The translations under genes were made by a program, and so were the position numbers. Below, piece by piece: positions 1 through 64,000 of a stretch of DNA of 64,000 nucleotides (within the stretch, counting starts at the first letter, position 1; every line of letters begins with the position of its first letter). Origin of the DNA: Sulfurimonas sp. hsl 1-7 (GTDB taxonomy: Bacteria; Campylobacterota; Campylobacteria; Campylobacterales; Sulfurimonadaceae). The stretch covers positions 124,001 through 188,000 of the forward strand of contig NZ_JAUIRR010000002.1 in the NCBI RefSeq assembly GCF_030577135.1, read 5' to 3'. The notes under the pieces are model-generated. The model did not search any database. It saw only the letters and a program-made list of their open reading frames with translations, and was not told the origin of the DNA.

Positions 1-206
1 ATCATTTCTGCTTCTTTGGCTCTTAATGCTACTTGCATATTTCCCACTTTAATCTCTATAGTTTTTTTTCTCGGTGCTTCACCTATAAACTCTATAAGGG
101 CATGTTTCATAATTCCAAAAGATATCAGTCTGTGCTTTAACTCTTCATTTGCATAAAGCTTTAGCACTTCTAACTTTTGCCCCTTATTACACTCATTTAA
201 TCTCAT
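1..206 (-). CDS. feoA: FeoA-domain protein, ferrous iron transport (C-terminus cut by window edge)
   Basis: The gene starts with ATG at 206 and stays open to base 1, so about 68 residues are visible. They show the FeoA pattern: an N-terminal MRLNECNKGQ stretch, a middle RLISFGIMKHA segment (the usual 'RL...Gi..g' turn of the SH3-like fold), then GEAPRKKTIEIKVGN and an ALRAKEAEM end matching the 'valR..eA' close of the family. FeoA proteins are small cytoplasmic partners of the FeoB Fe(II) transporter. The start lies 10 bases after the stop of the porin gene, so both are probably one transcript under the Fur-like sites near 1511-1566. Whether feoB follows lies outside the window. It could also be the N-terminal FeoA part of a longer fusion; that cannot be judged here. 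Confidence 0.8.
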   Translation of the reverse strand, partial: MRLNECNKGQKLEVLKLYANEELKHRLISFGIMKHALIEFIGEAPRKKTIEIKVGNMQVALRAKEAEM

Positions 207-216
207 GTAGCCTCTT

Positions 217-1482
217 TTAAAAATTATAATTTATCATTAACTGTGTTCTATCATAATCGTATTCTGTTTTTAAAACACTTTGTTTATCTTCACTCATAAT
301 ATAGATAAACGCTACTAAAAACTCATCATTGATATTGTAATCAATATTAAAATTTTGCTCAACAATATGCGCTTTCTCACCTAAGCTGTTTGCTTTACCG
401 GAGAAATCACCATAAGCATATAAAAGCGATATGGTATCGTGATTATACACCAAACCTGAAACGATTGCATCAACTTCTCTGTCTTTTGTAATATTATCCA
501 TGATCATCATGTCCATATTGGTAAACAATGTCCCTCCGCCGGCACCGGAAAAACTCTCTTTATCTGTTTTTTTATCCGCGTGGTTGTATGCAAAATTAAC
601 CCCTAAATCACCAAAAACGAATTCACACAATCCGCCGTAAATACTCGCCTCATATCCGCTGCTTTTCAACTCTTGTTCATTCAGATACTGTGCCATTATA
701 TGCAGTGTAAAATCATCATTGAAAGGATATTCCACTCCAAAATCTATATAAAAAGCATTAGTTAGACCTGTAATATTGTAATACCATGATTGAAACTCCC
801 ACATATCATAGTAACGTGCACCGGCAAAATTTACACCGTTGTCACCTAGCTTTTTCCAACCGTCATCAAGACCGTTTTCAAGATCAATCCCATGCCATGA
901 CTGGATATTTCCTGCTTGGAGTTCCCAACCGTTTTTGATGTATGAAGCAACATACGCTTCAAACGTGTTTTGAATCATTCTAATATCATCACTGTCAGCT
1001 AAAGGTGTGTTAAGCACTTGACGACCAAGCCTCAAATTGAAGTTGTTATATTTATAATTAATATACGCTTCATTCATATCTTGGTCTTCACCCTCTGACG
1101 ATGAAAGTTCAGTATTTCTCTTCTCACCCTCACCGCTAAATGCTGGGATATCTTTTGCAGTATAAAAAGCAACACCGGCATTAAAACCCTTGTACTCAGC
1201 TAGTTCATACTTCAGTATCCCACCGATTGCCGTAGCATAAAGGTCAGGATCGCTGTTTTTGTTATTGTAACCGGCATAAACAACCCTTACCTGGCCGCTC
1301 ACCTCTCCATCTTTAAACATGTTTTTAAAATTATTAACAACAGATATCTCTTTTTCTTCAAGTTTTCCGATTTCAAAAGCAGACTCTCTAACAGAGTCTT
1401 TTCTTTTTAACTCTTCAATCCCTTCACAAAACAATTCAGTTGTTAAAGACATTAAACTTATTAATAGCAATAAACGCTTCAT
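217..1482 (-). CDS. Opr-type outer-membrane porin, probably iron-regulated
   Basis: A 421-residue protein with a typical signal peptide (MKRLLLLISLMSLTTELFCE) followed by a short charged helix-like segment and then alternating aromatic/polar stretches ending in an aromatic residue (INYNF), the usual C-terminal signal for beta-barrel insertion. Internal motifs such as LRLGRQVLNTPLADSDD resemble the Opr/OprD-like porins of Campylobacterota, in which a 'GRQ..NTP..' strand is common. It should form a channel in the outer membrane; the substrate cannot be read from sequence. Its position directly upstream of feoA and downstream of two Fur-box-like palindromes suggests a role in iron acquisition under iron starvation; this is inference. 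The ATG at 1482 is preceded by AAAGG at a suitable distance. Confidence 0.75.
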   Translation of the reverse strand: MKRLLLLISLMSLTTELFCEGIEELKRKDSVRESAFEIGKLEEKEISVVNNFKNMFKDGEVSGQVRVVYAGYNNKNSDPDLYATAIGGILKYELAEYKGFNAGVAFYTAKDIPAFSGEGEKRNTELSSSEGEDQDMNEAYINYKYNNFNLRLGRQVLNTPLADSDDIRMIQNTFEAYVASYIKNGWELQAGNIQSWHGIDLENGLDDGWKKLGDNGVNFAGARYYDMWEFQSWYYNITGLTNAFYIDFGVEYPFNDDFTLHIMAQYLNEQELKSSGYEASIYGGLCEFVFGDLGVNFAYNHADKKTDKESFSGAGGGTLFTNMDMMIMDNITKDREVDAIVSGLVYNHDTISLLYAYGDFSGKANSLGEKAHIVEQNFNIDYNINDEFLVAFIYIMSEDKQSVLKTEYDYDRTQLMINYNF

Positions 1483-1510
1483 AATTATACCTTTAAAAAA
1501 TTAACTTATT

Positions 1511-1566
1511 GAGAATGATAATCAAAGTTTACTTATTAATATCTTAATATTGATAATACTTATCAA
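1511..1566 (-). promoter_or_regulatory. Two Fur-box-like operators upstream of the porin-feoA operon
   Basis: GAGAATGATAATCAAAGTT at 1511-1529 closely follows the classic Fur consensus of GATAAT repeats. A second site at 1550-1566 is a perfect inverted repeat, TTGATAA-TAC-TTATCAA (7 bp arms, 3 base spacer). Both lie in the divergent region between the porin (minus) and pssA (plus). The expected effect is repression of the porin and feoA when iron is plentiful; this is known for such sites in proteobacteria and is inferred here. Confidence 0.65.
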
Positions 1567-1599
1567 TTTCATTACATAATTAATATTTCGATCTTCTGC

Positions 1600-1605
1600 T
1601 ATAAT
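1600..1605 (+). promoter_or_regulatory. Extended AT-rich sigma70 -10 box (TATAAT) of pssA
   Basis: A perfect TATAAT lies 29 bases before the pssA ATG, with AAGG at 1619-1622 as a weak ribosome-binding site. No clear -35 is visible, as is usual in Campylobacterota. Confidence 0.5.
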
Positions 1606-1634
1606 TTCAAAAAACTACAAGGCTTACTTTTATA

Positions 1635-2192
1635 ATGAAATTTCTATTTACACCTTCATCACATTTTAATCTTGCGAATATGTTTACATTTGTAAATATC
1701 ACAGCCGGTTTACTTGCAACTTATTTTATTACGCAGAACAATTTCTTTCTTGCTATTATCCTTGCTTGGATCGGTGGGGCATTTGATATATTTGATGGAA
1801 AAATTGCAAGAAAGTTCAATCTCTCTAACGAGTTTGGAATTCAACTTGACAGTTTTGCAGACTTTTTAAGTTTCGTACTTGTGCCGGTATTTTTAATCTT
1901 TCAGGCGACATATGCAACAAGTTTTGAAGGAATTTTTCTAATTGCGGCGGGTGTTATCAGTATCTATTACGTAATTTCAGGGCTTAGAAGATTGATTCAG
2001 TTCAATATTAATTCAGATGCAGGTTCTGTTGAAAAACACTTTGTAGGGGTACCGACACCGCTTGGTGCGATCCTTTTATGGTTAGTATATCTTGCAAACA
2101 CGTATGAGTTTTTACCGGCTTACGGCGTGCTTGGATTTATGATCCTTATCGGTTGGAGCTTAAACTCAAAGATAAAGGTGAAACACCTTTAA
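1635..2192 (+). CDS. pssA: CDP-diacylglycerol--serine O-phosphatidyltransferase-like protein
   Basis: A 185-residue membrane protein of the CDP-alcohol phosphatidyltransferase family. The signature D-x2-D-G-x2-A-R-x8-G-x3-D-x3-D is complete: D51, D54, G55, A58, R59, G68, D72 and D76. These residues bind the metal ions and the CDP-linked lipid. The N-terminal SSHFNLANMFTFVNITAGLL segment is characteristic of type II phosphatidylserine synthases, which join serine to CDP-diacylglycerol as the first committed step towards phosphatidylethanolamine. About five to six hydrophobic helices follow. It is shorter than many PssA proteins (about 230-250 residues), so archaetidylserine-type or other family members cannot be fully excluded. 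The gene stands alone and converges on the DoxX gene. Confidence 0.8.
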   Translation: MKFLFTPSSHFNLANMFTFVNITAGLLATYFITQNNFFLAIILAWIGGAFDIFDGKIARKFNLSNEFGIQLDSFADFLSFVLVPVFLIFQATYATSFEGIFLIAAGVISIYYVISGLRRLIQFNINSDAGSVEKHFVGVPTPLGAILLWLVYLANTYEFLPAYGVLGFMILIGWSLNSKIKVKHL

Positions 2193-2207
2193 TCTATTTT
2201 GAGTTTA
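2161..2207. terminator. Long imperfect hairpin across the convergent 3' ends of pssA and the DoxX gene
   Basis: TAAACTCAAA (2161-2170) pairs with TTTGAGTTTA (2198-2207), and GATAAAGGTG pairs with CACCTTTAATC around an AAA loop with one bulged A. The stem includes the last codons of both genes and both stop codons, which are separated by one base. It most likely serves as a bidirectional terminator. No long T-run follows on either strand. Confidence 0.55.
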
Positions 2208-2580
2208 CTGCGTATTTACCGCTTCCTAAAAGTATCACTAAAATACTCATAATAAAATAGCAAAGAGCTAATTCCCAGCTCAGTCCTCCATGCTTTGAAA
2301 GACTAAGAGAAAAACCGTATGCAAGATAGATAGCAATAAACATATTAAATGCCAATACACCGGCAGCTACTCTTGCATATAAACCTAAAATGATAAAAAT
2401 AGGGGCAATAAGCTCCCCGACAAAAACACCGTATGCAAAAAATGTCGGAAACGGTGTTGATGCCAGCATCGCTTTTACCCCTCCGATTCCATGAATCATT
2501 TTATTAATTCCGTGAAAGAGGATTAAGATACCAAGACTCAGTCTTAGTAATAGTTTTGCTATATCTGGATTTTGTAACAT
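2194..2580 (-). CDS. DoxX family membrane protein
   Basis: A 128-residue protein with four hydrophobic helices and the DoxX pattern: an N-terminal LLLRLSLGILILFHGINKM segment (R, G, FHG conserved), a second helix containing GELIAPIFIILGLYAR, and a closing short helix. DoxX proteins are inner-membrane proteins of poorly defined role, linked in some bacteria to redox or thiol handling. The gene is last in the metal-efflux operon, two bases after the 64-residue gene upstream, which is a suggestive but not decisive functional link. It converges on pssA with a single base between the stops. Confidence 0.8.
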   Translation of the reverse strand: MLQNPDIAKLLLRLSLGILILFHGINKMIHGIGGVKAMLASTPFPTFFAYGVFVGELIAPIFIILGLYARVAAGVLAFNMFIAIYLAYGFSLSLSKHGGLSWELALCYFIMSILVILLGSGKYAVNSK

Positions 2581-2582
2581 TG

Positions 2583-2777
2583 TTATCCCTCTTTCTTTTC
2601 TCTAAATTTACAAGAACCCACTGTGATCTCTTTGCCGGTTTTGATAACCTCTTTGATATACAACAGTGTCCCTTGCGGATCTGCATCACCAACCTCTTCG
2701 GCAATGATCTTCAACAGATCTGCCTCTCCAGTTAATGACCATGTTTTTTCGTAACTATATTTTGTTTCTATCTTCAT
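2583..2777 (-). CDS. Small conserved-looking protein in the metal efflux operon, unknown function
   Basis: A 64-residue soluble, mildly charged protein with one cysteine near the C-terminus (VGSCKFREKK) and no signal peptide or membrane segment. Its ATG overlaps the stop codon of the efflux pump gene in an ATGA, which strongly supports real, coupled translation. I do not recognise the family. The position between the RND pump and DoxX makes a regulatory or metal-handling accessory role possible, but no metal-binding motif is apparent apart from the lone Cys. Confidence 0.7.
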   Translation of the reverse strand: MKIETKYSYEKTWSLTGEADLLKIIAEEVGDADPQGTLLYIKEVIKTGKEITVGSCKFREKKEG

Positions 2778-5700
2778 GATAGATTTATATCATTATTCTC
2801 TTTAATAAATCTTTTATACAGCATCGGTAAAAGCAATAAAGTAAGTGCCGTAGAGGAGATCAATCCAAAGATCACAACTATCGCCAAAGGTTTTTGGATC
2901 TCAGAACCTGGCCCTGTAGCATATAACATAGGTACAAGGGAAAGTGCTGCGATCGTAGCAGTCATAAGAACCGGACGCAATCTTCTTTTTGCACCTTGAA
3001 TAACAACATCTTTTATACTCATAGTTTGTGCCAATTCATTGAAGTAACTGATCATCACCACACCGTTAAGAACTGCGATCCCTAGAAGTGCAATAAACCC
3101 TACAGATGCAGGAACCGAGAGATAAGAGTTTGTCAGATACAGTCCAAAGATCCCTCCCATCATCGCAAGCGGAATAGTTGTAAAGATAATAACACTCTGT
3201 ACAATTGACTTAAACGTCATATAAAGTATCATAAAAATCAGCACAAGTGCGATCGGGACAACTAAACTAAGACGCTCCATAGTTGCTTGCTGATTTTTAA
3301 ACTCTCCGCCAAAAGTAAGTGAATATCCAGCCGGTAGTTGTACATCTTTTGCTATATTTTCTTTAAGATTATCTACAAATGTTACTAAGTCAAGCCCCGT
3401 CACATTTGTCTGAATTGAGACAAAACGTCTTGCTTTTTCATGTTTTATTTCAACCGGACCGCTGCTTCTTACAATATCTACAACTTCTAAAAGTGATACT
3501 GCCTCACCCTGTGCGCCTACAAGATAAACTTCGTCAAGGTTTTTTGTTTTATAATCCCCTTTTATGATGATCGAAAACTGTTTCATCCCCTGATAGATTG
3601 TACCAACCTCTACACCGCTTACTGCAGCTTTAAGCAGATGTGCTACATCACTTTTATCGAGTCCGTAGTTTCTTAGCTTTTCATCATTGAAACGAAGCTC
3701 CTGATAAGCAGCCCCTTCATTTTGACGCATATAAACATCTTCAGAACCTTCTGTTTTTTCAGTAATCTCTTTAATTTTAGTTCCAAGTTCATTAAGTTTA
3801 TCTATATCTTCACCGAAGATTTTAATCACAACATCACCACGTGCACCTGTAAGCATCTCTGATGTACGCATTTCAATAGGCTGCGTAAATCCATATTCAA
3901 TCCCGGCAATATTTTCAAGAACCTCTCTCATCTGCTCTTTTAACCATTCTGTGTCTTGTTTTCTCCACTGCTCTTTTGGCTTGAATACTAAAAAAGTATC
4001 ACTGTCATTAAGCCCCATAGGATCAAGTCCTATCTCATCGGAACCTGTTCTGGCAATAATAGATTGAATTTCAGGCACCTCATCCATCAGTCTTTGTTGG
4101 ATCTGAGTATTGAGTGAGATACCTGCGGGGATATTGATCGAAGGGGGTGCTTCAATTCCGATCACAATATTACCCTCATCCATTGTAGGCATAAATGTTT
4201 TTCCTATGTTTGAAAAGGCGAAAAATGTCCCTACTAGTAAAAGAGCCAATAAAGCGTAGATAGTTTTTTCTACTCTAAAAGCTTTTTGGAGTAACGGCTC
4301 ATACCAAGCGATCAGATGACGTACCAAGAACGTTTCACTGTGGTCTACTTTTCTGATCAAAAACGATGCAATTGTCGGGATCACAAACAGCGCTAAAAAT
4401 ATTGCCGCAGCAAGTGTAAAAACAATGCTCAGTGCAACAGGAGCAAAAAGTTTACCCCCTAAACCTTGCAACATCAGCAGAGGTGTAAATACGATAATAA
4501 TAATAAGTACACCTGAGATAATAGGGGTACTTACCTCTTTTGCTGCATTATAGATAGTGTGTAAACGACTTACCCCTTTATTTTCCGCTAATCGTGCAAT
4601 TACGTTCTCAACTAAAACAACACCGGAGTCAACTATCATTCCGATCGCAATTGCAATACCACCAAGACTCATTAAGTTCACACTTATGCCGAAATAGTAC
4701 ATAAAGATAAAAGCACTGAGTATTGATAACGGCAAAATTAGTGCAACGGTGATTGCTGAAACAAAACTTCCTAAAAATAAAAAAAGGATAATAAGTACAA
4801 GTATTACCGCTTCAGTAAGTGACTTTTGTACCATGCTTACAGCTTTAGAGATCAGATCTTTTCTATCGTAAAACACATTGATATGCGTCCCCTCGGGAAG
4901 GTTTTTCTCCAACTCGTCAAGACGCTCTTTTACTTGTGAAGTAACACGCGAAGCATCTGCACCTTTAAGTCCGAGAACAAGCCCTTCAACCGCTTCACCT
5001 CCACCGTCTTTTGTAACATATCCGTAACGTGTAAGTTTGTCAGTCAGAACCTCTGCCACATCTTTTAAACGTACAATAGCACCGTTCTCATCAACTCTTA
5101 CTACCAGATTTGAAAGATCTCTGCTATTTTTCATACTTCCCGGAAGTCTTACAAGAAGCGCTTCATCCCCTCGCTCAATTCTTCCTGCACCGAAATTTGC
5201 ATTATTTTTCTCGAGCTTATTTTCTATATCTTCTAAAGTGAGTCCCAATGATGCCATTGAGGTAAAGTCCGGTTTAATGCGGAAAGTCTGCACCTCTCCA
5301 CCTAGTGCATTTACATCTGCCACACCTTCAATGTTTCGAAGACTTGGACGTATCACCCAGTCAAGTAAAGTACGTTTTTCCATTAACGAGAGACTCTTAG
5401 ACTCGATCGTAAACATAAGTATCTCGCCTAGCGGTGTAGTAACTGGAGCAATTCCCCCTGTCATTGTCGCAGGCAAAGAATTTTTAATGTTGTTAAATCT
5501 TTGATAAACCCTGTCTCTTGCCCAGTACAGATCAGTACCCTCTTCAAAATCGATCGTAATATCGGCTAAGGCATACTTTGATATTGAACGAACTATATTT
5601 TGATGTGGAATACCCTGCATCTCAAGCTCAATTGGAATCGTGATCTGCTGCTCCACCTCTTGTGGTGTCATACCCGGTGATTTTATAATTATCTTTACCT

Positions 5701-5836
5701 GTGTTGTTGATACATCGGGAAAAGCATCAATTGTTAGTTTTGAGTAAGAAAATACTCCACCAATTGCAATAGCTAAAGCGATAATAAGTGCTAGTACCCT
5801 TTGTGAGAGTGCAATACTTATAAGTTTATCAATCAT
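2774..5836 (-). CDS. Heavy-metal efflux RND pump, CusA/CzcA family
   Basis: A proton-driven inner-membrane pump of the HME-RND family, about 1020 residues. It has the N-terminal helix and periplasmic FPDVS segment (IDAFPDVSTTQVKI), the TM4 proton-relay block IAIGMIVDSGVVLVENV, and the twelve-helix arrangement with two large periplasmic loops. In the region where CusA carries a copper-binding Met cluster this protein reads RTSEMLTGARGDVVIKIFG, closer to the CzcA/CnrA (divalent cation) type, so Zn/Co/Ni/Cd is somewhat more likely than Cu/Ag. The ATG at 5836 is preferred over an in-frame GTG at 5857: it has GGAGG upstream and overlaps the adaptor gene by only 8 bases. It forms an operon with the adaptor and TolC-type channel genes. 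Confidence 0.9.
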   Translation of the reverse strand: MIDKLISIALSQRVLALIIALAIAIGGVFSYSKLTIDAFPDVSTTQVKIIIKSPGMTPQEVEQQITIPIELEMQGIPHQNIVRSISKYALADITIDFEEGTDLYWARDRVYQRFNNIKNSLPATMTGGIAPVTTPLGEILMFTIESKSLSLMEKRTLLDWVIRPSLRNIEGVADVNALGGEVQTFRIKPDFTSMASLGLTLEDIENKLEKNNANFGAGRIERGDEALLVRLPGSMKNSRDLSNLVVRVDENGAIVRLKDVAEVLTDKLTRYGYVTKDGGGEAVEGLVLGLKGADASRVTSQVKERLDELEKNLPEGTHINVFYDRKDLISKAVSMVQKSLTEAVILVLIILFLFLGSFVSAITVALILPLSILSAFIFMYYFGISVNLMSLGGIAIAIGMIVDSGVVLVENVIARLAENKGVSRLHTIYNAAKEVSTPIISGVLIIIIVFTPLLMLQGLGGKLFAPVALSIVFTLAAAIFLALFVIPTIASFLIRKVDHSETFLVRHLIAWYEPLLQKAFRVEKTIYALLALLLVGTFFAFSNIGKTFMPTMDEGNIVIGIEAPPSINIPAGISLNTQIQQRLMDEVPEIQSIIARTGSDEIGLDPMGLNDSDTFLVFKPKEQWRKQDTEWLKEQMREVLENIAGIEYGFTQPIEMRTSEMLTGARGDVVIKIFGEDIDKLNELGTKIKEITEKTEGSEDVYMRQNEGAAYQELRFNDEKLRNYGLDKSDVAHLLKAAVSGVEVGTIYQGMKQFSIIIKGDYKTKNLDEVYLVGAQGEAVSLLEVVDIVRSSGPVEIKHEKARRFVSIQTNVTGLDLVTFVDNLKENIAKDVQLPAGYSLTFGGEFKNQQATMERLSLVVPIALVLIFMILYMTFKSIVQSVIIFTTIPLAMMGGIFGLYLTNSYLSVPASVGFIALLGIAVLNGVVMISYFNELAQTMSIKDVVIQGAKRRLRPVLMTATIAALSLVPMLYATGPGSEIQKPLAIVVIFGLISSTALTLLLLPMLYKRFIKENNDINLS

Positions 5837-6887
5837 TACCCTGTGCCTCCAGCGCACCTTTAAGTGCTATAGCACCGCTTGCTGCAAGCTGGGAATTCTT
5901 ATCTAACTCTTTAGAGATAACATATACATTAGAGATATCTCTGCTTAGTACTGTAACTTGAACCAGTTTATAGCCGTTTTTCACCTTGACAAATACCGAT
6001 GGATGTTCATTAAAATCTACAATAGACGATGCCGGAACTTCATACGCCTCTCTAGGCCAGAACAGCTTAATGTTTTTCTTCTCATCCGGTAAAACAACCA
6101 TATCTTTTTTACTTAAAAGGTGTACAGCTATTGTTTGTGTTTTTGGGTCAATCTTTGCAGCAATCGATTCAACTTCCACCGCTTTGTCTTCTATGTAAAG
6201 TGTAGCACCTACTTTTAACTCTTTTGCAAAGTTTATAGGGAGTGAGATTTCAAGGTGTGTCTTAGTAGCATCAACTACACTCATCATATGTTCACCGCGT
6301 TGCAGATACATTTTCGGATAGATATTCAGATCTGCAACTTTTCCTGAGATTGGAGCATATATTTTGATCTCGGTAATCGCTTTTTTTGTCTTCGTTACAA
6401 TGCTTATCTGGTTCTCGCACAGTCCCCATTCTAAAAGAAGATTTCTATAAAATTTTATTTGTGTCTGATACTTTTTAGAAATATTTTGTGCCATAAGATA
6501 CTGTTTCTTCGCTACAACAGCCGCTTCATATAGAGGCTTTAATCTTTTTAACTCATTTTGATTATACTCCTCTTCGATCAGAAGATTGATATACTCAGCT
6601 TCAAGTTCAAGGATTTTAGGGCTTTTGATCACCGCAAGTACTGTACCTTTTTTCACGTTATCATATATATTTGCATAAAGCTTCTCTACGATCCCTTCAA
6701 GCGGGGCATCTATTCTAAAAGTAGCATTTGCAGGCAGATGTCCCTGTGCTAAATAACTTCCAAGATATACACTCTTTGTCTGCTTTACCTTTGTTAACTT
6801 TATCATTGGGTTCTCACCCACTACTACTAATTCGTTTGCAAATAGTGATGCAATTGTTATAAAACTTAATATTATTATTTTTATCAT
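5829..6887 (-). CDS. RND efflux periplasmic adaptor (membrane fusion protein), CusB/CzcB type
   Basis: A 352-residue secreted adaptor with a signal peptide (MIKIIILSFITIASLFANE). It has a split lipoyl/barrel-sandwich domain (RIDAPLEGIVEKLYANIYDN near residues 60-80 and IYAPISGKVADLNIYPKMYL near 180-200), a short alpha-helical hairpin between them, then beta-barrel and membrane-proximal domains. It should connect the pump to the outer-membrane channel. Its ATG overlaps the channel gene's stop as ATGA, and its end overlaps the pump start. There is no extra N-terminal metal-binding or C-terminal CusF-like domain. Confidence 0.88.
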   Translation of the reverse strand: MIKIIILSFITIASLFANELVVVGENPMIKLTKVKQTKSVYLGSYLAQGHLPANATFRIDAPLEGIVEKLYANIYDNVKKGTVLAVIKSPKILELEAEYINLLIEEEYNQNELKRLKPLYEAAVVAKKQYLMAQNISKKYQTQIKFYRNLLLEWGLCENQISIVTKTKKAITEIKIYAPISGKVADLNIYPKMYLQRGEHMMSVVDATKTHLEISLPINFAKELKVGATLYIEDKAVEVESIAAKIDPKTQTIAVHLLSKKDMVVLPDEKKNIKLFWPREAYEVPASSIVDFNEHPSVFVKVKNGYKLVQVTVLSRDISNVYVISKELDKNSQLAASGAIALKGALEAQGND

Positions 6888-8053
6888 TTTTTTACCCCTT
6901 GTGGATCGATAGAATAGTCATACATATATTGTGCGACGGCATTGTGTCTTTCAATTTTTAAATTTAAAATAGTTTCAATCATACTAAGCTTTGTTTCTGT
7001 AGCTTTGATCATCGACAAGAAACTCTCTTCTCCGGCCATAAATCTCATATTGCTTTGTTTAATGAGTTTATTTGCATGCTGTAATATTGTTTTTTCACTA
7101 GAAAGAAGATACTTTTTATAGATGTCTACTCTTTGTTTTAAAGCATTGCTTTCATGTCTATAATGGTTACGAAATGCTTCTAGTTCATAATTTGCAGCAC
7201 TTGTTTGACTCATAGCCATTGCACGCTTGGCTTCATTTTTTTCACCTATATTTAGAGGAAGTGAGAAATTCACCATATATCTATTAGTATCTAGTTCATC
7301 TATATACTTTGCCTCTACGTTTACACTGTTAAAAGTTGTTTGCGCCATCTTTAAAGATGCTTCACTCTTTTGTACATTAGACTCCAACATCGGCCAAAGT
7401 GCCGAATGCTCAGGATCAAAAAGTTTGTCAATATTAACTTCCAAGTTTTTACACTCAAACTGTCCGTCAAAATCAACCAAAATTTTTATTTGAGATTCAT
7501 ACATTTGAACAAGATTCTCTAACTTTGAGAGTTCCAGATTTAAACTCTCCAATGCCAAAGAGGACATGATTAGTTTCGAGTTATCAAACTCTCCATACTC
7601 TACACCCTTTTGCATATGATCTTTAATCGCATCATATACAGATGAAAGTTCCGCTTTGGCTTGCAAAGCTTCCATAGCTACACAATAATCCCCATAGAGT
7701 TGCCAGATCTGTACTTTATAACGGTTTTGAAGACTCTTTGTTTGTAAGTTTTTATATTGATTACTTTGACGTAAAAAATTATCTATTTTTGAACTGTTTA
7801 ATTTCAACTCTTTTGAGATGAAAGCTTCATATTCAATTCCGGAGTCTGAATTGTCTTTAAGATCGGCATATGTAACACCGCCGCCGACATTAAATCCATC
7901 TGCTAAAACACTTGCTTTTGTACCTTGAAACTCGGCATTTAATGTTTCTATTTTACTTTTGTAGTTATTACTCTGAGAGACTTTTTCATAAAGTGTCTCA
8001 ATGCTATCTGCCATAATGATATACGGCAATAACAATATAAGAATAAATCTCAT
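6884..8053 (-). CDS. TolC-family outer-membrane efflux channel (CusC/CzcC type)
   Basis: A 389-residue protein with a short signal peptide (MRFILILLLPYIIMADS) and long amphipathic helices with the duplicated TolC layout: two helical halves separated by strands such as YMVNFSLPLNIGEKNEAKRA, the usual 'lPLPL..g.R.A' block. It is shorter than E. coli TolC, as is normal for CzcC-type proteins. It should provide the outer-membrane exit of the tripartite pump encoded downstream. It is followed by the adaptor with an ATGA overlap and preceded by a small membrane protein gene 44 bases upstream. Confidence 0.85.
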   Translation of the reverse strand: MRFILILLLPYIIMADSIETLYEKVSQSNNYKSKIETLNAEFQGTKASVLADGFNVGGGVTYADLKDNSDSGIEYEAFISKELKLNSSKIDNFLRQSNQYKNLQTKSLQNRYKVQIWQLYGDYCVAMEALQAKAELSSVYDAIKDHMQKGVEYGEFDNSKLIMSSLALESLNLELSKLENLVQMYESQIKILVDFDGQFECKNLEVNIDKLFDPEHSALWPMLESNVQKSEASLKMAQTTFNSVNVEAKYIDELDTNRYMVNFSLPLNIGEKNEAKRAMAMSQTSAANYELEAFRNHYRHESNALKQRVDIYKKYLLSSEKTILQHANKLIKQSNMRFMAGEESFLSMIKATETKLSMIETILNLKIERHNAVAQYMYDYSIDPQGVKK

Positions 8054-8097
8054 ATTTAAATTCCTTAATAATGATTATTTTTTTGTTGTGAGTTTAA

Positions 8098-8376
8098 TTA
8101 TACGTGTTGTGGTGGTTTAAAGAGGGAGTTTGTAAAATTATCAATTACAAAGCTTTTAAGAGGATATATATTTTTTTCTATAAATGCAAGTTCAAAGTCC
8201 GTATCTAAGTCTGTTAAAATCATAGGGGTATGAAAAACGTTATGTTCCACTTTTGTAAGTGTCTTTTGTTTTTTTACCTGATCCGTAAAATCCATTTGCG
8301 TGAGCATATAGTCATGTACTGCAAAAAACAACATTGCAACCAATAAGCCACTTAAAATAAATTTTACTCTTTTCAT
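8098..8376 (-). CDS. Small single-pass membrane protein at the head of the efflux operon
   Basis: A 92-residue protein with a basic N-terminus and one hydrophobic helix (residues 6-20, KFILSGLLVAMLFFAV), either a signal anchor or a signal peptide, and a periplasmic tail with several His and Met residues (HDYML, EHNVFHTPM, PPQHV). I do not recognise a named family. As the first gene before the TolC channel, an accessory or metal-sensing role in the periplasm is possible; this is inference from context and the His/Met content only. Confidence 0.65.
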   Translation of the reverse strand: MKRVKFILSGLLVAMLFFAVHDYMLTQMDFTDQVKKQKTLTKVEHNVFHTPMILTDLDTDFELAFIEKNIYPLKSFVIDNFTNSLFKPPQHV

Positions 8377-8435
8377 AATTCGAAGTATATCAACTAATTA
8401 ATTTACAAAATTATAAAATTGTAAACTAATCTTTT

Positions 8436-9656
8436 TTATTCAGCTTCATTTGTTTTTATAGGGAGCTCTTTTTTTGTTTTTATCCCGAGATCAACAATGT
8501 TTTGTGCGCGTTTGATCACGTTTCCACGCCCTGAACTAAGACGGTTCATTGCCTTTTCATAAGAGTCGTGCGTTTTTTGGATCTGATGCCCTATGTTATT
8601 CATCTCATCTAAAAAGAGTACAAGTTTGTCATACATCGCTTCAGCCTCTTTGGCTATCTTTTGGGCATGTTCCTCTTGTCTTTGTGTTCGCCAGATATGT
8701 TCGATCGTTCTGAGTGTCACCAAGAGCGTCGATGGGGATACCACCAAAATGTTTTGCTCATACGCACGTTTAAAAAACTCAGAGTCACTCTCGAGTGCCA
8801 GTAAAAAAGCACCCTCTATCGGCATAAACAAAAGAACAAAATCAAGAGAGTTTATATTCTCCAATTTTTCGTAACTTTTGGCACTTAACTCTTTTATATG
8901 GTTTGAGATACTTCCTATATGCTCTTTAAGTGCTTGTTTTCTTTCAAACTCATCTTCACTGTTCATAAAACGCTCATATGCCGTTAAAGAAACTTTTGAA
9001 TCGATCACAATGTCACGCTCCTGTGGCATATGTACAATCACGTCGGGTCTATAAGTTTTGTTCTCTTCGTTTTTGAGTGTCGCTTGAAGTTCATACTCCA
9101 CACCTTTACGCAGACCCGATTGTTCTAAAATCTTCTCTAGTACGATCTCACCCCAGTTTCCTTGCGTTTTATTTTCCCCTTTAAGCGCTTTTGTCAGATT
9201 TAACGCTTCAGATGCGAGCTGGGCATTCATCTCTTTAAGACGATAAAGCTCATCTTTTAAAAGGTGTCGGTCTTTGAGTTCAACCTCAAACTGCTCCTGT
9301 GTCTGTTTTGAAAAATTTGCAACTTGTTCACGAAACGGTTTGAGTAAAAGCTCAAGCTGCTCTTTGTTTGAAGAGCTAAATTGTTTTGATTTATCCTCAA
9401 AGATCTGGTTTGCCAGGTTTTTAAACTCTAAAGAGAGTTCATTTTTTGCATCTTGAAGCAGTTTCAATTTTTCATTGGAAGCTTTGATCTCTGCTTCATA
9501 TCTACTTTTTAAAGATATATACTCTTTTTCAATATTGTTTTTCAATTCTGTTTCATTATTACGGAATGCTTTCTCTTTTATAAATAAAATCAATGTACCA
9601 AAAAGTGTCACGAATAACACTAAAATTATTAAAATGTTTATATCTATTTGCATCAT
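8436..9656 (-). CDS. rmuC: DNA recombination protein RmuC
   Basis: A 406-residue protein with an N-terminal membrane helix (INILIILVLFVTLFGTLIL), a long coiled coil (about 30-130), and the RmuC nuclease-like domain: KALKGENKTQGNWGEIVLE, YRPDVIVHMPQERDIVIDSK, and a later FMPIEGAFLLAL block, all characteristic. RmuC limits inversions at short inverted repeats and is thought to have a restriction-endonuclease-like fold. The gene is separate from the efflux operon by 59 bases and divergent from the DEAD-box helicase. ATG at 9656 or the next codon are equally possible. Confidence 0.92.
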   Translation of the reverse strand: MMQIDINILIILVLFVTLFGTLILFIKEKAFRNNETELKNNIEKEYISLKSRYEAEIKASNEKLKLLQDAKNELSLEFKNLANQIFEDKSKQFSSSNKEQLELLLKPFREQVANFSKQTQEQFEVELKDRHLLKDELYRLKEMNAQLASEALNLTKALKGENKTQGNWGEIVLEKILEQSGLRKGVEYELQATLKNEENKTYRPDVIVHMPQERDIVIDSKVSLTAYERFMNSEDEFERKQALKEHIGSISNHIKELSAKSYEKLENINSLDFVLLFMPIEGAFLLALESDSEFFKRAYEQNILVVSPSTLLVTLRTIEHIWRTQRQEEHAQKIAKEAEAMYDKLVLFLDEMNNIGHQIQKTHDSYEKAMNRLSSGRGNVIKRAQNIVDLGIKTKKELPIKTNEAE

Positions 9657-9788
9657 ATCCCTTTAGTTTTATCCCAAAATTATACATTCTTTTATTTAAT
9701 TGATTCACAATATATTACAATTTGCAATATATAAACTTAAACTATCTGTAAAATTAATAATTTTAATAACTTCTATGGTTTATTTGGG

Positions 9789-9869
9789 TATAATTCGCAA
9801 AACAATTTGAGGAGAAGGTGCTATAAAGAGTTTAAATAGTCTGTATCATCTCCTTAATATACAAGGAAT
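9789..9869 (+). promoter_or_regulatory. Promoter and structured leader of the DEAD-box helicase gene
   Basis: TATAAT at 9789-9794 gives an expected start near 9801 and a leader of about 70 bases. TGAGGAGA (9808-9816) can pair with TCTCCTTA (9849-9856), forming a hairpin just upstream of the AAGGA ribosome-binding site at 9863-9867. Cold-shock helicase mRNAs often carry long regulated leaders; a similar role here is inference. Confidence 0.5.
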
Positions 9870-11381
9870 ATGATGCAAGACAATGCACAACAAGAAGAAA
9901 AAGTACTAACGTTTGATGAGTTAGGCTTAAAAAAAGAGATACTAAAGAGTATCAAGTTTGCAGGGTTTACTAGCCCTTCTCCGATCCAAGCACAAGCAAT
10001 TCCAGTAGTTTTAGCTGGTAAAGACATGGTAGGTCAAGCACACACAGGTACAGGAAAAACTGCAGCATTCAGTCTTCCGGCACTTAACAACATGAAACTT
10101 GACGGTTCAGTTGAACTTCTAGTTATCACTCCAACTCGTGAACTTGCTACTCAAGTAAGTGATGAGATCTTCAAATACGGTAAAAACCTGGGTGTTAGAA
10201 CTGTAACTGTTTACGGTGGTAGTTCATATAAACGTCAAATTGATCTTATTAGCCGTGGGGCAAACGTAGTAGTTGCAACACCGGGTCGTATGCTAGATAT
10301 CTTAAAGAAAAACATGATCCCTGACTTTGCACCAAGTATGGTTGTACTTGATGAAGCGGATGAGATGTTAGATATGGGATTCCTAGACGACATTACTGAG
10401 ATCTTCTCATATCTGCCGACTGATCGCCAAACATTACTGTTCTCGGCAACTATGCCGCAACCGATCAAAACATTGGCACATAAAATTTTAGAAAACCCTG
10501 AATTTGTTTCAATCACAAAAGGGGAGACTACAAATGCCGATATCGAGCAACTTTACTATGTGATCGATGAGCATGAGCGTGATGATGCTATTATCCGTTT
10601 AATGGATAGTGAAACTACACAAAAATCGGTAGTTTTCTGTAGAACAAAATCTGAGGTTGACAGACTTTCAAACGTTCTTAGCAACGCTGGTTATTTAGCA
10701 AACGGTTTACACGGAGATATGGAACAACGTCAACGTGAAACAGTTATTAAAGGTTTCAAATCTAACTCTGTAAAAGTGTTAGTTGCAACTGACGTTGCAG
10801 CACGTGGTATCCATGTTAACAACATCTCTCACGTATTTAACTACCATATTCCGTTTGACCCTGAGTCTTACGTACACAGAATCGGTCGTACGGGTCGTGC
10901 AGGAACAAAAGGTAAAGCGATTACACTTTTAACTCCTTTAGAGTTTAAAGAGCTTCAAAAGATTAAGAAAATCGTTGGAACTTCAATGGAGCACGCTTTT
11001 GTACCGAGTAAAAACGATCTTCGTCAAACAAATATTGACAATATCGTAAAAAGTATTGAAGATCAAAAAATCTATGATGAAGCACACCTTATCCTTGATA
11101 AATTAAAAGAAGATATTGATGAAGAGACGATTATGTACAAACTCATCTCTATGATTCTTAACAAACAAGATATCAAAGGGCCAAGCAACATCGGTATCCC
11201 TGCGGATAAACTTGAAGCTATACTTGATCGTGCAAGCAGACGCGGAAACGATAGAAACTCTAGAGGCCGCGGTGGAAACAGACGTGGTGGACACAGAAAT
11301 TCTAGAGGTCGTTCAGGCGGTTCTCGTGATGGCGGTTCTCGCGGCGGAGATTCAAGAAGAAGATCTTCAAACAGACACTAA
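9870..11381 (+). CDS. deaD: DEAD-box ATP-dependent RNA helicase (DeaD/CsdA-like)
   Basis: A 503-residue helicase with all expected motifs: Q motif (FTSPSPIQAQAIP), Walker A (AHTGTGKT), PTRELA, DEAD box (VLDEADEMLD), SAT (LFSATMP), and C-terminal ARGIH and HRIGRTGRAG. The tail after about residue 430 is rich in Arg-Gly-Ser (RGRGGNRRGGHRNSRGRSGG), typical of an unstructured RNA-binding end. Such proteins unwind RNA during ribosome assembly and mRNA decay, especially in the cold. ATG codons at 9870 and 9873 are both possible; the second has the better spacing to AAGGA. A strong terminator follows. Confidence 0.92.
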   Translation: MMQDNAQQEEKVLTFDELGLKKEILKSIKFAGFTSPSPIQAQAIPVVLAGKDMVGQAHTGTGKTAAFSLPALNNMKLDGSVELLVITPTRELATQVSDEIFKYGKNLGVRTVTVYGGSSYKRQIDLISRGANVVVATPGRMLDILKKNMIPDFAPSMVVLDEADEMLDMGFLDDITEIFSYLPTDRQTLLFSATMPQPIKTLAHKILENPEFVSITKGETTNADIEQLYYVIDEHERDDAIIRLMDSETTQKSVVFCRTKSEVDRLSNVLSNAGYLANGLHGDMEQRQRETVIKGFKSNSVKVLVATDVAARGIHVNNISHVFNYHIPFDPESYVHRIGRTGRAGTKGKAITLLTPLEFKELQKIKKIVGTSMEHAFVPSKNDLRQTNIDNIVKSIEDQKIYDEAHLILDKLKEDIDEETIMYKLISMILNKQDIKGPSNIGIPADKLEAILDRASRRGNDRNSRGRGGNRRGGHRNSRGRSGGSRDGGSRGGDSRRRSSNRH

Positions 11382-11390
11382 CAAAACCAT

Positions 11391-11425
11391 ACTAAATCCT
11401 TTTTGGATTTAGTTTTCCCCTTTTT
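11391..11425 (+). terminator. Rho-independent terminator after the DEAD-box helicase
   Basis: ACTAAATCC-TTTTT-GGATTTAGT forms a 9 bp stem (11391-11413) followed by TTTT, CCCC and TTTTTT. Confidence 0.85.
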
Positions 11426-11457
11426 TATGATAGAATATACAAAAAAGTGATCTGCAA

Positions 11458-11835
11458 ATGTATATTATTTTCGAAAACCAAGATTTTTATATAGAAAAAG
11501 AAGAGTCCCAAATCCCATGGGTAAAAGTTTTTACAAAAGAACCATATAAAGAGATTAGTGATTTAAGCGATGAGCTTAGACATCAGCTTTTTGATATTGT
11601 TAATGTAGTTGAGAAAGAGATGATCGCCTACTACAAACCTACAAAAGTCAATGTTGCATCATTTGCAAATATGCTTCCGCGCGTTCATATCCATGTAATG
11701 GCAAGATTTCAAAATGACAACTATTACCCAAACCCTATGTGGGGTGAAAAACAAAGAGATAATCAACTCGATCTTCCGGACGAAAAGAAATTTTATAAAA
11801 ATCTCTTTAATAAACTAACCGCTTTTTACAACTAA
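11458..11835 (+). CDS. HIT-superfamily protein with an incomplete histidine triad
   Basis: A 125-residue protein with the HIT fold: an N-terminal strand pair (MYIIFENQDFYIEKE), a central helix (LSDELRHQLFDIVNVVEKE), and the PRVHIHVMARF loop in place of the usual HxHxH. Two histidines of the triad are present; the third position is not His, so nucleotide hydrolase or transferase activity is less certain. It lacks the 4-Cys zinc site of some family members. The gene stands alone, 76 bases after the helicase, following that gene's terminator. Confidence 0.7.
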   Translation: MYIIFENQDFYIEKEESQIPWVKVFTKEPYKEISDLSDELRHQLFDIVNVVEKEMIAYYKPTKVNVASFANMLPRVHIHVMARFQNDNYYPNPMWGEKQRDNQLDLPDEKKFYKNLFNKLTAFYN

Positions 11836-11917
11836 TATTATTTGTTATTAAATAATAACTTTAATCTTATATTCATCTGAAATAGACTAGCATTAACATT
11901 ATACTAAAGGTAATGCT

Positions 11918-14900
11918 ATGTTTAGACGAAGTATCCGAACCAATATATTAGGTATATTTTTAGTCATTGTCGGCATTGTAGCTATTTCACTACTCACTTC
12001 TCAATATTACTTCAATCAATCTTTAGCACTCCAATCAACACATAAAACTTTTAAAATGATTAGTAATAATATCTCTGAGGAGATCGCTTCTAATGAACGT
12101 GAGCTAAAACATATATTAGAGGCGAACACAGAGAACTCTAAACTCTATAAAGAGATCACTTTTGACTACAAACATCCGGCCTTAGAATCTCTCATTCAAA
12201 TCATGTCTATCAATCACAATATTTATTCTCTCTATTTTGCTCATAAAAACGGTAGATTTTATGAAGTAATTAATATGGATGAGTCCCCGCTACTTTACGA
12301 TACTTATCAAGCTCCTGAAAACACAAGATGGATCGTACTTATACATATAAACAATGAAGTAAGATATACCTTTTTAGATGAAGCTGAAAAAATTTTAGGT
12401 ACGAGTATTAAAAAGAAAAAATATAATCCCCTCTCCAGACCTTGGTATAAAGCTGCGATCAACTCTAAGCAAGTGATCATGACCGAACCGTACCTTTTTA
12501 CCAACCTCAAGAAATCGGGAACTACATATGCAGTTGAACTACAACACAAAGGAACCGTATTTGCAGTTGACTATACTATGAGGAGATTAAACCATTTTTT
12601 AAATCTTCAAAAATTTGAACAAAACTCTGAAATCTTTTTATTTAATCATAATGGGAATAAACTCGCTTCTTCCGATCATATAATGCAAATGAGTAAGCAA
12701 TCTGAATCTACAGTTGAATCAAAAATCGACTTCACTCAAGAGGAGATGGAGTATATTAAAAATGCACCTCCTGTAATCATTTCAAATGAAAAAGACTGGG
12801 TACCTTTTGATTTTCAATCTGCCGGTGTACCTATGGGTTATTCCGTGGACATACTCAAGCTGCTCTCTAAAAAAAGCGGACTTAAAATTCAGTTTGTAAA
12901 TGGTCTTACATGGACGGAGATTATAAATAATTTTAAAAATAAAGATATAGATATCGTCCAGTCAATTTATAAAACACCTAAAAGGGAAGAATTTGGCTCG
13001 TTCTCCGATCCAATTTACCACTTTAAAAACTACTTTATTACGAATCAACATACAACAGATGTTCACTCTTTACGAGATCTCAACTACAAAAGAGTCGGTG
13101 TAGTGGAAGGCTGGGCGATAGAAGACCTTATCAAAGAAAAATACCCAAAAATACAACTCAAACGCTATGATGATCTTACATCAAGTATCTTAGCGCTTTC
13201 TCGAGATGATATTGATGCCATTATTGAAACAAATGAAGCATTTAGATTTTTATCGAACCAGCTCTATATTAAAAATCTTACCATAGGGGAATGGTGTAAA
13301 GAGTATGATAACTATAAACAACGAGCAATCTATCTAATGCTTCAAAAAGACGATCCAATACTACTCTCTATTATCAATAAATCACTACGTGCCATTACAC
13401 CAAAAGAGAAGGTTTTACTCATACATAAATGGCTTTCACCAAAGTCTGATGCCAATGCCATGATCGATCCGCAAATGATGGATGCTTTCATCAAAAAAAA
13501 CAATGAAGTAATCTCCTATGATCTGGATCAGAAGAATTATTTTGCAATGTATATACCACTGAATGAGAAGCTCTACTTAGGTATTAAAATAGATTCGGCC
13601 CCACTTTTTCAACCATATAAAACGAATATGTTCTACTCATTTATAATTGCTTTTATACTTCTTATTTTCTCTTTACCGATCATTATTTACGCAACACGAA
13701 TCATCATTCAACCTATTAAAGATCTGATTGTTGAAAATGAGCACATAAAACATCGTAGATTTAGTAAAGTTAAAGCGATAGATACAAATATTATAGAGTT
13801 TATCGAGCTCTCTAACTCTCTGGTTTCAATGTCCCAAAGTATTAACGAGTATCAAAAGTCTCAAGAAGCACTGCTTGATTCCGTTGTAAAACTTATCGCA
13901 GATGCGATCGATGCGAAATCTCCTTATACCGGAGGACACTGTAAGCGTGTACCTGTAATTGCCCAAATGCTTGTTGATAAAGCTAATGAATCACAGGATG
14001 GTATTTTTAAAGATTTTAAGCTTACCACAGAAGATGAATTGCGCGAATTTGAGTTAGGTGCTTGGCTGCACGACTGTGGAAAAGTGACAACACCTGAGTA
14101 CGTTGTAGATAAAGCAACAAAACTTGAAACTATCTATAACCGTATACATGAGATACGTACAAGATTTGAAGTTCTCTGGCGTGATGCACATATCAGATAC
14201 CTAGAAGCAAGACTCAATAATGAAGAGGAGAAACAACTCCTTGAACAACTCAACAAAGAACAAGCACAGCTCATTGATGACTTTGCTTTTATAGCGAGTG
14301 TAAATATCGGCGGGGAGTATATGAGCCAAGAGAAACAACAAAGAGTAAAAGAGATATCTCAAAGAGAATGGATCAGACATTTTGACGATTCTCTAGGTTT
14401 AGGTGAAGAGGAAAGTTTACGCTACGATCAATCAAAAACACAAACTTTACCGGTGAAAGAAAAGTTACTCAGTGACAAACAGGAACATATTATAAAAAGG
14501 GAAAACTTTGATTATGATGCTTATCGTAAAAGCGGCTTTAAACTAGAGGTCCCTGAGCACCTGTATAATCATGGGGAGATATATAACTTATGTATTGAAA
14601 AAGGGACACTATCAGATGAGGAACGTTATAAAATCAACGAGCATGTCATTATGACTATTAAGATGCTAGAAGATATCCCTTTCCCCGAACAACTTACTAA
14701 AATACCTGAATACGCAGGGACGCATCATGAGACACTCATTGGAGATGGTTATCCAAAACAACTCGTAAAAGAGGATCTTTCTATTCCTGCCCGTATAATG
14801 GCAATTGCAGATATATTTGAAGCCTTAACAGCTTCAGACCGACCTTATAAAAAGGCAAAAACACTCTCAGAATCTATAAAAATTTTGAGTTTCATGGTAA

Positions 14901-15025
14901 AAGATGAACATATCGACGAAGATATATTTAAACTGTTTTTAGAGAGTGATTTACACAATATTTATGCAAGACAATATCTAGATCCCGAACAAATTGATGA
15001 TGTCAATATAAAAGACTATTTATAA
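11918..15025 (+). CDS. Membrane HD-GYP phosphodiesterase with Cache and solute-binding sensor domains
   Basis: A 1035-residue signalling protein. TM1 is at about 10-30. Residues 35-260 look like a dCache sensor (WYKAAINSKQVIMTEPYLF). Residues about 272-508 form a family-3 solute-binding domain (KDWVPFDFQSAGVPMGYSVD, then a DIVQSIYKTPKR turn). Residues 518-567 resume a Cache-like end (YFAMYIPLNEKLYLGIKI). TM2 is at 571-593. The cytoplasmic HD-GYP domain has VVKLIADAIDAKSPYTGGHC, HDCGK at 718-722 and HHETLIGDGYP from 936, with about 160 extra residues between these motifs. The key residues for cyclic-di-GMP hydrolysis are present. It should lower c-di-GMP on binding a periplasmic ligand, possibly an amino acid. 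It appears to be a single-gene transcript. Confidence 0.85.
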   Translation: MFRRSIRTNILGIFLVIVGIVAISLLTSQYYFNQSLALQSTHKTFKMISNNISEEIASNERELKHILEANTENSKLYKEITFDYKHPALESLIQIMSINHNIYSLYFAHKNGRFYEVINMDESPLLYDTYQAPENTRWIVLIHINNEVRYTFLDEAEKILGTSIKKKKYNPLSRPWYKAAINSKQVIMTEPYLFTNLKKSGTTYAVELQHKGTVFAVDYTMRRLNHFLNLQKFEQNSEIFLFNHNGNKLASSDHIMQMSKQSESTVESKIDFTQEEMEYIKNAPPVIISNEKDWVPFDFQSAGVPMGYSVDILKLLSKKSGLKIQFVNGLTWTEIINNFKNKDIDIVQSIYKTPKREEFGSFSDPIYHFKNYFITNQHTTDVHSLRDLNYKRVGVVEGWAIEDLIKEKYPKIQLKRYDDLTSSILALSRDDIDAIIETNEAFRFLSNQLYIKNLTIGEWCKEYDNYKQRAIYLMLQKDDPILLSIINKSLRAITPKEKVLLIHKWLSPKSDANAMIDPQMMDAFIKKNNEVISYDLDQKNYFAMYIPLNEKLYLGIKIDSAPLFQPYKTNMFYSFIIAFILLIFSLPIIIYATRIIIQPIKDLIVENEHIKHRRFSKVKAIDTNIIEFIELSNSLVSMSQSINEYQKSQEALLDSVVKLIADAIDAKSPYTGGHCKRVPVIAQMLVDKANESQDGIFKDFKLTTEDELREFELGAWLHDCGKVTTPEYVVDKATKLETIYNRIHEIRTRFEVLWRDAHIRYLEARLNNEEEKQLLEQLNKEQAQLIDDFAFIASVNIGGEYMSQEKQQRVKEISQREWIRHFDDSLGLGEEESLRYDQSKTQTLPVKEKLLSDKQEHIIKRENFDYDAYRKSGFKLEVPEHLYNHGEIYNLCIEKGTLSDEERYKINEHVIMTIKMLEDIPFPEQLTKIPEYAGTHHETLIGDGYPKQLVKEDLSIPARIMAIADIFEALTASDRPYKKAKTLSESIKILSFMVKDEHIDEDIFKLFLESDLHNIYARQYLDPEQIDDVNIKDYL

Positions 15026-15155
15026 GATAAAAAGAGGATTCTACACTATTGTATTTTCTCTTATACCTCAAAAGAGAATTTTTATAGCAAAAATGGATAA
15101 CTTTTAGTTCATATATTAATAATTATATTCACAAAAAATAAGCAGACAAGTTACC

Positions 15156-15183
15156 TTGAATCTACTACAATCATTGCCATAAT
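15156..15183 (+). promoter_or_regulatory. Putative promoter of the biotin carboxylase gene
   Basis: TTGAAT (15156-15161) and CATAAT (15178-15183) are separated by 16 bases, 17 bases before the ATG at 15201, which is preceded by AAAGG. Confidence 0.4.
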
Positions 15184-15200
15184 TTAATAAAGGCATTACT

Positions 15201-16670
15201 ATGAAAAAAATTTCGAAAATTCTAATAGCAAACCGTGGAGAGATAGCACTTAGAATTATCAGAGCATGTAGAGAACTTGAGATAAAATCAGTTGTCATAT
15301 TTTCTGAAGCAGATGCGAATGGTTTATGGGTAGCTCGTGCTGATGAGGCTTATCCAATTGTCGGCAATCCAATCGATGCCTATCTAAAATACGAAAAGAT
15401 ACTAGACATAGCAAAAAAAAGTAAGTGTGATGCAATTCACCCAGGATATGGCTTTTTATCTGAAAGTGCAGAGTTTGCTCAAGCCTGTGAAGATAAAGGT
15501 TTCATATTTATAGGACCAAAACCTCACCATATACAACTCTTTGGGGATAAAATGGCTTCAAAAGTTGCTATGAAAGATGTAGGAGTACCTGTAGTTGAAG
15601 GGACGTCTACACCTGTCATAAATTATAACGACGGGAAAAGAATAGCCCAGGAGATAGGTTATCCCGTAATCATTAAAGCTGCATTTGGCGGTGGCGGTAG
15701 AGGTATGAGGATTGTCCATTTTGCCAATGATTTTGAAGCGATGTTTGAATCTGCTACAAACGAATCAATAAAATACTTTGGCAGAGGAGAGGTGTTTATT
15801 GAAAAGTATGTACAAAATCCTAGACATATTGAGATTCAAATTGTAGCTGATCAACATGGTAATGTTCTCCATTTAGGGGAGAGAGACTGTTCCATTCAAA
15901 GACGTCATCAAAAAGTGATAGAGATTACACCATCACCTCTTTTAAATAATGCTGTAAGAGAGAAACTTTGTCAAATCTCAGTAAATGCGATGAAAAAACT
16001 TGGTTACGAAAGTGTCGGTACAGTTGAATTTTTAGTAGATGACAAAGATGAGATATATTTTATAGAGATGAATACTCGTGTACAAGTTGAACATCCCGTT
16101 ACCGAGATGGTTACAGGCGTTGATATCATACAAAGAATGATACAGATAGCTGCAGGTGACACTCTAAGATATAAACAAGATGAGATAAACTTCCGTGGCT
16201 ATGCTATTGAATTTAGAATAAACTCTGAAGATCCGCAAAAAAACTTTATGCCTACAGTTGGAACTGTAAAAAAATATCTCACGCCAAGTGGTCCCGGCGT
16301 GAGACTAGACACTGGTCTGTATGAAGGGTATGAACTACCGACTTGCTACGATTCGATGATTGGAAAGCTTATAATCTCAGCTTTAGACTGGGAGGGTGTT
16401 GTTGCAAAAGCAAGACGTGCATTGGATGAGTTTCACATTGAAGGATTTCAGACAAACATCACTTTACATAAAGCTATTGTGCGTAATGAAGCATTTAAAG
16501 CAGGTAAGTTTGATACTGGTTATCTTGATACTAATCTAGATACATTCACATTTAATACTAAAAGTGATGTTGCAAATGAGGATGAAAAATTTTTAGAATT
16601 AACAGCAATGATTCAAGAGCTAAAAGAGAATAAACTCGTATCACTGCAAAACAACTTTACACTCTATTAA
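15201..16670 (+). CDS. pycA: Biotin carboxylase subunit (pyruvate carboxylase subunit A-like)
   Basis: A 489-residue ATP-grasp carboxylase of the AccC/PycA/CfiB group. It has the N-terminal KILIANRGEIALRIIRACRE block, HPGYGFLSES, the ATP loop AAFGGGGRGMR, catalytic region RDCSIQRRHQKVIE and EMNTRVQVEHPVTEMVTGVD. It carboxylates biotin on a partner carrier using ATP and bicarbonate. Length and the extra C-terminal tail (ELTAMIQELKENKLVSL) resemble the separate pyruvate-carboxylase A subunit of Campylobacterota (about 480 residues) more than AccC (about 445). An acetyl-CoA or 2-oxoglutarate carboxylase role remains possible since no partner subunit lies nearby. Confidence 0.8.
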   Translation: MKKISKILIANRGEIALRIIRACRELEIKSVVIFSEADANGLWVARADEAYPIVGNPIDAYLKYEKILDIAKKSKCDAIHPGYGFLSESAEFAQACEDKGFIFIGPKPHHIQLFGDKMASKVAMKDVGVPVVEGTSTPVINYNDGKRIAQEIGYPVIIKAAFGGGGRGMRIVHFANDFEAMFESATNESIKYFGRGEVFIEKYVQNPRHIEIQIVADQHGNVLHLGERDCSIQRRHQKVIEITPSPLLNNAVREKLCQISVNAMKKLGYESVGTVEFLVDDKDEIYFIEMNTRVQVEHPVTEMVTGVDIIQRMIQIAAGDTLRYKQDEINFRGYAIEFRINSEDPQKNFMPTVGTVKKYLTPSGPGVRLDTGLYEGYELPTCYDSMIGKLIISALDWEGVVAKARRALDEFHIEGFQTNITLHKAIVRNEAFKAGKFDTGYLDTNLDTFTFNTKSDVANEDEKFLELTAMIQELKENKLVSLQNNFTLY

Positions 16671-16676
16671 TCTATT

Positions 16677-16699
16677 CACTCCCCTTCTGAATGGGAGTG
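16677..16699. terminator. Hairpin after the biotin carboxylase gene
   Basis: CACTCCC (16677-16683) pairs with GGGAGTG (16693-16699) around a 9 base loop. No T-run follows on the plus strand, so factor-independent termination is uncertain. Confidence 0.4.
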
Positions 16700-16718
16700 T
16701 AAAAGAGAAAAATTCTCA

Positions 16719-16818
16719 ATTTTGTTCAAATTCAAGGCGGAGTTTTATTTTTTGGAGGAGCTTACATAAAGTAAGTGACGAGGAAAAATTAAAGTCCAAC
16801 GTAGAAGTTGGACAAAAG
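16719..16818. repeat. ~100 bp imperfect palindrome between convergent genes (REP/BIME-like candidate)
   Basis: The left arm from 16720 (TTTTGTTCAAATTCAAGGCG...) and the reverse complement of the right arm ending at 16817 (TTTTGTCCAACTTCTACGTT...) match over about 33 bases with scattered differences. The centre holds a smaller palindrome, CTTAC-ATAAA-GTAAG (16761-16775). It fills nearly all the space between the biotin carboxylase (plus) and fabH (minus). Its size, symmetry and position fit an interspersed palindromic element that may also act as a bidirectional terminator. Confidence 0.6.
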
Positions 16819-16820
16819 TG

Positions 16821-17822
16821 TTATTTTTTAAGTGGTGAAAATGGGACTAGAGCTGATCCCCAAGTTAATCCCCCACCAAAAGCATCAAGTAGCATAAGCT
16901 CACCCGCTTTTAGTTTTCCCTCTTCATAGATATCATTGATAGCCATAGGGATAGATGCACCAGAAGTGTTACCGTATTTTGCAACAGTAAGAACAACTTG
17001 TTCATCTTTCATTTTTAAAGCATCACCAACCGCTTTAATAATACGGTAGTTTGCTTGATGCGGCACAAAGTGTACTACATCATCACTTGCAATATTGTTG
17101 TCAGCTAAAATCTCTTTCACGTCATTTGTTAGAGTTCTTACTGCAACTTTGAAAGTTTCATTCCCTTTCATCTGCATAAAACAGCTTGATGCTTCTTGAT
17201 CAAGTGAATCGTGAGCTGAACCGCTTCCCCCGTTTGGAGTCATAAGAAGGTCTGCATATTCACCGTCTGCACCAGTATGCACATCAATGATAGCTTCTTC
17301 CTTATTCTCAGTTGCTGAGATAACTGCAGCACCAGCACCGTCACCAAATAAGATACAAGTACCGCGATCAGTGTAATCAGTAATAGCTGAAAGCTTTTCT
17401 GCACCGATGATAAGTATATTTTTCTTCATACCAGCTTCGATAAAGGCTTTTGCTATTGAAAGGATATATACAAAACCTGTACAAGCAGCACTTATGTCAA
17501 ATGCAGTTGCGTTTTTAATCCCAAGCTTTGTAGCAATGATAGTAGCAGTTGATGGCATACAGAAATAATCCGGAGAGATAGTCGCACATACAACCATGTC
17601 GATTTCATCTTTACTTATACCGCTTCTCTCTAAAGCTTTCTCAGCTGCTTTAGTACCAAGGTCACTTGTAAACTCGCTATCTGCTGCAATATGTCTCTCT
17701 TTGATTCCTGTTCTTTTTGTGATCCATTCATCTGAAGTATCTACCATTTTTGTAAGATCTTCATTTGTTAAAATTTTCTCTGGAACATAAGCACCAATAG
17801 AACGAAACGCAGCGTATGCCAT
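16821..17822 (-). CDS. fabH: Beta-ketoacyl-ACP synthase III
   Basis: A 333-residue thiolase-fold enzyme that starts fatty-acid synthesis by condensing acetyl-CoA with malonyl-ACP. The catalytic Cys lies in [14 protein letters not shown] (about residue 113), the His in VPHQANYRI and the Asn in [11 protein letters not shown]. The N-terminal [14 protein letters not shown] and [13 protein letters not shown] segments are classic. Its ATG overlaps the plsX stop as TAATG, so translation is coupled. The block rpmF-plsX-fabH is an old and widespread operon linking ribosome and membrane synthesis. Confidence 0.95.
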
Positions 17823-18832
17823 TAAGCTTCCTTTTGTTTTAACTCAGCTATTCTAGCTTCTATATGTTTGTTTACACCTGTATCAACATATCTAATTGCC
17901 TGATAAATAGCATTTTCAATTGCTCTAGCATTACTTTTACCATGGCTAACAATTGCACACCCTTTTATACCGATAAGCGGTGCACCACCGATTTCAGCAT
18001 AATCGATCTCTTTTTTAAGAAGTTTAAAAACTTTTCTCATTAAAAGAGCACCGGTAATTGCAATAGGTGATTTTCTAATATAATCTTTAATAAGTGCAGA
18101 GATTGTTGAAGCTACACCTTCACTTGCTTTAAGTACAAGGTTTCCAACAAAACCGTCACATGTAATTACATCACAGCTTCCGTTGAAGATATCACTCCCT
18201 TCAACATTTCCTTTAAAACCTCTATAACCTTGAAGAAGTTTAAAAGTAGCTTTTGTAAGTTCGTTCCCTTTTGAATCCTCTTCACCGTTTGCTAATAGCC
18301 CGATAGAAGGTTCTTCAATATTTAGAACATCTTCTGCATAACATCCACCCATTACGGCGAATTCTGCTAAATGCTCAGGTTTAGAGTCTACATTTGCACC
18401 AACATCAAGTACAACAGAACGGCGTCCTGTTCTTGTTGGCATTAAAGTCACAAGTGCCGGACGAGACACACCTTTTAGACGACCGAGTCGGAGTGTTGCT
18501 AATGTCATTGTCGCTCCACTGTGTCCAGCAGAAACTACACCGTGCGCTTCACCGTTTTTTACTAGTTCTACAGCTTTGTAAATAGTACTCTCTTTACGTT
18601 TTACTGCATCAGTAGCGGCATCTGACATACTAATTACGTCATCAGCTTCAACTATTGAAATCTTATCTCTATAACTTTTTGGTAGTTTTTTTGGTAATAG
18701 AGATAAAATCTCTTCTTTGTTACCCACTAGTATAGGCGTGAAGTCTTTGCGTTTAAGTGCTTTTAAACAACCTTTTACAATTGGTTCGGGACCAAAGTCC
18801 CCTCCCATTGCATCAATAGCAATTGTAACCAT
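17822..18832 (-). CDS. plsX: Phosphate acyltransferase PlsX
   Basis: A 336-residue peripheral membrane enzyme making acyl-phosphate from acyl-ACP for glycerolipid synthesis. Recognised from [20 protein letters not shown], the [10 protein letters not shown] and RPALVTLMP blocks, [13 protein letters not shown] and the C-terminal [11 protein letters not shown]. It follows rpmF by three bases and overlaps fabH, forming the usual rpmF-plsX-fabH order. Confidence 0.95.
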
Positions 18833-18835
18833 TAA

Positions 18836-18985
18836 TTATTTGTACTCACCAGTAGTTGGATTAATGTGGTGTGGTAATCTATAAGTTCCATCTTTATCTT
18901 TAACTGGACGAGCTAAAGAGATTTTGTAGTGAGTTCTACGTTTTGCTGAACGAGAATGAGATACTCTTCTTTTAGGTACTGCCAT
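18836..18985 (-). CDS. rpmF: 50S ribosomal protein L32
   Basis: A 49-residue protein starting [17 protein letters not shown] and ending [12 protein letters not shown], unmistakably L32. It lacks the zinc-binding CxxC pairs of some L32 forms, so it is the C-minus type. It sits between the DUF177 gene and plsX, the normal arrangement, and its stop is three bases before the plsX ATG. Too short for usual ORF length cut-offs. Confidence 0.95.
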
Positions 18986-19006
18986 AATCTATATCCTTAG
19001 TTTAAT

Positions 19007-19363
19007 TTAGTCTTCTTTGCAATTATCACAAAAATGATAATCACTTTTGATCATTTCAATCTCTGAGTGTAAAAGTTCATCTAAATCTGCATGGCCGTCA
19101 AAAGATTCAACAACATCAAGTTCGATGTCATTCTCATCTTTATATATTCCATCAGATATATAAAATTCTACATCCTCATCAACTGAGATCTGCATATCCT
19201 CTGCGCACATATCGCAAGGCTTGTCAAGCTTTCCGTTTAAATTTGCTTTGAGCAAAATCAACTTTGGCTTATAATACTCCAAATAACCTTTAAAAGTTAT
19301 TTCGTTTGAGTCCAGCTCAAACTCTACTGGAGTAGTTGTTACTTTTCTAAGTAGTATTTTCAA
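19007..19363 (-). CDS. DUF177/YceD family protein
   Basis: A 118-residue cytoplasmic protein with the YceD layout: N-terminal strands, then CDMCAEDMQ, the acidic VDEDVEFYISD strand, an ADLDELLHSEI segment and a final CDNCKED. The two CxxC pairs could bind zinc. YceD (DUF177) proteins are encoded next to rpmF across bacteria and are implicated in 23S rRNA maturation or L32 handling. Start ATG at 19363; ndk ends 15 bases upstream. Confidence 0.85.
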   Translation of the reverse strand: MKILLRKVTTTPVEFELDSNEITFKGYLEYYKPKLILLKANLNGKLDKPCDMCAEDMQISVDEDVEFYISDGIYKDENDIELDVVESFDGHADLDELLHSEIEMIKSDYHFCDNCKED

Positions 19364-19378
19364 AAAATACAGCTTAAA

Positions 19379-19792
19379 TTATGAAATTTCTCTTTCAGAG
19401 AAAAAGAATGCTATTTCAATAGCTGCGTTTTCTAAAGAGTCACTTCCGTGAACTGCATTAGCATCTATATTTTCAGCGAAATCTGCACGAATTGTACCTG
19501 CTTCAGCTTCTTTAGGATTTGTTGCACCCATAAGATCACGGTTTTTCGCCATTGCGTTTTCACCTTCTAATACAGAAACAACAACCGGTCCACTGATCAT
19601 AAAATCAACTAAGTCATTGAAGAAAGGTCTCTCAGCATGAACAGCATAAAATGCCTCAGCATCTGCTCTGCTTAATTGAAGTTTTTTTGTAGCTGCAATT
19701 TTAAGACCATTGCTTTCAAAACGATCTAAAATTTTCCCTATAACACCCTTTGCAACTGCATCTGGCTTAATGATTGATAGTGTACGTTCCAT
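19379..19792 (-). CDS. ndk: Nucleoside diphosphate kinase
   Basis: A 137-residue enzyme that equalises nucleoside triphosphate pools using a phospho-histidine. The signature [10 protein letters not shown]-type segment is present ([13 protein letters not shown], with the active His), as are [15 protein letters not shown] and [17 protein letters not shown] at 19792 is chosen over an in-frame TTG at 19795: it has GAGGAGA at ideal spacing and gives the normal length. It leads the ndk-DUF177-rpmF-plsX-fabH run. Confidence 0.95.
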
Positions 19793-19907
19793 CAAATCTC
19801 CTCTGAAAATATAAAATTAGGGTGCGATTATATCTAAAAAAAAGTATATTTTAGTTTAAAAATTGATTTTTTTGATTGAAATTAAGAAAGATGTCGACTT
19901 TTCGACT

Positions 19908-19931
19908 AAAAAAGTGAGGCAGGTGCCTCAC
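19908..19931 (-). terminator. Rho-independent terminator of the ferredoxin gene
   Basis: On the minus strand GTGAGGCA-CC-TGCCTCAC (19931 to 19914) is followed by TTTTTTAG. It starts 12 bases after the ferredoxin stop. Confidence 0.88.
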
Positions 19932-19942
19932 TAAAACCAGAA

Positions 19943-20227
19943 TTATTCTACTACTGGTTCTTGGTTTGAGCGTTGCTCATCAGTGATATCATCACGGTGC
20001 TCTGGAGAATCTCCGATAGCATCCCATACGATACAACCCTCTGTAGGACATGCAGTTGCACATGCTGGTTCATCATGGTGACCAACACATTCAACACATT
20101 TATCACCATATACGTAATAAATCTCTTCACCAGTTGGATTATCATCCTCATCTACGATAGCTTCAACTGGACACTCATCAATACAAGCACCACAGTTGAT
20201 ACATGTATCATTAATATAAACTGCCAT
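19943..20227 (-). CDS. Alvin-type 2[4Fe-4S] ferredoxin
   Basis: A 94-residue electron carrier. The first cluster motif is CINCGACIDECP; the second is CVECVGHHDEPACATACP, with eight residues between the second and third Cys, followed by one more Cys (TEGC). The longer second loop and C-terminal extension (after about residue 65) are the hallmarks of the Allochromatium-type ferredoxins, which have very low potential. In Campylobacterota it could serve pyruvate or 2-oxoglutarate:ferredoxin oxidoreductases. It is a single gene with its own terminator. Confidence 0.92.
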   Translation of the reverse strand: MAVYINDTCINCGACIDECPVEAIVDEDDNPTGEEIYYVYGDKCVECVGHHDEPACATACPTEGCIVWDAIGDSPEHRDDITDEQRSNQEPVVE

Positions 20228-20305
20228 TATTTTCTCCTGTAATTATTTGAAAGTAACTATACAATGAAGAGTTTTAAATGTAGCTAAAACTTATCATATA
20301 GTTTA

Positions 20306-20332
20306 CTAAGTGTAATAATTAGTTACACTTAG
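20306..20332. terminator. Hairpin at the 3' end of metK
   Basis: CTAAGTGTAA (20306-20315) pairs with TTACACTTAG (20323-20332) around a 7 base loop; it overlaps the metK stop. There is no clear T-run, so termination is likely but not certain. Confidence 0.5.
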
Positions 20333-21489
20333 ATATTTAAAAAGCTTTTGATCGCCTCAACTTTGTCTGTTTTCTCCCATGTAAAGCCATCTTCTTCTCT
20401 ACCGAAGTGACCATACGCAGCAGTTTTTCTATATATTGGACGAAGTAAATCTAAGTCTCTAATAATCCCCGCAGGTGAAAGGTCAAATATCTCTTTAACA
20501 CATGCTTCAATTTCAGACTCTTCTACTTTACCTGTTCCGTGTGTATCTACCATAATAGATACAGGATGAGCAACACCGATAGCGTACGCTACTTGAATAG
20601 TCGCTTTATCACACGCACCTGAAGCTACCAAGTTTTTAGCAACCCATCTTCCAGCGTATGCCGCACTTCTGTCAACCTTGGTCGGATCTTTTCCTGAGAA
20701 TGCTCCCCCACCGTGAGGACAGCTTCCACCGTAAGTATCAACAATAATCTTACGCCCTGTAAGACCTGCATCACCTTGCGGACCACCAATTACGAATTTT
20801 CCTGTCGGATTGATGTGAAACTTAGTTGCATCACTCATCATCTCGGCAGGGATTACATATTTAATAACCTCTTCGATCACATCTTTGTGAATCTGCTCTT
20901 GAGAAACATCCGGTGCATGTTGCGTTGAAACAACAACTGTATCAACTGCAACCGGTTTATCGTCAACATACTTCACACTGATTTGTGCTTTTCCGTCAGG
21001 ACGAAGGTAAGGGATAATCCCCTCTTTTCTTACTTGAGCCAGTCTTTGCGTTAAACGGTGAGCAAGATATATAGGTAATGGCATAAGCACATCTGTTTCA
21101 CGACATGCATAACCAAACATTAAACCTTGGTCACCTGCACCGATCTCACCACTTGCTTGATCAACACCTTGATTAATATCAGGTGATTGTTCACCGATTC
21201 CATTTAAAACCGCAGCAGAACGGTAATCAAAACCGTATGTAGCGTCAGTATAGCCTATCTCTTGAACAACTTTTCTAGCAATCTCTTGCATCGGCGCATA
21301 CGCCTTAGTCTTCAGTTCGCCTGCTATTACACAAAAACCATTAGATACTAGAGTTTCACATGCCACTCTAGCATTTTTATCATTTTCAATAATATAATCC
21401 AGAATTGCATCACTGATCTGATCAGCCATCTTATCAGGATGCCCCTCTGTTACAGACTCTGAAGTAAATATGTACTCTTTTTGTGACAT
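20329..21489 (-). CDS. metK: S-adenosylmethionine synthetase
   Basis: A 386-residue enzyme making S-adenosylmethionine from ATP and methionine. Both signatures are present: [12 protein letters not shown] and [19 protein letters not shown], together with [17 protein letters not shown] at the N-terminus. The length is normal. GGGAGAAAAT precedes the ATG. The 149 bases upstream (21490-21638) contain no arrangement I can identify as a SAM riboswitch. It appears monocistronic. Confidence 0.97.
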
Positions 21490-21638
21490 TATTTTCTCCC
21501 GTCATCGATTGTTTATTGAAGTATGGACGCACATTAGCGTGTTCATAAATCGCTGAAAGTATATCCAAATTGAATAAATAATAGTTTATATCTAATCCGA
21601 ATCCAAAAAATATTATAAAGATATTATATAATTAACTT

Positions 21639-22409
21639 ATGCAAAGTAATCCTCTCAAAGCGTATCTGCTTGACCAGTTCGATCAAGCCATAGAAAAAAT
21701 ACCTTTAATCTCTGAGAAATCAGATATTGAGCACCTTCATAAATTAAGGATTATTCTGAGGCGTTTACGCTCTTTGATAAAACTTTATCTCGTGGAGCCC
21801 TCTACTTTCAACCATACACTTAAGTCCCTTATAGAACCGACAAATCAATTACGGGAGCTTGATGTATTTTTATCCTCTCTCGATCCTTTTGAGTATCCTT
21901 CATTAACAAAAAGTATTCAAGCTTATAGAAAAAAGTACTTTAAAAAAGTATGGACTAAACTTTTTATAACTCAATTTGAATACAAACTTTCTTTATTAAA
22001 AGAGGAACTTGTAAAGCTGCCCCTTTCCTATGATTCAAAGTGGCTTCTTACAACTACTCAACTCCATAAAAAAAATACTTTTTTTGCATTTGAACATTTA
22101 GAGGAACAACCTTCAACTAAAAAAATGCACAAGTTACGGATTGAGTTTAAAGTTCTGCGATATGCACTCGAGTTTATTCATCAACTGAAAATCAAAGATT
22201 TCTCCAAAACGATTAAAGAGTGTAAGTTGGTTCAAAAACATTTGGGGATGGTACAAGATTATGCAAATCAACTTGAATGGCTACAGCACTTTTGTGAAAA
22301 AGAACCATCAAAAGAGTGCCGAAAACTCATAAAAGAGCGTACCGAAATCTTAGAAGCTCTCAAGAAAAATATCTCACCGATTCATAAAAGAGGAAAAAAC
22401 TCTAAATGA
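21639..22409 (+). CDS. CHAD domain-containing protein
   Basis: A 256-residue, strongly basic, all-helical protein with the duplicated CHAD pattern: EHLHKLRIILRRLRSLIKLY near residue 30 and KMHKLRIEFKVLRYALEFI near 165, both with the conserved His and Arg/Lys. CHAD domains bind inorganic polyphosphate and localise to polyphosphate granules. No CYTH domain or polyphosphate kinase gene is adjacent. A weak -10 (TATATAAT near 21621) lies upstream. Confidence 0.85.
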   Translation: MQSNPLKAYLLDQFDQAIEKIPLISEKSDIEHLHKLRIILRRLRSLIKLYLVEPSTFNHTLKSLIEPTNQLRELDVFLSSLDPFEYPSLTKSIQAYRKKYFKKVWTKLFITQFEYKLSLLKEELVKLPLSYDSKWLLTTTQLHKKNTFFAFEHLEEQPSTKKMHKLRIEFKVLRYALEFIHQLKIKDFSKTIKECKLVQKHLGMVQDYANQLEWLQHFCEKEPSKECRKLIKERTEILEALKKNISPIHKRGKNSK

Positions 22410-22523
22410 TAAAAATTATCTTTAACTTAAAATAATCATTTAGATACTCTCAACTAAATTTAGCTTAATAAACTTTAGATAGAATTTTGGTAACTTTAAA
22501 TATTAAAAAAAAGGACATATATA

Positions 22524-23120
22524 ATGTTAGTAACAAACAAAGCTCCAGACTTTACAGCAACAGCGGTATTAGCTGACGGTTCAATCGTAGAAGATTTTAA
22601 CTTAATGGATAACTTAGGGGAAAAAGGTGCAGTACTTTTCTTCTATCCACTAGACTTTACTTTCGTTTGTCCATCTGAGATCATCGCATTCTCTCACAGA
22701 ATCGAAGAGTTCACAAGCCGTGGTGTTAACGTAATCGGTGTATCAGTTGACAGCCAATTCTCACACTTCGCATGGAGAGAAACTCCAGTTGAAAAAGGTG
22801 GTATCGGTAGAATCAAATATCCACTAGTAGCTGACCTTTCAAAATCAATCTCTAGAGATTACGATGTACTTTTCGGTGAGTCTGTAGCTCTTCGTGGTTC
22901 ATTCTTAATCGATGCAGACGGTACAGTTCGTCATGCAGTTATCAATGACTTACCACTTGGACGTAACATTGACGAGATGATTCGTATGGTTGATACTATG
23001 CTTTTCACTAACGAGCACGGTGAAGTTTGTCCAGCTGGTTGGAACAAAGGTGACGAAGGTATGAAAGCATCTACTGAAGGTGTTGCAGAATACTTAGCGA
23101 AACATGAGTCTGAGCTTTAA
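22524..23120 (+). CDS. Typical 2-Cys peroxiredoxin (AhpC/Tsa family)
   Basis: A 198-residue thiol peroxidase. The peroxidatic Cys is in YPLDFTFVCPSEI and the resolving Cys in GEVCPAGW, as in the typical 2-Cys group that reduces peroxides with thioredoxin or AhpD/AhpF. The RGSFLIDADG block is conserved. Its codons are clearly more optimised than those of its neighbours, suggesting high expression. It has its own leader with AAAAAGGA before the ATG, and a possible TAGAAT -10 near 22480. Confidence 0.93.
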   Translation: MLVTNKAPDFTATAVLADGSIVEDFNLMDNLGEKGAVLFFYPLDFTFVCPSEIIAFSHRIEEFTSRGVNVIGVSVDSQFSHFAWRETPVEKGGIGRIKYPLVADLSKSISRDYDVLFGESVALRGSFLIDADGTVRHAVINDLPLGRNIDEMIRMVDTMLFTNEHGEVCPAGWNKGDEGMKASTEGVAEYLAKHESEL

Positions 23121-23129
23121 TAGCTCAAC

Positions 23130-23270
23130 TCATTCACTATCTAATCTATTAAGCGATTTTTCACTCGCACTGTTTGAGCGCTGATACTCTTTATCTGAAA
23201 CCCCGCTACTTTTTGTACTACAAGCACTAAAACCTAAAACAACCAATAAACTTACAAAAATAATTTTCAT
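23130..23270 (-). CDS. 46-residue putative lipoprotein
   Basis: A short gene below common length limits. ATG at 23270 is preceded by a perfect AAGGAG at eight bases. The product has a basic start, a hydrophobic stretch (FVSLLVVLGF) and a lipobox-like FSAC with Cys at 17, followed by a polar tail (STKSSGVSDKEYQRSNSASE). After processing about 30 residues would remain, like small entericidin-type lipoproteins. Function unknown; it lies head-in between the peroxiredoxin (plus) and the kinase-like gene (minus). Confidence 0.65.
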   Translation of the reverse strand: MKIIFVSLLVVLGFSACSTKSSGVSDKEYQRSNSASEKSLNRLDSE

Positions 23271-23304
23271 AAAAACTCCTTAAAAGATTCTATACCAACT
23301 TTTC

Positions 23305-25140
23305 TTAATGCCACATTGTCTCTTTACTCAACAACTGTCTATTTTTCTTAAAGCTCTGATGCATCTCATGCAAAATGTGGCGTAAAATTGTAATGGTCTC
23401 TGCAGCAAACATCCCTTTGTTTAACATAACGCACTCTGCTCGACCTCCCATTGCCGCATCAGTAACCTCTGCACGACTCGGCAAATTATTTTTCATCTGC
23501 CCCTCCAATACCTGTGTAGCCCAAATGACAGGAATATGTGCCGCATCGCATATATCGAGCAACTTCTCTTGAATAGAAGCCAGATTTGCAAAACCAACCT
23601 CAATAGCAAGATCACCGCGTGCGATCATCACTCCCGAAGATTTCCATTTAAGTAGTTGTCGTAAAATTTCCGGCATATGTATGACCGCCTGTTTTGTCTC
23701 TATCTTCGGGACAATTCCAATATCAGTGCGCCCCTTTGAGGTTAAAATACTTTGTAACTCTTCAACATCTTTTGCACTTTGACAAAATGATATTCCAAGC
23801 AGATCCACAAACTCCAGAATTCCATCTATTAAATCTTTATCGTGCTCGGTTATAGCTGCAGTCTTTATAGGTGTCTCCGGGAAGTTAATCCCTTTTTCTT
23901 CTTTAAGCACTACACCCTTTATTTTAGTACTTTGTACCTCACATACAATATCTTTATCAACAATATCCACAACTTTAAGTCTGATTTTTCCGTCATCTAT
24001 GAAAATTGGGTCACCAACTTGTACCATTGTACTTACCTCTTTGAAACTACAACTAATTATTGCCGGAGTAACAACCTCTTTGTTTGTTCCAATTTTAGTA
24101 GAACGGCCTAAGACATCTTTTTCTGTAAGCACTAAGGTATCCCCTGTGTATAAACGGATCGATTCCATCTGTTTTACGATATCTTTTACTGAGCTCCTAT
24201 ACATTTTATATTCTAAATGTGAATCTTCATCAGTATAGACCTTTTTCTCAATTATCCCTTTTACATAATCAGTTGTAGCCTCTATAATCTTTATTGGAGC
24301 TTTTTTTCCATCTACACCATAAAGTGTAACTGTTTTTCCAGGTACTAATTGACTAAGAAACTCTTCTTCAACCTTTATCTTTGCAGGTATTTTCTCTAGA
24401 GTAAAAGGATCACGAACTTGTGGCATAGTGCTTTGAGTAGTAGATAAGAGTACTTCACTTTGATGTTTGTTACTCCCTATCTTTACAGGTAAGGACAATC
24501 TTTGTATCGCCCCTGTTCTAATCTTTGGTCCTGCAAGATCGACAAATATCCTGATCCTATCTTCAATTTGACGTGTTTGATTGATATTTCCAATTACATC
24601 GGACATCTTTTTCCATACACTCAGATCATCATGTGCAGTATTTATACGTAATACCTGTACACCGGATGATGCCAATTCATAAATAAGTGCCCCATCATTT
24701 TCAATAGCATGTGAGGGTAGCGTAACCATTACTGCTGTTTTTTGTTTACTTAGCCTTTCTACTACATCTCCACCAAAAAGTGCCGCTGCATTTTTTGAAG
24801 ATTCTGTAATTGACTCAGAGATACTAATGTGGAAAAAACTCTTCATCTTCTTCTTAGAGATACTTTTTTGATTAGTCCAACAACTCAATTGATCATAAAG
24901 GGTATCTATACTGGCTGCAACATGAGCATAAGAGCGTCCTAAAGATGAGAGTGAAAGTAAAAAAAGTTTCTCTTGCAGTTTTGTTCTGTCTTTAGAACGT
25001 AGGATCATATAATGTTCTAAATTGAGTAAACTTTTAAAATGGATTTCATCAACAGAGACTTTTGATCGAGCATGAAAAAGTTCTTCTCTTAATAGTTTGA
25101 TCTCTTGAATCGTTTTTTTTATGAGCTGTTTATCTAACAT
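23305..25140 (-). CDS. Pyruvate kinase-like protein with N-terminal extension and no C-terminal domain
   Basis: A 611-residue protein. Residues 1-130 are a helical extension of unknown type. The kinase core follows: VMVTLPSHA, VLRINTAH (R165, N167, H170), DLAGPKIRTG, DDGKI, PKIET with the catalytic Lys near 479, MIARGDLAIEVG (metal-binding Asp 510) and ATQVLEGQM. Catalytic residues are thus mostly kept. The B-domain region (about 211-410) is twice normal size, and the allosteric C-terminal domain is missing: the chain ends soon after RAEVTDAAMGGRAECVM. It might make pyruvate and ATP from phosphoenolpyruvate without fructose-bisphosphate control, or have a changed substrate. No other glycolytic gene is near. 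Confidence 0.75.
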   Translation of the reverse strand: MLDKQLIKKTIQEIKLLREELFHARSKVSVDEIHFKSLLNLEHYMILRSKDRTKLQEKLFLLSLSSLGRSYAHVAASIDTLYDQLSCWTNQKSISKKKMKSFFHISISESITESSKNAAALFGGDVVERLSKQKTAVMVTLPSHAIENDGALIYELASSGVQVLRINTAHDDLSVWKKMSDVIGNINQTRQIEDRIRIFVDLAGPKIRTGAIQRLSLPVKIGSNKHQSEVLLSTTQSTMPQVRDPFTLEKIPAKIKVEEEFLSQLVPGKTVTLYGVDGKKAPIKIIEATTDYVKGIIEKKVYTDEDSHLEYKMYRSSVKDIVKQMESIRLYTGDTLVLTEKDVLGRSTKIGTNKEVVTPAIISCSFKEVSTMVQVGDPIFIDDGKIRLKVVDIVDKDIVCEVQSTKIKGVVLKEEKGINFPETPIKTAAITEHDKDLIDGILEFVDLLGISFCQSAKDVEELQSILTSKGRTDIGIVPKIETKQAVIHMPEILRQLLKWKSSGVMIARGDLAIEVGFANLASIQEKLLDICDAAHIPVIWATQVLEGQMKNNLPSRAEVTDAAMGGRAECVMLNKGMFAAETITILRHILHEMHQSFKKNRQLLSKETMWH

Positions 25141-25182
25141 AATATGTACCCTTTAAGACATTACAGTTATGATACCAAAAAA

Positions 25183-26073
25183 TTAACTCTTTTTTCTCCC
25201 AACCAATACACCACCGAAAATAATCAGTGCTATCCCTAAGAATGTTAAATTATCAGGAAATGCATCTCCGAGTAAAAATCCAAATCCGATCGCAAAAGGG
25301 ATGTTTGTATAGCTGATTACCCCTACTACGCTTAATTTTTTTGCACTGTACGCTTTTGTAAGGAGCCATTGTGAAAGTGTAGAGATCAAGGCCATAAAAG
25401 CTATTAAAGCCCATAGTTTGAAACTATTAGGCATTATAAACTCCGGAAACAGGAAAGCTATCGATTCTGGTGCCGTTAGATAGGGAGCTGCCAAAAAGAG
25501 TAAGCCTGGAAGAATTGTCCCCACCCCTACAAATGATAAAACTATCACCCTTGAATCGTACACATCTTTGATCTTTTTAATAGTAGTATAGGCAGCTGCA
25601 GCAAAAAAACCGCCAAGCACTCCGAGTATATGTTCATATGACAAGCTCATTCCAAAAGGTTTTACAATGAGTATCACCCCTAAAAAACCGATAAGCAGGG
25701 CTAATAGTGTCGTAGGACTCAACTTTTCTCCCAGAAGATAAAATGCCAGTATCGTTACAAAAAACGGAGAGGTTTTATTGAGCGTAATCGCTTCGCCTAA
25801 AGGGATAGTTGTAATAGTATAGAAAAAGAGGATCATTGCCAGAAATCCAAATAAGCCTCTTGTTACAAGCAGATGAAAACTCCCGCCGCTGAGTTTCGGT
25901 GGTGTATGTCTGAGTGCATAAAGGATCAAAAATATTCCGATCACATTTCTAAAAAACACTATCTCTAAAGCCGACATATCATCGGAAAGTATTTTTGTAA
26001 GTGCACCGTTGAGTGCTGAGATGAGGGCTGAGAGCAACATATAGAGTATGCCGTTATCGAGTTGTCTTAACAT
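25183..26073 (-). CDS. EamA/DMT-family transporter
   Basis: A 296-residue membrane protein with ten hydrophobic helices and two EamA repeats (FFRNVIGIFLILYAL; PFFVTILAFYLLGEKLSP; TNIPFAIGFGFLLGD). It belongs to the drug/metabolite transporter superfamily; the substrate (amino acids, nucleotide-sugars, drugs) cannot be predicted. It overlaps the end of the helicase gene by 7 bases and so is cotranscribed with it. Confidence 0.85.
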   Translation of the reverse strand: MLRQLDNGILYMLLSALISALNGALTKILSDDMSALEIVFFRNVIGIFLILYALRHTPPKLSGGSFHLLVTRGLFGFLAMILFFYTITTIPLGEAITLNKTSPFFVTILAFYLLGEKLSPTTLLALLIGFLGVILIVKPFGMSLSYEHILGVLGGFFAAAAYTTIKKIKDVYDSRVIVLSFVGVGTILPGLLFLAAPYLTAPESIAFLFPEFIMPNSFKLWALIAFMALISTLSQWLLTKAYSAKKLSVVGVISYTNIPFAIGFGFLLGDAFPDNLTFLGIALIIFGGVLVGRKKS

Positions 26074-27329
26074 TTTGAGCCTTGTTTTACAAATGCCAAA
26101 GCTTTAGAGTCTACAAAAGCCAAGTTATACCACTGGGTATTTGGAGCGATAAGAATAAGATTGTTCGGATTGGAACTTCTTGAGAGTGCTACATAAAATT
26201 GTGACGGGGCGAAGATCTGTCTTGTGTCTATGATCAGATTCTCAATACTCATCCCCTGTGATTTATGGATAGTGATCGCAAAAGCAAGTTTTACCGGATA
26301 CTGATAGATCGAAAAACTGCTCTCTTCAATCATCTCTTTTTTTCCGTTTATCGTTTTTTCAACCCACTGCGATTTGCTTTGTGCTACCGTTTCAAGTTTA
26401 ACGACACGTCCGTCACTCTTTTGCACATAGAGGTACTGCTCATCTATGTTTACGATCACGCCGCGCTCACCGTTATAGTAGTTCCAGGAATTTCTTGTAA
26501 AAAGTACAGGGGCATTGATCTTTAGATCCAACTCTTTTTCGATCCTCGCATCATCGAAAAATCTCTCTATCTCTTTATCGTTGACACTTGTTTTATGTTT
26601 GATTATTTGTGCCTCTTTAGAATAAAGCTCACCCTCAATGTTTTCCAACTGCTTTTTGTTGTGCTCTGAGGCAGAGATATTTTTTCCAAACAAAAAGGTA
26701 AAATTATTAAGCTCATTTGGAAGCGGCTTTATATAATGATTGAGTTCATTGTGTACATCTTCATCTACATACCCGAAACGTACATGTTGTAACAGCTCAA
26801 TAAACTGCTGATCGTCGGTTCTATATATATGCGTGAGTTCCACAACTTTAAAATCCAACTCGTCCCACGATGGTGACTCAAAAGCAAATTCTGCTCTTTG
26901 CGAGCCTCTGACAACCGGCGGCAATTGTAAGAAATCTCCGACTACCAAGATAGAGCCTTCAAACTCACACTGCTCCAAACGATAGGCAACCATCTCCATC
27001 AAAGCGCTACTCACCATAGAGATCTCATCGACCACGATTAGATCAAGGGTACTGATCAGTTTTTTTAGCTTTTTTTTCGGCTCAAGTTTGCCGTTTTTCT
27101 CCAGCTCTTCCAAAGAGGAAGCGATCCCAAAATCAAAAAAACTATGAAGTGTCTGCCCTCCCACAAGGGTAGCTGCCATTGCTGTAGAAGCCAGTTTTGC
27201 AACTTTTTTTGCTTCACTCTCATAATGTTTGATCACCTCTTGTGTGATCGTAGTTTTACCAACTCCGGCCCCACCCGTTAAAAAAACATTACTACCCGAT
27301 TCAAGGAGACTTATCACTTCACTTTTCAT
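26067..27329 (-). CDS. Pif1/RecD-like superfamily 1B helicase
   Basis: About 420 residues from the ATG at 27329 (MKSEVISLLESGSNVFL); upstream in-frame Met at 27413 would overlap the eptA promoter and is unlikely. Motifs: Walker A GGAGVGKTT, motif II DLIVVDEISMVS, motif III VGDFLQLPPV, and C-terminal AFAITIHKSQGMS with VALSRS, the Pif1/RecD2 set. Such enzymes unwind DNA 5' to 3' and clear G-quadruplexes or forks. It overlaps the following EamA gene, a chance operon as far as can be judged. Confidence 0.88.
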   Translation of the reverse strand: MKSEVISLLESGSNVFLTGGAGVGKTTITQEVIKHYESEAKKVAKLASTAMAATLVGGQTLHSFFDFGIASSLEELEKNGKLEPKKKLKKLISTLDLIVVDEISMVSSALMEMVAYRLEQCEFEGSILVVGDFLQLPPVVRGSQRAEFAFESPSWDELDFKVVELTHIYRTDDQQFIELLQHVRFGYVDEDVHNELNHYIKPLPNELNNFTFLFGKNISASEHNKKQLENIEGELYSKEAQIIKHKTSVNDKEIERFFDDARIEKELDLKINAPVLFTRNSWNYYNGERGVIVNIDEQYLYVQKSDGRVVKLETVAQSKSQWVEKTINGKKEMIEESSFSIYQYPVKLAFAITIHKSQGMSIENLIIDTRQIFAPSQFYVALSRSSNPNNLILIAPNTQWYNLAFVDSKALAFVKQGSKC

Positions 27330-27350
27330 AAGTGCAAGAGTAGCAAGTAT

Positions 27351-28994
27351 TTGTTTAAATTTGCTACAATTACGAAAAAATTTAAGGAAACCGTTATCAA
27401 AGCTCTTACACAAACAAAACTTATACTTTTTACGGCACTTTTTTTAGTCCTTTTTGACAACTACGCTTTTTTTCACAATGTACTCGAAGTGTATCCGTTT
27501 AACTTTTCAAACTCGGGATTTTTAATCTCTTTAGCAGTTGTACTCTTTGCAGTTACAAGTTTACTTTTTACACTTGTTAGCTCTAAATATACACTCAAAC
27601 CAATCATTATCATTGTGCTGATAGTCTCATCTATGACAAACTATTTTATGAACTCTTATAAAGTAGTAATTGATGATACTATGATCAGAAACATGATGCA
27701 GACGGATACGGCTGAAACACTTGATCTTATTAGTATTAAACAGGTTCTTTACTTCATAATTTTAGGTTTGATACCGGCATTTTTAGTTTATAAAGCAAAA
27801 ATCGAATACGGCTCATTTAAAAAAGAGATGTTTAGCAAGATAGTAACTGTTTTTGGTGCTTTAGCACTGGTATTACTCTCTGTATTTATCTTCTCTAAAC
27901 ACTATACGTCGTTTTTCCGTGAGCATAAACCGCTTCGTTACTCAACAAACCCTCCGTACTGGATCTACTCAACAGGAAAATATATTCATAAAACATTTAA
28001 TTCAGGTCCGATCATTGTTAAACCGTTAGGTAAAGATGCGAAGATACAAGAGGATACAAATACAACAAAAAAACTTGTAATCTTCGTTGTAGGTGAAGCT
28101 GCCCGCGCTGATCATTTTTCACTAAACGGCTATGAGAGAGAGACAAATCCACGTTTAAGCAAAGAGGATATTATCAACTTCTCAAACGTATTTTCATGTG
28201 GAACTTCAACGGCGGAATCAGTACCTTGTATGTTCTCACCGTTTGACAGAGATGAATATACATACAAAAAAGGGATCACACACGAAAATATTCTAGATGT
28301 TCTTGCACATACAAATGACATAGCGGTTTTATGGCGTGATAACAACTCAGACTCTAAAGGGATGGCTCTAAGAGTTCCTTATGAAAACTATAAATCTAAT
28401 AAACTCAACACTATCTGTACAGAGGACGGTGAATGTCGTGATATCGGTATGCTTATAGGACTTGACGATTTCATAGAAAAGAACAAAAACAAAAATATGT
28501 TTATCGTTTTACACCAAATGGGTAATCACGGTCCGGCATACTACAAACGCTATCCAAAAGAGTTTGAAAAATACACACCTGTATGTGAAACGAACCAACT
28601 TGAAGAGTGTACACAAGAAGAGATCAAAAATGCTTATGACAATGCATTGTTATATACAGACTTTTTCCTTTCAAAAACAATTTCATTTTTGAAACAATAT
28701 GATAAAGACTTTAAAACTGCAATGTTTTACATGAGTGACCACGGTGAATCTCTCGGTGAAGGCGGTGTATATCTTCACGGGCTTCCATACTTTATGGCAC
28801 CTGATGCACAAACACACATTGGCGCATTTATGTGGTTGGGTGAACAAATGAAGCAAGATGTTGATGTAAAGCAACTTGAAGCTGTAAAAGATAAAAAATT
28901 TACTCAAGATAACCTGTTTCATTCAATGCTCGGTGTATTTAAAGTAAAAACAGAAGTGTATGACAAAGATCTGGATGTCTTCAATGGCAAGTAA
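27351..28994 (+). CDS. eptA: Lipid A phosphoethanolamine transferase (EptA family); start uncertain
   Basis: An inner-membrane enzyme with five N-terminal helices and a periplasmic sulfatase-fold domain. The metal and nucleophile sites are complete: FVVGEAARADHFSLNGY (metal Glu), FSCGTSTAESVPCMF (nucleophile Thr), MGNHGPAYYKRYP and MSDHGESLGE. It transfers phosphoethanolamine from phosphatidylethanolamine to lipid A, which lowers binding of cationic peptides. The start is odd: the only standard codon near the N-terminus is TTG at 27351, but that overlaps a likely -10 (TACAAT, 27364-27369). Homology would place the start just after AAGGA (27383-27387), where the codons are GTT then ATC (27393-27398). 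A PAP2 phosphatase gene overlaps the end. Confidence 0.9.
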   Translation: MFKFATITKKFKETVIKALTQTKLILFTALFLVLFDNYAFFHNVLEVYPFNFSNSGFLISLAVVLFAVTSLLFTLVSSKYTLKPIIIIVLIVSSMTNYFMNSYKVVIDDTMIRNMMQTDTAETLDLISIKQVLYFIILGLIPAFLVYKAKIEYGSFKKEMFSKIVTVFGALALVLLSVFIFSKHYTSFFREHKPLRYSTNPPYWIYSTGKYIHKTFNSGPIIVKPLGKDAKIQEDTNTTKKLVIFVVGEAARADHFSLNGYERETNPRLSKEDIINFSNVFSCGTSTAESVPCMFSPFDRDEYTYKKGITHENILDVLAHTNDIAVLWRDNNSDSKGMALRVPYENYKSNKLNTICTEDGECRDIGMLIGLDDFIEKNKNKNMFIVLHQMGNHGPAYYKRYPKEFEKYTPVCETNQLEECTQEEIKNAYDNALLYTDFFLSKTISFLKQYDKDFKTAMFYMSDHGESLGEGGVYLHGLPYFMAPDAQTHIGAFMWLGEQMKQDVDVKQLEAVKDKKFTQDNLFHSMLGVFKVKTEVYDKDLDVFNGK

Positions 28995-29673
28995 TAAAAA
29001 TATTTTTATTACTTCTGCTATTTTACTTTTTAGCATCCTGTTTTTCGGACTTACAAGTGCCGATCAACATTTTCAGGATCTTTTTTACAACTTTGATTCT
29101 AAACATTGGGTAATCCCCCCGACACTCCAACCCTATAAATTTATTTTTTATGACGGGATAAAAAAACTTCTCATTATTATCAGTATTTTATTTCTTTTTT
29201 CTCTTGCTTTTTTTAAAATAAGCAAAACGGTAGATAGCTACAAACGAGGAATTTTAGTTATAGTTCTTTCAGCTATCTTCGTACCCTCAATCGTGGGTCT
29301 AATAAAAGCAAATACAAATATGCCGTGTCCAAGAGATGTGATCGAATACGGAGGAGTATATCCCGAAACAAAAGTTTGGGAGTTCTACCCTCAAGAGGTG
29401 CTTGATCGAGGTCAGCAACTCAAATGCTGGCCTGCCGGTCATGCAAGCGGCGGTTTTGCATTGATGAGTTTCTTTTTTCTCTTTAAAAGAAAAAGAAACC
29501 AATATATAGCACTTGGCACCGCTTTGGTAATCGGCTGGGCTATGGGGACATATAAGATGATCATAGGGGATCACTTTTTAAGCCATACCGTTATCACAAT
29601 GTTACTCGCTTGGCTTATAATACTCATTATTGCGCGCATTGTAAAAGTTGAAAAGGTTGAAAAACATGGATAA
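28975..29673 (+). CDS. PAP2-family lipid phosphatase (LpxE/LpxF-like)
   Basis: About 232 residues with six hydrophobic helices. The PAP2 motifs are visible: a K...CPRD segment (IKANTNMPCPRDV), WPAGHASGGFALM (catalytic His) and GTYKMIIGDHFLSH (second His with Asp). It should remove a phosphate from a lipid in the periplasm. The start overlaps the eptA end by about 20 bases; ATG at 28975 or 28984 are both possible. In Helicobacter pylori an lpxE phosphatase and eptA are neighbours and act in order on lipid A, so a lipid A role is likely here too. C55-PP or phosphatidylglycerol-phosphate are alternatives. Confidence 0.82.
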   Translation: MSSMASNKNIFITSAILLFSILFFGLTSADQHFQDLFYNFDSKHWVIPPTLQPYKFIFYDGIKKLLIIISILFLFSLAFFKISKTVDSYKRGILVIVLSAIFVPSIVGLIKANTNMPCPRDVIEYGGVYPETKVWEFYPQEVLDRGQQLKCWPAGHASGGFALMSFFFLFKRKRNQYIALGTALVIGWAMGTYKMIIGDHFLSHTVITMLLAWLIILIIARIVKVEKVEKHG

Positions 29674-30922
29674 TACACAAAAAATACTCATCGTTGAAGA
29701 CAACAAGTCTCTCGCGAAACTCATAGCAAAAAAACTCTCGCTTGCTTTAGGTATGGAGGTTGATACAGCCTTCACTTTAGCGGAGGCAAAACTCTTTTTA
29801 AAAGGGTATAAATATTTCGTAACGGTTCTGGATGTAAACCTTCCTGATGCTCCCGATGGCGAAGTGATCGACTACGCTTTAAAGAACAAAAACCATGTGC
29901 TTGTATTAAGCGGAAATATCGATAAAGAGTTTCGACAAAAAATGCTTGAGAAGAACATCATCGATTATGTAAACAAAAGCGGTATGAATGACATAGAGTA
30001 TATTATCAGTACTATTAAAAGGCTCCGTCAAAACCAGCAACATAAAATTTTAGTCGTAGATGATTCTCTCGTTTTTAGAAACCAGATGAAAAGCATGCTT
30101 GAAAATCATTTCTTTAATGTTATCACCGTAGCTCACGGTGAAGAAGCGCTAGGGATGCTCAACGCACATCCAGACATCTCTTTAGTGCTCACTGATTACA
30201 ATATGCCTGTTATGAACGGTTTAGAGCTCACAAAAGAGATCAGAAAAACATACCCAAAAGATCAACTCTCTGTAGTAGCTTTATCGGGTAACGATTCCGA
30301 TGACATCAATGCCCTTTTTCTAAAAAACGGTGCAAACGACTACATCAAAAAACCTTTCTCAAAAGAGGAGTTTTCATGCCGCATCACTAACTCGATCGAG
30401 GCACTGGAAAACATCCAGATGATAACGCAGTACTCAAACAGAGATCATCTCACAGGACTTTATAACAAACGCAATTTTTATAACTTAATGAATGAGTACC
30501 TGGAAGATATTCAAGAGGATGAGATAAAACTAGCCATTACCCTTATCGACATTGACAACTTTAAACACCTTAACGATACTTACGGTGCTGAACTGGGTGA
30601 CAAAGTGCTTGTAGCTCTTGGTAATATCCTCCAAAGTGGAACAAATGCAAGTGATATCGTAGCACGTATAAGTGAAGAGGATTTTTGTGTAGTTTTAAAA
30701 GATATCGACAGAGATACTGCGGCAGACATCTACGAAGCGATCCGCTCAGAAGTTGAACTCGCTACTATTAAGATCGACAAAGAACAAACTATCAAATTTA
30801 CTATTTCACTAGGTGCAACTCTTTACAATACGGATGAGAGTATTGAAGAGAACATAAACGAAGCAGATATGCTTCTCTATAAAGCGAAACATTCAGGCAA
30901 AAACCTTTTAGTCTTCGAGTAA
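29666..30922 (+). CDS. REC-REC-GGDEF response regulator with degenerate GGDEF motif
   Basis: A 418-residue cytoplasmic protein from ATG 29666 (MDNTQKILIVED). Two receiver domains are present: the first with acidic D12 and phosphoacceptor D56 (VLDVNLPD), the second with DD at 132-133 and D177 (LTDYNMPVMNG). The C-terminal domain has the GGDEF fold (DHLTGLYNKRNF, LIDIDNFKHLNDTYG), but the signature reads RISEEDF instead of RxGGDEF, and no RxxD inhibitory site lies upstream. Cyclic-di-GMP synthesis is therefore doubtful. It follows the PAP2 gene with an 8 base overlap, hinting at control of surface changes. Confidence 0.85.
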   Translation: MDNTQKILIVEDNKSLAKLIAKKLSLALGMEVDTAFTLAEAKLFLKGYKYFVTVLDVNLPDAPDGEVIDYALKNKNHVLVLSGNIDKEFRQKMLEKNIIDYVNKSGMNDIEYIISTIKRLRQNQQHKILVVDDSLVFRNQMKSMLENHFFNVITVAHGEEALGMLNAHPDISLVLTDYNMPVMNGLELTKEIRKTYPKDQLSVVALSGNDSDDINALFLKNGANDYIKKPFSKEEFSCRITNSIEALENIQMITQYSNRDHLTGLYNKRNFYNLMNEYLEDIQEDEIKLAITLIDIDNFKHLNDTYGAELGDKVLVALGNILQSGTNASDIVARISEEDFCVVLKDIDRDTAADIYEAIRSEVELATIKIDKEQTIKFTISLGATLYNTDESIEENINEADMLLYKAKHSGKNLLVFE

Positions 30923-32050
30923 AATCAACTCTCCAAATGGGATCTCACTCTCTTTTTGAGAGACCCATTTCACTTCATAGTTTGGTGCCTCTTTAGGAAA
31001 AATTCCCTCAAGATCGGTAAAATATAGCAGCAATTTCACCTCGTCTATATTTTGCTCGACAAACTCAAACACAGGGCGAAAGTCAGTGCCCCCACTTCCT
31101 ATGAGTTTTACATCCAAAGGCTCTCCGCTGTAAAAAGTTTGATGGGAATGGATCATATCGTCACAAACAATAAGCTCTATCTCATAATTTTGCACATGCT
31201 CCATCAAAAAGTTCACTTCGCTTAAAAACTGATTTAGCAGCTCCTCGTCAACCGAACCGGAAGAGTCTATGGCAATAACAAGTTTGAAGGTATTTGAGAT
31301 ATTTGAAGGGAGATATATCCCCTGATAGAGCAGTTTTTTTGACGGTGGGAGCAGAGTGTAATCATCTCTGTAATATTTATCGATCGCATCTCTAAGCTCG
31401 TCGCGCCAGTTGATTTTCCCAAAACCGCTCATATCGAAAAAACGCTCGATAGATTCAGGAGCTTCACCGCTTTGAAACTTTTGCTCTAAAAGAGAGATAG
31501 CCTCTTCCGCCATCAACTGCTCTTGGAGTATCTCCTCTTGCAGTTCCTCTTGAGTTTGTTCCTGTTGCTGTTCTTGCTTTTGCTGATCATCTTTTTTTTC
31601 AATGTCGTCAGTATCATCCGCTTCATACTCTAGATCTTCATCATCACGCAAAATATCATCTTTTAACTCGGCATAGATCTCTTCGGCATACATCCCAGAA
31701 AAACGTTTTCTGTACTCTGCACCATAAGGCATATCCATCCCGTTTTCAAGAAGCATATCGTTGATCGCAATATCTGTCGCCATTCGCCACAACCAGCCGC
31801 TTCGCTCCCCTTTACGGTTCTCATGAGCCAAAGCTTTATGCATCGCACCGTTTGCCAAGATAAACTCTATCTCATTCAGTTCGAGATCTGAAAGGTAATC
31901 TTCACGGTACTCAATCTTTTTGCCATCAGACTTGAAACTCTCTATATCGTCATTTAGCTCTAGTGATATTTTTGCCGCCAGTGTCCCAAAATACGGGTAC
32001 TCCACTAAGAGCTTCGCTTTTGCCTGTGAGATTTTCTCCTCTAAAGTCAT
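30908..32050 (-). CDS. VWA/DUF2201 family protein, partner of the MoxR ATPase
   Basis: A 380-residue protein with an N-terminal putative metallopeptidase-like region (NGAMHKALAHENRKGER, and RMATDIAINDMLLENG), a low-complexity middle rich in Asp, Glu and Gln (about 145-185), and a C-terminal von Willebrand A domain with the metal site DSSGSV and a later SGGTDFRPVFE. This is the DUF2201 layout, which is nearly always beside a MoxR ATPase. VWA proteins act as partners through which MoxR remodels targets. The start is one base from the MoxR stop. The 3' end overlaps the response-regulator gene by 15 bases. Confidence 0.85.
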   Translation of the reverse strand: MTLEEKISQAKAKLLVEYPYFGTLAAKISLELNDDIESFKSDGKKIEYREDYLSDLELNEIEFILANGAMHKALAHENRKGERSGWLWRMATDIAINDMLLENGMDMPYGAEYRKRFSGMYAEEIYAELKDDILRDDEDLEYEADDTDDIEKKDDQQKQEQQQEQTQEELQEEILQEQLMAEEAISLLEQKFQSGEAPESIERFFDMSGFGKINWRDELRDAIDKYYRDDYTLLPPSKKLLYQGIYLPSNISNTFKLVIAIDSSGSVDEELLNQFLSEVNFLMEHVQNYEIELIVCDDMIHSHQTFYSGEPLDVKLIGSGGTDFRPVFEFVEQNIDEVKLLLYFTDLEGIFPKEAPNYEVKWVSQKESEIPFGELILLED

Positions 32051-32051
32051 T

Positions 32052-33047
32052 TTATCCCAACAGGTAAGAGAATTTTTGTACCCACTCTTTAAAAGGTGCA
32101 GAGTACTCCATCGTCAGACCGTTTCTCTGTAAGTCTTGAACAATCAGCACCGCAAACTCCCCTTTTAGATCAAGCGTGTATCTCAGCAGATTATCAAGCT
32201 TCTCGTTATCTTGCAGTACACCGCTCACCAGTGCCGAAGATAAAGAGTAAAGCACATCGATCTCTTCAGGATACTCAAAACTTTTCCCCTCCAAGATCTC
32301 GTTAATGTCAGGCAGCTTGTCCATCACTTTTACAAAGCTCAAAAAGCCCACCGCTACATCTTTGCCGATCGCACCGCTTAAAGTATCGAGTATCACATCA
32401 CTACCTATTTCCGCTTTAAGTATCTTATCTACATACTCCCAGCTTCTCGGAGTGGCAAAACTTTTCGTGTCTTTTTTCGGGTCAAAAGTAAAAAGGTGTT
32501 CGTTTTTGTATGAGATGTAGGCAATTATGCTTGGCTCTATCTCGCTTTTATACGCCCACTCACGCCAGTCATCTACATCTACTTCAAGCTCAAAGTGCAC
32601 AAATCTGTTTGCAAGAGGTGAAGGCATTTTATATGTCACCCCTCGATCACCCTCGCGGTTCCCCGCAGCTACAATCGCCCAGCCCTCAGGAAGTTCATAC
32701 TCTCCGATCTTGCGATCGAGGATCAGCTGGTACGCTGAAGACTGAACAGCAGGAGGTGCTGAGTTTAACTCATCTAAAAAGAGTATCCCCTCCCCCTCTT
32801 TTGGTAAAAATGCAGGCGGTGCCCAAAGTGCAGTATGGCTCTCTTTGTCGTAAAAAGGAATCCCCTTTAGATCTGTAGGATCCATTAAAGCTAGACGCAG
32901 GTCGATAAACCCGACATCCTGAGTCTGTGCAATCTCTCTGACAATTGAAGATTTTCCGATCCCCGGAGCGCCCCAAAGAAAAGTAGGTACTTTTTTCTCG
33001 ATCAAAGCCGTTAATGATTTTACTAAATTTGTCGCTTTCATAACCAT
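32052..33047 (-). CDS. MoxR-type AAA+ ATPase
   Basis: A 331-residue AAA+ protein with Walker A GAPGIGKSS, Walker B ILFLDELNSAP and sensor/arginine regions (IVAAGNREGDRG, SPLANRFVHFELE). These match the MoxR family of chaperone-like ATPases that work with VWA proteins on protein complexes or metal-cofactor sites. ATGs at 33047 and 33041 are possible; the second forms an ATGA overlap with the upstream repeat protein. The three genes thus form one tightly coupled unit. Confidence 0.88.
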   Translation of the reverse strand: MVMKATNLVKSLTALIEKKVPTFLWGAPGIGKSSIVREIAQTQDVGFIDLRLALMDPTDLKGIPFYDKESHTALWAPPAFLPKEGEGILFLDELNSAPPAVQSSAYQLILDRKIGEYELPEGWAIVAAGNREGDRGVTYKMPSPLANRFVHFELEVDVDDWREWAYKSEIEPSIIAYISYKNEHLFTFDPKKDTKSFATPRSWEYVDKILKAEIGSDVILDTLSGAIGKDVAVGFLSFVKVMDKLPDINEILEGKSFEYPEEIDVLYSLSSALVSGVLQDNEKLDNLLRYTLDLKGEFAVLIVQDLQRNGLTMEYSAPFKEWVQKFSYLLG

Positions 33048-34276
33048 CCTATATTTTCTGTCTGAATATGTTTTCCAAACGCTTCATTTGTTCTAACTGC
33101 ACGCTCAAACCTGCTGTCTAACTGCATCTGGTAAAGCAGCTCAACTGGTGTATTTTCATTTTTTGCAAGTTCTAAGAGCACATCACTCTCACCCAGATCA
33201 TAAAGTTTTGTTAATATCTCCTGCGGAGTGGAAATATTTTTTGCAAGAGAGAGATGATTTTCACTCTCTTCAAACGCACGCTCTAAAATCTCTTGAGGAG
33301 TAGAAGGGTTTTCTAAAATGTACCCTCTGTTCTTAGATGATTGTTGATAGAGTTCTTCTAAAAACTCCCCTTTTACACTGCTGTTTTTTGCAAGGTTTTC
33401 ATCAACGCTCTCTTCAGACATATCAAGTAAACTTTGCTGCATCTCCTCAGTCAGAGTCGTGTTTTTTGCAAGTTGGTCTGCATAGTTTTCCAACAATCTA
33501 AATAGCTCATTATCAAGTGCTATATTTGCCGCTATTTTTTTCGCGATATTTGGTTCATCCAGCAAACTTTTTGCGATCATCTTATCGAGATTTACGTTAG
33601 AGTAGATCACCTCTAAAACCTCATCGTCACCCTCTTTTAAAAATCGTTTTAAAACCTTTTTAGGTGTATTTGGATGTGTCGCTAAAATGATTTTTATCTT
33701 CGGATGGAACTTGATAGGCTCTAGTTCGCTGATCGCTTCAAGTAACTCTTCATCTTTTGTTTGGGAGATCAGATGGATAAGTCCCGTTGTAGCAAACTGT
33801 ACATTGTGATTACGCTCAATGTTTTCATAAAAACGCTCGATCAGTGCCGCCGTAATATCACGGTTATCATCGTTTTCAAAAAAATCTTCCCCGCCCCATT
33901 TGTAACTTTTCAAAAGTTTAAAAAAGAGCTGATCGCTTATGCACCCGTTTTGCAGGAAACTCTTCAGTCTATCACGATCATTTGAGAGCTTTAGGCTCAT
34001 CAGAAGTACATTGTCATCGATCTCCTGAGCCAAAGCAGTTTCTAGTTCATCTATAGAGATAAACTCAAATTTTTTCATCTCATACAACTCATCTGAGAAG
34101 TTTTGCTCATAAGGAGTAAGCACTCTCCCCTCAATAATAAAACGAACATTTTCATCAAGCTCTTTAGTCAGCTCAATATTATGAGTTTTAAGTTGGGCGA
34201 GAAACTCCTCTTGGTTAAAGGCTCTCGGTTTTCCAAGCAATAAAACTGTTTGATCTTTCAAATTTTCTAAATTCAT
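33038..34276 (-). CDS. BRCT-like N-terminus with leucine-rich-variant-type repeats, first gene of MoxR-VWA cassette
   Basis: A 412-residue acidic protein of no clear named family. Residues 5-85 look like a BRCT fold (TVLLLGKPRAFNQEEFLAQL, then a hydrophobic RFIIEGRVLTP strand and a final FEFISIDELETAL helix). From about 185 there are imperfect helical repeats built around 'LAKNxxTPxEIL..L', e.g. LAKNISTPQEILTKLY and LAKNENTPVELLYQM, like LRV/HEAT solenoids. A solenoid with a BRCT-like head suggests a scaffold or target adaptor for the MoxR-VWA pair. Domain calls here are by eye and moderate. Confidence 0.6.
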   Translation of the reverse strand: MNLENLKDQTVLLLGKPRAFNQEEFLAQLKTHNIELTKELDENVRFIIEGRVLTPYEQNFSDELYEMKKFEFISIDELETALAQEIDDNVLLMSLKLSNDRDRLKSFLQNGCISDQLFFKLLKSYKWGGEDFFENDDNRDITAALIERFYENIERNHNVQFATTGLIHLISQTKDEELLEAISELEPIKFHPKIKIILATHPNTPKKVLKRFLKEGDDEVLEVIYSNVNLDKMIAKSLLDEPNIAKKIAANIALDNELFRLLENYADQLAKNTTLTEEMQQSLLDMSEESVDENLAKNSSVKGEFLEELYQQSSKNRGYILENPSTPQEILERAFEESENHLSLAKNISTPQEILTKLYDLGESDVLLELAKNENTPVELLYQMQLDSRFERAVRTNEAFGKHIQTENIGWL

Positions 34277-34332
34277 AACAGGATTATACAGCAGTTTTTT
34301 CCATACTTTTATATAAACTCATAAATAGTTGC

Positions 34333-34338
34333 TATAAT
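34333..34338 (+). promoter_or_regulatory. -10 box of nhaA
   Basis: TATAAT 41 bases before the ATG at 34379; AAGGA ends five bases before the ATG. Confidence 0.5.
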
Positions 34339-34378
34339 TAAGAATTAAGACTTTTTGCAGAACTATACAAGGAAATAT

Positions 34379-35731
34379 ATGAAACTTTATGCACCGTGGG
34401 AAAAGACATTTCAAAAGGTAGCGACTCCGTTAGAGCATTTTATTCATGCACAGACCACTACGGGTATTATTCTTGTCTTTATGACAATAGTTGCACTGCT
34501 GCTGGCAAACACGCCCCTTTATGAATTTTATAAAGATGTTTTTCATCTCAAAATATCTTTCAATGTCAGCGACTGGAAACTCTCCCATACTATTCACCAC
34601 TGGATCAACGACGGTCTGATGGCGATCTTCTTCTTTCTCATCGGTCTTGAGATAAAAAGAAATATCTTAGTAGGGGAGCTTTCAAACGTACGCGTAGCAA
34701 TACTGCCGATTTTAGCTGCACTTGGCGGAATGGTAGTACCCGCTCTTATCTACATATATATAAACAACGGGCTTGCAAGTCAAAACGGCTGGGGAATCCC
34801 GATGGCCACAGATATCGCCTTTGCCATTAGTGCGCTCGTACTGCTAAACAAACGCGTATCGCCTTCACTTGTTACATTTCTAATTGCACTTGCCATAGTA
34901 GATGACTTGGGTGCCGTTGTGGTTATTGCCGTGTTTTACACAGAGCATATACACCTGCTTCCTCTAGTCCTTGCCGGAGCCAGCTTTCTTATAATGGTTG
35001 CATTTAACAGATTTGGAATCCATGCAGTACTTCCATATTTTCTTGTGGGTATGTTTCTATGGTTTTTCATGCTCGAATCAGGTGTACACGCTACAATCGC
35101 AGGTGTTATAGCGGCAATGGCGATTCCCTCAAAACCAAAGTACACTCCAGATGATTTTACCCACCATATGCAAAACAATCTAAACGAGTATGACAACTAC
35201 CCTGTTGCGACAGACTACTCTTTACACGAGAAACAAAAAGCACTTCTTATCAATATGTCAGAGAAGATCGACTCGATCCAATCACCTTCTGCAAGACTAG
35301 AACAGGTGCTGCATCTACCAGTGAGTTTACTTGTTATTCCCCTTTTTGCCCTTGCAAATGCGGGTATCAGCATTAACTTTGCCGAAGTGGATGAAGCGTT
35401 GCTGCAGCCCATCTCTCTTGGGATTATTTTAGGGTTAGTGTTTGGTAAGGTTTTAGGGATAGCGGGAGTCTCTTACATCGCTACAAAACTGGGGATTGCT
35501 CAACTTCCTGACAACAGCTCTATGAGTCAGGTTTTTGGGGTTTCACTTCTGGGCGGAATAGGTTTTACTATGAGTATCTTCGTAGCCGAACTTGCTTTTT
35601 ACGGTAATGCCTCTTACATCTTTCAAGCAAAAATAGCTATTTTAACTGCCTCGCTTTTAGCGGGTCTTGGCGGTTTCCTTTGGTTGCGTTTTATCGCACA
35701 AAAACCTCACCCCGATCGAAATGGAAACTAA
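34379..35731 (+). CDS. nhaA: Na+/H+ antiporter NhaA
   Basis: A 450-residue inner-membrane antiporter exporting Na+ for protons. Recognised from HDGLMAIFFFLIGLEIKRN-type segment (NDGLMAIFFFLIGLEIKR), PMATDIAFAISALVLL, LAIVDDLGAVVVI with the transport Asp pair, and a C-terminal GGIGFTMSIFVAELAF. A hydrophilic insertion (about 255-315) between helices makes it longer than the 388-residue E. coli protein, as in other Campylobacterota. ATG 34379 with AAGGA is chosen over an upstream TTG at 34355. Its 3' end overlaps the epimerase gene on the other strand by 41 bases. Confidence 0.93.
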   Translation: MKLYAPWEKTFQKVATPLEHFIHAQTTTGIILVFMTIVALLLANTPLYEFYKDVFHLKISFNVSDWKLSHTIHHWINDGLMAIFFFLIGLEIKRNILVGELSNVRVAILPILAALGGMVVPALIYIYINNGLASQNGWGIPMATDIAFAISALVLLNKRVSPSLVTFLIALAIVDDLGAVVVIAVFYTEHIHLLPLVLAGASFLIMVAFNRFGIHAVLPYFLVGMFLWFFMLESGVHATIAGVIAAMAIPSKPKYTPDDFTHHMQNNLNEYDNYPVATDYSLHEKQKALLINMSEKIDSIQSPSARLEQVLHLPVSLLVIPLFALANAGISINFAEVDEALLQPISLGIILGLVFGKVLGIAGVSYIATKLGIAQLPDNSSMSQVFGVSLLGGIGFTMSIFVAELAFYGNASYIFQAKIAILTASLLAGLGGFLWLRFIAQKPHPDRNGN

Positions 35732-36680
35732 GCAGTTCTGAGGGCTCTCTATAGAGCAGCGGGCTGTCAAGATCGACAAATTTGATCACATCTCTGTAAT
35801 TAAATGCTAACTGCACAGCCGCATTGATAGAGATGGGACCTTCGATCATCGAGCCGAGCATACAAGTTATGTTATGCTCCCTTGCATACTCTAAAATCTT
35901 AATCGCCTGACTCACACCGCCGCACTTCATCAGTTTAATATTTATCATCTTTGCAATACCGTTTTGGTGGATATGTTTTGCATCCTCAAAACTAAATACC
36001 GCTTCATCTGCTAAGATCGGAATGGGTGAATTTTGCGAGATGTTTTTTAACCCTTCTAGATCTTTTGCTATTACAGGCTGTTCGATCAAAGCTATGGAGC
36101 TGAGTTCTTTTACCCCCTCAATATACTCCAAACTCTGCGCAACACTCCACGCCTGATTTGCATCTATGAGGAGTTGATGTTCTGGGAACTGCGCCGCCAA
36201 ACTCTGCGTTACCTCTATGGCATGCTCTATATCTTTGCCGAGTTTTACTTTAAAGAGTTTTATCCCCCGCTCTTTTGCGATCTGAGCTTCATTTAACATC
36301 TCCTCTTTACTGCCAAGCGAGATCGTGATGTCCGTCTCTATAGGCTCATTATTGTTTATAGCCTCTTGGATAAAAAGTGCCATATCTAGTGCCGCTTTTG
36401 AAGAGGAGCCGATTGAAGAGGTGTGCAGAATATCTAAAGCTTCTGCTCTACCAAGCCCAAGAAGTGTTGGTGTCAGCTCTTTGATGTTTTGCTCGATGCT
36501 TTCTAAATCCTCTCCCGTAATCGCTTTGGTTGCAGGAGCTTCTCCAAAACTGCTAATACCGTCTGCAAACTCTACTTTTACACGAATAAACTCCGCATCA
36601 TATACAGTTCTAAGAGCTGTTACAAACGGAGTTTTTAAAGGGATGCTCTCTCTTGTTGTTGTAATGCTTACTATCTTCAT
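35691..36680 (-). CDS. Dipeptide (L-Ala-D/L-Glu) epimerase, enolase superfamily
   Basis: A 329-residue enzyme of the muconate-lactonising subgroup. Active-site residues are readable: KxK (FKVKLG), metal Asp in LIDANQAW, Glu in IEQPV, Asp in LADEAVF, the second Lys in NIKLMKCGG, and the closing DLDSP that holds the dipeptide amino group. Family members epimerise L-Ala-D-Glu from peptidoglycan to L-Ala-L-Glu for reuse. The ATG overlaps the DUF819 stop by 4 bases. Confidence 0.88.
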   Translation of the reverse strand: MKIVSITTTRESIPLKTPFVTALRTVYDAEFIRVKVEFADGISSFGEAPATKAITGEDLESIEQNIKELTPTLLGLGRAEALDILHTSSIGSSSKAALDMALFIQEAINNNEPIETDITISLGSKEEMLNEAQIAKERGIKLFKVKLGKDIEHAIEVTQSLAAQFPEHQLLIDANQAWSVAQSLEYIEGVKELSSIALIEQPVIAKDLEGLKNISQNSPIPILADEAVFSFEDAKHIHQNGIAKMINIKLMKCGGVSQAIKILEYAREHNITCMLGSMIEGPISINAAVQLAFNYRDVIKFVDLDSPLLYREPSELLSFHFDRGEVFVR

Positions 36681-37807
36681 TGTGCCATCCCCACTAAAAT
36701 ATTTCCCACAAATAGACCTCCGAAAGTCCCTATGATGTAGCCCATGATCGCCATGAGCACTCCAACCCCTACAAGTTTTTTATCGTAAGTCGCGGCAAGA
36801 ATTGGAGCCGAGGCTACACCGCCGATGTTGCTGAGTGATGCCACTGCGATCGAGAAAAGATCGAGTTTAAAAAGTTTCGCCCCTAGTGCCATTAACACAA
36901 AGTGGATAGCCAAAATTAGAAACCCTGCAAGAACGTACAATCCCACACTCCAAAAACTCTCGATCACCGCTTGCGAACCGATGAGAGCTACCAAGATGTA
37001 GAGCATTGTCGTTGCGATCTCACTTGAGCCTCCAACCTCTCTTAGTTTTGTAAAAGAGCCGAAGATCCCAAAAAGTGTAGCAAGTAGCACTATGGTTGTA
37101 GTGGAGTTTAAAATAGTAAACTGAGTTGCCAAAAGTTGAGTAACAAAAGAGACTACGATTGCAAGCAGAACCAAAAACCAGTAGCGCTTCGCACCGACTG
37201 TACATGAACATCCGATCCCATTCATAGTCACGACACTATCGTCCGCTTTGCTCCAACGGTTGAAGTAAGTTGCAAAGGGAGTTAAAAAGAGTAAAAATGC
37301 CACCCAGATCGTATAGTTCACACTGTCAACGACAAGCGCATACGCAAAAGCATCTTCACTCACACCAAGAGCCGAACCGACAGCTACCATATTTGCCGTA
37401 CCGCCCATCCAGCTTCCCGCCAGTGCTCCAAAAGAGCTTGCGATCGTCTCATCGAATCCAAAAAGATACACCACTGCCATAAAACCGACTGCGATCGAGA
37501 CCACCGCCAACAGATAAGCGATGAGAAGTTTACATCCCAGTTTTACAAAGTCTTTTAGATCAACTTGCAAGAGGATCAAAAAGAGCATTGCAGGGAGCAG
37601 ATTTGTTTTTGCAAGTTTATAAATGTCGTGGATCGCATCGTTTTGTGCAAAGAGTTCCGTACTCGCCAAGAACATAGAAAAAGCGTAGATCATCACAACA
37701 GAGGGAAGAAAGGTGAAGACCTTGTGTTTTGACTTCTCTTCCAAAAAGTAAAATCCACTTGCCAAAATAGAAAGTGTAAGTAAATATACCAAAGGATTTT
37801 CGATCAC
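36677..37807 (-). CDS. DUF819 family membrane protein
   Basis: A 376-residue protein with ten or more hydrophobic helices and characteristic glycine-rich blocks (GALAGSWMGGTANMVAVGSA and SLSNIGGVASAPILAATY). DUF819 proteins are uncharacterised transporters. Coupling to the dipeptide epimerase by a 4 base overlap suggests uptake or export of a murein dipeptide; this is inference. Confidence 0.82.
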   Translation of the reverse strand: MIENPLVYLLTLSILASGFYFLEEKSKHKVFTFLPSVVMIYAFSMFLASTELFAQNDAIHDIYKLAKTNLLPAMLFLILLQVDLKDFVKLGCKLLIAYLLAVVSIAVGFMAVVYLFGFDETIASSFGALAGSWMGGTANMVAVGSALGVSEDAFAYALVVDSVNYTIWVAFLLFLTPFATYFNRWSKADDSVVTMNGIGCSCTVGAKRYWFLVLLAIVVSFVTQLLATQFTILNSTTTIVLLATLFGIFGSFTKLREVGGSSEIATTMLYILVALIGSQAVIESFWSVGLYVLAGFLILAIHFVLMALGAKLFKLDLFSIAVASLSNIGGVASAPILAATYDKKLVGVGVLMAIMGYIIGTFGGLFVGNILVGMAQ

Positions 37808-37943
37808 GTGTTGCCCTACTTTTTTGCTATAAGTGTAGTGGATTTTGGATTTTATATAGATAAAATGAAAAAAACACCGAATGAACCATTTAAATTAATA
37901 TTTTTAGTGTTTTTATATTTATCTTTCATCAAGACAAATACTA

Positions 37944-37949
37944 TATAAT
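37944..37949 (+). promoter_or_regulatory. -10 box of the pentapeptide-repeat gene
   Basis: TATAAT in a very AT-rich 190-base intergenic stretch, about 50 bases before the TTG start. Confidence 0.45.
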
Positions 37950-37997
37950 ATTTACTTTATTAATATTAGACTTAAATTCATTATAGGAAACATAAAT

Positions 37998-39236
37998 TTG
38001 GAAAATCATATTTATAGGGACGTACTTAATTTGGATGACTTTAATTTGCAAGAATTAGACTTTTCTAGTACAAATTATATTAGTTACAAAGAGAATGGCA
38101 TTCAATTTAAAAATCAGGACTTTAGTAATACAACTTTGAGAATAGACAAAAATTTTATCGATGAATGTAAGGAAGAAATCAGACAAAGGAGATTTTTAAC
38201 AGGTGTTGACTTCATAATTGATATAGAATTTAAGAACTGTCATTTTTCTAATATCATAATTAAAGAAGAAATTATTAATGCAAATCTTTTATTTGACTAT
38301 GATGAACAAAACACAAATCAAGAAATCGAAAAATTTATTCTTTTTGGTTGTACACTGAATGGAAAATTTTATATAAATAAACAATATTCAGGCAATAATA
38401 AAACTTTAACAATTAAGAGTTTAAAAATAGAGAATACTGTCTTTAAAAGTAACTTTAAACTTCATAAGACTGTTCTAAAAGAATTTAATATTGAAGACAC
38501 AGACTTTGAAAAACATGCTGATTTTTTTAAAAGTATATTTCATCAAGGTACTCTAAAAAAAGATGATATAGAAAAAATTAATGATAATGATATTGGTTTC
38601 AAAGCTATCAATTTTAAAGGGTTAGCACTTTTTGGAGACACAGAATTCCATAAAAAACTTATTTTTAAATATGTAACATTTGAAAGTTTCAGTCATTTTA
38701 GAAAAGCAAAACTTTTTAAAGGTTTAGATTTAGATTATTCAAATATTCAAAATGAAATGAACTTTTTTGATGTAACTGAACTAGATAATTCTGAAGCTAA
38801 AAACAATACATCACAAGAAACCTTCAGAATAATAAAACACAACTTTACTAAAATAGGGAATACTATTGAAGCGAATAAATATCATGCTTTAGAACTAAAA
38901 AAAAGAAGAAATCAATTAAAGATATTGTCAGCTGATTTTTTTAACTATTTGGTATTCTTTTTTCATTGGATTAGTTCTAACCATTCTCAGTATTGGGTCT
39001 TACCAGTCTTGTGGATATTAGCTATAGGTTATTTAACATACTTAAGTCTAGACAGTTTTGTTTGTGCCAGATATGGATGTAGTAATAACTTAATAGATAT
39101 GTTTAAATATATATCCATCATTAATTATGATGATTGTATAAAGAAAAATCCTATAATATTCATTCTAAATAAAGTTTTATTGGGATATTTTTATTATCAA
39201 TTCATTGTATCTATTCGTAAAGATACACGGAAATAA
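37998..39236 (+). CDS. Pentapeptide-repeat-like membrane protein, probable accessory gene
   Basis: A 412-residue protein. The N-terminal 270 residues contain irregular pentapeptide-type repeats (LQELDFSST, FKNQDFSNTTL, FKNCHFSN, FKSNFKLHKTVL, FSHFRKAKLF). A helical linker (TFRIIKHNFTKIGNTIEANK, ALELKKRRN) leads to two to three membrane segments at the C-terminus, an order seen in pentapeptide-repeat/ion-channel-like proteins. Function unknown. It starts at TTG after AGGAAA (37985-37990). Its DNA is distinctly more AT-rich than neighbours, with many AAT/ATT/AAA codons, which suggests later acquisition. Confidence 0.65.
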   Translation: MENHIYRDVLNLDDFNLQELDFSSTNYISYKENGIQFKNQDFSNTTLRIDKNFIDECKEEIRQRRFLTGVDFIIDIEFKNCHFSNIIIKEEIINANLLFDYDEQNTNQEIEKFILFGCTLNGKFYINKQYSGNNKTLTIKSLKIENTVFKSNFKLHKTVLKEFNIEDTDFEKHADFFKSIFHQGTLKKDDIEKINDNDIGFKAINFKGLALFGDTEFHKKLIFKYVTFESFSHFRKAKLFKGLDLDYSNIQNEMNFFDVTELDNSEAKNNTSQETFRIIKHNFTKIGNTIEANKYHALELKKRRNQLKILSADFFNYLVFFFHWISSNHSQYWVLPVLWILAIGYLTYLSLDSFVCARYGCSNNLIDMFKYISIINYDDCIKKNPIIFILNKVLLGYFYYQFIVSIRKDTRK

Positions 39237-39275
39237 TATACTAAAAATTAAATAACACATTTATCCAAAACTAAA

Positions 39276-39381
39276 TTTTAGACAAATTTTTCATAAAAGA
39301 GTATCATTAAATATTCCATTAAAAAGGGTACTCTTATAAAAAATTTCCCTTACCAAAATGTTAGATTTCCGCATAGCTAAA
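39276..39381 (+). pseudogene. Decayed internal-deletion copy of the DUF4139 gene's 5' region
   Basis: Bases 39276-39340 match 40332-40396 (the leader, ribosome-binding site and start region of the downstream DUF4139 gene) almost base for base, including the first 40 identical bases; the start codon is ATA instead of ATG. Directly after, 39344-39381 matches 40651-40688, which lies about 86 codons inside that gene, with 32 of 38 bases the same. So this is a remnant joined by a deletion of roughly 250 bases, followed by unrelated sequence. Confidence 0.8.
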
Positions 39382-39386
39382 ACAGG

Positions 39387-39392
39387 TATAAT
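39387..39392 (+). promoter_or_regulatory. -10 box of the EamA gene
   Basis: GGTATAATTACCC, 52 bases before the proposed start; AAGGAG at 39432-39437. Confidence 0.45.
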
Positions 39393-39443
39393 TACCCAAC
39401 TAAAACATATAAATACCGCTTTCATAATTTTAAGGAGCAACAA

Positions 39444-40325
39444 ATCAAAACCTATTTTCTAATAACTTTATGTGTCCTATTTTGGTCTGTAAACTTTGTA
39501 CTGGGGAGATTTGTCAAAGACGATGTAACACCTATGGAATTAGCTTTTTTCAGATGGTTTTTTGTTTTTTTGATGGTGTCTCCGATCTTAATCATCAGAC
39601 ACGAAAAAATCATCCATTCTCTAAAACAAAATTTTACAATTCTAACAGTGCTGGCAATCCTTGGGATCACAACGTTTAATACCTTGTTGTACTACGGACT
39701 TACATTCACAACTTCCACAAATGCTCTGATCATAAACTCGACGGTTCCGATCTTAGTACTTGTTCTCTCCTTCTTTATTTTAAAACAAAAGATAAAGTTC
39801 TACCAAACTACGGGGATCGTACTATCAACCCTCGGTGTAATATTTTTAATACTCAAAGCTGACATTGCAAATATTTTGACTCTCGAATTTAATGAAGGGG
39901 ATATTCTCATTATCATCACTTCACTATCGTGGGCTTTGTACTCTGTTTTACTCAAGTACAAACCAAAAGATCTCAATGATTTTGAGTATTTCTCTACAAC
40001 CGTGGCAATCGGTTTAATAGTCTTGCTGCCGTTTTATCTCTATCAGGGATACTCGCTTCAACAAGAACTCGAAGTGTTGCAAAACAACTACCCAGTTTTT
40101 TTGTATGTCTCCATTTTTGCATCGATCTCATCTTACTATTTATGGCATTACGGCATAGAGAAAATAGGTGCATCAAAAACGGCACAGTTTACCCACCTTA
40201 TGCCGATCTTCGGAATTATTTTAGCTTCGATCTTTTTAAAAGAGAGTTTACACTCCTACCATCTTTTGGGCGCTAGTCTAATAGCCTTTGGGATCTACTT
40301 ATCTTTATTTTACAAAAACACCTAG
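39444..40325 (+). CDS. EamA/DMT-family transporter; proposed ATC start
   Basis: A membrane protein of about 293 residues with ten helices and two EamA repeats (FWSVNFVLGRFVKDDVTP, LAFFRWFFVFLMV, AQFTHLMPIFGIILA). The first Met available in frame is at 39534, but the 30 codons before it encode the first EamA helix with the conserved FWS.NF..GR pattern, so translation must begin earlier. AAGGAG at 39432-39437 points to codon 39444, which is ATC rather than ATG. Substrate unknown. It is flanked by the decayed copy and the intact copy of the DUF4139 region. Confidence 0.8.
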   Translation: MKTYFLITLCVLFWSVNFVLGRFVKDDVTPMELAFFRWFFVFLMVSPILIIRHEKIIHSLKQNFTILTVLAILGITTFNTLLYYGLTFTTSTNALIINSTVPILVLVLSFFILKQKIKFYQTTGIVLSTLGVIFLILKADIANILTLEFNEGDILIIITSLSWALYSVLLKYKPKDLNDFEYFSTTVAIGLIVLLPFYLYQGYSLQQELEVLQNNYPVFLYVSIFASISSYYLWHYGIEKIGASKTAQFTHLMPIFGIILASIFLKESLHSYHLLGASLIAFGIYLSLFYKNT

Positions 40326-40331
40326 TAATAC

Positions 40332-40397
40332 TTTTAGACAAATTTTTCATAAAAGAGTATCATTAAATATTTTATTTAAAAGGGTACTCTTATGAAA
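40332..40397 (+). repeat. Second copy of a ~65 bp direct repeat (leader of the DUF4139 gene)
   Basis: Near-identical to 39276-39341. This copy holds the functional leader with AAAAGGG and the ATG at 40392. The two copies flank the EamA gene. Confidence 0.85.
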
Positions 40398-41720
40398 ACT
40401 CTCACATCGCTTCTACTTTTTTCATCTTTTTGTTTTGGCGCCACACTCTCTAACGAGCCTACAAACTCTTCACTCGTTGTTTACAACTCCAACCGTGCGC
40501 TCGTCCATGAGCAAAGAGATCTCAAACTAAGTCGCAACGACACCTTTATTGTCTACGACAATGTTGCAAACAGCATCAATACCGATTCTGTAAACATAAA
40601 ACTTCCAAAAGGGGTAACTCTTTACTCACAGCAGTACCGTTACGATCAACTTTCCCTTAGAAAAATGTTGGATGCCCACATAGCTAAAGAGATAACGTTC
40701 AAAACAGATAAAGATAAAACCAAAAAAGCAACACTCCTCTCTGTAGAAGGCTCACGCGCTTTAGTTAGGACAAAACAAAACCAGATCATCCCCATAAAAG
40801 TTGAAAATATCATCTTCAAAGATATCCCAAACACACTGATCACAAAACCCTCACTTGTCTGGAATGTGAAAAGCTCTAAAAACATAAACGCCCCGATGGA
40901 GCTTGAGTACCTCATCTCCAACATTTCACTCACTAGCAACTACATCCTCAACATTAACAAAGAGACGGGAGATTTAAGCGGCTGGCTGAGTGTCAACAAC
41001 CGTTCGGGAAAAGCGTTTCACGACACTTCACTCTCGTTTATCGCGGGTGATGTAAACTTTGTAAACAAGCCTCAACCCGTACGCTACAAAACTTTGGCCG
41101 CAGCCGAGATGGACACAAGCGTACAACACCAGTCATTTGAGGGGTACCATCACTACAATGTCCCTTTTAAAGTAGATCTGGCCAACAATGAAAAAACGCA
41201 GATCAAGTTTTTATCACTTGAAAATGTGAAGTTTCACAAAGAGTATGTAGCCCAGCTCTTTAACCCGCTACACCTCAAAGGGGAAACAAAACATGACGTG
41301 ATCCAGCATGTAGTTGTACAAGAGCTTGATCAGCCGCTTCCAAAAGGGGTTGTAAGAGTTTACTCAAAACTAGAGGGGCAGAGTATCCTTTTAGGTGAGA
41401 GTTCAATTGCACATACTCCTAAAAATACACAGATAGATCTCGCCATCGGCAAAGAGTTTGACATTAAAGTGCTCCAAACACTGATCGAGCGACAAGAGAG
41501 AACACATCATTTAAATGCAAAAGTACAATACGCCATCACCAACAGCTCGGACAACCAAAAAACCGTAATAATCCGTGTTCCTTTTAGTAAAGATAAAAGC
41601 GCAAAAGTTTTTTCAAGGGAAAAATACAGTTATACTAAGGGAAATTTTGTTACATTTACCCTTACGATTCAAGCAAATACAACAAAAACATTTACAGCAG
41701 AATTTGAAAGAAAGAGATAA
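40392..41720 (+). CDS. Secreted DUF4139-like protein
   Basis: A 442-residue exported protein (signal peptide MKTLTSLLLFSSFCFGA) with an N-terminal strand-rich part (SLVVYNSNRALVHEQRDLKL) and a C-terminal immunoglobulin-like half (NILNINKETGDLSGWLSVNN-type segment, then IKFLSLENV). This order matches DUF4139 proteins, whose function is unknown. Its stop overlaps the ATG of the exonuclease gene by one base. It is the intact parent of the remnant at 39276-39381. Confidence 0.7.
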   Translation: MKTLTSLLLFSSFCFGATLSNEPTNSSLVVYNSNRALVHEQRDLKLSRNDTFIVYDNVANSINTDSVNIKLPKGVTLYSQQYRYDQLSLRKMLDAHIAKEITFKTDKDKTKKATLLSVEGSRALVRTKQNQIIPIKVENIIFKDIPNTLITKPSLVWNVKSSKNINAPMELEYLISNISLTSNYILNINKETGDLSGWLSVNNRSGKAFHDTSLSFIAGDVNFVNKPQPVRYKTLAAAEMDTSVQHQSFEGYHHYNVPFKVDLANNEKTQIKFLSLENVKFHKEYVAQLFNPLHLKGETKHDVIQHVVVQELDQPLPKGVVRVYSKLEGQSILLGESSIAHTPKNTQIDLAIGKEFDIKVLQTLIERQERTHHLNAKVQYAITNSSDNQKTVIIRVPFSKDKSAKVFSREKYSYTKGNFVTFTLTIQANTTKTFTAEFERKR

Positions 41721-42460
41721 TGGCAAAATATATAATACTAGATACGGAAACAACAGGGACAGACGAACTCGATAGAATAATTCAGCTAGGATACTTAGTA
41801 CTAGGCGGCAAAGAGATAGAGGTTTATAACGAGTTTTGTTCAAGCGATATAGAGATCAAATACCCTGCAATGGAGGTTCACGGCATCACTCCCGAGATGA
41901 TCGCAGGTAAACCGAGATGTACGGAGATGGGCTCGTACCAAAAACTGCTAGAGCTCAATACTCCAGATAACTACATGATCATCCACAACGCCCCTTTTGA
42001 CATTGGAATGCTTCAAAAAGAGGGTTTTAATCTACAGATGAAACTGATCGATACTCTTCGTGTGGCTAAACACGTCTTTGAGGATGAAGAGGCACACAGA
42101 CTTCAGTACTTCCGCTATAAAATGGGACTTTACAAACAGGAAAAACAAGAAGCGGATGCTTTAGGAATCGAAGTAAAAGCGCACGATGCGATCGGAGATG
42201 TTTTGGTACTAAAACTCTTTTTAACTGAACTTAGAAAAGCTGTTCAAGCAAAATTTCCAAACGAAAATCCTGTTGAGAAGATGGTAGCGCTTACAAAAGA
42301 GCCTATACTTGTAAAAGTGTTCCGTTTTGGAAAATACAGAGGGAGAATGCTTCAAGAGGTAGCCGCTGAAGATCCGCAGTATCTTCGCTGGATGCTAAAA
42401 AGTATGGAAAATCTTGATGAGGATATGAGATACTCTATTAATTTTTATCTAGGAGATTAA
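41720..42460 (+). CDS. DEDDh 3'-5' exonuclease (ExoX/DnaQ-like)
   Basis: A 246-residue nuclease with the motifs ILDTETTG (Exo I), IIHNAPFDIGM (Exo II) and HDAIGDVLVL (Exo III with His), giving all metal ligands. A C-terminal RFGKYRGRMLQEVAAEDPQY segment is a DUF3820-type tail also found in ExoX-like enzymes. It should degrade single-stranded DNA ends in repair or proofreading. Coupled to the genes on both sides. Confidence 0.87.
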   Translation: MAKYIILDTETTGTDELDRIIQLGYLVLGGKEIEVYNEFCSSDIEIKYPAMEVHGITPEMIAGKPRCTEMGSYQKLLELNTPDNYMIIHNAPFDIGMLQKEGFNLQMKLIDTLRVAKHVFEDEEAHRLQYFRYKMGLYKQEKQEADALGIEVKAHDAIGDVLVLKLFLTELRKAVQAKFPNENPVEKMVALTKEPILVKVFRFGKYRGRMLQEVAAEDPQYLRWMLKSMENLDEDMRYSINFYLGD

Positions 42461-42461
42461 C

Positions 42462-43901
42462 ATGGTACGGAACTTTTTTGTTGGTATTGTTTTATTTTTC
42501 GTTTTTTTAACCGGATGTAGTACTAAAGAGCAAAGAGCGATACAAGTCGATCAGCCGATAAAACAAGACCTTCAAACAACAAAAGAGTTCAAAAAACCCT
42601 CTCTGCACGTAATCGCACCAAAAGGTGCAACAATCAAAATTCTCAATATTAAACCCAAATATTATGACGGCATCGAGCTTGATGCCGGAGACTATCTTGT
42701 AGAGGTAAGTAAAAAAGGGTATCAAAAAGTCACTAAGTGGCTTAAAATCGATAAGGCTACTACCTATAAAGTTGAGTTGCAAAAGAATCTCAACGTCTCT
42801 ACATTTAACTGGAAGTATGACAACCAGCAGTTCTACACACTCTACGATAAAAAAACAGATCTTATCTGGGCATTCCCTACCCCATATGTTGACTATGTAG
42901 AGAAGTACCAGCCTAAAGAGTATCTTCCAAAAACCATCGGTGTTACATCGAAATGGCCCAAAATCAACAGGGCAAAATTCAACACACTGATCTATAGCGG
43001 TAACTTCAGAGAAAAAGGAGATTCTTATCTCTTTAGTAAAAACAACTCTATGGTTTTGTATCTCCAGTCAAAACGCGATTCACAAAAACAGGGTTACGAT
43101 TCACTCTCACGCTTAACGCTTAACGGTCTTAATAACAGTTGGTCTATTCCTACACTGCAAGATCTACAGAGAAACAATCCGTTTAAAAAGTATCAGCAGT
43201 ATTATCAGGTTGTTTGGAATAAAGGGAACATTGTCAAGATGAACCTGCCGCTGCTTTACAGTTACAGAGCAAAAGACGGGTACCTAACAAACGGTGCACT
43301 CGGTTACAAAAAAAATAAAAACCTCTACAACGGAGCTCAAAGCAGTTACATAAAACAACTGCCACACGCACAAGGGATCTCCCTTATCACTCCTGTACGC
43401 AAGAAAAGCTCTGATGTAGATGCCATTGTCTACGATAGTACACTTTCAATCGATGAGAAGTTTATGCAGCTTTATGCGCTTCTAGGCTCAACAACGAAAA
43501 CAGCCAAAGCACTCTTAGGAGATCCAAAGTTCAAAGATATTGTGTACAATAAAAAAACAGGGAAGCTTGAAGCTACACTCTACTCAACTACAAACAATTT
43601 TCATAAAAAGATCTCTCTAAAAACAAAACAAAAAAACTTTTTAGATCTAAAAGAAAAACTGTTAGAAGAGCGCCTTGTTCCGGTGATAAAACTGTCTGTA
43701 AAAAAGGGTCATTTACGCTATAAATCTTTTACACTGCAACCTAACCGCGTGCAAGAGATAGAGGCTTATAGAGAAGCTAAACGCTCAGAAAATATCAACT
43801 TCTACAGAGAGTACATAAAACGCTATCCAAAAGCTCCAGAAGCTAAAAAACTAAAAACGCTGATCGAGAAAGAGTATAAAAATAAATATACCTCTTTATA
43901 A
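42462..43901 (+). CDS. PEGA-like lipoprotein
   Basis: A 479-residue lipoprotein with a lipobox (FFVFLTGCSTK, Cys at about 19). Residues 45-105 resemble a PEGA domain (YYDGIELDAGDYLVEVSKKG). The middle has a DUF1566-like pattern (WSIPTLQDLQRNN) and the end is a charged helix with a TPR-like EYIKRYPKAPEAKKL segment. No enzymatic motif seen. Probably a periplasmic binding or scaffold protein. Its end overlaps the antiporter gene by 6 bases on the opposite strand. Confidence 0.65.
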   Translation: MVRNFFVGIVLFFVFLTGCSTKEQRAIQVDQPIKQDLQTTKEFKKPSLHVIAPKGATIKILNIKPKYYDGIELDAGDYLVEVSKKGYQKVTKWLKIDKATTYKVELQKNLNVSTFNWKYDNQQFYTLYDKKTDLIWAFPTPYVDYVEKYQPKEYLPKTIGVTSKWPKINRAKFNTLIYSGNFREKGDSYLFSKNNSMVLYLQSKRDSQKQGYDSLSRLTLNGLNNSWSIPTLQDLQRNNPFKKYQQYYQVVWNKGNIVKMNLPLLYSYRAKDGYLTNGALGYKKNKNLYNGAQSSYIKQLPHAQGISLITPVRKKSSDVDAIVYDSTLSIDEKFMQLYALLGSTTKTAKALLGDPKFKDIVYNKKTGKLEATLYSTTNNFHKKISLKTKQKNFLDLKEKLLEERLVPVIKLSVKKGHLRYKSFTLQPNRVQEIEAYREAKRSENINFYREYIKRYPKAPEAKKLKTLIEKEYKNKYTSL

Positions 43902-45263
43902 TGAGAAGAGTATAAAAAACACCAATGCGATCAAAGCACTTAACAGCGCATAGGGAAGTTGTGTATTGACGTGTTCAACAACATCACACCCGCTTGCAAG
44001 CGAGGAGATGATCGTAGTATCCGAAATGGGTGAACAGTGATCTCCAAAAACCCCGCCACTTATAACTGCACCTATAACCAAAGCCACGTCTCCGTCAAGT
44101 GCTACAGCCATAGGGACTGCGATCGGGATCATAATAGAAAACGTCCCCCAGCTTGTCCCAGTTGAGAAAGCGATAATCCCGCTGAGTACAAAGATCACAG
44201 CTGCGAGTAACGATATACTGATATTTTCACTTGCAAAAGAGGCAAGATAGATACCCGTTTTTAGATCACTTGTCACCTCGCCTATTCCAAATGCAAACAG
44301 AAGTACCATGGCAATCGGAAACAGTTTTTTCCCTCCAATATAAGAGGCTCTGAGATAGTGTTTAAAACTCATCTTTTGAAGTACGACATAAAGCAGCAAC
44401 ATAAACACCATAGTTGAGATGGTAGTATAAAAAATGGAACTAGAACCGCTCCCTTTTAAAATGTTGCCATCCCCCGTGAGATATAAAAAGCCAAATACCG
44501 AGAACACCAAGAACAAAATCGGCAAAAGCATATTCCACACACTTGCACCGCTTGTAGATATGTGTGCAGTGCTTGGTTTATATACTTGCGATGCTTCCAT
44601 CCTTTTTGTATAAAGTCCAAACCAGATCACTACAAAAGTTACGATCAGTGCGCTGATAGAATAGAAGTTAAACACCACTGCATGGATCAAAAGTGAAACG
44701 CTGTCACCTGCGATGATGCCGCTTTCAACTTGTGTCATAATAAGCCCTAAAAGCAAAGCACCCCAGCCGTTAAAAAGTATAAGCGAGCTAATGGGTGCAG
44801 ATGTTGAATCGCATACATATGCCAGCTTTGCACGGCTCACCTTTTCTCTGTCACACAAAGGTTTTCCTACCGCACCGGCTATAAGTGATGTTATAGAGGA
44901 TTCTATAAAAATGACAACCCCTATAATATAACTTATCATCAAGGCCGATCGAGGGGAGTTTACTATGGAGCGTTTCTCCGTCATATACTTTACAAAAGAG
45001 GCAATTGCCCCTGAGCGCTCAAGTATCTCCATAATACTTCCCACAAGGATTGCAAACCCTAAAGTTTTAAGTATCCACCCTTTTGAGAGTAGAGTAATAA
45101 AAAGTGTCGCAACCCCACTAAAAGTTGTAACGATAGAGAAGTCGTTTATAATAAATACACCTAAGAAGATCGCACCAAACAAAGAGAGAAGAACATTCTT
45201 TGTGTAAAGTGCTAAAAAAATTGCTACAAGAGGGGGGATAATTGATAGGATTGAAGGTTCTAT
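43896..45263 (-). CDS. Na+/H+ antiporter, NhaC family; proposed ATA start
   Basis: About 455 residues, eleven or twelve helices, with NhaC blocks: FIESSITSLIAGAVGKPLCD, CDSTSAPISSLILFNGWGAL, STGTSWGTFSIMIPIAVPMA and GDHCSPISDTTIISS, all with polar residues in membrane-broken helices. The first standard start is a TTG at 45182, but the preceding 27 codons encode the conserved first segment (SIIPPLVAIFLALYTKNVLL). The upstream gene stops at 45273, so the start must lie between; AGGA followed by seven bases gives an ATA at 45263. No better candidate exists. Confidence 0.82.
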   Translation of the reverse strand: MEPSILSIIPPLVAIFLALYTKNVLLSLFGAIFLGVFIINDFSIVTTFSGVATLFITLLSKGWILKTLGFAILVGSIMEILERSGAIASFVKYMTEKRSIVNSPRSALMISYIIGVVIFIESSITSLIAGAVGKPLCDREKVSRAKLAYVCDSTSAPISSLILFNGWGALLLGLIMTQVESGIIAGDSVSLLIHAVVFNFYSISALIVTFVVIWFGLYTKRMEASQVYKPSTAHISTSGASVWNMLLPILFLVFSVFGFLYLTGDGNILKGSGSSSIFYTTISTMVFMLLLYVVLQKMSFKHYLRASYIGGKKLFPIAMVLLFAFGIGEVTSDLKTGIYLASFASENISISLLAAVIFVLSGIIAFSTGTSWGTFSIMIPIAVPMAVALDGDVALVIGAVISGGVFGDHCSPISDTTIISSLASGCDVVEHVNTQLPYALLSALIALVFFILFSL

Positions 45264-45272
45264 ATAACTATC

Positions 45273-45899
45273 CTAAAACTCTATCTCAAAAAGCATGATC
45301 CCGTTACGACCGAATGTTTCTCTATAACTTTCACACTCTTTTTGCTCGATGAATTTAAATCCGAGTTTTTTGTAAAAAAGTTCAGTTTCAAGCGAACCGA
45401 TCTCTATAATAGTCTGTGCTCTTCTATACCCTTTAAGGCGTGCAGTTAAAAGTGACTTTTGCATTAAAGACTTTAAAACCCCCACATCTACAAAACCGTC
45501 TAACTCTTCCATAAAGTCAAACATCAATGTACTTTTTCTTACATCGAAATGACAATCGTAAAAAGCTTCTAAAATAGTATTTGCATCTTCGCAACATCCT
45601 ATCTCTTGTAAAGCTTTTATAAATGTATCTTTATTAGATATTCTGGGTTCATAACTACAGAGTGTCCCTACGCTTTTCCCATCTATTTGAGCTATTAGGA
45701 AATTTTTATAATGGCAATGACTTTTCGACTCCGTTTGTGTAAGTTGTTCCAGTTTACCCAGTATTTCATCTGCAGGTTTCATCTCAAACAAGAAGTCAAA
45801 AAGACCCGTCTTTTTACCTGCACGAGAACTTTTCAATATCATTTGAGCAAGGAACTTTACATCATCAACTGTAGCTTGTTTTATCTGTATACCCATCAT
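45273..45899 (-). CDS. GNAT-family N-acetyltransferase-like protein
   Basis: About 208 residues. It opens with IQIKQATVDDVKFLAQMI, a typical GNAT first strand and helix, has FLIAQIDGKSVGTLCSYEP as the central strands and a C-terminal RAQTIIEIGSLETELFYKKLGF, the usual end where the acetyl-CoA arm binds; the R/Q-x-x-G-x-G/A loop is weak. The target is unknown. ATG at 45899 or 45896 follow GGAAAA; an upstream TTG is less likely. It precedes the NhaC gene. Confidence 0.75.
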   Translation of the reverse strand: MMGIQIKQATVDDVKFLAQMILKSSRAGKKTGLFDFLFEMKPADEILGKLEQLTQTESKSHCHYKNFLIAQIDGKSVGTLCSYEPRISNKDTFIKALQEIGCCEDANTILEAFYDCHFDVRKSTLMFDFMEELDGFVDVGVLKSLMQKSLLTARLKGYRRAQTIIEIGSLETELFYKKLGFKFIEQKECESYRETFGRNGIMLFEIEF

Positions 45900-45947
45900 A
45901 TTTTCCAATTTTATTTAAATCAAAACTTTCTAATAGTACCATACTTT

Positions 45948-46631
45948 ATGATAAAAGTTTTCTTAATTGTTATAAGTTTCTGTTCACTACTGTTTTCCTC
46001 ATCCCAAATACTCCTTGTAGTTGCCGATGATTTCAATGCTTCAAAGGCGCAGCTTAGGGCTTATGAAGATGATAAACTGGTCTTTAAAAACATAGATGTT
46101 AACCTTGGAAAGAATGGTTTGGGTTGGGGACTGGGAATTATCACAATTCCCCATAAAAGTGATGAACCGATAAAAATAGAGGGTGATAAGAAAGCCCCGG
46201 CAGGTATTTTTAAACTCGGTTCTGCATTTGGCTACGAGAAAAACCTTTCTCTAAATCTTCCGTATCTTTATGCGGATGAAAACCTAATTTGTGTCGATGA
46301 TAGCGATTCAAACTATTACAATAGATTTTTAAACTTCAAAGATGGGGTCAAAAGTTTTGAGTATATGAAGCGTAAAGACAATCAATACAAATACGGGATA
46401 GTTGTCCTTCATAACAACGAGCAGCTAAAAAAAAGAGGTTCTTGTATATTTATCCATATAGAAAAAGCAAAAGATGCACCAACGGTTGGATGTACATCAA
46501 TGAATGAAAATAAGCTGTTAAAAGTTATGAAGTGGTTAGATAAGGATAAAAATCCGATACTTATACAAGTACCGAAAGTTTATCTAGAAGAGGTTTATAA
46601 ACTCTATCCTGAGCTAAAAGAGGATTATTAA
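45948..46631 (+). CDS. L,D-transpeptidase-like (YkuD family) exported protein
   Basis: A 227-residue protein with a signal peptide (MIKVFLIVISFCSLLFSSS). The C-terminal half has the YkuD pattern: KAPAGIFKLGSAFGY, IVVLHNN, then CIFIHIEKAKDAPTVGCTSM, with the catalytic His and Cys spaced as in the HxxxxxxxxxGC site. It could form 3-3 or lipoprotein crosslinks in peptidoglycan, or act as a carboxypeptidase influencing cell shape as in related Campylobacter enzymes. ATG at 45948 is used because the upstream in-frame part is antisense to the GNAT gene. It overlaps argS by 4 bases at the 3' ends. Confidence 0.82.
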   Translation: MIKVFLIVISFCSLLFSSSQILLVVADDFNASKAQLRAYEDDKLVFKNIDVNLGKNGLGWGLGIITIPHKSDEPIKIEGDKKAPAGIFKLGSAFGYEKNLSLNLPYLYADENLICVDDSDSNYYNRFLNFKDGVKSFEYMKRKDNQYKYGIVVLHNNEQLKKRGSCIFIHIEKAKDAPTVGCTSMNENKLLKVMKWLDKDKNPILIQVPKVYLEEVYKLYPELKEDY

Positions 46632-48223
46632 TCCTCCTCTTTGCTCATTTTGTCTTTTGCTTCGATTCCCATTAGTCCTAGACCAGTTTTGATACTAAGA
46701 GCTACTACTGAGAGAAGTTTAAGAAGTTTTGCTTCATCTTCAGTTCCAATGATGCGAACATCATAGTAGAACTTGTGAAGTGATGCTGCAAGTGCTTTTA
46801 AATAATCCGGCAGTTTTTGTATCTGACGAGAATTAAAGGCATCTTCGATCACCTCAGGTAAAAGCAGTGCATCAAAAAGAAGTGTATCTGCATTTTCACC
46901 TAAATTTTTCAGACTTGCATTCGCAATATCTTCAGCTGAAACTTCCGCTTTTTCTAATAGCGTTTTGATTCTGGCATGAGCATATTGGATATAAAAGATA
47001 GGGTTTGAACTATCTTGCTTTTTGAATTCGCTTAAGTCAAATTCTAAAGCCGTATCACTTTTCTTGCTTGCGAAGATAAATCTCAGTGCATCGGCACCAA
47101 TCTCTTCAACGATATCGCTCATAAGTATTACGTTACCTGCACGTTTACTCATCTTGTACGGCTCACCGTCTTTAAGTAGACTTACCATTTGAGAAAGTAA
47201 TACTTCAAGTTTTTCACTATCGTATCCAAGATATTCAATTGCAGATTTTACACGTGCAATATATCCGTGGTGATCAGCTCCCCAGATATTGATATAGTGC
47301 TCATATCCACGCTCAAATTTTTGGTTGTGGTACACAATATCTCCGGCAAGATAAGTTGGGCGTCCGTCTTCACGAACTACAACTCTATCTTTCTCATCAC
47401 CTTTAGCTTCTGATGCGATCCATGTTTTACCATCTTTTTCGTAAACACCTTCGCCCATCTTAGCCATTACTCTGTCCCAGTCATCATAAAGTGTTGACTC
47501 GTATACAAAAGTATCGAATTTGATGTTAGTATCGCCAAGGTCTGCTACGATGATCTTCATAACTTCATCTTTAGCCCACATTGCAAGCTCTTTTTGACGT
47601 GATTCATCCGTAAAGATTTCACGACCAAACTTCGCTTCTGCACCGTTAGCTAAACCTTCTAAATACTCTCCGCGATAATACGCTTCAGGGTACTCGACAT
47701 CTTCACCTAAAAGGTTTTCTCTAGCATAAAGCTGAATAGAAAGACCAAGTAAATCTATCTGATTTCCGGCATCGTTAACATAGTACTCGGCAGTAATGTC
47801 ATAACCAAGGTGTTTTGCAAGACGGTACAAAGTATCGCCATATACGGCACCACGAGCATGACCAATGTGTAATGGACCCGTAGGATTAGCCGATACGAAC
47901 TCTAAAAGTACCTTTTGGTTTTTCTCTTGAGTTGCAAATTCACTCGGATTTTCAAGTGCCCATGATGCATACTCAGCTAAAAAGTTTTCACTTAAACGGA
48001 AGTTTAAGTACCCTTTTACAGATTCTACTGCACTAAACTCATCATGCTCTTCAAATGAAGTTGCCAGATCTTCTGCGATCATCATTGGAGATTTTCTAAG
48101 TTCTTTTGCTAATGAAAAAGCTATTGGAGTTGCAAAATGACCAAAAGAGCGGTCACGCGGTTTTTCTAAAACAACTTCACGACCAAGTTTGTCGCGAAGT
48201 ATCTGTGATACACGTTGCTTCAA
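46628..48223 (-). CDS. argS: Arginyl-tRNA synthetase
   Basis: A 531-residue class I synthetase. Signature motifs: FVSANPTGPLHIGHARGAV (HIGH), then MSKRAGN (KMSKS equivalent), and the C-terminal YAHARIKTLLEKA and YDVRIIG anticodon region. Start is a TTG at 48223, five bases after the tatA stop; no ATG lies near the conserved N-terminus (RVSQILRDKLGREVVLEKP). The order argS-tatA-gmk-ChePep matches Helicobacter. Confidence 0.95.
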   Translation of the reverse strand: MKQRVSQILRDKLGREVVLEKPRDRSFGHFATPIAFSLAKELRKSPMMIAEDLATSFEEHDEFSAVESVKGYLNFRLSENFLAEYASWALENPSEFATQEKNQKVLLEFVSANPTGPLHIGHARGAVYGDTLYRLAKHLGYDITAEYYVNDAGNQIDLLGLSIQLYARENLLGEDVEYPEAYYRGEYLEGLANGAEAKFGREIFTDESRQKELAMWAKDEVMKIIVADLGDTNIKFDTFVYESTLYDDWDRVMAKMGEGVYEKDGKTWIASEAKGDEKDRVVVREDGRPTYLAGDIVYHNQKFERGYEHYINIWGADHHGYIARVKSAIEYLGYDSEKLEVLLSQMVSLLKDGEPYKMSKRAGNVILMSDIVEEIGADALRFIFASKKSDTALEFDLSEFKKQDSSNPIFYIQYAHARIKTLLEKAEVSAEDIANASLKNLGENADTLLFDALLLPEVIEDAFNSRQIQKLPDYLKALAASLHKFYYDVRIIGTEDEAKLLKLLSVVALSIKTGLGLMGIEAKDKMSKEED

Positions 48224-48228
48224 GGCTG

Positions 48229-48468
48229 TTACGCTTGTGTAGTATTTTTTGGAGCTTCTTCAGTTTTAGATGCTACTTCAGTAGTATCACCTTCAACTTT
48301 TTTAGGCTCGTTAGATGCTACTTCTTCGTTCACATCTTTCATCTCGTCTTTAAAGTTTTTAATACCTTTTCCTAAACCTTTAGCTAAATCAGGTATTTTT
48401 TTAGCTCCAAATAAAAGTACGATAATTCCAAATATCAGTAGTAACTCTGTTCCACTTGGCATACCCAT
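48229..48468 (-). CDS. tatA: Twin-arginine translocase subunit TatA
   Basis: A 79-residue protein: one N-terminal membrane helix ([18 protein letters not shown]), the FG hinge, amphipathic helix [17 protein letters not shown] and an acidic, Thr-rich tail. It forms the protein-conducting part of the Tat pathway. Other tat genes are not in the window. Confidence 0.93.
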
Positions 48469-48555
48469 AGTAATATCCTTTATAATTTTAAGTGCGTGAT
48501 TATATCACTGTTTTTCTGTATCTTCTCTTATCAGTTCAAATTATATAATGAACTG

Positions 48556-49176
48556 TTAAATATCTTCCCATTTTTGGACAAATTCATTAATCTCTTCATT
48601 TGCCTCTTTAAATCTTGCAGTTTTTGCAATCAGTAACAGTTTTTCTGCCGCTACTTTGAGATCATCGTTAATAAGAAGATAATCGTACTCACTTACACGC
48701 TGAATCTCTTTTTTTGCCATCTTAATACGGCGTTCAATCACTTCCTCTTCGTCTGTTGAACGGTTACGAAGTCTTTTTTCAAGTTCACTCAAAGTCGGCG
48801 GTGTAATAAATACAGATGTCGTGATGTCACCTAGACGGTTATTTACCGCAGTATTTCCCTGTACATCTATATCGAAAATTACTAATTTTCCTTCTGAGAG
48901 TGCTTTTTTTACAGGTTTTAAAGAAGTTCCGTAGTAGTTTCCGTGTACTACTGCATACTCTAAAAAGTTATCCTCTTCGATATCTTTTTTGAACTCCTCT
49001 TCATCTACGAAATGGTAATGAACACCATCCTCTTCCCCTTCTCTCATTGGACGAGTAGTTGTTGAGATCGAAAAATAACAATTTCCCAACTCATCAAAGA
49101 TCTCATTGATCAAAGAACTTTTTCCAGCACCGCTTGGTCCTGAAAGTACTAACACCGCACCGTTTATACTACTCAT
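48556..49176 (-). CDS. gmk: Guanylate kinase
   Basis: A 206-residue enzyme with P-loop VLSGPSGAGKSSL, the GMP-binding TRPMREGEEDGVHYHF and VDVQGNTAV-type (DIDVQGNTAV) motif. Makes GDP from GMP. Start ATG overlaps the ChePep gene stop by 4 bases. Confidence 0.95.
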   Translation of the reverse strand: MSSINGAVLVLSGPSGAGKSSLINEIFDELGNCYFSISTTTRPMREGEEDGVHYHFVDEEEFKKDIEEDNFLEYAVVHGNYYGTSLKPVKKALSEGKLVIFDIDVQGNTAVNNRLGDITTSVFITPPTLSELEKRLRNRSTDEEEVIERRIKMAKKEIQRVSEYDYLLINDDLKVAAEKLLLIAKTARFKEANEEINEFVQKWEDI

Positions 49177-51074
49177 TTACCCTCACCTAATGTTATATTT
49201 ATACTAATTTTCATCCCCTTCATAGAAGCAGCAACATCTTTGTCTGTCAAAGCTTTTAGAAGTGTTTTAAGTGCTTCAACTCCGTCGTTCTCATCTTCAG
49301 AAACTTCTTCTTCAGAACTCATCTCTTCAATTAGCTCTTCACCTAGATCCGCTTCCTCTGAACTCTCTTGCTGTAGTTCCTCTACAACTTCCTCTTCTTC
49401 AGGGATAATCTCTTCGATCTCTTCACCAAGTGCAAGTTTTAGATCCTGACTTGATAAAGTGTCAATATCTAGTTCTATTTCACTCTCTAGTTCTTCAGGA
49501 GTTAACTGGCTTACCGCATTTTCAATTTGTGCCGAGATATCTTCATCACTCTCTGAACTCTCTTCTAGCTCTTCGCCTAATTCAGATTCCTCATCTAGTT
49601 CTTCTTCAAAAGACTCATCTTCAAGATCATCAAATTCAGTGCCCTCTAGTGTAGTATCTTCTAACTCTTCAAAACTTTCTTCTACAGGCTCTTCTTCAGT
49701 AGACTCTGCCACTTCATTCACTAATGCATCAAGGTCAAAATCCTCTTCCGACTCTTCAGCTTCTTCAGCTTGAGCAGTAAGCTCCTCTTCCAGGCTTTCA
49801 AGTTCATCCGGAAGTTCAAGTTCTTCATCAAAATCAGATTCTGCAACCTCTTGCTCTTGAGGTTCCTCTTCTTCAAGAGCTTCTTCATCCTCTTCAATGC
49901 CCGATAACTCTGCTAAATCATCGATCATCTCATCCTCAAGCTCATCAAGTGTCTCCTCTTCGCTGAGTTCTTCTTCCTCTTGAGGTTGTTCTTCTTCTAG
50001 TTCATCAAACCCTTCTAAGTCATCAAGATCAAAATCTTCATCCTCTAACTCTTCCGAACTCTCTTCTAAAGACTCTTCTTCATTAGATTCTGCCACTTCA
50101 TTCACTAATGCATCAAGGTCAAAATCCTCTTCTGAGTCTTCATCTTCTACTGCAGCAGGTGCTTCATCTAAACTTTCAAGCTCATCCGGAAGTTCAAGGT
50201 CATCATCCAGTGCAGACTCTGATTCTAAAGCTTCATCTAAGAGCTCTTCTTCAGGAAGTTCCAGCTCCCCTTCTACTGAAAAGTTATCGTCTAGTTCATC
50301 TAGTTCTGAATCTTCATCTAACTCAGATTCCTCTTCCCCGAATCCATCTACTAAATCATCAAGATCAAAGTCATCTTCTGAACTCTCTAGCTCATCTGCA
50401 TCTTCCTCTGTAGTTGACAATTCGTCAAGATCTTCTAAATCTTCATCAAGCTCTAAAGAGTCATCTATCTCAAAGTCATCTTCCGCTTCATCCAATAAAT
50501 CTTTTACTTTTTGCGCCTCTTCAGAATCTAAAACACTCTCACCGCTTAAAGTATCATCTTCGTGGATTAAAAGTTCATCTTCAAGGTCAGGGAGTTCTCC
50601 GTCAAGATCAGGAAGTTCATCGTCCAGGTCTAGTTCTTCATCCAATTCAAAATCACTATCGAGATTTACAGGATCAAGTGCGATTCCTTCATCGTTAATA
50701 AGATCATCATCTATCTCTTCAACATCTGCATTTGCGATCTCTTTGCCAAGTACTGCAAAAAGCTCCACTAAGTCTGTAGGTAAAAAAGGCTTTTTCAGTG
50801 TAGTAGTAAAACCATTTACGCTTTGAGCATCTCTTGATACTATATAAAGTGATTTAGAAAAGGTGGTTTTAGCATTTATCTCTTCTAAAAGCTCTTCAGT
50901 GTATTTTGTGTCGTCAACAACAAGTAAATCATAATCTTTCGATGGTTCAATCTCATCTAGGCTCCCTACAACATCAAGTTCATCGGATGTTTTTTGGGCA
51001 CTTAATGTAACTAATTTAGTAACAACTGGATTATCATTTAAAAGTAAGATTTTCACTTGTTTTTCCTTCGACAT
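49173..51074 (-). CDS. chePep: ChePep-like polar chemotaxis protein (REC-like domain plus poly-acidic region)
   Basis: A 633-residue, extremely acidic protein. Residues 1-115 are receiver-like (KILLLNDNPVVTKLVTL, LLVVDDTKYTEEL, TTLKKPFLPTDLVELFA). The middle (about 120-570) is Glu/Asp/Ser/Leu repeats such as EEDFDLDALVNEVAES. A conserved-looking C-terminal piece follows (GVEALKTLLKALTDKD, MKGMKISINITLGEG). This layout and the position beside gmk, tatA and argS match the Helicobacter pylori poly-E protein ChePep, a Campylobacterota-specific protein at the flagellated pole needed for normal flagellar rotation control. fliR, a flagellar gene, follows upstream of it in transcription order. Assignment is from architecture and gene order. 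Confidence 0.8.
   Translation of the reverse strand: MSKEKQVKILLLNDNPVVTKLVTLSAQKTSDELDVVGSLDEIEPSKDYDLLVVDDTKYTEELLEEINAKTTFSKSLYIVSRDAQSVNGFTTTLKKPFLPTDLVELFAVLGKEIANADVEEIDDDLINDEGIALDPVNLDSDFELDEELDLDDELPDLDGELPDLEDELLIHEDDTLSGESVLDSEEAQKVKDLLDEAEDDFEIDDSLELDEDLEDLDELSTTEEDADELESSEDDFDLDDLVDGFGEEESELDEDSELDELDDNFSVEGELELPEEELLDEALESESALDDDLELPDELESLDEAPAAVEDEDSEEDFDLDALVNEVAESNEEESLEESSEELEDEDFDLDDLEGFDELEEEQPQEEEELSEEETLDELEDEMIDDLAELSGIEEDEEALEEEEPQEQEVAESDFDEELELPDELESLEEELTAQAEEAEESEEDFDLDALVNEVAESTEEEPVEESFEELEDTTLEGTEFDDLEDESFEEELDEESELGEELEESSESDEDISAQIENAVSQLTPEELESEIELDIDTLSSQDLKLALGEEIEEIIPEEEEVVEELQQESSEEADLGEELIEEMSSEEEVSEDENDGVEALKTLLKALTDKDVAASMKGMKISINITLGEGK
49705..50132 (-). 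repeat. In-frame internal repeat inside the ChePep gene
   Basis: A 44-base block at 49705-49748 is repeated exactly at 50089-50132, 384 bases (128 codons) apart, and the flanks remain similar. Both encode the peptide EEDFDLDALVNEVAES. Confidence 0.8.
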
Positions 51075-51125
51075 TATTCTCTGATTATATCAACATCAAT
51101 AATCACTGTATTGTATCAAAAAAAA

Positions 51126-51890
51126 CTAAAAAAACATCTCTAAGGTATTAAAAGCCTCTTGCATCTGCCCTTTAACGATCAACATTGTTGCAGTGATCGT
51201 TGCTATAAGAACAACAAATGCAACCATGATCTTTATCGGGAAACCGATAACAAGTAAGTTGAACTGCGGCATCGTTTTCATAAGCATCCCAAAAATCACA
51301 TCTGCCAACCATGATAAAGCGATGATCGGAAAAGCTATCATAAAGCCTACTAAAAACATATTTGAAGTGGCATGGAGTGTATAGTTAAAAAAGTCTTCAC
51401 TCATTAAAAAGCCGCCTAAAGGGACACTTTGCAGCGAAGCATCTACAAACAGAAGTACCCAATGATGCAGATTTAAAGTAAAAAGTACCATTAAAGCGAT
51501 CAGGGACAGAAACTGTGAGATGATAGGCATAGAAACACCCGTTTGCGGATCGATTGCACTCGCAAGTGAAAAACCCATCATATAGGATATCTGCCCACCC
51601 GCAAAGGTGATAACATGATATGCAAGTTGTAACACAACCCCTATCGCTAATCCAAAGATAAACTCACTCAGTATCGCTAATACTATGGTAGGAATATCAA
51701 TAGAGATTTGCAACGGCGGCATAGAGGAATAAAATACTATCGTAAAGAAAAAAGCGATTGCGGCTTTGATAGTGATGGGAATATTTTGATGGGAAAAGAT
51801 AGGTACAGCTAAAAACAGTGCTGCAAAACGGAAAAACAGGAGTAAAAATCCAACTACGTTATGATCGTTAAATATTACTGCCCACTGCAT
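51126..51890 (-). CDS. fliR: Flagellar biosynthesis protein FliR
   Basis: A 254-residue export-gate component with six hydrophobic helices. Recognised by LLFFRFAALFLAVPIF, the EFIFGLAIGVVLQLAY and GFSLASAIDPQTGVSMPI segments, and a C-terminal MPQFNLLVIGFPIKI. Part of the FliPQR gate of the flagellar secretion system. Its neighbours on both sides are not export genes, as is common in this phylum where flagellar genes are scattered. Confidence 0.95.
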   Translation of the reverse strand: MQWAVIFNDHNVVGFLLLFFRFAALFLAVPIFSHQNIPITIKAAIAFFFTIVFYSSMPPLQISIDIPTIVLAILSEFIFGLAIGVVLQLAYHVITFAGGQISYMMGFSLASAIDPQTGVSMPIISQFLSLIALMVLFTLNLHHWVLLFVDASLQSVPLGGFLMSEDFFNYTLHATSNMFLVGFMIAFPIIALSWLADVIFGMLMKTMPQFNLLVIGFPIKIMVAFVVLIATITATMLIVKGQMQEAFNTLEMFF

Positions 51891-51891
51891 A

Positions 51892-52536
51892 CTATTTTTC
51901 TCTTTTTAGCTCTTTGTCTTCTAACCGGTATACTTTATCGCACAACTGTGCAAGCCCCGTATCGTGCGTAACTAAAACCATACCGGCATCGTTTGCTTCA
52001 CAATATTCAAAAAACAACTCCATCACCTCATGGGCAGTTTTATTATCCAGATTCCCAGTCGGTTCATCTGCGAAAATAATTTGTGGTTTTTTTGTTAGTA
52101 CCCTTGCGATCGAAACACGTTGTTGCTGACCGCCGGAAAGCTCTGTAACTTTTTGTTTTATACAATGCTCAATATCGAGTCTTTTTAACAACTCTTCATC
52201 TATGGGCTGCTGGGATAATATCTCTGCAACCTCTAAATTTTCATACGCTGAAAAACCGCGGAAAAGATAATGAGACTGAAATACAAGTCCAATTTTATCT
52301 CTTTTGATCTCTGCCAGCTTACTTTTAGAGAGATTGTAAATATCTTCTCCAAAAAGTTTCACGCTGCCACTTTGAGGTTTTAATAATGATGAGATGATAT
52401 GTAAAAGTGTCGACTTTCCACTTCCGCTTAAACCGATGATAGCTATACGCTCTTTTTTATTTAAAGAGAATGTTACATCATCAAAAAGTTTATAATCAAA
52501 TGAGTGAGAAAGGTTGTTTGCTTCTAAAATTTCCAT
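51892..52536 (-). CDS. ABC transporter ATP-binding protein, LolD-like
   Basis: A 214-residue ATPase with Walker A GLSGSGKST, signature LSGGQQQRVSIAR, Walker B IIFADEPTGNLD and the H-loop LVTHD. The 'DEPTGNLD' and short length resemble LolD/MacB/FtsE type ATPases used for lipoprotein release or mechanotransmission. The matching permease is not adjacent. It ends one base before fliR. Confidence 0.87.
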   Translation of the reverse strand: MEILEANNLSHSFDYKLFDDVTFSLNKKERIAIIGLSGSGKSTLLHIISSLLKPQSGSVKLFGEDIYNLSKSKLAEIKRDKIGLVFQSHYLFRGFSAYENLEVAEILSQQPIDEELLKRLDIEHCIKQKVTELSGGQQQRVSIARVLTKKPQIIFADEPTGNLDNKTAHEVMELFFEYCEANDAGMVLVTHDTGLAQLCDKVYRLEDKELKREK

Positions 52537-52564
52537 AAAAAGATTATAGTAAAAAGTTACTAAA

Positions 52565-53782
52565 TTAATCTTGTGGAGTACAAAATATCTTTTGGCAACC
52601 TTTTTTTGAGTGTTTATCGAGTTTGAATAGATAAAATTTTTCGATCATCTTTTTCATTACATATGCAGGGAAACCGTGCAAATAAAAACCAAAAACCTTT
52701 CCACAAGCGTAGCGTCTTCCTAAAGCGATAAGTATTCCTCTTTGTCTCACTTTATGTTTTACTAACTTCTTCTCAGTTACTTTTCTCATAATATTTTTTG
52801 CTGCACATCTACCCATCTGTTCTGCTATATCTGCCGTAGGGGGTAAACGGTTTTGATTTTTATCATATATTGTTGTGCAGTCTCCAACAACAAATACATC
52901 TTCATAATCGATACTTTGAAGATACTCATTAGTCTCCAAATAGCCTTGTTGATTTTTCGATAATTTCAGATTAAAAATAAGCCCGTTTGGCTCAATACCA
53001 CCTGCAAATATCATAAAATCCATCTCGATCTCTTCACCGTTAGTCAGCGATACTGTTGTTGGTGTCAAACTTTGCACTTTAGCATTTTTCTTAATTGTAA
53101 CATCAAGTTTGTTGAGATGTTCTTCAGAAAATTTTGCAAGTTTTTCATCTAAACCTTTTAATACATGTTCCGATGAATTAACCAGTATAATATTGAGCTT
53201 TCTACATAGAAAGTGGTTGTTTTTATAAAATTCTTGTGCAAATGATGCCATTTGTGCAGAGATCTCCACACCGCTTAAACCTCCACCTGCAATTACAATA
53301 TTTAGAGGTTTACAGTAAGTTCCCTCTTGATCGATCTTTTGAAAAAGACTCATCTCAAACTTTTGCTTAAAGTACATAGCTCTGTGGAGGGATTTAACAC
53401 CGTATGCATACTCTCTTAAACCAACGATATTTGAAAAGAATTTTGTTCTAGCCCCTACTGCAATTATCAGATAGTCATAGTTAATTCTTTTTCGATCAGA
53501 TATAACTTTTTTATTTTTAAAGTCAACACTCTTTATCTCTTCTTTTAAAAAAGTGACATTTTGATCAAATCCCATACAGTAAGTAAAAAGATCTACACTC
53601 ACTTGGGCAAAATCATGTTCATTCGCGATTAGATCATACACATCCGTCTGCATAAAATGGTACGCTTTTTTATCAATAAGTACGATCTCGTTATCTTGGT
53701 CTTTGGCGAGTTTTTTTAATGCATTGAGTCCGGCATAACCGCCACCGATGATCACGATTTTATTTTTTTGATCTTTTTGCAT
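52565..53782 (-). CDS. NAD(P)/FAD-dependent oxidoreductase, type II NADH dehydrogenase-like
   Basis: A 405-residue flavoprotein with two dinucleotide folds: KIVIIGGGYAGLNALKKL for FAD at the N-terminus, and IVIAGGGLSGVEISAQMA for NAD(P), then VFVVGDCTTI and the quinone-site-like GRRYACGKVFGFYLHGFPAY near the end. This is the NDH-2 layout. It passes electrons from NADH to quinone without pumping protons; a sulfide:quinone reductase is less likely because the conserved catalytic Cys pair is absent. Separate from tsf by its own leader. Confidence 0.85.
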   Translation of the reverse strand: MQKDQKNKIVIIGGGYAGLNALKKLAKDQDNEIVLIDKKAYHFMQTDVYDLIANEHDFAQVSVDLFTYCMGFDQNVTFLKEEIKSVDFKNKKVISDRKRINYDYLIIAVGARTKFFSNIVGLREYAYGVKSLHRAMYFKQKFEMSLFQKIDQEGTYCKPLNIVIAGGGLSGVEISAQMASFAQEFYKNNHFLCRKLNIILVNSSEHVLKGLDEKLAKFSEEHLNKLDVTIKKNAKVQSLTPTTVSLTNGEEIEMDFMIFAGGIEPNGLIFNLKLSKNQQGYLETNEYLQSIDYEDVFVVGDCTTIYDKNQNRLPPTADIAEQMGRCAAKNIMRKVTEKKLVKHKVRQRGILIALGRRYACGKVFGFYLHGFPAYVMKKMIEKFYLFKLDKHSKKGCQKIFCTPQD

Positions 53783-53885
53783 AAAAAGATTATAGCATGT
53801 TAAAAGGAATTTATATAAGGAATATTAATATGTAAGGAGGGGTGGGAAAAGGGTAAGTACCCTTAGCTCTATATTGAGCTCCCGT

Positions 53886-53910
53886 GAACATTTTTCTTAG
53901 AAAAATGTTC
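53886..53910 (-). terminator. Terminator-like hairpin after tsf
   Basis: GAACATTTTTC-TTA-GAAAAATGTTC is an 11 bp stem 22 bases past the tsf stop. Two smaller hairpins lie further on (53867-53882, and AAGGGT/ACCCTT at 53849-53864 followed by TTTT on the minus strand). Confidence 0.6.
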
Positions 53911-53931
53911 GATACGCACAAACTAAGGGCA

Positions 53932-54987
53932 TTAACCCATTTGTGCAGCTACTTCAGCTGCGAAGTCATCTTCAACTTTCTCGATACCTTCACCCACTTC
54001 AAGACGGATAAAGTCAACGATCTCAGCAGTACCGCCAAGAGCTTTAGCAGCAGCTTCAACAGCCTCTGCTACTGTTTTTTTATCGTCAAGTACGTAAGTT
54101 TGGTCAAGTAAAGCTTGCTCTTTATCTAAAGTAGTGTTGTCATCAACAAAACGAGCTAAAGAACCAGGGATAATTTTGTCCCAGATTTTTTCAGGTTTCC
54201 CTTGAGCTGCAAGATCAGCTTTGATATCTTCTTCAGCTTTTTTCATAATTTCGTCAGTTAATTGCATCATAGAAACGAATGATGGAACGTTTTTAAGTGT
54301 TTTACCTAAACGTGCTAACTCTTCGTTTTCTTTTTTAATAGCTTCGATACGACCTTTAGTTTCAGACTCAACGAATTCAGAAGTGAAATCTTTGTAGCTT
54401 AAAACTTGTGGTTTCATAGCAGATGCGTGCATTGCAACTTGCTTAAGTACGTCTTTCATACCTTCAGCAGTTTTTGCAGAGTCACATTTAGCTTTTACGA
54501 TTACAGCGATACGGTTGTTAGAGTGAACGTAAGCGTTCATTGCAACTGTATCATCTTCAGCTTCTAAAGTACCGAAACGACGAAGTTCGATCTTCTCACC
54601 GATTTTTGCAACTGTTTCAGTGAAGTATGAACCGAATTCAGTTCCCATTACACCAGCAACATCGCTTGGGTTAGTGTTGAATACTTCTTCAGTAGTTTTA
54701 AGAACTAAATCTTTGAAACCTTCATTTTGAGCAACGAAGTCAGTTTCAGAGTTGATTTCAACAACTGTAGCTTTAGATAAATCATCAGCAATTTTAAGAC
54801 CTACAAGACCTTCAGCTGCTACTCTATCAGCTTTTTTAGCTGCTTTAGCGATACCTCTTTCTTTTAAAAGCTCTTTCGCTTTTTCGATATCTCCGTCAGC
54901 TTCAACTAAAACTTTTTTACAATCCATCATTGGAGCGTCAGTTGCAGTTCTGAGCTCCTTAACCATTGCTGCTGTAATTGCTGCCAT
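53932..54987 (-). CDS. tsf: Translation elongation factor Ts
   Basis: A 351-residue factor that reloads EF-Tu with GTP. The N-terminal [20 protein letters not shown] and the [20 protein letters not shown] block are diagnostic. Follows rpsB by two bases. Codon choice is strongly biased, as for highly expressed genes. Confidence 0.97.
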
Positions 54988-54989
54988 AA

Positions 54990-55757
54990 TTATGCTTCCT
55001 CTGTAGTTTCTACTGCTTCTGTAGCTTCAGTTGCAGTTTCTTCAGATGCTTCCTCAGTTGAGTTATCAGCACCACCTTCTGCTAAAGCTTTCCCTTCGTT
55101 GATAGCAGCAGCCATCTCACGACAGAAAAGTTGAATAGAACGGATAGCATCATCATTACCTGGAATTGGGTAAGTGATAAGGTCTGGATCACAGTTAGTA
55201 TCTAGTGGAGCTACAACTGGGATTCCAAGTCTTTTTGCTTCAAGAACTGCTGTGTGCTCTTTTGCAGCATCGATAATGAAAAGCATATCTGGAAGTTTTT
55301 TCATATCACGGATACCACCGAAATACATCTCTAATTTCTCTTTAGTTCTAGAAAGCATTAAAGCTTCTTTTTTAGTTAAAAGATCAATTTGACCGTTTTC
55401 TTGCATCTCAGTAATTACGTCAAGTTTACGGATAGATTTTTGAATAGTTGGGAAGTTAGTAAGCATACCACCTAACCATCTGTTATCTACGTAAGGCATA
55501 CCACAAGAAAGTGCAGCTTCTCTTACAGAGTTACGAGCTTGTTTTTTTGTACCAACGAAAAGTACTGTATTACCTTCTGCAGCAGCATCTACTACGATTT
55601 GGTAAGTGTTACGGAAGTAACGTAAAGTTTTTTGTAAATCTAGGATATAGATATTTTTACGAACACCGAAAATGAATTTTTTCATTTTTGGATTCCAACG
55701 ACGAGTTTGGTGACCGAAGTGTACACCACATTCTAATAGGTCTTTCATAGTTACCAT
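54990..55757 (-). CDS. rpsB: 30S ribosomal protein S2
   Basis: A 255-residue protein with [41 protein letters not shown] and [20 protein letters not shown], all S2 features. The C-terminus is a Glu/Thr/Ala-rich tail (about residues 230-255). First gene of the rpsB-tsf operon, with a long leader. Confidence 0.97.
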
Positions 55758-55918
55758 ATAAGGTCCTTTAAAGGCTTCTTTTGCGAGCCAGAATTTATGT
55801 TAGTTTGCTTTGGAAAATGTCGAACGATGGCTCTTATGTTTGAAGAGGTCGCACTAACTTTTTTGACATTACCTGTTAATATTTTCAACCACTAGGGAGG
55901 AAAAATCGGCGAATTATA
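55758..55918 (-). promoter_or_regulatory. Promoter and ~150-base leader of rpsB-tsf
   Basis: On the minus strand TATAAT (55918-55913) is followed by a leader of about 150 bases before the rpsB ATG. GTTAGTGC and GCAAACTAAC halves can pair across it, and GGACC lies at the ribosome-binding site. Likely self-regulated by S2, as in other bacteria; I cannot name the motif. The remaining bases to 56069 hold the divergent AT-rich promoter of the DUF3373 gene and nothing else visible. Confidence 0.55.
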
Positions 55919-56069
55919 CTGAAATTATGTTTAAGTTAAGCTTTTCTGAATAAGACTTTTTCATATTATATTTTTATCACAGAGTTTAAAAAAAGATTTA
56001 TATATATTAATGTATAGTAACGGAATTAATGCAGAAAGTATTAATAAATGTAATACGAAAAGGGAAGAG

Positions 56070-57689
56070 ATGAATAAGCCTTTATTATTATCATTGGTCG
56101 CTTCAGCTACTATTATGGGGAGTAGTTTATCAGCAGATACAATGTATGATCGATTTGAAGCGATGGAACTTAAAATGCAGACAATGCAAAAAGAGTTAGA
56201 TGAGCTAAGAGCTAAAAAGTCAGTATCAAAGGATGAAGAAGCAGATGATGAAGAAGCAACTGCAGACTCAGAAGATGATGAAGAAAAAGTAGCCAGTGCA
56301 GAGTCTGATGATGAAGAGGACGATGAAGAGGAAGATAGCATTGAGGATCAAATAGCAGAGATCCAAGAGAACATTACAGAACTCAACAAAGCTACTAACG
56401 GTAGTCATCTCAAATTCGGTGTAGATTACAGATTCGCACTTGAAAATCTAAACTATAAAATGGCAGATGGAAGCGAAGCTAAAAACGATGCCTTTATGAC
56501 AAACAGATTTTGGCTAAACATGGACTGGGCGGCTACGAAAAATCTAAGCTTCCACGGTCAACTGGCTTACAACAAAGCTTTTGGTGCAAGAAGTGGCTGG
56601 AATAATAATCAAGCCGGATTTGAAACATTTGACTGGATTACTAATGAGAATGCATACGATGATGTACTTCGTGTAAAAAATGCATACTTTCTATATACTA
56701 ATAATGAGTTTATCGGAGCAGATATCCCTTGGACATTTAGTATAGGTCGCCGTCCGTCTACAAACGGTCACCTTATAAATTTAAGAGATGATGACCGTGC
56801 AGCATCTCCTCAAGGGCACACTATCAATGTTGAATTTGATGGTTTAAGTGCAAAATTCGGACTTGAAAATATTACAGGCGTAAACGGTATGTATGTTAAG
56901 TTCTGTGCAGGACGTGGTGGAAGTAACGCAGCTCCTAAGTTTTTCTCGGTAAATCCAACAACGTATCAACCTGTTCCAAATGCTCCATATGCTACAAATC
57001 CAGGGGATATAGCAGATATTGATTTAGCCGGTTTAATCTTTAGAGTCTATAGCAATGGACAATATACTTTTGATACACAGTTTTACTATGCTAATAATTT
57101 AATTGATGCTGATATTGACAGTACTACTGGTGTCATGTCAGGAATGAAAACTGTTGGAGGCCTTTATAGCGGGACTGCTAGTTTTATGGTTAACGGTATC
57201 GGTGAAGGGTATAGTGATTACCTTGATGATACTATTTTCTTTGCAAGTGCTGCTATGACTAAAACTGATCCAAAACAAGATGCAAGTATGCTTGGTGCTC
57301 CTATTGGGGAAAGCAGAACTGGTTACTCTTACTGGGTAGGTTTACAAATGCCTTCACTCTTTACTGAAGATGGAAAATGGGGTCTTGAGTATAACCACGG
57401 TACAAAATACTGGAGAAGTATTACATACTCTGAAGATACAAATATAGGTTCAAAAGTTGCTGCCCGCGGTAATGCATATGAAGTATATTTCACAGAGTAT
57501 TTAGTAGAAGATATCTTATCTATGCAGATTCGCTATACATATATTGATTATGATTTTACTGGAAGTAATTATTTCTTTGGAGAGACAACAGGTACGCCAT
57601 ATAAGATTTCAGAACTTACTGGTACTGATGCTGCTGTCAATGTTGACAAAGCACAAGATATCCGTTTTTATATCAGATATAAATTCTAA
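56070..57689 (+). CDS. DUF3373 outer-membrane protein
   Basis: A 539-residue porin-like protein from the ATG at 56070 after AGGGAAGAG. Signal peptide NKPLLLSLVASATIMGSSLSA; then a coiled-coil (FEAMELKMQTMQKELDELRA), an acidic spacer of Asp/Glu (about 55-105) and a strand-rich body with FSIGRRPSTNGHLINLRDDD and a C-terminal RFYIRYKF beta-barrel end. DUF3373 proteins are abundant in sulfur-oxidising Campylobacterota; the coiled coil may bind peptidoglycan like SLH/OmpM-type porins. Strong terminator follows. Confidence 0.85.
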   Translation: MNKPLLLSLVASATIMGSSLSADTMYDRFEAMELKMQTMQKELDELRAKKSVSKDEEADDEEATADSEDDEEKVASAESDDEEDDEEEDSIEDQIAEIQENITELNKATNGSHLKFGVDYRFALENLNYKMADGSEAKNDAFMTNRFWLNMDWAATKNLSFHGQLAYNKAFGARSGWNNNQAGFETFDWITNENAYDDVLRVKNAYFLYTNNEFIGADIPWTFSIGRRPSTNGHLINLRDDDRAASPQGHTINVEFDGLSAKFGLENITGVNGMYVKFCAGRGGSNAAPKFFSVNPTTYQPVPNAPYATNPGDIADIDLAGLIFRVYSNGQYTFDTQFYYANNLIDADIDSTTGVMSGMKTVGGLYSGTASFMVNGIGEGYSDYLDDTIFFASAAMTKTDPKQDASMLGAPIGESRTGYSYWVGLQMPSLFTEDGKWGLEYNHGTKYWRSITYSEDTNIGSKVAARGNAYEVYFTEYLVEDILSMQIRYTYIDYDFTGSNYFFGETTGTPYKISELTGTDAAVNVDKAQDIRFYIRYKF

Positions 57690-57694
57690 AAAAC

Positions 57695-57720
57695 AAACTA
57701 GACATCTTGTCTAGTTTTAA
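57695..57720 (+). terminator. Rho-independent terminator of the DUF3373 gene
   Basis: AAACTAGACA-TCTT-TGTCTAGTTT (10 bp stem, 57695-57718), ending in TTTT. Confidence 0.85.
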
Positions 57721-57721
57721 T

Positions 57722-57743
57722 ACTCTTAGCTCAAGCTAAGAGT
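57722..57743 (-). terminator. Second perfect hairpin, serving bcp
   Basis: ACTCTTAGC-TCAA-GCTAAGAGT, a 9 bp stem just past the bcp stop; T-run on the minus strand is weak. Confidence 0.65.
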
Positions 57744-57744
57744 G

Positions 57745-58212
57745 TTAAGCTTGTAATTCTACGAGCTTCTCTTTTACAGCTTCAACATGCCCTTTTACAC
57801 GAACTTTATCCCAAACAGCTTGAACAACACCTTTAGGATCGATTATAAAAGTTGAACGGACAATTCCCATATATTCACGGCCGTAATTTTTCTTAAGCTG
57901 CCAAACACCGTACTCTTGCATCATATCTGTTGATTCATCACTTAGTAGTGTAATGCTAAGATTTTGTTTTTCAATAAAGTTACGGTGACGTTTTGTACTG
58001 TCTGCACTTACACCTAAAATAATAGCATCCATATCTCCAAACTGAGGCTCCGCTTCAGTAAACTCACACGCTTCAGTCGTACAACCAGGAGTTGAATCTT
58101 TTGGATAAAAATAAAGTACTATCCATTTTCCTTTGAGATCACGTAAACAGATCTCCACATCATCCTGATTCGGTAAACAAAATTCCGGTGCGTTTGCGCC
58201 AACTTCAATCAT
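57745..58212 (-). CDS. bcp: Thioredoxin-dependent thiol peroxidase (BCP/PrxQ)
   Basis: A 155-residue peroxiredoxin with DSTPGCTTEACEFTE: peroxidatic Cys 44 and resolving Cys 49, the PrxQ arrangement. RSTFIIDPKG and RNFIEKQNL are also typical. Last gene of the run starting at ubiA, 12 bases after the DUF420-like gene. Confidence 0.93.
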   Translation of the reverse strand: MIEVGANAPEFCLPNQDDVEICLRDLKGKWIVLYFYPKDSTPGCTTEACEFTEAEPQFGDMDAIILGVSADSTKRHRNFIEKQNLSITLLSDESTDMMQEYGVWQLKKNYGREYMGIVRSTFIIDPKGVVQAVWDKVRVKGHVEAVKEKLVELQA

Positions 58213-58224
58213 ATATTTTCTCCT

Positions 58225-58701
58225 TTATATAAATAGTGATATATACACCCAGATACCTGTCATAGATGTAAAAATAATACCTAAAAAACTTTTAATAGCC
58301 ATCAGTTTATGAGTTTTAGACATCTCTCCGGGTATTACATCGTTTTTAAACCATTTGTTTGCTTTTATAATTGTAAGTGTCCAGTAAGCGAAAGTAGCAA
58401 CTGCAATAGAAATATGAAAAACTAAAACAAAAAGTGCATATGTATAATTTACTTCAGTATCAGATGCAAAAGTGGTAAATCCCCCACCGATTCTTACACC
58501 ATATTCAAAATATATAACAACGATTACAGAAACTACATAGATCAAATTTTGTGCAAAAGCATGCATTTTATAATTGCTTTTTTTTGCAAACAAAATAGCA
58601 CCGAAAATCAATAACGGTAAAACTGCTACTATTAACGTAACAACATCCATAAAAAGCGGTGCTCTTGTACCAAAAAATCCACTTGAGAACATATAGTCCA
58701 T
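58225..58701 (-). CDS. DUF420-like four-helix membrane protein
   Basis: A 158-residue protein with four or five hydrophobic helices and conserved-looking His residues (YKMHAFAQNLIYV, LVFHISIAVATFAYW, SKTHKLMAIKSF). The final segment (HKLMAIKSFLGIIFTSMTG) resembles DUF420/YozB proteins, sometimes linked to haem-copper oxidase or cytochrome assembly. The call is moderate. Two bases after dedA. Confidence 0.55.
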   Translation of the reverse strand: MDYMFSSGFFGTRAPLFMDVVTLIVAVLPLLIFGAILFAKKSNYKMHAFAQNLIYVVSVIVVIYFEYGVRIGGGFTTFASDTEVNYTYALFVLVFHISIAVATFAYWTLTIIKANKWFKNDVIPGEMSKTHKLMAIKSFLGIIFTSMTGIWVYISLFI

Positions 58702-58703
58702 TT

Positions 58704-59303
58704 TTAAACCCTTTTTGTTTTGATTTTATAATATATGAAAGCAAATATTATAACTAAAATAACTACAGAGAAAGTTATTTGTTTGAGATACTGATCTATC
58801 AGCTCTTGATTTTCACCTATGAAGTACCCTAAAAATATAAGAACCAATGACCACAGTCCTGCACCCAAAGCAGTATATATTGAAAACTTTACAATATCCA
58901 TATGCGCTAAACCTGCAGGGATCGAGATAAGTTGACGAACGGCAGGAATGAGTCGCCCCGTAAAAGTTGAAATAGCACCGTGCTTTGTAAAAAAGCTGTC
59001 CATTTTAGCAAGTGTCTCTTTAGATATGAAAAAATATTTTCCATATTTTTTTAAAAATCTGCGCCCTACAAAATATGCCAGATAGTAGTTGATAAGTGCA
59101 CCCACCATAGAACCGCCAACGGCACTCAAAGTAATTAAAACTATATTCATCTTCTCTTGAGATGCGAGATACCCGGCAGGGACTAATACTATTTCACTAG
59201 GAAACGGGATAAAACTCGATTCTACCGCCATTAAAATAAAAATACCCGGATATCCAAACTCAAATATCTGGTCAACTAAAAACTGTGCTAATTCCTTAAG
59301 CAT
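58704..59303 (-). CDS. DedA-family membrane protein
   Basis: A 199-residue protein with FIPFPSEIVLVPAGYLAS, the GSMVGALINYYLAYFVGRRF block and GRLIPAVRQLISIPAGLAHM, the hallmark of DedA proteins. These help recycle lipid carriers (undecaprenyl phosphate) and affect envelope stability. Overlaps murG by 8 bases, in keeping with a peptidoglycan link. Confidence 0.92.
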   Translation of the reverse strand: MLKELAQFLVDQIFEFGYPGIFILMAVESSFIPFPSEIVLVPAGYLASQEKMNIVLITLSAVGGSMVGALINYYLAYFVGRRFLKKYGKYFFISKETLAKMDSFFTKHGAISTFTGRLIPAVRQLISIPAGLAHMDIVKFSIYTALGAGLWSLVLIFLGYFIGENQELIDQYLKQITFSVVILVIIFAFIYYKIKTKRV

Positions 59304-60324
59304 GAAGTATATCCCTCACCTCTTTGATCATTTTTGTTGCAACATTCTCTTCATTATAATTCAAGAGCTTTTCACTTTTATTTTTAAGATCACTCTCTTT
59401 AATTGCATGAAGCAGTTTCGAGCGTAACTCTTCACCCTCTCGCTCACACCATCCCAACTCATGATCTACGATAAACTTTGCATTATAATACTGATGATCA
59501 CCTGCTGCATAAGGGTATGGGATGTAAAATGCCGGACATCCGTTTGTACTCAACTCCCAAAGTGTTGAAGCTCCTGCACGGCTTACCGCCATATCTGCTT
59601 TTTCGATCAAAGCAGGCAGCTCTTTTGTAAACCCGTAGAGTTCAACATCGTCAATGCCGAGTTTTTTATACTCATCCTCTACCCTTTGCAAGTCACTCTC
59701 TCCCGCTTGATGAATAATTTTTATTCCCTGTTTTTTTAACTTCCAAGCTATACTGAGAGCAAGATCGTTAATAGCACGTGCTCCGTGACTGCCGCCTAAA
59801 AATATAATCGTTTTTAATTCTGTTCTTACCCTTGCAGTTTTTACAAAAAGCTCTTTGACCGGATACCCTTGAATCTTAGAATCTTTCTCGTAAGCGGAGA
59901 TAAAACGTTTAGCAAACGGTTTTAAAATTGCATTGAGTCGTCCCGTTTTCGCATTTTGTTCATGTATGAAAAGGGGTTTAAATAAAGAGAGCGTTGCAAA
60001 AGATGCCGCTGCTGCAGAGAAACCGCCGACACTGTAAGTTGCTTCTATTTTGTGTTTCTTTAAAATCTTTCTCGCTTCTAAAAAAGCTTTAAACACTTTA
60101 TAGAGTGCTTTTATCTTTCCTAAACCTCTTTGGTTTACAACACCGGTAGTCTCCAAAAAATATACATGGGAAAACTCACTATGCTCACCAAAATATTTTT
60201 GGTCCTGACCTTTGTTTGAACCGATAAATATCGCTTCATCACCATCATTTACAACAGCTTCAACCAATGCCTCTGCCACCATTAAATGACCGCCGGTTCC
60301 ACCACCTGTTATACATATTTTCAT
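59296..60324 (-). CDS. murG: UDP-GlcNAc--lipid I N-acetylglucosaminyltransferase
   Basis: A 342-residue GT-B enzyme making lipid II. KICITGGGTGGHLMV (glycine-rich donor loop), VGGFSAAAA, IHEQNAKTGRLN, FLGGSHGARAIN and SRAGASTLWELS are diagnostic. ATG at 60324 overlaps ftsW stop as ATGA; a longer start at 60387 would sit in ftsW. Confidence 0.96.
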   Translation of the reverse strand: MKICITGGGTGGHLMVAEALVEAVVNDGDEAIFIGSNKGQDQKYFGEHSEFSHVYFLETTGVVNQRGLGKIKALYKVFKAFLEARKILKKHKIEATYSVGGFSAAAASFATLSLFKPLFIHEQNAKTGRLNAILKPFAKRFISAYEKDSKIQGYPVKELFVKTARVRTELKTIIFLGGSHGARAINDLALSIAWKLKKQGIKIIHQAGESDLQRVEDEYKKLGIDDVELYGFTKELPALIEKADMAVSRAGASTLWELSTNGCPAFYIPYPYAAGDHQYYNAKFIVDHELGWCEREGEELRSKLLHAIKESDLKNKSEKLLNYNEENVATKMIKEVRDILHA

Positions 60325-61496
60325 AAGCTTTTCCCACTCATATTTGCTTTTTTGGATGCCATGAGCACCATACCCACAGATAAACAAGCACCCAGCATCG
60401 CCGAACCACCGTATGATAGAAATGGAACCGAGATCCCTTTAATAGGGGTGATTCCACTGATACCGTAAGCATTTACCAAGAACTCAAACGACAGTACTAA
60501 ACCTATCCCTATGCTAAAAAGATAGATACTTGTATCTCTGGTGCGGTTTGCTATTTTAAATATTCTTTGCAGCATCCACATAAAAATAAATACTACAAAA
60601 ACTATCCCTATAAATCCAAATTCTTCGGCAATCCCCGCTAAAACAAAGTCGGTATGAACTTCCGATAAAAACCCGAGTTTAAATGTACCGTTACCAAGAC
60701 CCACACCAAAGAGTCCACCGTTATGGATAGCGTTTAAAGAGTGTCCTATTTGATACGGTTCCACCTCAACAGGTACACGCAGCTTATCGGCAATAAAGTC
60801 CGGCATAATTTCAAGTACCGAGTTTTGTGCCAATGCCCACCAAGATTTAATACGGGCAATACGGTGCTCAGCCGTAAGTATAAACAATACGACTGCTCCG
60901 AAGATTCCACCCAATATACTCAGGAAAAATTTAAAACTGCTCCCTGCAAAAATAAGCATAAACAGCAGTGTCCCGCCAAGAACCACTACCTGTCCTAAAT
61001 CTTTTTGTAAAAAGGCGATAATAAACATTGCGGCAACAAACACAACCGCATAAGGGAGGAAACGGCGAAATTCACTTCTTATCCCCATGCCGTTATGGTG
61101 CCCGAGCTTACGGGAAAAACTCCAAGCCAGGAAGTAAACAAATCCAACTTTAAAAAACTCTACGGGAGCTAAAGAGAATCCTGCTACCTTTATCCAGCGT
61201 TTTGCTCCCCCAACTTCCGAAACCACACTCTCAGGTAAAAAAGGCATAGCGATCATTAAGATAAGTGAGCCGAAAAAGAGTGAGAACCCAAGGGGTTTTA
61301 AATGTTTGTCCGGATCTCCCAAAGAGAGCACATAAATAAGTACAATCCCTACAAAACCAAAAGCACTCTGACGGATTGCAAAATGGAACTGATTTGTGTC
61401 AAAGAGTAAAACCGTATACTCTGTCAGTGAATAGGAGATAATTATACTTAGTCCTATTAAAATAGATACTAAAGTAAAAAGTTTTCTATCCGCCAT
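60321..61496 (-). CDS. ftsW: SEDS glycosyltransferase, FtsW/RodA family
   Basis: A 391-residue polytopic protein with ten helices. GGAKRWIKVAGFSLAPVEF, AFLQKDLGQVVVLGGTLLFM, YQIGHSLNAIHNGGLFGVGLG and ISGITPIKGISVPFLSYGGS are SEDS motifs, including the catalytic Asp region (QKDLGQ). With murG next to it, FtsW (septal peptidoglycan polymerase) is preferred over RodA. Confidence 0.92.
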   Translation of the reverse strand: MADRKLFTLVSILIGLSIIISYSLTEYTVLLFDTNQFHFAIRQSAFGFVGIVLIYVLSLGDPDKHLKPLGFSLFFGSLILMIAMPFLPESVVSEVGGAKRWIKVAGFSLAPVEFFKVGFVYFLAWSFSRKLGHHNGMGIRSEFRRFLPYAVVFVAAMFIIAFLQKDLGQVVVLGGTLLFMLIFAGSSFKFFLSILGGIFGAVVLFILTAEHRIARIKSWWALAQNSVLEIMPDFIADKLRVPVEVEPYQIGHSLNAIHNGGLFGVGLGNGTFKLGFLSEVHTDFVLAGIAEEFGFIGIVFVVFIFMWMLQRIFKIANRTRDTSIYLFSIGIGLVLSFEFLVNAYGISGITPIKGISVPFLSYGGSAMLGACLSVGMVLMASKKANMSGKSL

Positions 61497-61501
61497 TAAT
61501 A

Positions 61502-62026
61502 CTACTTAATTTTATTGATTTTAAGAACAAACTCTACTTCAGGTTTTGAAAGATGAAGTTCTTTTGCAATTGTTTCGATCGATACACCCTGCTTAAAAAG
61601 TGAAATGATTTTTTCATCATCGTTTGCATGGATAGATGTCGGGATAGAGAACTGTTTTACACCGCTTTCAAGCTGTGCAATTCTATGTTCTATCTGCCCC
61701 TCAATAATTTCAATGTTTGACTGTAATTGTTTCATAGCTATAGAGAGCGGTTGTACCATATCATAGACACTTCTTTCAATCTCTTGATAGATCTCATCAT
61801 CATTCATTCTTTGTGAATTTGATTGAAATTTTGTCTCAGCTTCTGAGAGTTGTTTTTTAAGATAATAAAGCTCACGATTTAGGTCTTCCACCACAGAAGC
61901 AACCGAGCGGATATTTTTTGAGTATGTCGTGTCTTTTGTATAAACATAATATAAAAGATATAGGATTATGAGTGCCATTATGACAACAACATACTCTAAC
62001 TGAAAATTTATCTGCGCTAAATTCAA
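61502..62026 (-). CDS. Single-pass membrane protein with coiled coil and helix-turn-helix end
   Basis: A 174-residue protein: membrane helix at about 10-28 (LEYVVVIMALIILYLLYYVY), coiled coil about 40-115, and a C-terminal helix-turn-helix-like SLFKQGVSIETIAKELHLSK. This is the DUF6115-like layout. It overlaps the PilZ-like gene upstream (ATGA) and precedes ftsW by five bases. Function unknown. Confidence 0.75.
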   Translation of the reverse strand: MNLAQINFQLEYVVVIMALIILYLLYYVYTKDTTYSKNIRSVASVVEDLNRELYYLKKQLSEAETKFQSNSQRMNDDEIYQEIERSVYDMVQPLSIAMKQLQSNIEIIEGQIEHRIAQLESGVKQFSIPTSIHANDDEKIISLFKQGVSIETIAKELHLSKPEVEFVLKINKIK

Positions 62027-62547
62027 CTTTTCTTCTCTCTTAATTCTCTAATCAGTACACGTTCACGGGCAGTCATATATGATGCCCACTCTTTTTCGTC
62101 TCTTTCATGGATACGGGTAAATTTTGCCAAAGTAGGACTCTCTGCCTTAAAAAACACCCCTACATCTCTTTTTGGATGTACAGGCATCTCAATACGCCCA
62201 TAGTAAGTTTTTCCAACCTCTAAAGCCGGCTGTTTTAGTTTGAAGTGCTCAAATCCAATCCCTTCAATATCCTCTTGGGTTGTCAACGAAACTCTTTTAG
62301 GAGTTTCATTTTTTAAAAATGCTTCAAGTGCATCCACTTTTCTGTGGAGTTCCACCAGTAGATTTAAAAGTACCGGATCACTCTCGGATGCTTCCCCTCT
62401 TGCTTTTGCAAGTTTCAGCCATTGACTGATCGGGTCATCATCACTTTCACTTAAACTTTGAAACTCTCTTTCGTAATTTTCAAGATCTAAATCTGCTTCA
62501 CTAAAAGAGATACTTATCGGTGCGGGTACTAAACGTGGTTCATTCAT
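62023..62547 (-). CDS. Possible atypical PilZ-like protein
   Basis: A 174-residue soluble protein. The first half is helical and acidic (SISFSEADLDLENYEREF; LLVELHRKVDALEAFLK). The second half has beta-barrel-like strands (IEGIGFEHFKLKQPALEVGK, YYGRIEMPVHPKRDVGVF) and a closing ARERVLIREL helix, reminiscent of PilZ domains without the RxxxR c-di-GMP motif. Linked by ATGA overlaps to genes on both sides. The family call is tentative. Confidence 0.6.
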   Translation of the reverse strand: MNEPRLVPAPISISFSEADLDLENYEREFQSLSESDDDPISQWLKLAKARGEASESDPVLLNLLVELHRKVDALEAFLKNETPKRVSLTTQEDIEGIGFEHFKLKQPALEVGKTYYGRIEMPVHPKRDVGVFFKAESPTLAKFTRIHERDEKEWASYMTARERVLIRELREKKS

Positions 62548-63404
62548 GCAAACATCCTATCAAGTACAATTAAGATAAAAAATACAATCCCCAGATAACC
62601 GTTAACCGTAAAGAATGCTCGATCAATTTGTGTAAAATCACGGCGTACCAGTTTTTGCTCATACGCAAGAACCAGCCCGCTCCCCGCAGCTGCTAAAAGT
62701 GCAAAAAATCCAAGGTCTGCCGCCCAAACGAAAAGGAGCCAAAACAGCACCGCAAGTCCGTGAAAAATTGCCGAGATAAAAAGTGTCGATTCTGCACCGT
62801 ATTTTGACGGGATAGAATGCAGACCTTTCTCTACGTCGTACTCCATATCTTGAAGTGAATAGAGCAGATCAAATCCTGCCACCCAAAAGATAACACCAAG
62901 AGCAAGAAGTACCGACCAGATAGGGATAGCTGCACTCACCGCAATAACTCCGGCAATTGGAGCAAGTCCCAGTGAAATCCCTAAAATAATATGTGCCATT
63001 GCAGAGAAACGCTTAAAGTATGAGTATGATCCAAGTACTAACAAAATCGGGATAGAGAGTTTGAATGCCAAGGGGTTTATCAAGTATGCTACTACAATAA
63101 AAGCTAAAGCATTTACAGCGATAAAAATCAGTATTGCGCTTGCATCAAGTCTGCCGTCAACATTTGGACGGTTTGCAGTACGAGGATTGTGTGCATCGAT
63201 ATCTCGATCGGCATAACGGTTTACACCCATTGCAAAGTTTCTTGCAGTTACAGCTGCTAACGCTCCTAAAAAAAGAAGTCCGAAACCAAACCATCCGTTA
63301 GCTGCTACTACCATCGCTATAAAAATAAACGGCAGTGAAAATATAGAGTGTTCAAACATTACAAGTTCGTTAAAGTCTTTCAGCTTTTGTTTTAAATCTT
63401 GCAA
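62544..63404 (-). CDS. mqnP: UbiA-family prenyltransferase, probably MqnP
   Basis: A 286-residue membrane enzyme with FNELVMFEHSIFSLPFIFI, the first Asp-rich motif NRYADRDIDAHNPRTANRP and the second DLLYSLQDMEYDVEKGLHSI. It attaches a polyprenyl tail to an aromatic acid. In Campylobacterota, which make menaquinone by the futalosine route, the UbiA homologue serves as MqnP; that assignment is inferred. First gene of the long minus-strand run. Confidence 0.88.
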   Translation of the reverse strand: MQDLKQKLKDFNELVMFEHSIFSLPFIFIAMVVAANGWFGFGLLFLGALAAVTARNFAMGVNRYADRDIDAHNPRTANRPNVDGRLDASAILIFIAVNALAFIVVAYLINPLAFKLSIPILLVLGSYSYFKRFSAMAHIILGISLGLAPIAGVIAVSAAIPIWSVLLALGVIFWVAGFDLLYSLQDMEYDVEKGLHSIPSKYGAESTLFISAIFHGLAVLFWLLFVWAADLGFFALLAAAGSGLVLAYEQKLVRRDFTQIDRAFFTVNGYLGIVFFILIVLDRMFA

Positions 63405-63473
63405 ACTCTCACCCTTTTTGTATAATTTAAGCTATTTTATCCAAACTTGCTTTAAAATGATATAACTCAATGG

Positions 63474-63479
63474 TATAAT
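63474..63479 (+). promoter_or_regulatory. -10 box right before miaA
   Basis: TATAAT ends 6 bases before the miaA ATG, so transcription probably starts at or within one base of the ATG. No ribosome-binding site is seen. Confidence 0.55.
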
Positions 63480-63485
63480 TCTAAA

Positions 63486-64000
63486 ATGAAACAACTCGCA
63501 ATCATAGGTCCGACCGCATCAGGAAAAAGTGATCTCGCAATCAAAATAGCACAAAAAATAGATGCCTATATACTCTCTATCGACTCACTAAGTATCTATA
63601 AAGAGATCGATATCGTATCTGCTAAACCCTCAAAAGAGGAGCTCTCTTTAATAAAGCATTTTGGCATAAATGAACTCTCCCCAAATGAGTACTTTAGTGT
63701 CGAGATACTTATCAAGATCTATCAAGATGTTGTAAAACGATGTCGACAAGATCAGAAAAACCTCGTAATTGTAGGGGGGACCTCTTTTTACCTGAAATCT
63801 TTACTCGATGGCTTATCCCAATTACCCGATATCTCGGAGGAGATAACATATAAAGTCCAGAAAAAACTTAAAAACCTCCAAGAGTCTTATGAGTGTCTTA
63901 GTAAAATAGATCCCGATTATATGAAAAACATCGCTCAAAACGATCGCTACAGAATTGAGAAAGCGCTTTTGATTTATGAAGCTTCAAAGATCTCACCAAG
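63486..64000 (+). CDS. miaA: tRNA dimethylallyltransferase, 3' part cut by window edge
   Basis: The first 171 residues are visible: P-loop IGPTASGKSDLA, ILSIDSLSIYKEIDIVSAKP, VIVGGTSFYLKSLLDGLS and NDRYRIEKALLIYE. MiaA adds an isopentenyl group to A37 of tRNAs reading UNN codons. The gene seems to be leaderless (see the -10 entry). The rest lies outside the window. Confidence 0.95.
   Translation, partial: MKQLAIIGPTASGKSDLAIKIAQKIDAYILSIDSLSIYKEIDIVSAKPSKEELSLIKHFGINELSPNEYFSVEILIKIYQDVVKRCRQDQKNLVIVGGTSFYLKSLLDGLSQLPDISEEITYKVQKKLKNLQESYECLSKIDPDYMKNIAQNDRYRIEKALLIYEASKISP

What the first reader, a model, noticed from the sequence alone, without database searches (positions are those of the whole stretch)
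30908..34276. BRCT-like/solenoid protein - MoxR - VWA cassette
Three coupled genes: a possible BRCT-headed, LRV-type repeat protein with no named family, a MoxR AAA+ ATPase, and a DUF2201 VWA protein. MoxR-VWA pairs remodel target complexes; here the repeat protein is the natural candidate for adaptor or target recognition. I know of no described system with exactly this three-part set, and ATPase-VWA-solenoid groupings are also seen among bacterial conflict and stress systems.
Basis: partly seen in the sequence, partly recalled or inferred. Interest (0 to 1): 0.6.

Follow-up and report, generated by a model that had tools for sequence, protein, structure and literature searches.

The report
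BRCT-solenoid partner of a MoxR–VWA machine
Three adjacent genes in a Sulfurimonas-type bacterium encode a probable ATP-driven protein-remodelling machine (MoxR motor, VWA adaptor) plus a matched recognition protein with a DNA-repair-style BRCT head and a leucine-rich-variant solenoid, a three-part set found across sulfur-oxidising Campylobacterota, with headless cousins in at least four other phyla, that I could not find described.

Summary
At 30908-34276 (- strand) lie a 412-aa BRCT + LRV-solenoid protein, a MoxR AAA+ ATPase and a DUF2201 VWA protein, overlapping or 1 bp apart. AlphaFold (pLDDT 90) puts a BRCT fold at residues 2-85, and a homologue passes Pfam's BRCT cut-off. Within its genus the two co-occur or are co-absent apart from contig-edge cases. 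Where the cluster has broken up, MoxR and VWA are still in the same genome.

(2) DUF2201's zincin motif HExxH is intact in those sets but lost in every Campylobacterota copy examined (NGAMH here). So this version is probably a non-proteolytic remodeller.

Best explanation: the BRCT-LRV protein is the target-recognition subunit of a MoxR-VWA remodeller. The target is unknown; BRCT suggests DNA- or repair-linked complexes. A defence role is not supported: no PADLOC or viral match, and mainly vertical inheritance. New variant of the known MoxR-VWA (ternary) kind.

The parts
33038..34276 (-). 412-aa BRCT-LRV repeat protein ('SOL')
   Evidence: ORF; AlphaFold pLDDT 89.8; family alignment A1
34022..34273 (-). 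BRCT-fold head, residues 2-85
   Evidence: beta-alpha-beta-beta-alpha-beta-alpha order in the model; Z 9.4 to LigA/DnlJ BRCT, Z about 7 to XRCC1, PARP4 and RFC1 BRCTs; homologue L045 passes Pfam BRCT
33707..34021 (-). Conserved helical core, residues 86-190, with no Pfam match
   Evidence: Together with the C-tail the most conserved part of the family (0.72 within genus)
33122..33706 (-). LRV-type alpha solenoid, residues about 191-385; repeat number varies among orthologues
   Evidence: LRV/LRV_2 in homologues; 1lrv; least conserved region
33041..33121 (-). C-terminal tail, residues 386-412
   Evidence: Residues 376-412 conserved like the core; candidate docking element (inference)
32052..33047 (-). 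MoxR AAA+ ATPase, 331 aa (Walker A GAPGIGKS, Walker B LFLDEL)
   Evidence: Pfam AAA_3 35.7 bits; invariant columns; tree
30908..32050 (-). DUF2201_N + VWA protein, 380 aa
   Evidence: Pfam; VWA fold Z 11-13
31838..31852 (-). Degenerate zincin motif: NGAMH (residues 67-71) in place of HExxH
   Evidence: Alignment
30917..31282 (-). VWA domain, residues 257-378, with complete MIDAS residues (D262-S264-S266, T322, D346)
   Evidence: invariant columns

Best explanation
This is a three-part ATP-dependent remodelling machine. MoxR is the AAA+ ring motor, the VWA protein is the motor's co-chaperone, and the BRCT-LRV protein is the dedicated recognition subunit that brings one class of target. Proposed steps: the BRCT head and variable LRV surface bind the target; the conserved core and C-tail dock onto MoxR-VWA; ATP hydrolysis, passed through the VWA protein, twists or extracts part of the target. 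Shown by computation: the three proteins, their folds, intact MoxR and MIDAS motifs, loss of HExxH, gene coupling, co-occurrence and correlated divergence. Inferred: physical complex, direction of action, target identity. My best guess for the target is a DNA- or repair-associated protein complex, because of the BRCT head here and the WGR head in a Comamonadaceae counterpart, but this part is weak.
For: Gene coupling. All-or-none co-occurrence in the genus apart from contig-edge cases. Where genes have moved apart in Sulfurovum-type genomes, MoxR and VWA remain in the genome, while three sampled genomes without the full repeat protein lack both. BRCT + LRV fold. Intact AAA+ motifs and MIDAS. 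Pairwise identities of the repeat protein and MoxR correlate (Spearman 0.92), with the repeat protein evolving fastest (mean identity 0.40 vs 0.63). MoxR genes linked to it cluster on the tree. The same architecture with an LRV protein occurs in other phyla. Mechanism by analogy: NorQD, where NorQ remodels a linker in NorD (PMC13036017).
Against: No physical interaction is shown. Five of 40 loci have the repeat protein away from MoxR (L035, L096, L098, L099, L102), and in G251 MoxR was found only as a fragment. VWA is often unlinked. The Spearman value includes shared species history. Nothing identifies the target, and BRCT domains also serve plain protein-protein contacts. MoxR-DUF2201 pairs without any repeat protein are common, including two in this genome, so the motor does not always need such a partner.
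Confidence: 0.55

Rival explanations
1. The BRCT-LRV protein is itself the substrate (client): MoxR-VWA matures or remodels it, for example by loading it onto DNA or a partner through the BRCT head, as NorQD acts on nitric oxide reductase.
For: Known MoxR-VWA pairs often lie next to their client genes (established for norQD/norCB and cbbQO/rubisco, from general knowledge; PMC13036017). All-or-none co-occurrence also fits a client.
Against: The protein is a variable-length, fast-evolving solenoid with one cysteine and no cofactor or enzyme motif, more like a binding platform. Other phyla use LRV proteins of very different length (about 300 to 950 aa), one with a WGR head.
Confidence: 0.25
2. 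An anti-phage or conflict system of the MoxR-vWA ternary type, in which the solenoid senses an invader.
For: Same gene order as the published VMAP-MoxR-vWA systems, whose third component and vWA also evolve fast (PMC7159879). Restriction-modification genes sit between MoxR and VWA in three genomes. Synechocystis carries MoxR-VWA on a CRISPR-bearing plasmid.
Against: No meaningful PADLOC match. No viral relative of the repeat protein. No effector domain fused to the VWA protein. Present in about two thirds of the genus, usually with the same nearby genes, and the MoxR tree groups by taxon.
Confidence: 0.12
3. Gene neighbourhood without function: the repeat protein is a hitch-hiker next to an ordinary MoxR-VWA pair.
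For: Some genomes keep MoxR-VWA-like pairs without it; a few loci have it apart.
Against: Co-occurrence persists after all other neighbours have changed and even after the cluster broke up. LRV proteins sit beside MoxR-DUF2201 in other phyla too.
Confidence: 0.04

Closest known systems
MoxR-vWA ternary systems (VMAP, iSTAND, FtsH, beta-propeller), eLife 2020 e52696 (PMC7159879)
   Same: MoxR plus VWA plus a dedicated third protein; order third gene-MoxR-vWA; third component and vWA evolve faster than MoxR or other conserved proteins
   Different: Third component here is BRCT-LRV; VWA is of the DUF2201 type with no fused effector; the paper's main text contains neither 'DUF2201' nor 'leucine-rich', and 'HEAT' once
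Jumbo-phage MoxR-vWA pair with N-terminal metallopeptidase (Viruses 2021, PMC7824862)
   Same: Apparently the same motor/adaptor type: MoxR plus a VWA with an N-terminal metallopeptidase-like domain; phage MoxRs up to 45% identical to the window's
   Different: No solenoid partner seen next to the phage pairs inspected; HExxH is intact in the phage copies aligned (L113, L116) but lost here
NorQ-NorD and RavA-ViaA MoxR-VWA chaperones
   Same: MoxR ring with a VWA co-chaperone remodelling a protein target
   Different: Their VWA partners are not, to my knowledge, of the DUF2201 type and have no BRCT-LRV partner; targets are respiratory enzymes
E. coli yehF/yehI-yehL-yehM-yehP cluster
   Same: WGR and DUF4132 proteins beside a MoxR ATPase and a VWA protein: a DNA-repair-type head near a MoxR-VWA pair
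   Different: VWA is CoxE-type, and YehL does not match the MoxR profile built here; WGR and DUF4132 parts are separate genes; a parallel, not a close relative
LRV protein of known structure (PDB 1lrv)
   Same: LRV solenoid fold
   Different: No BRCT head; no MoxR-VWA association known to me

Membership tests
MoxR-VWA chaperone pair | AAA+ ATPase with intact Walker A and B | tested here: met
   AAA_3 35.7 bits vs 27; GAPGIGKS and FLDEL conserved
MoxR-VWA chaperone pair | VWA partner with complete MIDAS | tested here: met
   D262, S264, S266, T322, D346 invariant; VWA fold Z 13.0 over 152 residues at 2.9 A
MoxR-VWA chaperone pair | MoxR and VWA bind each other and act by ATP hydrolysis | not testable with these tools
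   Needs biochemistry
DUF2201 metallopeptidase | DUF2201_N and DUF2201 domains | tested here: met
   98.5 and 87.2 bits, above cut-offs
DUF2201 metallopeptidase | HExxH zinc motif | tested here: not met
   NGAMH here; degenerate in all Campylobacterota copies aligned, intact in counterparts of other phyla and in phages
BRCT domain proteins | BRCT fold | tested here: met
   Model residues 2-84; top PDB match LigA/DnlJ BRCT Z 9.4, rmsd 2.3 A, 77 residues; RFC1, XRCC1, PARP4 at Z about 7
BRCT domain proteins | Pfam BRCT match above cut-off | tested here: inconclusive
   Only 1 of 22 members (L045, 26.7 bits vs 21.3); the window protein has none
BRCT domain proteins | DNA-end or phosphopeptide binding | not testable with these tools
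   Binding residues not modelled; a Gly followed by Lys/Arg/Gln after strand 1 is the clearest conserved feature
LRV repeat proteins | LRV repeats / 1lrv-like solenoid | tested here: met
   Homologues LRV 47.8 and LRV_2 42.6 bits; 1lrv probability 0.99; the window protein alone is below cut-off
Published MoxR-vWA ternary conflict systems | Third component VMAP, iSTAND, FtsH or beta-propeller | tested here: not met
   Third component is BRCT-LRV; bpMoxR 15.3 bits vs cut-off 27
Published MoxR-vWA ternary conflict systems | Variable effector domains fused to vWA | tested here: not met
   VWA domain ends at residue 378 of 380
Known anti-phage defence systems | Match to a described defence protein | tested here: not met
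   Only weak, mostly generic ATPase matches in PADLOC, best E 0.0013

The most novel reading that the evidence does not exclude
LRV-MoxR-DUF2201 sets are an undescribed class of solenoid-guided ATP-dependent metalloprotease in several phyla. In Campylobacterota the protease has been disabled and the recognition solenoid has gained a BRCT head (with a WGR head in a Comamonadaceae counterpart), turning the machine into a DNA-damage-linked remodeller.
Probability: 0.2. Interest if true: 0.8.

Novelty: new variant of a known kind. Interest (0 to 1): 0.58.

Why it matters
MoxR-VWA machines are widespread, but most lack a known way of choosing targets. Here a dedicated third protein with a recognisable head domain has travelled with the motor across a bacterial order and has headless counterparts in other phyla. 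That gives a direct handle (pull-down with the solenoid, comparison of BRCT and WGR forms in the test tube) on how such motors find clients. The contrast between intact and lost HExxH predicts which sets cut and which only remodel.

Tried and rejected
Defence system: PADLOC negative, no viral relative of the repeat protein, mainly vertical inheritance. Active protease in this window: motif lost. Fe-S role as recalled for some LRV proteins: only one cysteine. E. coli yeh cluster as a close relative: different VWA type and no match to the MoxR profile. Literature: no paper in the library held both MoxR and DUF2201. Phosphate-binding residues of other BRCTs were compared only by eye from memory, so no claim is made. 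The fold search with the VWA model tested little besides residues 211-380, so the fold of DUF2201_N was not resolved.
Full report
OBSERVATION. Three ORFs on the - strand match the finding exactly: 33038-34276 (412 aa), 32052-33047 (331 aa, MoxR) and 30908-32050 (380 aa). The first two overlap by 10 bp and the last two are 1 bp apart, so they read as one operon in the order repeat protein-MoxR-VWA. The VWA gene ends against a convergent response-regulator/GGDEF gene (29648-30922, 15-bp overlap). Pfam supports MoxR (AAA_3 35.7 bits, cut-off 27) and DUF2201_N plus DUF2201 (98.5 and 87.2 bits).

THE REPEAT PROTEIN. On its own the 412-aa protein is below Pfam cut-offs. Its homologues are not: LRV up to 47.8 bits, LRV_2 up to 42.6, and BRCT 26.7 bits (cut-off 21.3) in the homologue at L045. 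AlphaFold with 22 homologues gives mean pLDDT 89.8 and pTM 0.74. Residues 2-84 superpose on BRCT domains, best on LigA/DnlJ (Z 9.4, 77 residues, 2.3 A), then RFC1, XRCC1 and PARP4; the rest is an LRV-like solenoid (1lrv, probability 0.99). Conservation is highest in the helical core (86-190) and the C-tail, intermediate in the BRCT head and lowest in the solenoid. The repeat number, and so the length, varies among orthologues.

LINKAGE TEST. The repeat protein or its profile was used as the sole bait in 99 close and 298 phylum-wide genomes, and 41 of the loci were read with wide flanks. Excluding one cut by a contig end, MoxR lies within 1 kb downstream on the same strand in 35 of 40 (my count, leaving out loci fetched by MoxR). 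Exceptions are L035, L096 (inverted MoxR fragment), L098, L099 and L102. All other neighbours change from genus to genus. In the 60 genomes of the window's genus, 38 have both repeat protein and MoxR orthologue, 18 have neither, and the 4 discordant ones are all contig-edge cases (my count; Fisher p 4e-11 on raw counts). VWA is looser: it follows directly in about half of loci. Order-level genomes in which MoxR or VWA is missing from the neighbourhood still carry VWA elsewhere, and all but G251 carry full MoxR, while three sampled genomes lacking the full repeat protein lack both. Pairwise identities of repeat protein and MoxR correlate at 0.92 (Spearman), partly through shared species history; the repeat protein evolves fastest. 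Two contigs of same-genus genomes (G030, G059) match in length contigs titled Sulfurimonas sp. (L164, L167), so the genus is inferred to be Sulfurimonas or close.

BEYOND THE PHYLUM. A plasmid search with the repeat protein hit one record, Allomeiothermus silvanus, where an LRV protein stands directly before a DUF2201 VWA gene and a MoxR gene. Thermus oshimai has LRV-MoxR-VWA in the window's order. A genome scan with a MoxR profile added Scytonematopsis, Chamaesiphon, Pleurocapsa, a Deinococcales MAG, Dictyobacter, a Comamonadaceae MAG and a delta-proteobacterial MAG (MoxR-VWA-LRV order); in the Chamaesiphon locus the contig ends before the VWA position. None shows the BRCT head (profile matches begin at model position 182 or later); the Comamonadaceae protein has a WGR head (E 2.4e-16). 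On the MoxR tree the non-Campylobacterota LRV-linked genes, Allomeiothermus apart, fall in one supported clade (8 of 12 rows with LRV), away from the Campylobacterota BRCT-LRV genes. Either LRV linkage is old and often lost, or it arose at least twice; the quick tree has long branches and cannot decide.

THE VWA PROTEIN. MIDAS residues are invariant and the VWA fold is clear. The HExxH motif that fits the name 'metallopeptidase' of DUF2201_N is intact in counterparts from Cyanobacteria, Deinococcota, Chloroflexota, several Proteobacteria and phages, but degenerate in all Campylobacterota copies aligned, NGAMH in the window. Proteolysis by the window protein is therefore unlikely.

PARALOGUES AND PHAGES. 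The same genome has two further MoxR-DUF2201 pairs without a repeat protein (G000 C6 50-58 kb). Phage records commonly carry MoxRs similar to this one (825 records); a jumbo-phage review describes a MoxR-vWA pair whose vWA is fused to an N-terminal metallopeptidase and proposes a role in virion assembly (PMC7824862).

MECHANISM. By analogy with NorQD, where the motor remodels a linker in its VWA partner to act on the target (PMC13036017), the MoxR ring and VWA would supply force and the BRCT-LRV protein would choose the target. This is inference. The client hypothesis (the BRCT-LRV protein is itself remodelled) is the main rival. A DNA- or repair-linked target is suggested, not shown, by BRCT and WGR heads, both known from PARP and related repair proteins (general knowledge).

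KNOWN OR NEW. Published MoxR-vWA ternary systems have VMAP, iSTAND, FtsH or beta-propeller as the distinguishing part and often effector-fused vWAs (PMC7159879); those features are not met here. E. coli yehF/yehI-yehL-yehM-yehP places WGR and DUF4132 genes near MoxR and VWA but uses a CoxE-type VWA. No paper in the library joins MoxR with DUF2201. I rate it a new variant of a known kind; most subscription papers and preprints were not searchable.

Noticed in passing
L031:6493-10289, L032:6836-12237, L034:878-6643: Genes lie between MoxR and VWA in related genomes: an EcoRI-type methylase in G005, a type III restriction-modification set in G047 with homologues of it in G046. This joint looks like an insertion hot spot.
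   Followed up: partly
L051:5255-13928 (G000 C6): The window's own genome has two more MoxR-DUF2201 pairs within 9 kb, separated by a 1139-aa PAS/GAF/HD protein; neither has a repeat-protein partner.
   Followed up: partly
L199, L201, L207: In Duganella an RtcB RNA-ligase gene lies just upstream of a MoxR-DUF2201 pair; genes of similar size sit at the same place in Massilia and Pseudoduganella but were not scanned.
   Followed up: no
L067, L066, G056: Three genomes of the genus (G013, G040, G056) keep the VWA gene without a MoxR orthologue or repeat protein; in G013 the VWA frame is split into two overlapping ORFs, possibly decay.
   Followed up: no
L055:4351-8753, L059, L060, L061: Another conserved Campylobacterota cluster: an ODP/flavodoxin protein (409 aa), a MoxR, a divergent DUF2201 VWA and a 232-aa protein with no Pfam match.
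   Followed up: no
L127, L129: LRV-like repeat proteins also sit between an Fe-S reductase and electron-transfer flavoprotein genes in Paracoccus and Azoarcus plasmids, so LRV solenoids serve other systems too.
   Followed up: no
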